Source of the DNA: Syncephalis plumigaleata
Taxonomy: Eukaryota; Zoopagomycota; Zoopagomycetes; Zoopagales; Piptocephalidaceae
Length of the DNA stretch: 25,453 nucleotides
Direction of reading: 5' to 3'
Assembly: GCA_025201365.1 (NCBI GenBank)
Contig: JAIXMF010000186.1
Coordinates: 1-25,453, forward strand
The notes beneath the pieces are model-generated. The model was not told the DNA's origin, did no database searches, and saw only the letters and a list, made by a program, of their open reading frames with translations. Shown piece after piece: positions 1 to 25,453 of this stretch. The stretch's first letter is position 1. Each line of letters begins with the position of its first letter. Both the position numbers and the translations under genes were made by a program.

Positions 1-226
1 TTTGATAGTTGGTTAGTTAGAACAACAACAATAATAACAATAATAATAACAATACACGATTAGTAAAGAGAATAGAACTAATACATATACAAATACGAAT
101 ACATTCATATCTATATCGCTATTATTCACGATTATTATTATTAGTTGATTAGGCTGTTTGCATTTCTCCTATCTATCTATCTATATTTCTGTTTCTCTCG
201 TAGTTTAACGCTTTAGCAATAGTAAT
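1..226. other. Low-complexity 5' flank of the fasciclin-like gene
   Basis: The stretch is AT-rich, with AAC/AAT triplet runs near 21-55 and a CTAT tetranucleotide run near 170-186. A pyrimidine-rich patch lies just before the ATG at 227. It probably holds the promoter and 5' UTR of the following gene. I see no other gene in it. Confidence 0.4.
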
Positions 227-835
227 ATGCATTTTAAGTTTATTGTTAGTGTTACTAGTGCTTTCATTGCACTAACCATAAGTGTTGTGGTTGCTCTGCC
301 CTATAACTCGCTACAGGAAGTCATCGAGAGTCTATCGGGACATGGTATACTAGAGCCATGGACGGCCATTCCTCACTCTATCGGCAGCGACTTGGATATG
401 TTGCGAAGAACTTATTCGGTCAACCAATTCTACGAGATGATCAAGCATTTCGATCTCGCCGTCATGAATGAATGTCTCAATAGTGAGGGTGGCACGGCGT
501 TTATCCCCATCGATACGGCATTGTCGTTTAAACGAAAAGAGGACGGCACACTCGACAAACCGAATGTCTACCAGTCGTTGAAACAGTTCTACTGCGACGA
601 CGGTATTAAGGTGGATCGATCCCATTTACCACGGGAAGTGCTTACGGGTAGGAAGGGATATCACGACTATCCGGTGGTGATTCGAAAAGTAGGCTCGCAG
701 CTATGGGCGAATTGCGCCAAAGTGTTTGGCGATCCGGTTGTCATTAATCGAAATGTCTTTTTCATCGTTGATCGTCTGTTTCCAATGCATAGCGAGGCAT
801 ACTTGGCACGTAATAATCAGTGCCCTTTACATTAA
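227..835 (+). CDS. Secreted fasciclin (FAS1)-like protein, 202 aa
   Basis: Single-exon gene with a hydrophobic N-terminal signal peptide (about residues 1-23, then LPYN), so the product should enter the secretory pathway. The middle and C-terminal parts resemble a FAS1 domain. GTAFIPIDTAL (about residues 89-99) fits the first conserved FAS1 block (T-x-F-x-P-x-D-x-A). VINRNVFFIVDRLFP (near residue 172 onward) fits the second block (N-G-x-x-H-x-I-D-x-x-L-P). FAS1 proteins are extracellular or wall-associated adhesion proteins; a substrate cannot be read from sequence. Only one divergent domain is present, and no C-terminal hydrophobic GPI signal is seen. The ATG at 227 is the first in frame and directly precedes the signal peptide. 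The neighbouring F-box-like gene is convergent. Confidence 0.65.
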   Translation: MHFKFIVSVTSAFIALTISVVVALPYNSLQEVIESLSGHGILEPWTAIPHSIGSDLDMLRRTYSVNQFYEMIKHFDLAVMNECLNSEGGTAFIPIDTALSFKRKEDGTLDKPNVYQSLKQFYCDDGIKVDRSHLPREVLTGRKGYHDYPVVIRKVGSQLWANCAKVFGDPVVINRNVFFIVDRLFPMHSEAYLARNNQCPLH

Positions 836-942
836 TAATAATAATAACAAGAATAATAAACAATAGCATCGATTATTTATACATTACTATAACTCGATTA
901 CTGTAAAATGTTTATTCATCATGACGAACAATTAGTAAATGA

Positions 943-2603
943 TTACAAGGCACCATAGTCATTAAAGATCATAATTTGTTTTTCACCATAGATGCCTTGC
1001 ACTATTAAACTGATTGCCGTACACTTGATCCATCTTACAGCACTATCCGAGATATCCAATGTCCGTACCACTTCCTTCTTATTGATATCCACTAATTGAT
1101 AGTAGGTCTTTGAGTTACTTTGAGTAGCTGCAAGATACAAATTGCCAATAACATGGTCATACCGGAAAGCACGGGGAATACGAAGTATTTGATCATCGGT
1201 TATTGGATGCTCGCAGTATAGCGTGATGGGAGTAATAACGGTAAACCTGAAATGATAAGCTAGCAAGGGAATTGGCACCGCACTGCTAAGGGTATGGAAG
1301 CTGTATTTCGGTGCCTCGCTACGTCCTGACGATGCAATACTATAGATAATCAGGCTAGGCATTAAAGATGGATCGGATAGCTTGAGCATCACTCGGGATT
1401 CGTGCAAGAAAACAATTTTCACCAAGCTTGGTTGTTGCATCTTGGGGAGACAAATTGACCCGGTGCGAACTTGCTTAACAAACGTTGGACTACAGAACTG
1501 ATACAGCGCCCATTCAATGCAAGTGCCTTCATCGTCTAATCTCGCCGTGTACACGGTGACATCTCTGTCGCTTGCCTCGTATATACAAGCCAGATGCCAA
1601 ATCGTGTCGATTCCCGCTGAATACTGAATATCTTGATCCACGTCATACACAGTAATATACACTATAATGTCGAACGGTTTCACCATTAATTATCATGTAC
1701 AATTGACGCAATAGCAATATAATGTATTCATTTGAACTTACCACAGAATGGATAATTCGGACTACTTAGACTGTCTGGCATTTTCACCAACAATGCCCAT
1801 TTGCCGTAGATTTGGCTGATCCTATATGATCTAGAAATACGAATCGTGCTGATGACGTCTTTGCAATTACGCGAAAATATCGTCACCACTTGATCATCGT
1901 CTAGTGCTTTCGTTTTATAGGCCATCGTTAAATAATGATCGCCCATACTAGAGCAGAATGATCGAAATCCATTGCCATCAATGTTATTGAGTAATGTTAC
2001 GTATGGCGTCGAATAAAATGATTGACCAGTCGTCGCGTGTTCCGTCGGCTCGGTAAGATTGGTATGCGCGGGACATTCCACGCTATAGTGAAATGCGTAA
2101 TTCCGATTATTAAATTTGGAGTAACTTTTTAGGATTAATCCGGTGCCAGAAACCGAATTAGGCACAATGGGCATCCTTTTTGGTCTATCACAAGAAATTA
2201 GACTAACATGCCTTGGAGTATAATGGCCATGTCGCCAGTTGTTCTCTGTAATTACGCGCCGACGGTAAATATTATACCAGTCAGGATGTTTGAGTAGATC
2301 CATCCGTCTGACCGGCACACCAGTAGTATCTCCATCCAGGCTAGTACGAGCACACCATAGTGCAAACTCCCATTCTTTATCGCTATAAATACTAGATAAA
2401 TAGTCGTGCTTGTAGAGCGCTTTCCATAGCGTATTGCTTTCCCGTACGTTACACCATAGAAAACGACAACTGGCGCTTAGCCGTACAAGTCCAGCATAGC
2501 CAAGTAGTGTAAGGAAGCGATTTTGGTCATGCAAGGGAAGCACGCTCAGTAAATTCAGTAATTGACACGATAGTTTAGGGTCAGAAGACGTATAAAAAGT
2601 CAT
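943..2603 (-). CDS. F-box-like protein, two coding exons, 526 aa
   Basis: Coding exons are 2603-1742 and 1661-943; the 80-nt intron 1741-1662 has a GTAAGT donor and TAG acceptor and joins in phase 1. I start translation at 2603. The upstream sequence in frame is hydrophobic, and a 65-nt intron with a GTATGT donor and pyrimidine-rich CAG acceptor fits at 2669-2605, in the 5' UTR. Residues about 14-65 look like an F-box: a Leu-rich start, LP, an LTLLGYAGLVRLSASCRFLW stretch, then LWKALY. F-box proteins bind Skp1 and bring substrates to SCF ubiquitin ligases. The rest (about 450 aa) shows no repeat I can name, though it may form a beta-propeller-like substrate-binding part. The F-box call rests on a weak family pattern. 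Confidence 0.6.
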
Positions 2604-2604
2604 A

Positions 2605-2669
2605 CTGAAAAGAATAAGAAAAAGAAAACCATACGCAATGGAAAGCAATAAGATATGACGTATACATAC
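2605..2669 (-). other. Probable 5'-UTR intron of the F-box-like gene
   Basis: On the minus strand a GTATGT donor at 2669 and a pyrimidine-rich run ending in CAG at 2605 bound a 65-nt intron. The first ATG of the coding exon lies one base after the acceptor. Short upstream ATG frames before the donor close quickly, which agrees with non-coding leader sequence. No strong CTAAC branch site is visible, so support is moderate. Confidence 0.5.
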
Positions 2670-2771
2670 CATTACATAGCAATCTATTCCATACAAAATG
2701 GATAATGATGCATTGTGCTCGTTGACATGTTGATTTGATACGTATGCTCTTACTAATAAACACAGTTGCAC

Positions 2772-3073
2772 TCAATCAATACAACTAGCATTACCATATT
2801 GCAGTCGTTAGCGCACTCTGGGCAATCCACCGTACACGAATGGCGAGTATATATGGCGACAAGCCAACTGATCATACAACCATATTTTATATATGACAAT
2901 CCATACTTAAAAACATTATATACGCCAAACGCCGTACAGCAATTGTATCATCCTCTTTTCAATCTTTCTATCAAAAATGGCAATAGCTATTATTAACATC
3001 TCTATTGATTAATATTGAATGTTGTTATTCTTTATTCACATTAATCAATAAACACTTTCACACACAAAAAATC
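2772..3073. other. Intergenic; F-box gene promoter side, no gene seen
   Basis: AT-rich sequence with scattered TATA-like runs (for example near 2850-2860 and 2885-2895), upstream of the minus-strand F-box-like gene. Short open frames here have no recognisable composition or splice context. It ends in a short A-run abutting the 266-bp repeat. Confidence 0.4.
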
Positions 3074-3339
3074 AAGCAGTAAGTAATAATCCACAATAAT
3101 CATACTCATACTAATCCATTATGATTACAGGACAAGACAAGGACATCATCAAGTAGATATTATAGGTATTCAAGTCAAGAATGTATTGGTGCAAGACCCT
3201 TTTGTGTCCACGCTATTCAAGTCATTATTCCTTGGTACAACAACAACAAGCATATCTACAAGTCCCTTACGTCTATTCATCCATGGTCCTATTACATAAC
3301 TATCAAGTAATGGCTGGTTCATTGATTGAATAAATATGT
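3074..3339 (+). repeat. 266-bp copy of the micro-exon gene's last intron and terminal exon
   Basis: This segment matches 8935-9200 over its whole length, with no indels and four substitutions by eye (about 98.5% identity). It carries the same GTAAGT donor, ACTAAT branch site, TACAG acceptor, terminal exon and AATAAA-like end. No micro-exon array precedes it: the 300 bp upstream show no repeated introns. It is therefore a detached 3' end, left by a deleted paralogue, by segmental duplication, or by an unclassified dispersed repeat. No target-site duplication is evident at its edges. The intron is retained, which argues against a retro-copy of spliced RNA. Confidence 0.85.
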
Positions 3340-4556
3340 AATGCTATAGAGCATTCTTCTACTCTATTCATCGTTCGATTCTTTCTTCTACTCCAGCTAT
3401 GCTTATTACTTATCGTGTGCCATGAATGAGCATTGTATATCGAGTGAGGTCATCGAATATTGATTACACGAGTGCTATTTCATCACATATGTCAGCATCC
3501 TTAGAACTATGCTTCCTACATATTGTCATTACACTTGGATTACAACCTGTCATAACTATGTCTAGTGTTGCTGTATTGCTAGGAACAAAGACAACGTCTA
3601 CGTTCCTATACTTTAATGCTTACATGATACAACAGCATGGAATCGAGTGATGACAACAGCGAGCAATGGGATTGGTGAGAACACGATTCGATACACATAC
3701 AAGTGATTATGGAGGACGTAGTCAAATGTGAAATAGGGAAGAGAGAGAAAGAGAGAGGTAATTGCAACGGATACGTATTCTTCAATAGCACATCATGGCA
3801 CCATTAACAATTGGATCTGGACGTTCTTCTGCACATCGCATGCATCTACCGCATTGATGTACACTAGTGTTCGAATAATTGTGTACGCAGTACATGTAAG
3901 CAACACTAGTCGGCATTATTGATAGCAGTTTATTCAATATGCACAAGTACATGTATACACTAGTATCAACATCAATCCTCAATCATCATTGTATTGACTG
4001 ATGATATACGAGAATTGAACAAGTATGAATGGTCAATTGGTCTACTGATTAATTCGTACTAACTAATGCCATTTACGATAGATGGTGCTTGAAATGCAAA
4101 GAGCAGCATTGATCCACGTACAATTATTATGCTGGAATGAGATGATAAGGAACAGGATAAGCAATTGCAACGTAGCATATGTATGGTGTATATTAACAAG
4201 CCATTCTAGATGATTCATATCTTGATCAAAATGCCGTTACAATAGCGTATGCTATTGGCAAGCTAGGAAAGGCAGTCAAACCGCTGAATTCTGCTTAATA
4301 CATGGATTATTTGTTGATCAATAGGAATAAAGCTTACTTTTTCTATTCTGTTCTTACATTGTTGAACATGCATACACTAGAATGATAATGTCAAACGTAT
4401 ATCATTTGATTTACATGTAGTAAACGTGTATGTGTGTGAGGGAATGATACTTGAACGATGGTCATATTAACCAGATGAATGTCGTATCGTATTATAGATA
4501 CCATCGAGTATGCTCATGCTCTATTGACACGTCCATATGGTTGTGGGATCATTCAA

Positions 4557-4673
4557 TGACATGTCGTGATGCATTGCAATCAGTATCGATCATGTCAAGC
4601 GACAATGGAATGAACAATGATAGATGACATACAAATGAACATGTCATGTAGATGTCATGATAATGAATGACAT
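4557..4673. promoter_or_regulatory. Cluster of six TGACAT/ATGTCA motifs
   Basis: TGACAT occurs at 4557-4562, 4625-4630 and 4668-4673, and its reverse complement ATGTCA at 4592-4597, 4641-4646 and 4652-4657. Six copies in 117 bp is far above chance for a hexamer. TGACA is the core bound by TALE-class homeodomain proteins, which fungi possess. A regulatory role is inference only; the nearest downstream start is about 1.35 kb away. Confidence 0.25.
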
Positions 4674-5391
4674 TTGTATGGATGTGACAATCAAGTCAGA
4701 ATAATAATTACATGCACGCTCTATTATTGGGAGCTATCGTGTATTGTTCGTAATTCGCACGTATCTCTATGCTAAAGGAGCATAGTATCAGCTACTCAAC
4801 TTGATTTGCCATCACTGTCCAACTAGACAGGCATGCTTCCTATTCTTACCTATCCACTTCTTAATCAACTTCATCGAACAGCCGACTATCCTCACCACAC
4901 ATGCATGTAATACGCATAACAATCCGAGCATAGCATAATGTCTAGTGTTAGTGAAATGTGCGACTAAGGAGTTAAAACAAGTGAAGATGGAAATGAGTAC
5001 TTTTATTGACTGGGAAGAATGATGTCGAACAAATAGGTGGATGTAAACGAGCTACGTCAGTTCCCAGACTAATGATAGTTGCATTCGATAATTACAAGCA
5101 AGTAAACACTTACTCCTTCGGCAAATGCTCATATTCCCCAGCTTGCTTACATTGAACTGAACGATCCGACTACTTTGAAAGCAACGGACATCATGAAACA
5201 CTCGTACATTGTTGTATGCTTGCATTTGTGTCATTGTATTGCAGATGACAGTTATTTCATTCCTCGTTAAATGATTGGCTATTCTAATGATTTAGCACAG
5301 ACCTCTATTCAAAAACGAAATGGCTGTAACACGCTCTGTTGAACTGGTATGTTTTACTCAAACTGATGTTGGCTGCTTAACCCTTGACCAG

Positions 5392-5585
5392 CAAATACCC
5401 GCCCAGCTTCCTCATGTCAGGTTGGTGAAACGTATGGACAAAAGTCCATGGTGCTGGGACCTTCTGGTTTTCTTCTTACAAAACAGGTTTATCCGAATAC
5501 CAGTCCTGCTACCTTTGAACAATGGCGACTTCTATCACACCACCACCAAAGTAATCCCAATGCGAATGTTTCTCCCTGGAAATAA
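5392..5585 (+). other. Possible coding fragment, unidentified
   Basis: After an intron-like stretch (5347-5391, GTATGT donor, CTTAAC, CCAG acceptor) two forward frames stay open. One continues from an ATG at 5320 and ends at 5592. The other is open to a TAA at 5583-5585 and has the more protein-like composition, rich in Ser, Thr, Asn, Gln and Pro, with the string FEQWRLLSHHHQSNPNA. I recognise neither. The better frame does not connect cleanly to the ATG, so this could be a gene relic, an exon of an unresolved gene, or chance. Confidence 0.2.
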
Positions 5586-5879
5586 CAGGTAAAAAGAGAA
5601 ATGGGAGTGGCGAGTATGGAGGAAATAGCGGATAGCAGCATAGAATTGGATTACAAAGTCCCATGAAAGAATCCCAGGTGAAGGAAATAAGAGAGAAGGC
5701 CTCTTAGAGCTAAAACAATGTAGCAAAATGTGCAATACAGCGTTATAATATTATTCCATGCTGTTACAACATGTCGGCATGAGTAGTAGATGCTTAGAGC
5801 AATTACTCGTGTGGATAATGAACGACACCACGATAGTCATCATCGTGCTTTCCACCTAAATATTTAGCATCATCTCGGC

Positions 5880-5885
5880 TATAAA
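5880..5885 (+). promoter_or_regulatory. TATA box of the micro-exon gene
   Basis: TATAAA lies 135 bp before the ATG at 6020. It is followed by a pyrimidine-rich leader that includes CTCTA pentamer repeats at about 5931-5955, a layout common in strongly expressed fungal genes. The assignment rests on sequence and position only. Confidence 0.5.
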
Positions 5886-5930
5886 TCAAGCACTTTTGAC
5901 ACACTCAGCTTGCCATCTTCATACTCGCTC

Positions 5931-5965
5931 TTCTACTCTACTCTACTCTACTCTCTCTCACTACT
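5931..5965 (+). repeat. CTCTA-type pyrimidine repeat in the leader
   Basis: Several near-perfect CTACT/CTCTA units followed by CT dinucleotides lie between the TATA box and the ATG of the micro-exon gene. CT-rich tracts near fungal transcription starts are common. It is likely part of the promoter or 5' UTR. Confidence 0.6.
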
Positions 5966-6019
5966 TTCTACTCTCGTTCTAGCCAGCTGAGCTATCGATT
6001 CCACTAGGCCAACATCAAC

Positions 6020-8936
6020 ATGAAGTTCTCTGCCGTTATCGCTATTGCCGTCGCCGTTGTCGCTGTCGCCAGTCTGGTCGCCGTTGAAGCTAGTCCCGCC
6101 TTGGTCCGTCGTGGTATGTCTGGCCGTGACCCTATCAATTGATGTACTAATCGTAGTCTATTGTTTCATTGTCTACCAATGATTACCGATAGGTCGTAAG
6201 CGCATGTATATTAAATGGTTGTTTTGACATGTTAATCACATCATAATGTTTATTCTTCCTATTAATTTGTTAATAATAGTTCGTAAGTTATACCATTGAC
6301 CATAACAAGGATTATGCTAATCATACTATAATGCTTATCCTACATATTGATTTATTAGCTCCAAGTAATTGACTAGATCGTTAACCATAACAAGTACTAT
6401 GCTAACTGTAATATAAATCAAAATCATATGTGGTTACTATTTGAAGAGGATGTAAGTTAACATTCTGATTGTAATAAACGGAATACTAACACAATATGTC
6501 ACACAATCCATATATTTGTCTATCACAGTGCGTAAGTTATCACTCCAGTTGTAACCTATAAGGTACTAATTCTAATCTTACACACAATCTACGTATATTT
6601 CCGTATAACAGAAAGTAAGTTATCATTCTAACCGTAATGAATGGCTTACTAATCACGCTATGACACATGATCCACATATATTCTTGTATAATAGAAAGTA
6701 AGTGATCATTCAAATCCTATGCACGAGGTACTAATACCAATATGTCTCATTATCCATATCTGCTCCTGGATGATAGGACGTAAGTCATTATTCTGACCGT
6801 AATGAATGACGTACTAATCACGCTATGGCACACGATCCACATATCTTTGTATACAATAGGAAGTAAGTTACCATTCTGGCTGATGTATGACGCGCTAACT
6901 ATGATATCGCACATGATCCACATACGTTCATGTATGATAGTATGTAAGTCATCATTTTGACCGTAATACCTGATGTACTAATATCAGCGTGGCACACGAT
7001 TCATGTCTGTTTGTGTACGATAGTTTGTAAGTTATCATTTCGGTTACAATTTATAATATACTAATCATGCTATGGCATACAATTCACATATGTTCATGTA
7101 TGATAGCACGTAAGTTATCATTCTGGCTGATGTATGACGTGCTAACTATGATATCGCACATGATTCATATGTTTCTGAATTACAGCTTGTAAGTCATTAT
7201 TCTGACCATAATAAATGAAGTACTAACCACAATACGACACACAATTCATCTATGTCCCTATATGATAGGACGTAAGTTGATATTCCGGATGTGACATACG
7301 TCATATTAATCACTCTATGACGCACGATCCACATATGTTCCTGTATGATAGGACGTAAGTTGATATTCCGGATGTGACATACGTCATATTAATCACGCTA
7401 TGACACACGATCCACATATGTTCCTGTATGGTAGAATGTAAGCTACCATTCTGGCTGTAATGAATGAGGTACTAATCACGCTATGGCACAAAATCCACGT
7501 ATGTTCTTGGGTAATAGAAAGTAAGTTATCATTTTTTATTGTGATGAATGAGATACTGACTACGATACGGCATATAATTCGCATGTATTTCTATATGATA
7601 GGGCGTAAGTTATCATCCCGATTGTGATGAATGGATGTACTAATGACAGTATGACGCACGCTTCATCTGTGTTTGTGTATAAACAGGGAGTAAGTAATCA
7701 TTTCTGACTTTAATCTATGAAGGAGTACTGATCACAATGACACACGATCCATATGTTTCTGTATGATAGAAAGTAAGTAATCACCCTAATCCAATTTGTG
7801 ATGTACTAATAATATGACACGCAATCGATACATATGTCCCGGTATGACAGTGTGTAAGTAACCATTCCATTTATAAACTATGGTATACTAATGATGGTGT
7901 GATACGTTATCCATACGTATATCTGCCTATTACAGTGCGTAGGTTACTATTATGAGCGTAATGAATGGATGTACTAACTATGATACGGCACACGATCCAC
8001 ATACATTCCCGTATGATAGAAAGTAGGTCATTATTCTGTCTGATGTATGACGTGCTAACTATGATATCGCACATGATTCATATGTTTCTGAATTATAGAT
8101 TGTAAGTTAACATCCTTACTGTAATGAATGAGGTACTAACCACAATACGACACACAATTCATCTATGTCCCTATATGATAGGACGTAAGTTGATATTCCG
8201 GATGTGACATACGTCATATTAATCACTCTATGACGCACGATCCACATATGTTCCTGTATGATAGGACGTAAGTTGATATTCCGGATGTGACATACGTCAT
8301 ATTAATCACGCTATGACGCACGATCCACATATGTTCCTGTACGATAGAATGTAAGTTACCATTCTGGCTGTAATGAATGGCTTACTAACTACACTATGGC
8401 ACATGATTCACATACGTTCTTGGATATGATAGAATGTAAGTTATCATTCTGACTATAACCTATGAGATATTAATTGTAACGTGGCACATGACCCATATAT
8501 GTTTGTGTATGATAGTTGGTAAGTTGGCATTCTGACCGTAATAAGCGAATGTACTAATAATCATGCTATGATACATGATCCACCTATGCTTCCGTATAAT
8601 AGGACGTAAGTCAATATTTCCAATCATAATATACGATGTACTAATGATAATGTGGCACATGATGTCCATATATTTGTGGATAACAGTGCGTAAGTTACTA
8701 TTCCCGATGATAACGTATGGGTGTACTAATGTTAACATGACACATGATCCATATACGCTTGTGTACGATAGAGAGTAAGTGAATATCGCTCACTGTAATG
8801 TGTGAATGAGTACTAACTACTGTATGGGCATGATTCACGTATGTTTGTGTATAACAGTATGTAAGTTAGCATTCCACTTGTCATCTACGATATGTTAATC
8901 ACAATACAATACCCATTAATTAAATGATAGGATTAA
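6020..8936 (+). CDS. Secreted Cys-rich peptide precursor (67 aa) built from single-codon micro-exons
   Basis: Exon 1 (6020-6113, 94 nt) encodes a Lys-containing N-terminus, a hydrophobic Ala/Val signal sequence (residues 3-22), VEAS, and a dibasic Arg30-Arg31 that fits Kex2-type processing. It ends in phase 1 at a GTATGT donor. Exons 2-5 (3, 3, 6 and 5 nt) restore phase 0 at residue 37. Exons 6-34, 29 exons of exactly 3 nt, supply residues 38-66 one codon each. Exon 35 gives Asp67 and the TAA (8934-8936). The spliced frame is 204 nt with no internal stop. The predicted mature peptide (residues 32-67) is highly charged and has cysteines at 38, 54, 55 and 64, with the motif DDN twice. Exon 1 has GCC/GTC-biased codons, suggesting high expression. 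Function unknown: effector, antimicrobial or signalling peptide are all possible. The splice model is inferred, without transcript evidence. Confidence 0.75.
7110..7437 (+). repeat. Four-unit block, copy 1 (introns 13-16 with exons 14-17)
   Basis: This block of four intron-plus-codon units (codons CTT, GAC, GAC, AAT) matches 8023-8350 in order. Introns 15 and 26 are identical over 80 nt. Introns 16 and 27 differ at about three positions. Introns 14 and 25 agree in their second halves only, and 13 and 24 over most of their length. The block encodes Leu-Asp-Asp-Asn. It shows that the array, and hence the peptide, also grew by multi-unit duplication. Confidence 0.85.
8023..8350 (+). repeat. Four-unit block, copy 2 (introns 24-27 with exons 25-28)
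   Basis: Second copy of the block at 7110-7437, encoding Ile-Asp-Asp-Asn (codons ATT, GAC, GAC, AAT). The first-position change CTT to ATT is the only coding difference. Patchy divergence in the first halves of introns 24 and 25 suggests later gene conversion or recombination with other units: intron 10 shares its 5' half with intron 13. Confidence 0.85.
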
Positions 8937-9200
8937 GCAGTAAGTAATAATCCACAATAATCATACTCATACTAATCCATTATGGTTACAGAACAAGACA
9001 AGGACATCATCAAGTAGATATTATAGGTATTCAAGTCAAGAATGTATTGGTGCAAGACCCTTTTGTGTCCACGCTATTCAAGTCATTATTCCTTGGTACA
9101 ACAACAACAAGCATATCTACAAGTCCCTTACGTCTATTCATCCATGGTCCTATTACATAAATATCAACTAATGGCTGGTTCATTGATTGAATAAATATGT
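8931..9200 (+). other. Stop-containing exon 35, 3'-UTR intron and terminal exon
   Basis: Exon 35 (8931-8939) carries GAT TAA. A 52-nt intron (8940-8991; GTAAGT donor, ACTAAT branch, TACAG acceptor) follows three bases after the stop, then a terminal exon ending near an AATAAA at about 9190-9195. The last intron is shorter than the array introns and unrelated to them in sequence. Even if the acceptor before exon 35 moved to 8937 or 8940, phase 0 would still meet a TAA at once, so the end of the protein is robust to that choice. The segment 8935-9200 recurs at 3074-3339. Confidence 0.65.
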
Positions 9201-9608
9201 GCTATTCTGACCATTATACATATTGAATATCAATGTTGTTGGTAAACATTTATTTAATGTCAAAAAGAGAAAAGCGAAATTTAATTGAAAATAAAACTGA
9301 AAAACTAGAAATGCTTTAGAACAAATAGGTGTGTGCGTCCACTTGACTACATATAATAGCGAGCAATACCTAATAATAATGCATTTTAACTTTTGTTAAA
9401 TACTGGCTATTATCTATGTACAAGTAAGACACGAATGCAGCTATAATGGTAGTAGTAATGATGATGTTGTTGATGATGATAATGGTGATGGCAATTATAC
9501 TTAAAGCGTAGTATTGTATGTATGTATATCTGTATATGTATGACTGAATGACTGAATGTATATATGTATGATTGTTGAATTAAATAATGTAATGGCAATG
9601 ATGGCATG
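9201..9608. other. Convergent intergenic region
   Basis: AT-rich 3' flank shared by the plus-strand micro-exon gene and the minus-strand kinase gene. It contains TATG/GTAT-rich low-complexity sequence at about 9515-9575 and an ATAAA-type element near 9290. No gene seen. Confidence 0.4.
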
Positions 9609-11622
9609 CTAGTCGAGTTTACGCGCTTCACCAACACGAGTGATGGTACTTGTCGTCACCTTAGTCGGCTGTTTGCTAGAACCACCTCCAATTGCCATGG
9701 TACGTCTACTTTGCACGGTGTTGGTTTGATTGAGTAGTCTACCGCTTACGGTCTGAGCAATTCCATTGTTGTTGTTGTTGGTGCGAGATGCGGCAGTGGT
9801 GGCAGCCGTGCTTGGTGTACTTATGGAGGATCGTCGCTCTCGAGGTAGCCTGTGTCGTTGCGTCCAAATGGAATCATAGGCACGCTGTCTATCCGATTCT
9901 ACGGCATGTGCCGCTTCACTCTGGCTGAGCTCACTAAGAAATCGAGCCATACCGAAATCGATAAACTGCGGCGTGAATGTATAGGACACCTTGGATGGCA
10001 TCGACGATGATTGCTCGTTAATGTCACCTGGTTCCATGGTGCCAGCAGGTCCATCCGCGAATCCATTACCACCACGACCGTTGCCGGACCGACGTCCACC
10101 AAACCACGAACGTACAGAGTTACGAGTAGGGAATAGGGCCAGTCCCAAATTGCTGCCGTTGGCCTCTTGAGTGGTGGCAGGTGTGATGGGGAAGCCGAAT
10201 CCAAGTAGACCATCACCATCGCTAGCACCAGAGATGGTAGATTCGGCGTATGTTCGTGTCGGGCCAACACCTAGTCGTGACAATGGTCCCGGTAAACGAT
10301 GACAGAAGCAGAGGTAGCGTCTCCACCAAGGAATCTTCGGCTCAACTCGGAATCGAATATTACCGGCATGTACGTCACTATGAGCAATGCCACGACGATG
10401 GATGGCACGCGTGACGGCGTGGCGTGTTTTGCTGGCCAGCTTACGTAGACGTGCCTCGGATGTGATGAGACCTTGATCGACCAATTCTTGTGGCTCAAGT
10501 CCCGCTACGTAGTCCATTACCAACGCGTTACGACCATCTCCCAGTGCTACTTCACCGCGAAGCATACCCATACGACGAAGTGCACGCGCCTCATGTCCTT
10601 TCCTGTGTCCGAATAGACCGGCTCGACGCATCGTTTTCAGATTCTCTTCTTCTGTCGTGTGTGGAAACTTGATGGCCACAAGATCGGATGGATCATCAAT
10701 GTTGACACCGAGATAAACACGACCGAAACGACCGGGACCACCTAATGGCTGATTGGGATGGTAGCGGAATGTTAGACCATCGGTTACTTTGAGAAACTTT
10801 GCCTGTGCATCATCGCTAACATGAGGCAAAGCGTAAAGGGACTGAGGACGAGGGTAGCTAAACGAGGGACGTGGCGAGCTAGGACGACTCTGCTGCTGCA
10901 AACTATTGACGGTGGCTAATGACGGTCGTCGACTGCCCGTGCCATTATTCGTCATGAGTATACCACGAAGCGGTGATGCCACTGGACTAGCTGAAGCGAC
11001 AGCCGATGCAGGCATATTACCATTGCGTTTCGGTGAACGATCATTATACGTGGCGGGTGCCTCCTTACTAAGACTACCTTCCATCGCTCGTTTCGACTGG
11101 CCTTGCTTACGTGAATCTGCAGCACTCCAGGAATTCTGTCGTACTAATGGATGACCGCCATTGGGTGGTATATCATCGGACCACCGTACAGAACGAATAG
11201 AAGAGGCCGACGATGATAAGTGCGTGGATTGACGACGAGAGGAAGAGGCACTTTGATCTCTACGCGTGGCTGCTCGTTCTAATATAATAGGAAACAGATC
11301 ATGAGGCATAATGACATTCGGTGCCGCATTAGGGGTAATGGAATTGTTCTCGTTATGCTGTGATTGATTACGATTATTGTGATTGTTATTGCTATTGTTA
11401 TTATTACTGCCAGAAGTCATTGTTGTTCGTTTAGCAGTTTCGGATAGGTTCTTAGGATTAGATGACTATTTTGTGTGTGTATTTGATTAGTTAGTTATTC
11501 GTAAGTTAAGCTATTAACTTACCTTTATATTGGATGATGTAGATGCAGATGTAGATGTCGGCGATGATGATGATGAATATTCTGACATTGAACATGTAGT
11601 GGCTGGATTAGTAGCAGCAGCG

Positions 11623-11659
<37 letters not shown>

Positions 11660-11975
11660 ATAAATGTGCATCATTAGCGATTTGGTTGAGTTTAGTGATA
11701 GATCCATCAATGGTTCCATATGATGTCATAACCATTTTGTCTGATGATTTATGCATGTTGCCTGCATTCGATGCTGCTGCTGCTGCTGCTGCAGGACTCT
11801 CCCGAGACATGGATGTTGATGTTGATGCTGTTGCTGATGATGATGATGATGATGATATAAGCATGGCTGGTTGTTCTTTTGCACCTGTAGCTGCATTCTT
11901 TCCAAGAGAAGCACTCTCTGGTTCTATATTATTCGCCGTCGATTCCAATTGAGGTTGCACTAACTCTGTAGGCAT
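9609..11975 (-). CDS. Atypical protein kinase with long low-complexity extensions, 769 aa
   Basis: Exons are 11975-11523 and 11465-9609; the 57-nt intron 11522-11466 (GTAAGT, ACTAAC branch, TAG) joins in phase 0. The ATG at 11975 is the first in frame. Residues 1-390 are Ser/Thr/Asn/Gln-rich and disordered-looking, with Ser, Thr and Ala runs. The kinase core has a glycine loop GGPGRFGRVYLG (about 393-404), VAIKF with Lys417, a catalytic loop HSDVHAGNI (Asp515, Asn520), and IDFG (Asp654). The loop resembles the HxDxHxGN form of small-molecule or RIO/APH-type kinases more than the classical HRDLKxxN. About 130 residues of low-complexity insert separate the loop from DFG. Only about 110 Ser/Thr-rich residues follow DFG, so a normal C-lobe (APE, helix F) is not recognisable. 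Key residues are intact, so it may be active; the substrate is unknown. Confidence 0.75.
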
Positions 11976-12891
11976 GACAGACAAAGTAGCGCGGAAGAGT
12001 AAATCGATTGGTTACACGCCTCTTTTTGTTGATTGATATAAACTAATGCAATCGTAAAACTATTCGAATCAATCAGTAAGATATGAGACTGATTCACAAG
12101 TTGTCGTTAGTGAAATGGTAATTGATAGATGATAATGATAATGAAAATGATAACAATAAATGATAACAATAACAATAACAATGATAATACGATGATGATA
12201 ATAATACGATACGAGGTAGGTCAATAATAAATAACAGAAGTAGTAATGAGTATAATAATTATTACGAATAGTCCTATATATATCTAAGAAGCCTATTGTC
12301 GTTCTCAATCCTCACCACACAACTACTATATACCAATAGTAGTAGTAATAGTCTATCCCGAGTGGACAGTATGGAAAGGTTAAAGAAGGAGGAAGAGGAC
12401 AAAGATTGTCTAGGACCAGCCGACAAAATACAAGAGAAAGAAAGAAGAAAAGAGAATACACTAGTGTAATTAGCGAAGAATGAATCGTCTACAGACTAAT
12501 GAAATACGTAAACGAGACTAGTATTAATCGATCAAAGTATTCAGACAATGAGATTTGGAAATGAAAAGAGGAAAAGAAAGAAAGCGGAGAAAGGAGGAGT
12601 GCAAAGAAATGAATATACGTGCGTGTTCCTCACTCTCTCACTCTCTCACTCTCTGTATGCGCTCAGTAGGTGATATGATCAAATAAAAAATGAAAGGATG
12701 ATATCGGAGAGTAGGAAAAAGAAGAAACGTGCGATGCAGCAGAAAAGAGAAAGTGACTACACAACACGTTTTAGGCAAGCCAAGGAAAAAGGAGAGGAAT
12801 AGAAAAGATGGGTCTTAGCCAAGGTGATAAATAATGTTGATAGCTACTAGTGCTACTACTAGTGTAACCACGAATAGTTGGATGTTAGAAT

Positions 12892-12917
12892 AGAGAGAGA
12901 GAGAGAGAGAGAGAGAG
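12892..12917. repeat. GA dinucleotide microsatellite
   Basis: An uninterrupted AG/GA run of about 26 bp in the gene-poor stretch. No associated gene. Confidence 0.8.
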
Positions 12918-14123
12918 GGATAGGTCAAGCATGTGTGTGAGTGTGAGTGTATGCGTGAATATATGTGTATATGGCCTATTAGACAAATAAAGCCAATGGT
13001 GCAGCATGCCTTGACAATACACGATAGTTCTAGCCCATTCACTAAGAATGAATATAGCAAGATGAGAGCGTGTTGTTGAACGGATAAATGAGAATGAATA
13101 CTGGTTTACACGCAATGTAACGCGTGGATACTTGCAACAAAGAGTAAATCAAAGAATAATAGCAGTAGTAACAGCAGCGAGATATATAAAAGAATGTTGT
13201 AGTTGAACTAGTTGTTCATCAATTATACACGCATACACGCATAGACATACACACACACACATGCGCATACAACCGAGAACGGAAGCGGGAAAATGTCAAA
13301 CCACACGATACGGAATTATTCTGTATAAATGAACGACAATGGTAAGGACAATGTGCGTGCATATGAGCATGTATCCTGTATGGTGTATGGCATCAAACGA
13401 GAATGACACGGTAAATTAACGTCAAACAACTAGACACACACACACACACACAGTCAGTGTAGATGGTAAGAGGAAAACCAGTTATGACAAGAGACGAGCA
13501 TACGAGAAGAGACGTTTCCACATGGATTACGTTTATATGCGGTATTTCGGATATAGCACAACATATACTAGAAACCGGATAACCATATTCAATGAATCAA
13601 TTAATAAAGGAATGAATGAATATGGTATAGTCATCATCTGCGTGTCACAATTGTTACGTATCTACAATGTAGACATAGACACACAGACATTAACCGACTA
13701 ATCTCTCTGGAACAAAGGAGAACAAGCAAGTAAACAAATGAAAGAAAGAGGAATACACACCTTTTATGTCAAGAACCAGTAAGGCACATGAATAGAAATA
13801 CAACATATGCAGCAGTGACTATTATAAAGTCAAGTAATTCATTCATCAATAATAGTAGCAATATAAATACACCTTTGACATGAATGCATATAGCTCTATT
13901 TATAACACTCATAAACATCAATGCAACGCATAGATTGAAATGTAGGATCCCTGCTGTCTCGTGAGTAAATGTATGCGTGTAGGTATGCGTGTAGGTAACT
14001 TTGCCACCATGCCATGTCACATTATCCCATTCATTTATCTGTACAATCCATACAATGATAATAATGATAATAATAGAAAACGCCAAGAGTGCCACACACA
14101 GTCTTACTATATTTATAAATGAT

Positions 14124-14152
14124 ATATATATATAGATAGATATATATATATA
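14124..14152. repeat. TA-rich microsatellite
   Basis: TA dinucleotides interrupted by a TAGATAGA unit, just before ACTTACCTACC (a minus-strand donor-like string). No gene model could be attached. Confidence 0.7.
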
Positions 14153-15059
14153 CTTACCTACCTGTAATTGTTTATTATTCGTAATAATAAACCACTAGTA
14201 CTATGATTGATACTGATGATAATGGTGCAGTACACTACAAACTAGATAATGATCTGCCTGCTTATCTCGTAAGCGTAGTCTTAAATACGCTCAGCGTGTA
14301 TATGTTGTGGTTGTTGTGGTTGTTGCTTCTGATAATAAAGTAGCGTATTGATAAAACTAACTATAGACAAAAAAGACAGCTGCCACTATTGCTGTTACTG
14401 ATATTCTTATGGTCGTAGTGAGTATAAGTAACCAGTTGACTAATCAATGGCTTTCAATTACAAGAAAACAAAATAAATGAACACAGTGAATTGGTGTGGA
14501 ATGAGAGTGAGTGAGTAAGTAAATAAAGTGTGAATGAGGAGAGTAAGAGAGAGAAGGAACACTCAATATGGTGGATGAATTTAAAGGTGTTCTTACGAGT
14601 GGTGAGTGTAGACTGGTATGGTTTGAAATACCGCGCAAGTGTGCCACAATGAATTGGAAAACGCCGTCACTTACGGGATTATTCTCCATGGCAAAATGAC
14701 TCATTTCTATCCCGTGAATAATCATCATCCTATAATGAGCATGGCTGGATAATGTACTAGTTATCTATACTAGTAGTAAACACATTCCTGTGTGTGTGTC
14801 AGTATGAGGCATGGTGTACTACCAAAGGCATTCTTTCTCCCTTACTACTACTCTCTTTCTCTCTCACCCTTCATACGCGTAACTGTTTTAATCAGCCATG
14901 TTAACTCGTAACTACGATGGACGTGTTTCTTTCTTGTTCCTTTCCCTTCTACGGCTTATCTACAAATTACTCGATTGGATATACACTAGATTCGGTTGAT
15001 AAACACGTGTGTAATGCAACTTTAATGGATAGATACTAGATTAACCTATTTATCATTTA

Positions 15060-17282
15060 TTAAGAAATATTTCCTCCCACATTATTATTATGTGATGATG
15101 ATGGTGTAGTAGCCATTATAGAACCATTATTACTATTACTATTATTGCTATTACTATTAGTTAGATTCTCTTGATTAGATCCTAATGCACCAAGTATTGC
15201 TTGTGGTGACAGTACACCAAGTGCAGATGGATCTAAACCATTGGCTGCGGCTATTGCTTCCAAGTTACTGAGATTGGTTAATCCAGTTGGATTGACACTA
15301 TTTTGATTACTGCTACTACTAGTAGTAGTAGTAGTAGTAGTTGAATGGCTGTTCTGCAGGTGTGACGCAAGCATGTTCGTCTTATCAGTCATTGATTGCA
15401 AATCATGATGTCCACTACCAGTATTGGCTGTCTCACTAGTGGTGGTGGTGGTGGTAGGCGATAACATGTTTGCTACCGGTGTTGCTGCCATAGATGTCGA
15501 TGTTGCTGTTGCTGTTGTATCACCAACTACACCAGTCACATTCTTAGAAGGACCTGCAGTACTAGTGTTGGTGGCAGTGGTATGACCTGACATGGCTAAA
15601 TTCGTCAATTGGAAAATATCGGCAGAGGAGACTGCACCGGATGCTGCCAACTGAGCTACAGCCGAAGGAGGAATGCCTAATTGAGCTGCTAGTTGTGCAA
15701 GCTGTGGTGTCACACTCATTGATGCAGCTGATGGATTATTTGAGGTGGATTCCATCGAGGATGAAGGTGCAGATGGAGTGGTATTGGGATTGACACCACT
15801 ATTAGCTGTAGCTGTAGTAGTAGTAGCTGTAGACATCTATACAAATCATTATTATTATACTCATTAAATGTATTACTATGAATGAAACTTACTTGTTGAT
15901 TCATTAGAGCTGGATTAACATTTCCTAACTGATTAATGGCCATACCATGCGATCCCATCATTGAATTGTGTGCAGCAAGTGGTAATGCAGATGACTGCTG
16001 CTGTTGCTGTTGCTGCTGTTGCTGTTGTAACTGCTGTTGTTGTTGTTGCATCTGCTGCTGCTGTAATTGTTGTAGCTGTTGTAACTGTTGCTGTTGGTGT
16101 AACTGTTGCTGCTGCTGTTGCTGCTGCTGTTGCTGTAATGACATTGGTAGTTGATTTGATGTAGCTGCTCCCATTACCATTGGTGCTCCTGGTAGACGAC
16201 CTGGTAGTGCCATGCCAGTACCTCCAAATACGAATGGTGCCACTGGCTGATAAGAACCAAAATTGCCCATGCCCGCCTGTGGATCCATAACTCGAGTGAC
16301 TTTGGTGGCCTCTTTGACTCGTTTCCGCTTTCGTAGGTCTCCCGATATATTAGGGTTGTTAGGATTGCTATCGTTACCCTGATGACTATCGTTCTGTGTG
16401 GGTGTGCTAGCCGTGCTTGAATGAATGGCACGCTCTCGTTCCGCTTGATGTAGACGATCAAATGCATTACGGCTTTGTCGTTCGATTTCCGTCTTCCACG
16501 TTTGAACTTGCTCCTCTTGGGTCTTTCGCGCTGCCGCTAGCATTGCATTAACGCGTTCCGATAATGGCGTGGGTTTATTGACTACGATGGGTGCTAATTG
16601 CGCAGGTGGCACATTAGGTGCCGGTAAACTAGCCTTGTTCCATCAAGTCAGCACATTAACGATATAGTCATCGTCGTGCGTCCATTATTACTTACTTTAT
16701 CGGGTTTCAAATGGTAATCAGCTACACTTGCTAGATAGGTAAGATTCGACTGAAGTCGCGCCTGATAGCTGATGATAGTAAGTAAAAATAGTCAATGGAT
16801 CTGCTTATTCATTAGTTACATGGCATAATCGGGATCCTGGAACCAGCCTCGATTCTGATACTCCACACATAGACGAATTAGCTCCATATTAACTTGCAGT
16901 ACCTAGATTATAACAAGTATATCACTATTAGTATTGAATGGCAGCATATAGATATCTCTATGTGATGATAATGATGATTTACCGTTTCAATGACGCGCGA
17001 TGATAGTTCAGGCACGAAACTAGGACGATCCACTTCATCGGTGACTGCATCGTCTATCTCGCGCTTCACGCCTTTCTTTGTTCGTTTCGTTGGATCGCCA
17101 CTAGTGTCGTTGGTCTCGCTTTCCTCGGCACCCGAATCATCATGCGGTGAAAGGCCCGTGTCGAATTCACCCTCGTCATCGTCATCGTCGTCATCGTGGT
17201 CATCGTGCATAGAACGATCCTGTACGGTCGAGGTAGGTGTCTCGAGTGATTGTTGTGACTCGTACATATTCACTAGTGTCAT
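15060..17282 (-). CDS. SS18/SSXT-family protein, probable SWI/SNF-associated subunit, five exons, 657 aa
   Basis: Exons are 17282-16983, 16902-16820, 16768-16696, 16633-15893 and 15836-15060. All introns (50-80 nt) have GT donors and AG acceptors and keep one frame. Residues 101-152, from exons 2 and 3, match the SSXT N-terminal region: MELIRLCVEYQNRGWFQDPD, then LQSNLTYLASVADYH, comparable to the LxxNLxYLAxIAD core of SS18. SS18 proteins are subunits of BAF/SWI-SNF chromatin remodellers and act as transcription co-activators. Before this lies an acidic Asp/Glu-rich N-terminus (residues 1-100, with a poly-Asp run). After it come a charged helix-prone segment (about 170-225), a basic KRKR motif (about 253), a poly-Gln run (about 318-366), and Ser/Thr/Asn-rich tracts. 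The SSXT block sits internally instead of at the N-terminus, unlike the animal protein. Confidence 0.7.
15990..16140 (-). repeat. CAG/CAA repeat encoding poly-glutamine
   Basis: Mixed CAG and CAA codons read on the minus strand, interrupted by Leu, His and Met codons, inside exon 4 of the SS18-like gene. Apparent cysteine- or alanine-rich plus-strand frames over it are only its complement. Confidence 0.85.
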
Positions 17283-17945
17283 AACCGTGTAGGTAGCAAT
17301 ATACGCGTGATCGACAGCAGGATAGTAGCACCAATAAACGGGAAACGTACGATATCGTTAAGGAATAAGCAATGTCAAAGTAGTATCCCGTCAACTAAAT
17401 ACAGATCTACGGGCAATAGAACTACAATAGACACACACCGCGAGAATAGAGACTTGTAGACGGTTATACGTCTATACTGGTTAACAAGTAAATAATTAGC
17501 AGGCTAGAAATTGAAAACAATTAAAAACTAACGTAGAAAAAAGGTTCAAATGGGAAATAAAAATGCGCATTGGCATAACCAAGAATGGCACGTTTAACGT
17601 TTATGTCTTCTAATTGCTAGTCGATAGATGAATACGTGCATTATTAACGAACATTCTGTAATCATTCCAGTATATCATATCATTTTATTCAGCTGTTCTA
17701 TTATACTGCATAGTCATCATTAATATACATTTACTAATGTCTCGTAAAAGATACGAAGAATTGGATAGGTACATGTAAAGATGTGCTTGTTGTGTGCTTG
17801 TGTGTGAAGATCTTGATAATCGATCATTGAAAAAGGACACGGCGATATCAGCATCTATTTCATTCCACGTCTCTTGTCTTTCTTCTAAACTTGCCTCGCT
17901 ATTCTTGCTATCCTTCTTACTATTCTTACTACTGCTGCTACTATC
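17283..17945. other. Divergent promoter region between the SS18-like and threonine synthase genes
   Basis: 663 bp with both flanking genes pointing away. The last 70 bp before the ATG at 17946 are pyrimidine-rich (CTT/CTA/CTG runs), as in other genes here. A minus-strand open frame over that tract looks Ser/Lys-rich only because it mirrors the tract. I saw no TGACTC-type Gcn4 site. Confidence 0.45.
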
Positions 17946-19645
17946 ATGCACTATCGTTCTACACGTGGTTCAGTCTGGGGACAGTCTTTTGAAAAGGCAG
18001 TACTAGGTGGTTTAGCACCAGATGGCGGTCTCTACATTCCGGAACATATACCGAAAGTGACAACGGAGCAGCTAGCACAGTGGTCTAGTCTATCGTTCCC
18101 GCAGTTGGCGGCAAAGTTATTCTCGCTCTATGTAGACGACCATGAAATTACAAAGGAGCAACTTGAAGAGTTGGCAACGCGTAGTTATGCCACATTCCGT
18201 CATCCCGATATTACACCTATTCGTCCATTGAGCGAGACAAGCCGTCTTAGTATACTCGAGTTGTTCCATGGACCGACCTTTGCCTTTAAAGATGTGGCCC
18301 TACAATTCCTAGGCAACTTGTTCGAGTTCTTCTTGCAGCGAAGCAATGGAAATAAACAACCAGGCGAGAAGAGAGATCGTATTACCGTTGTAGGTGCCAC
18401 AAGCGGTGATACTGGCAGGTAACTAAATATATATAGAACGAGCAACGATACTATGATACTAACTACTATGAATTAGTGCGGCTATTTACGGATTACGCGG
18501 AAAGCGAGACATCTCAGTGTTCATTCTGCATCCACGAGGCAGAGTATCACCCGTGCAAGAACGACAAATGACCACTGTACTCGATGCCAATGTGCATAAT
18601 GTAGCGGTAGAAGGTACATTCGACGATTGTCAAGTAAGTTATTCTATACGAGTTATTAGTAATTATGTGACAATGTCATACTAACTATGAATAGGATATT
18701 GTTAAGCAATTATTTGCCGATGATGAATTCCGCACACAGTATAGTTTAGGCGCGGTCAATAGTATTAACTGGGCGCGTATTCTCGCTCAGGTCGTCTACT
18801 ATTTCTACGCTTATCTCAAGGTGGAGACACAAGGACTGAAGCGTAAGGATGAGCAGTTGACGTTCTCGGTGCCAACCGGAAACTTTGGCGATATTCTGGC
18901 TGGTTTCTACGCTCAGCGTATGGGTCTGCCCATTCGATTGATTTGTGCCACGAATCAGAATGACATTCTTGATCGATTCTTTAGAACAGGCGTGTACAGC
19001 AAATCGGCCGATGGTGTGTCCCAGACATGGGCACCCGCCATGGACATTTGCGTTAGTTCGAACTTTGAACGTCTAGCCTGGTATCTGGCACGTGACACGG
19101 TGGTCACCGGTATAGAAGGCAATGATGCGGAGGCAGAGAAGCAACGAGATACCGAGGCTAGTGCCGTGGTGGCCGCCTGGTGGACATCGCTAAAGACTCA
19201 TGGTGGATTCCAAGTAGAGCAGGAAACGGTGGACAAGGCCGCCGAAACATTCCTGTCGACCATGGTGACGAACGACGAAACACTCACCACGATCTGTGCA
19301 TGGTATGAGCGCACGGCGGAAGAGCATGGAACACCTTACGTATTGGATCCACATACGGCCGTCGGTGTAAAGGCAGTCGAGAAGCTACGCGTTGAACGTA
19401 CGGACTGTAATGGTCCCGTCATTTGTCTATCCACGGCACATCCCGCCAAGTTTGATGAAGCGGTGGAACGCGCACTGGCTAATGTTTCCTCGGCGGCACG
19501 TCTCACGCTCAATGACATTCGTCCTGTCGAGATACAAGCGCTTACTGATAAGGAGCAACGATGCAAGCAAGTACCGGCAGCAGAGGCGAAGTTGATCAAA
19601 GAAGTGGTTCGACAAGGACTAGAAGCTGAAGGCATCTCAGTCTAA
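17946..19645 (+). CDS. THR4: Threonine synthase, three exons, 526 aa
   Basis: Pyridoxal-phosphate enzyme that converts O-phosphohomoserine and water to threonine and phosphate, the last step of threonine synthesis; cytosolic in fungi. Exons are 17946-18418, 18477-18633 and 18695-19645. The introns (58 and 61 nt) have perfect TACTAAC branch sites, and the phases fit. N-terminal TRGS...GLAPDGGLYIPEHIP is typical of the family. The PLP-binding lysine is in HGPTFAFKDVALQFLG (Lys115). VGATSGDTGSAA (from residue 149) is the Gly/Ser phosphate-binding loop, split by intron 1. Later SINWARILAQVVYYFYAY and VPTGNFGDILAG are also family hallmarks. Length is close to the roughly 510 aa of yeast Thr4. Nothing is missing. 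Confidence 0.95.
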
Positions 19646-20687
19646 AATGTTGCTTATACTACGACATGGTTACAATTCATTGGATATGTTGTTTGACAAG
19701 TAAAATATAGCAATTTGAATTTATTGCTGTTGCTTGTATAGGAAAGAGAAAGAGAAAGCATATAGATATATCTATATAATCTACTAAACTAAATAAATAT
19801 GAACTTGATAGCATAGCTCGTCGCCATTAGTAGTGCTTATCGTCATTTTCCCTAATGATAATGAATCGCGTTGTGCACCTATCATTCACTGTGAGTTTGC
19901 ATAGTAAACTTGAAAATGAACATGTTTCATGAAGCTATCAGAAAACGGGTTGCAAAACGATAACCCGTTTACATTAGGGCACACAATTGCCACTATCACT
20001 CTAACGACGTTTCAGCCAAATCCGCAAAGCAGAGAAGTAACTCTACATCATTAATGTAGCTATCTGAAAGAATAACTGTAGATATTTCATTTCGTGATTA
20101 CAATGAAATGCTAAAGAAACTATTATAGCAAGTAAGTATCTGATTAATATATGGCCTCGAGTTGACATGACTTCATTCATTCAACATCACATTCATCTAT
20201 GCAATAACAAAGCACAAACTGGTTGTTTCAACAATCTCAAGCAAAGGCACAATGATATAATTAAAACAAGCTGTTAATAATAGCACATCGACTGAAACAC
20301 GAGAAAGATGTCCTGTCCAGTCGTTCCATCTCCGTATAATCGGTCTCCATTGTAATTATGAGCTCATTTCCTGTTCATGAAAGACTTGCCATGACATTGC
20401 AAGTGATACTCGTGTATTTAAATATCAGCACGAGTAGCAATGGTTTAGGAGAGGAAAGCCTCATACTCTTCTATTCCAATTATCTCCAACTATCTAGTTA
20501 TCAACAGTTTTCTTGTCTTATTGGACACATCTATCACTAGCATTACTTATTAATAGGTATCATCTATCTACTGCGTCTTTTCTCTAGTTACTTCTATTTA
20601 GCATAATCAAATTTATCGAATTGATTACTCGATTGAGTGTGTGTGTGTGTGTGTGTGTGATTCTGTGAATCTCAAATAATAGTCACA
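19646..20687. other. Intergenic region between threonine synthase and the CAP gene
   Basis: About 1 kb with no convincing gene. It contains a perfect 9-bp inverted repeat with a 10-nt loop (19943-19951 and 19962-19970; arms AAACGGGTT/AACCCGTTT), and a GT dinucleotide run (20636-20659) about 30 bp before the next ATG. Confidence 0.45.
20636..20659. repeat. GT dinucleotide run in the CAP gene leader
   Basis: An uninterrupted GT repeat of about 24 bp directly upstream of the CAP-domain gene, probably within its promoter or 5' UTR. Confidence 0.8.
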
Positions 20688-21404
20688 ATGTTTATCAAGC
20701 CTTTTGTGACCTTAGCATTAGCTGCTATACTTTGCAGCGACTCGACTGTCGCCTATAATCGCATGAAGATGCTGTGTCTCGTCAATAAGGCGCGAGCCGA
20801 GAATGGACTCCCAGCCCTAGGCGATAGTCCCGTACTAACAAGTTCCTCTCAGTACCATTGCAACGAGCAAGCCGCCATGGACCGATTGGACCATAATAGT
20901 AGGAATGGGGAAGAATTCGACACGCGCATTAAACGATTCGCCGCTAGTCTTTTCAACTTTTCCGCCGAGAACATTTCCTACAATCGCGCCACAGAAGAGG
21001 AGGCGATGAAGAAATGGCTGGCCTCACCCGGTCACTATGCGAATATCATGTCGAAAGATGCAACGCATATGGGTTCGGCGGTCGCGTACAACAGTAAGAA
21101 CGAGCCGTACTACACGCAAAACTTTGGCGGTGACGGCAAAAAGCACAACTTCCCCATGTGTCCAGGTGAAAGCGCACCCTCCTCCTACGGTTCATATCCA
21201 AGTGACAGTAGTCCAGCATCGACCCCATCCACGTACGGTGACCATTATGAGCGGGCACCAGCTACTAGCACTGCCACTGAGGAACCGGCTGCTTCTGACT
21301 ATGGCTCTACCGTCGCCGATGAAGATAGCCAGTCTGCCGATACATATCAAACTTATACCACGTCCATGCTTATGAATCAACTTCTAGCACGAATACACCA
21401 GTAA
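20688..21404 (+). CDS. Secreted CAP/SCP (PR-1-like) protein, 238 aa
   Basis: A signal peptide (about residues 1-22, ending TVA) is followed by a CAP domain (about 25-150). The visible hallmarks are LCLVNKARAENGLPAL at the start, SSQYHCNEQAAMDRLDHNS, SAENISYN (the GEN motif in the form AEN), KKWLASPGHYANIMSKDATHMGSAV (the conserved W...SxGH/HYxNI...MG block), and YYTQNFGG. Such proteins are secreted; the yeast members (Pry) bind sterols and fatty acids. After the domain comes a Ser/Thr/Pro-rich tail (about 160-230). The frame closes at 21402-21404, but another frame continues immediately downstream with a Cys-rich segment, so the C-terminus may be broken or alternative (see the next entry). 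The gene is single-exon and convergent with the HAUS2-like gene. Confidence 0.85.
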   Translation: MFIKPFVTLALAAILCSDSTVAYNRMKMLCLVNKARAENGLPALGDSPVLTSSSQYHCNEQAAMDRLDHNSRNGEEFDTRIKRFAASLFNFSAENISYNRATEEEAMKKWLASPGHYANIMSKDATHMGSAVAYNSKNEPYYTQNFGGDGKKHNFPMCPGESAPSSYGSYPSDSSPASTPSTYGDHYERAPATSTATEEPAASDYGSTVADEDSQSADTYQTYTTSMLMNQLLARIHQ

Positions 21405-21601
21405 CAAAGAAGCCAATTGTGAGTAAGATATCATCGCTGGTCGGCAATATTGTACCCAAGCAGATCATTGATCTTAATGATCTACCACGAGACTGGACAT
21501 GTATAAAAACTGATAGCAACGATAACTGTACTCGCTGGAAGAAATGCACTGTTACAGGTGGAAAGTGGAATTGTACAGAGAAATGGGTGGGACAGCCCTA
21601 A
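21383..21601 (+). pseudogene. Out-of-frame Cys-rich C-terminal tail next to the CAP gene
   Basis: A second frame, shifted -1 relative to the CAP frame, is open from about 21332 to a TAA at 21599-21601. From about 21383 it reads Ser/Thr/Pro-rich linker (STNTPVTKKP), then IIDLNDLPRDW and a short module with four Cys and several Trp. It has no good start codon, and I found no GT-AG intron that would connect it to the CAP frame. The composition suggests it was, or is, the C-terminal end of the CAP protein, separated by a small indel, an assembly error or recoding near 21367-21390. Confidence 0.45.
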
Positions 21602-21796
21602 TTGCTAATGGCATCATTTTGTCAATATTCAATTTTGTTACTCGTTAATGCTCTGGTAGCATTTCATTACAAACCCTTAAGCACTTACTAATAAGCATAA
21701 TAAGCATAATAATAAAACCTAATTCATACATTTACTAGTTGCTTATTTCTATTACAATCTATGTTTATTATCGTGTTAACAAATAGTACAATAAAC

Positions 21797-22734
21797 CTAA
21801 CAATTATCGTTGGATTTCAACGCTTCCAACTCGGTGCTGGTTGACGCTAACATGTCAGTATAGCTATTAAATGTAGTCACCATGGCACTCAAACGGGAAA
21901 GTTCATCCATCTAGTTACGCATAAATAACATGGCAGCGTATGTCGAGTCAGTTGTGCATTCATTCTATATAGCATAAACTTACCATTGTATCAGTAAATA
22001 ATGGTGCATCCTTCAACCAAGTACTTATATCCATACTGATGGCGTATTGGCTCAATGATCGCGCCATTCCCTCAAAAAGTTCTACAAACGCACTAGATAA
22101 CGGCGGAATTAAGCATATGCAAAATGGACATATCTACAATGAATAATTACCGCTGTTCAGATGGTGCCATGATTATATGACTACCCGTGTATGGCTGTTT
22201 AAGCAGGTTAAGAAAAGTTGCTCGCTGATCGAGTAGCATGCTCAACTGCTCCGTCAATCCTATCAATTCCTTAACGCGTCGATCTAACATACAACGACGG
22301 TTAATAAATACAATTTATAATTAGTCATGATTCTACTGCCGTACCAATGACATTGTCATCCAATACGTCGGCTGTATCGCGTTGCCATTGATAGTGACCT
22401 AATTTGCCTTGGACCTAGCTGGCTAGTTTAGTTTATACCGTTATCTAAAAGCGTATTCCCAACACTTACCTGCCATAGTTCTGCCTCTAAATCAACCAAT
22501 TTATGAAATGCATTCGCCAGTCGTGCGGTGTCGTCCGCATCGACAAGCACGCGTTTAGTAGCCTGGCATATTCACACACGACGACAATAAGCTATCAGTG
22601 TTAATAATAAGCAAGTTACTTACAGGCACAGGAGCTTGCAGGTCTTGTGCAATTCCGATAATCCGACTATAATCCAATCGACGATTAGGTGAAACACGCG
22701 TTCGCGTAGTTCCTGCCGTATGTTGTGTTGTCAT
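21797..22734 (-). CDS. HAUS2-like augmin subunit, six exons, 209 aa
   Basis: Exons are 22734-22624, 22562-22470, 22414-22345, 22283-22151, 22092-21984 and 21910-21797. Five introns of 55-73 nt have GT donors (GTAAGT, GTAAGT, GTACGG, GTAATT, GTAAGT) and AG acceptors, and the frame is continuous to a TAG at 21797-21799. The protein is mostly helical and coiled-coil-like. The segment LEAELWQ...RDTADVLDD...LTEQLSMLLDQRATFLNLLKQP resembles the DTADV and LLKP region of HAUS2, in the same order and spacing. Augmin (HAUS) recruits gamma-tubulin to spindle microtubules to nucleate branches, and HAUS2 is a small subunit of it. The identification rests on this limited similarity. It shares a 123-bp divergent promoter region with the molybdate transporter. 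Confidence 0.5.
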
Positions 22735-22857
22735 GATTTCCTTTAATAAGAATAAATGCAAAAAAAGGACATGTTCATGGCCGCACAAGCTTTTATACTC
22801 TCTACCAATTTTAAGTGTCTTTTTGTTTTCTCTCTCGCTTTGAATTAACCGTTAATT
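22735..22857. promoter_or_regulatory. Compact bidirectional promoter (123 bp)
   Basis: The ATGs of the HAUS2-like gene (minus) and the molybdate transporter (plus) are only 123 bp apart. The interval has a TTTATACT TATA-like element near 22791-22798 on the plus strand and a TTTTCTCTCTC pyrimidine tract before the transporter ATG. Both genes must be driven from this interval or from inside their neighbour. Confidence 0.5.
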
Positions 22858-24399
22858 ATGGCTGTGCTATCGGAGCGCTTTGCTCGGATATGGGCGAAAA
22901 CACGGCGAGCATGTACACTAAGTGAATTAAGCGGTGGTTTTGGTGATTTAGGCACTCTACTACCAATTATTACGGCGTTATCTATATCTGGTCAGGTAGG
23001 CACGCTAGCCTCGTCCTGCTGTTATTGTCGCGTTGCTAAGTCTATTCTGTTTAGATTTCAATGACGGCCTCTTTGGTCTTTGGAGGTCTATGGAATATAG
23101 TTAGCGGTCTACACTTTGGCATTCCAGTCTGTGTACAACCTATGAAAGGTACGCTTACCCATATATATATACATGAAGGAAAGAATAATTGCGTTAACCG
23201 AACGAATAGCTATTGCAGCGGTTGCTCTCGCTCAAAATCTTACTCCAGGCGAGGTCAGTGCAGCCGGTATTTCGGTTGGCGCTATTGTATTTATTCTCGG
23301 CGCCTCCGGTCTAATAACTTGGGTGGCGCGTGTCACCCCACCCTGTATCGTCAAGGGAATCCAGCTGGGCACCGGTATAACGCTTTGCATTAAAGCGGTG
23401 GCAGGACTCGACAAGTTGGTGTGGGGCGGCTCGCGCTGGCAATGGTGGGACAACTACGAGTGGGCCTTACTCGCGCTGTTGGTCTGCTTCGCATTGTATC
23501 GACAGCCTCGAGTACCATTGGCTCTCGGCATGTTCATTCTCGGGCTGATACTGTCGCTGATCTACATTGGCGTGGCACGAAATAGTAATTCGCCAAAAGC
23601 GCCAAATTGGCCGGGCTTCCGATTTGCCGACTTCCCTACTCCATCCGCGCCAACACCATCGGAACTATTAAACGGTTTCGTGAAGGCGGGTCTCGGTCAA
23701 TTGCCGCTAACCACGCTTAATTCAGTGGTGGCACTGGTCCACCTGGCGGGAGATCTATTTCCTGAACGAACACCATTATCGGCGCGTGAGGTCGCCATGT
23801 CCGTAGGACTGATGAATCTTATCGGTTGTTTCTTCGGCTCCACTCCTTATTGTCATGGCTCGGGAGGATTGGCGGGTCAGTATCGATTTGGTGCTCGATC
23901 GGGCGCTAGTGTTATCATTCTGGGCGTATTCAAAATACTGGTGGGATTGATCTTCGGCAGCACATTGACCGGACTATTGGCCGTATTTCCACAATCACTC
24001 TTAGGTGTGATGCTATTCATTAGTGGCGCGGAACTTGCCTGTTCTGCACGTACTTATGCGCGTAAGGAAGCACCAGAAGCAGAACAGCGTGATAACTTTA
24101 CAACCATGATTATGGCGGGCGGTATGCTTATTGCGTTCAAGCACGACGGTATCGGTTTCTTGGCGGGAATTGCATGTCATCTATTGCTGTATGTTCAGCG
24201 AGTAAGAATGAACAACTCCTTGTCTAGTTCAGCGATTGTACAAGACGCTCAATCACCGTCAGAATCACAATTAGACTCGGATCAAAGTGAGAAACCATTG
24301 AATGCCCGTGCCAATACACAACATCATCGTAATGAACACGATGATCCTGATGAGATACAAGTATTTGTGCCACCAGACGAGAGTAATAATAAATGTTAG
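22858..24399 (+). CDS. Molybdate transporter of the MOT1 family, three exons, 473 aa
   Basis: Exons are 22858-22995, 23055-23148 and 23210-24399; introns are 59 and 61 nt with GTAGGC and GTACGC donors and TTTAG/ATAG acceptors, and the phases fit. Both family signatures are present: GGFGDLGTLLPIITAL (from about residue 26) and IPVCVQPMK across exon 2 (PVxVQPMK). About ten hydrophobic helices follow, with a conserved-looking GSTPYCHGSGGLAGQYRFGARSG block, like the second MOT1/SulP-related motif. Such proteins import molybdate with high affinity for molybdenum cofactor synthesis. The hydrophilic Gln/Ser/Asn-rich C-terminal tail (about residues 395-473) is likely cytosolic. Plasma membrane versus organelle location cannot be told. 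Confidence 0.88.
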
Positions 24400-24458
24400 A
24401 ATGCGCTTAAGCATTATCAATACAGCATTTTATTATATTGCGATCTACAATGGTTTAG

Positions 24459-24668
24459 TTAGATTTCAATTTGATCTTCATTTGTTTGTGGTAAGTTCGC
24501 GTTGTTAGTGGCATCATTTTGCGTAGATAATTCTTGGATAGACTCCTCCGCAGGCGGTATAGCATCCGTATTATTTGATGTAGTTGAGCAGAACATATAT
24601 CTTATTGCTGATATAAGGATCAACAGCACACCGATAGCAAACACTGTAAGCAAAAGCGATTGTTGCAT
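24459..24668 (-). CDS. Small single-span membrane protein, 69 aa, unidentified
   Basis: A short N-terminus is followed by a strongly hydrophobic helix (about residues 4-24), a CST-rich turn, and an acidic Asn/Gln/Glu tail ending DQIEI. I chose the ATG at 24668. An in-frame ATG at 24707 would add 13 residues, but it lies only about 30 bp below a TATA-like element (near 24732-24738, minus strand), probably before the transcription start. The gene is convergent with the molybdate transporter, with 59 bp between stops. I do not recognise a family. Confidence 0.45.
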   Translation of the reverse strand: MQQSLLLTVFAIGVLLILISAIRYMFCSTTSNNTDAIPPAEESIQELSTQNDATNNANLPQTNEDQIEI

Positions 24669-24707
24669 TTCAAATGAGAAATTATAGCATGAATCAATGA
24701 TTTGCAT

Positions 24708-25251
24708 GCTACATCTGAATGTTTACTAATGGTATATAAGCACCTGCATATTCGTAAGCACAAGCTTGTCATTACCAGACACATAAAGAATGGCAAACAA
24801 TAATGATGTCAAATGCCATACGTATACAACTAGTGCCAATACCCTTATTATTATTGTTATTTAGTATAGTTGGGTATCTCCAATGTATAAATATCACGCG
24901 CTATTTTTAACATAATCAATATCAATCTACAAGGAATTACAACTCAGAACAAACGATACTATTTATACAATAACATGTTGCTCCCAGTAAACGCCAAGAA
25001 TTTGAAGCACCACTACTGTAGATAATTATAACCTATTATTAATGGACGCCGTTGAACATCATTATAAAACAGGCAATGGTTTGCCATCATATCGTGCATT
25101 CAACAACAAACCACATTCGCAAACGACATCAAACACTCTTCCAATCCTGACCTCAACCTCGACGCTTTCTCTCTCATTTGGATCCTTAACAAAGAATAGA
25201 ATAAGGAGAATAACCTTGACAATGCGCAACTCTACCATCACTGTGATCTAG
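24708..25251. other. Intergenic or 5' part of an unresolved gene
   Basis: AT-rich region upstream of the partial gene at the right edge. An ATG at 25042 opens a 69-codon plus-strand frame ending at 25251. It may be a first exon, but no strong donor is visible in it. Another plausible frame runs 25207-25312. The true exon structure cannot be decided. Confidence 0.3.
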
Positions 25252-25453
25252 CAACTGCATACGTATTGTGTGGCCCTGGTTGGCACACCATATGCGCAGC
25301 CAATCGTTCGAGGTAATACATCCTAGCTTGCACCTGTGTGACTATGTACTAATATATTGATGTAATTATTAGATGATACATTCTCCGATGATCCTGCTGC
25401 TGCTATACTTTCAGGCAATCACAATGCGCATTACGAATCACCCATACAGCAAA
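25252..25453 (+). CDS. Partial spliced gene running off the right edge, unidentified
   Basis: A clear 60-nt intron (25313-25372; GTAATA donor, TACTAAT branch, TTAG acceptor) indicates a plus-strand gene. The best joining frame starts after a CTAG acceptor at 25251, reads 25252-25312 (VALVGTPYAQPIVR), then continues from 25373 as DDTFSDDPAAAILSGNH to the window end, open throughout. Its upstream exon may begin at the ATG at 25042, but the first intron's donor is not evident. No family recognised. Confidence 0.35.

Follow-up and report, generated by a model that had tools for sequence, protein, structure and literature searches.

The window analyzed here, a 25,453-nt stretch of the Syncephalis plumigaleata genome, contains on its forward strand a gene whose predicted 204-nt coding sequence is divided by 34 introns, with one further intron in the 3′ UTR; the preliminary description had claimed the same coding length and the same 34 introns, and both figures were recovered. 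Exon 1 (6020–6113, 94 nt, donor GTATGT at 6114) comprises a start codon, a hydrophobic leader MKFSAVIAIAVAVVAVASLVAVEASPALVRR and one additional base, and ends in phase 1. It is followed by two 3-nt exons in phase 1, GTC (6193–6195) and TTC (6280–6282), by a 6-nt exon, CTCCAA (6359–6364, donor GTAATT), that is identical in the related loci L029 and L031, and by a 5-nt exon, AGGAT (6447–6451), that uses an AAG acceptor and restores phase 0. The 5-nt reading of AGGAT is supported by the near-identical copy L029, which lacks the alternative GAG|GAT acceptor and has ATGAT as the equivalent exon. Next comes an unbroken run of 29 single-codon exons (6529–8860, from 6529–6531 to 8858–8860), separated by introns of about 80 nt with TACTAAT-like branch sites and spaced 79 to 87 bp apart (about 83 bp). 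Codons 1 to 15 read TGC AAA AAA GAC GAA TAT TTT CAC CTT GAC GAC AAT AAA GGC GGA, and codons 16 to 29 read AAA TGT TGC AAA ATT GAC GAC AAT AAT TTG GAC TGC AGA TAT. The last coding micro-exon, GATTAAGCA (8931–8939, 9 nt), supplies one codon and the stop TAA, and in relatives a comparable exon carries TAA in the equivalent position. The 3′ UTR exon starts with GTATTCAAGTCAAGAATGTATTGG (9027–9050), which recurs in relatives with small changes; its far end is undefined. In all, the gene has 34 micro-exons, 31 of them 3 nt long.

The array stands far above chance. There are 36 YAGNNNGTARG sites on both strands of the window, 31 of them on the forward strand at 6190–8865, compared with a mean of 2.2 and a maximum of 8 in dinucleotide shuffles, and the 29 such units that follow the leader exon at about 83 bp, as described earlier from the letters alone, were found again at 6529–8860. 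Tandem Repeats Finder (TRF) describes the array as period 83, 24.1 copies and 67% matches. Read in phase 0, the triplets contain four Cys codons and no stop and lead to the TAA in 8931–8939, again as described. The frame can be reached from exon 1 through GTC, TTC, CTCCAA and AGGAT, a detail that the earlier account had left implicit. Splice sites alone yield a complete predicted precursor of 67 aa: the leader, RR, and then GLPPKDCKKDEYFHLDDNKGGKCCKIDDNNLDCRYD. The leader is hydrophobic by inspection only, and we take the RR at its end to be a Kex2-type protease site. Pfam identified among the neighbors in the window a CAP-family protein (20661–21404) and a molybdate-transporter-like protein (23146–24399), and the adjoining threonine synthase is 82% identical to its Syncephalis pseudoplumigaleata homolog and 75% identical to that of S. 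fuscata.

The leader exon of the window gene has 150 matches in the genome (150 scored of 174 candidates), many of which have the same 44-aa open frame as window exon 1, as if the donor were common to them. Strict adjacent pairs of the form YAG-NNN-GTAAGT...YAG-NNN-GTAAGT number 1753 genome-wide (238+234+329+279+377+296), with A as the first base of the first codon in 472, C or T in 608 and G in 673; since some contigs duplicate others, these pairs are not all independent. Reversed-pattern controls for the 3-nt pairs gave 1 hit in all across the genome, and genome-wide searches for pairs with a 4-nt spacer (reversed control 2) or a 2-nt spacer gave none. The fetched loci hold 409 strict pairs and 576 decoded 3-nt exons, a ratio that by extrapolation would correspond to some 2,500 single-codon exons genome-wide. 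A subfamily marker pattern occurs at 7 places, the window among them. Many loci lie near contig starts, which had suggested a subtelomeric location; this idea was dropped, as several such contigs are only 37–40 kb long.

Counts given below for 31 regions refer to L009–L038 and the window; L001–L008 overlap L009–L012 and were excluded. The 20-gene counts cover regions that combine the leader with a G|GTA[TC]GT donor and the 3′ UTR motif; L010, L011, L013, L017, L019, L021, L027, L028, L030, L032 and L036 fall outside them. Three of these regions have unusual layouts. L011 (C1:1409000–1418900, minus strand) is a much larger chain of 59 small exons, of which 51 are 3 nt and others 21 and 27 nt, with a family-like 3′ end and no leader match among those listed. 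L019 (C1:2470500–2477000, minus strand) has an exon in which RRDHVPPAAFRSLE-like units recur, and the exons after it are mostly 3 nt; it has the look of a repeat protein processed by Kex2 and belonging to the same superfamily. L036 (C58:10500–16800, minus strand, local 4046–5039) contains a second chain, in which 8 of 11 exons are 6 nt, that is, two codons.

The spacing between acceptor and donor follows a strict length rule. Across distances of 0 to 15 nt in the 20 genes, the sense-strand interval from YAG to GTAAGT is 3 nt in 370 cases, 9 nt in 14, 12 nt in 2, 15 nt in 2 and 2 nt in 1, with no other sense value and an antisense total of 1; no length prior enters this count. Of the micro-exons in the same genes, 437/497 are 3 nt. 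Stop codons are absent from the triplets. In 20 regions and the window, 25 chains with three or more strict triplets contain 351 triplets and not one stop, where position-specific base composition predicts 11.1 (P about 1e-5, relatedness ignored). The same triplets read antisense give 3 stops in 351, and the other two phases have stops at 5/293 and 33/293 junctions, the first of them thus being almost free of stops as well. Genome-wide, the first triplets of strict pairs that fall in the class TRR are TGG in 56/56 cases, and TAA, TAG and TGA in none of the 56. A decoder that uses splice signals and length preferences, is blind to frame and has a length prior favoring 3-nt exons likewise returned 0 stops among 576 3-nt exons (decoded chains scoring >150 in the 31 regions).

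With this splice-only decoder, the best path is a full open reading frame with its stop in the last micro-exon at 13/20 loci and is not at 7/20. This headline figure comes from a looser run; a first, strict run chained 13/20 loci, with 12 full open reading frames. When the frame was imposed on the decoder, the true starting phase was free of cost in 15/20 loci and score was lost in five (L014, L026, L033, L034 and L037), which may reflect defective copies, incorrect models or the limits of the test itself. The wrong starting phases were cost-free in 5/20 (L016, L026, L033, L034, L037) and 2/20 (L016, L035). L016 and L020 score higher with the frame because the frame-imposing decoder let in weaker donors. 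In all 15 loci that fit the frame, a 2- or 5-nt exon shifts the phase-1 leader to phase 0.

Public protein models offer a further comparison. Out of 16 named S. plumigaleata matches, P0121 (GenBank BDF22DRAFT_685685) and P0125 (BDF22DRAFT_685769, partial) were mapped to loci, both on contig C362. In gapped alignments, 38 of the 41 single-codon residues of the L037 model align with P0121 and are identical (38/38), and 40 of the 45 in the L038 model align with P0125 and are identical (40/40), so that, at the level of predicted sequence, two public models already hold single-codon residues in order. In P0121 the last intron is retained, in P0125 there is a stretch that the L038 model lacks, and both skip several exons, partly ones with weak donors. 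Because of the kept intron, the extra stretch and the omitted exons, these models may be of ab initio origin and are no transcript proof. Length specificity, the absence of stops, the splice-only reading frames, the frame-resetting exons and these two GenBank models together support the central claim of the preliminary description, namely that the triplets are single-codon coding exons.

A profile of 11 members gave 24 matches, comprising the 16 named S. plumigaleata proteins, one unnamed NCBI protein and seven JGI/ENA proteins without a specific name; none of the 24 is named as a micro-exon gene (MEG) product, and more distant kinship lies beyond the reach of the search. The seven JGI/ENA proteins (P0138–P0144) have the leader in common with the family. 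In P0138–P0142 the RR is followed by an RRG.SGHGHI-like continuation that resembles unspliced window exon 1 (RRGMSGRDPIN), and this suggests related genes in environmental relatives.

The introns are uniform in size and alike both within and between arrays, with a median of 80 nt and an interquartile range of 79–81 (517 introns, 20 genes). GC donors occur in 5/576 units. The branch-point A lies a median of 43 nt from the exon in 522 micro-exon introns, compared with 11 and 15 nt in two introns of the neighboring threonine synthase, and we suggest that the long distance may give room where the next donor almost touches the acceptor. RNA structure prediction for 150 sampled introns gave mean z values of +0.32 for the whole intron, −0.11 from branch to AG and −0.28 from donor to branch, with no clear excess.

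Comparison of copies shows that the codons change quickly. The window and L029 (contig C46) are near-identical around the gene (window 5700–9600) and 99% identical over 701 bases downstream (window 14000–14700; C46 620457–621157), and the window contig, C97, and C46 appear to represent two haplotypes of a single locus; certain other contigs likewise seem to be duplicates of larger ones. Twelve consecutive codon units and, at single exons, the changes F/W, L/I and D/V distinguish the two copies. The 12 units form a 996-bp segment (7261–8256) that is absent from L029 by alignment and is flanked by near-identical blocks (7186–7437 and 8099–8350), and the difference may be an assembly collapse in C46. 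Of seven pairs compared, six had micro-exons that were more divergent than the introns: window/L031 (33/107 versus 383/2310; Fisher P 0.0004), L029/L031 (26/77 versus 209/1610), L012/L035 (24/53 versus 260/1019; P 0.004), L009/L018 (30/62 versus 382/1138; P 0.02), window/L029 (6/77 versus 35/1615; P 0.009) and the partly misaligned L032/L033 (34/66 versus 404/1385). The exception is L023/L030, which goes in the opposite direction (3/125 versus 266/2843; P 0.004). Splice sites changed little, at 9/287 in window/L031.

Codons were also compared between individual units. Where two of the 576 units have upstream introns with an identity of 95% or more, 19/58 pairs differ in the codon and 0/19 of these changes are synonymous; at 90–95% identity, 60/82 differ, two synonymously. 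These unit pairs are not independent of one another, and some codon differences could stem from recombination within units. With the downstream intron also at least 80% identical, and upstream identity falling from 95–100% to 80–85%, codons differ in 9/43, 13/25, 22/44 and 13/35 pairs, with 0, 0, 3 and 2 synonymous changes, respectively; in the 80–85% class codon conservation is as expected (0.63 versus 0.56). We read the family as encoding predicted hypervariable secreted peptides.

The predicted products are diverse. Cysteines form a C...CC...C pattern in 7/20 (one of which, L014, has a model that loses score when the frame is imposed), another CC arrangement in 1/20 and two single Cys in 3/20, and 9/20 have none; the Cys-free products include Gly-rich, Pro-rich and Lys-Ala-rich ones. 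One set of 11 family rows was chosen for its cysteines. L038 has a predicted product of 81 aa and 49 micro-exons, of which 47 are single-codon and 45 stand in an unbroken row. A Pfam scan of three precursors found no match in two and, in the third, a weak match to Orai-1 (E 0.014) that is under the cut-off and reaches over the leader. Conotoxins and fungal Kex2-processed repeat proteins combine a conserved leader, a dibasic site and a variable mature part, and the predicted Syncephalis precursors have these three features in common with them. We know of none among those proteins that is built from single-codon exons.

Among known gene types, the micro-exon gene of schistosomes and tapeworms comes closest. 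MEGs encode secreted or exposed proteins, found at the host interface, from coding regions made mostly of short symmetric exons (PMC4350168, PMC7653826, PMC5825161), and their exon skipping can alter a protein by single residues (PMC7653826). The Syncephalis family resembles them in its symmetric exons and predicted secretion. One published definition for tapeworms requires 7 or more exons, of which half or more must be micro-exons (<70 nt and a multiple of 3), and a run of at least 4 (PMC7653826), and the window gene, with 34 micro-exons, 31 of 3 nt and a run of 29, falls within it as worded there. Another describes short symmetric exons of 6–36 bp over about 80% of the coding region (PMC5825161), and by that size range the family falls outside, 437/497 of its micro-exons being 3 nt. 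The Syncephalis genes further differ in being fungal and in their runs of single-codon exons, 29 in the window gene and up to 45 in L038, with mutually repeated introns, and the profile search found no sequence kinship to MEG families within its reach. By exon size the family is a non-member, although it works like MEGs in exon symmetry and predicted secretion.

Exon size alone is not new, since exons that encode one residue are said to be found across biology (PMC7653826); the runs are. Aphid bicycle genes, which likewise form large families, encode divergent putative effectors, have many micro-exons and average about 17 exons each (PMC9168663); their internal exons are described there as almost all phase 2, whereas those of the main Syncephalis run are phase 0 and mostly one codon. 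A 1-nt exon is spliced in Arabidopsis APC11, where 3 nt is given as the smallest alternatively spliced exon until then (PMC4674806), and another 1-nt exon is reported in Fusarium CYP621A (PMC12940212). Both are single tiny exons in otherwise ordinary genes, in contrast to the Syncephalis arrays. Our literature search, which was poor in subscription papers, found neither runs of single-codon exons nor Syncephalis micro-exons in titles and abstracts.

We propose that these genes are a family of secreted peptide precursors built from single-codon exons. An ordinary exon 1 would encode a conserved signal-peptide-like leader up to a dibasic (RR) site. Tiny exons, usually three or four, would come next, one of them (2 or 5 nt) resetting the frame; nearly every mature residue would then have its own 3-nt phase-0 exon amid homologous introns of about 80 nt, and a final micro-exon would supply the stop. 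If the genes are expressed, each short intron would probably be recognized singly, by intron definition through GTAAGT and a strong branch site, and the introns would be removed serially. A Kex2-type protease would cut the precursor after RR, and the mature peptide, with C...CC...C in one subset, would act extracellularly, most likely at the contact between fungus and host. Syncephalis is named as mycoparasitic (PMC10386755), and we lean towards a host-directed role for the peptides. We put the probability of this explanation, with the window locus as one member of a large S. plumigaleata family of genes for predicted small secreted peptide precursors, at about 0.9.

Two other readings would deny that the triplets code. 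The array could be a non-coding tandem repeat in one long intron, with exon 1 joined to the terminal exon. The units are indeed tandem repeats by TRF (period 83, 24.1 copies), the introns of different genes are alike, and some public models continue exon 1 into the intron, as P0123 does by running through the exon 1 donor. However, repeats alone leave unexplained the absence of stops, the 3-nt and multiple-of-3 spacers and the frame-resetting 5- or 2-nt exon, as well as codons that differ beside near-identical upstream introns with none of 19 changes synonymous, and we consider this reading very improbable. Still less credible is the idea that the sites mark zero-length points of recursive splicing (ratchet points) or remnants of introners, which are related introns spread over unrelated genes by insertion, an idea for which the closeness of AG and GT and the homology of the introns might speak. 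YAG|GTAAGT at distance 0, the zero-length exon of a ratchet site, occurs 0 times in the 20 genes, and ratchet points would not preserve three variable, stop-free bases.

A further possibility, compatible with a family of secreted precursors, is that the triplets are optional and that alternative splicing produces a mixed pool of peptides from each gene, as is thought for schistosome MEGs. The exons of the main run are symmetric, and the GenBank models of two loci leave out several micro-exons in frame; yet the donors of several skipped exons are weak or unusual, so that annotation error may account for the omissions, and the Cys pattern suggests a defined product in that subset. We entertain optional triplets tentatively, as somewhat less probable than not. 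A broader proposal, to which we would give even odds, is that the codon-per-exon layout is a system of tandem, interchangeable intron-codon cassettes, in which recombination between intron repeats edits the peptide residue by residue and exon skipping yields many peptides per gene, a diversity generator in a parasite-host arms race.

The single-codon precursor genes proposed here represent gene architecture at its limit, where an exon equals a codon over long runs. They would challenge the spliceosome with a donor 3 nt past the last acceptor, dozens of times over, and the arrays would allow intron definition and sequential splicing to be tested in a natural setting. One-codon exons also explain how such genes can evade annotation. 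Given symmetric exons and mutually repeated introns, codons could be gained, lost, swapped or skipped in frame, which would suit a fast-diversifying peptide and would open a route of diversification in which amino acids are gained or lost through intron recombination with no frameshift. If this is true, the gene layout would allow individual amino acids to be swapped, added or skipped in the predicted secreted peptides of a mycoparasite.
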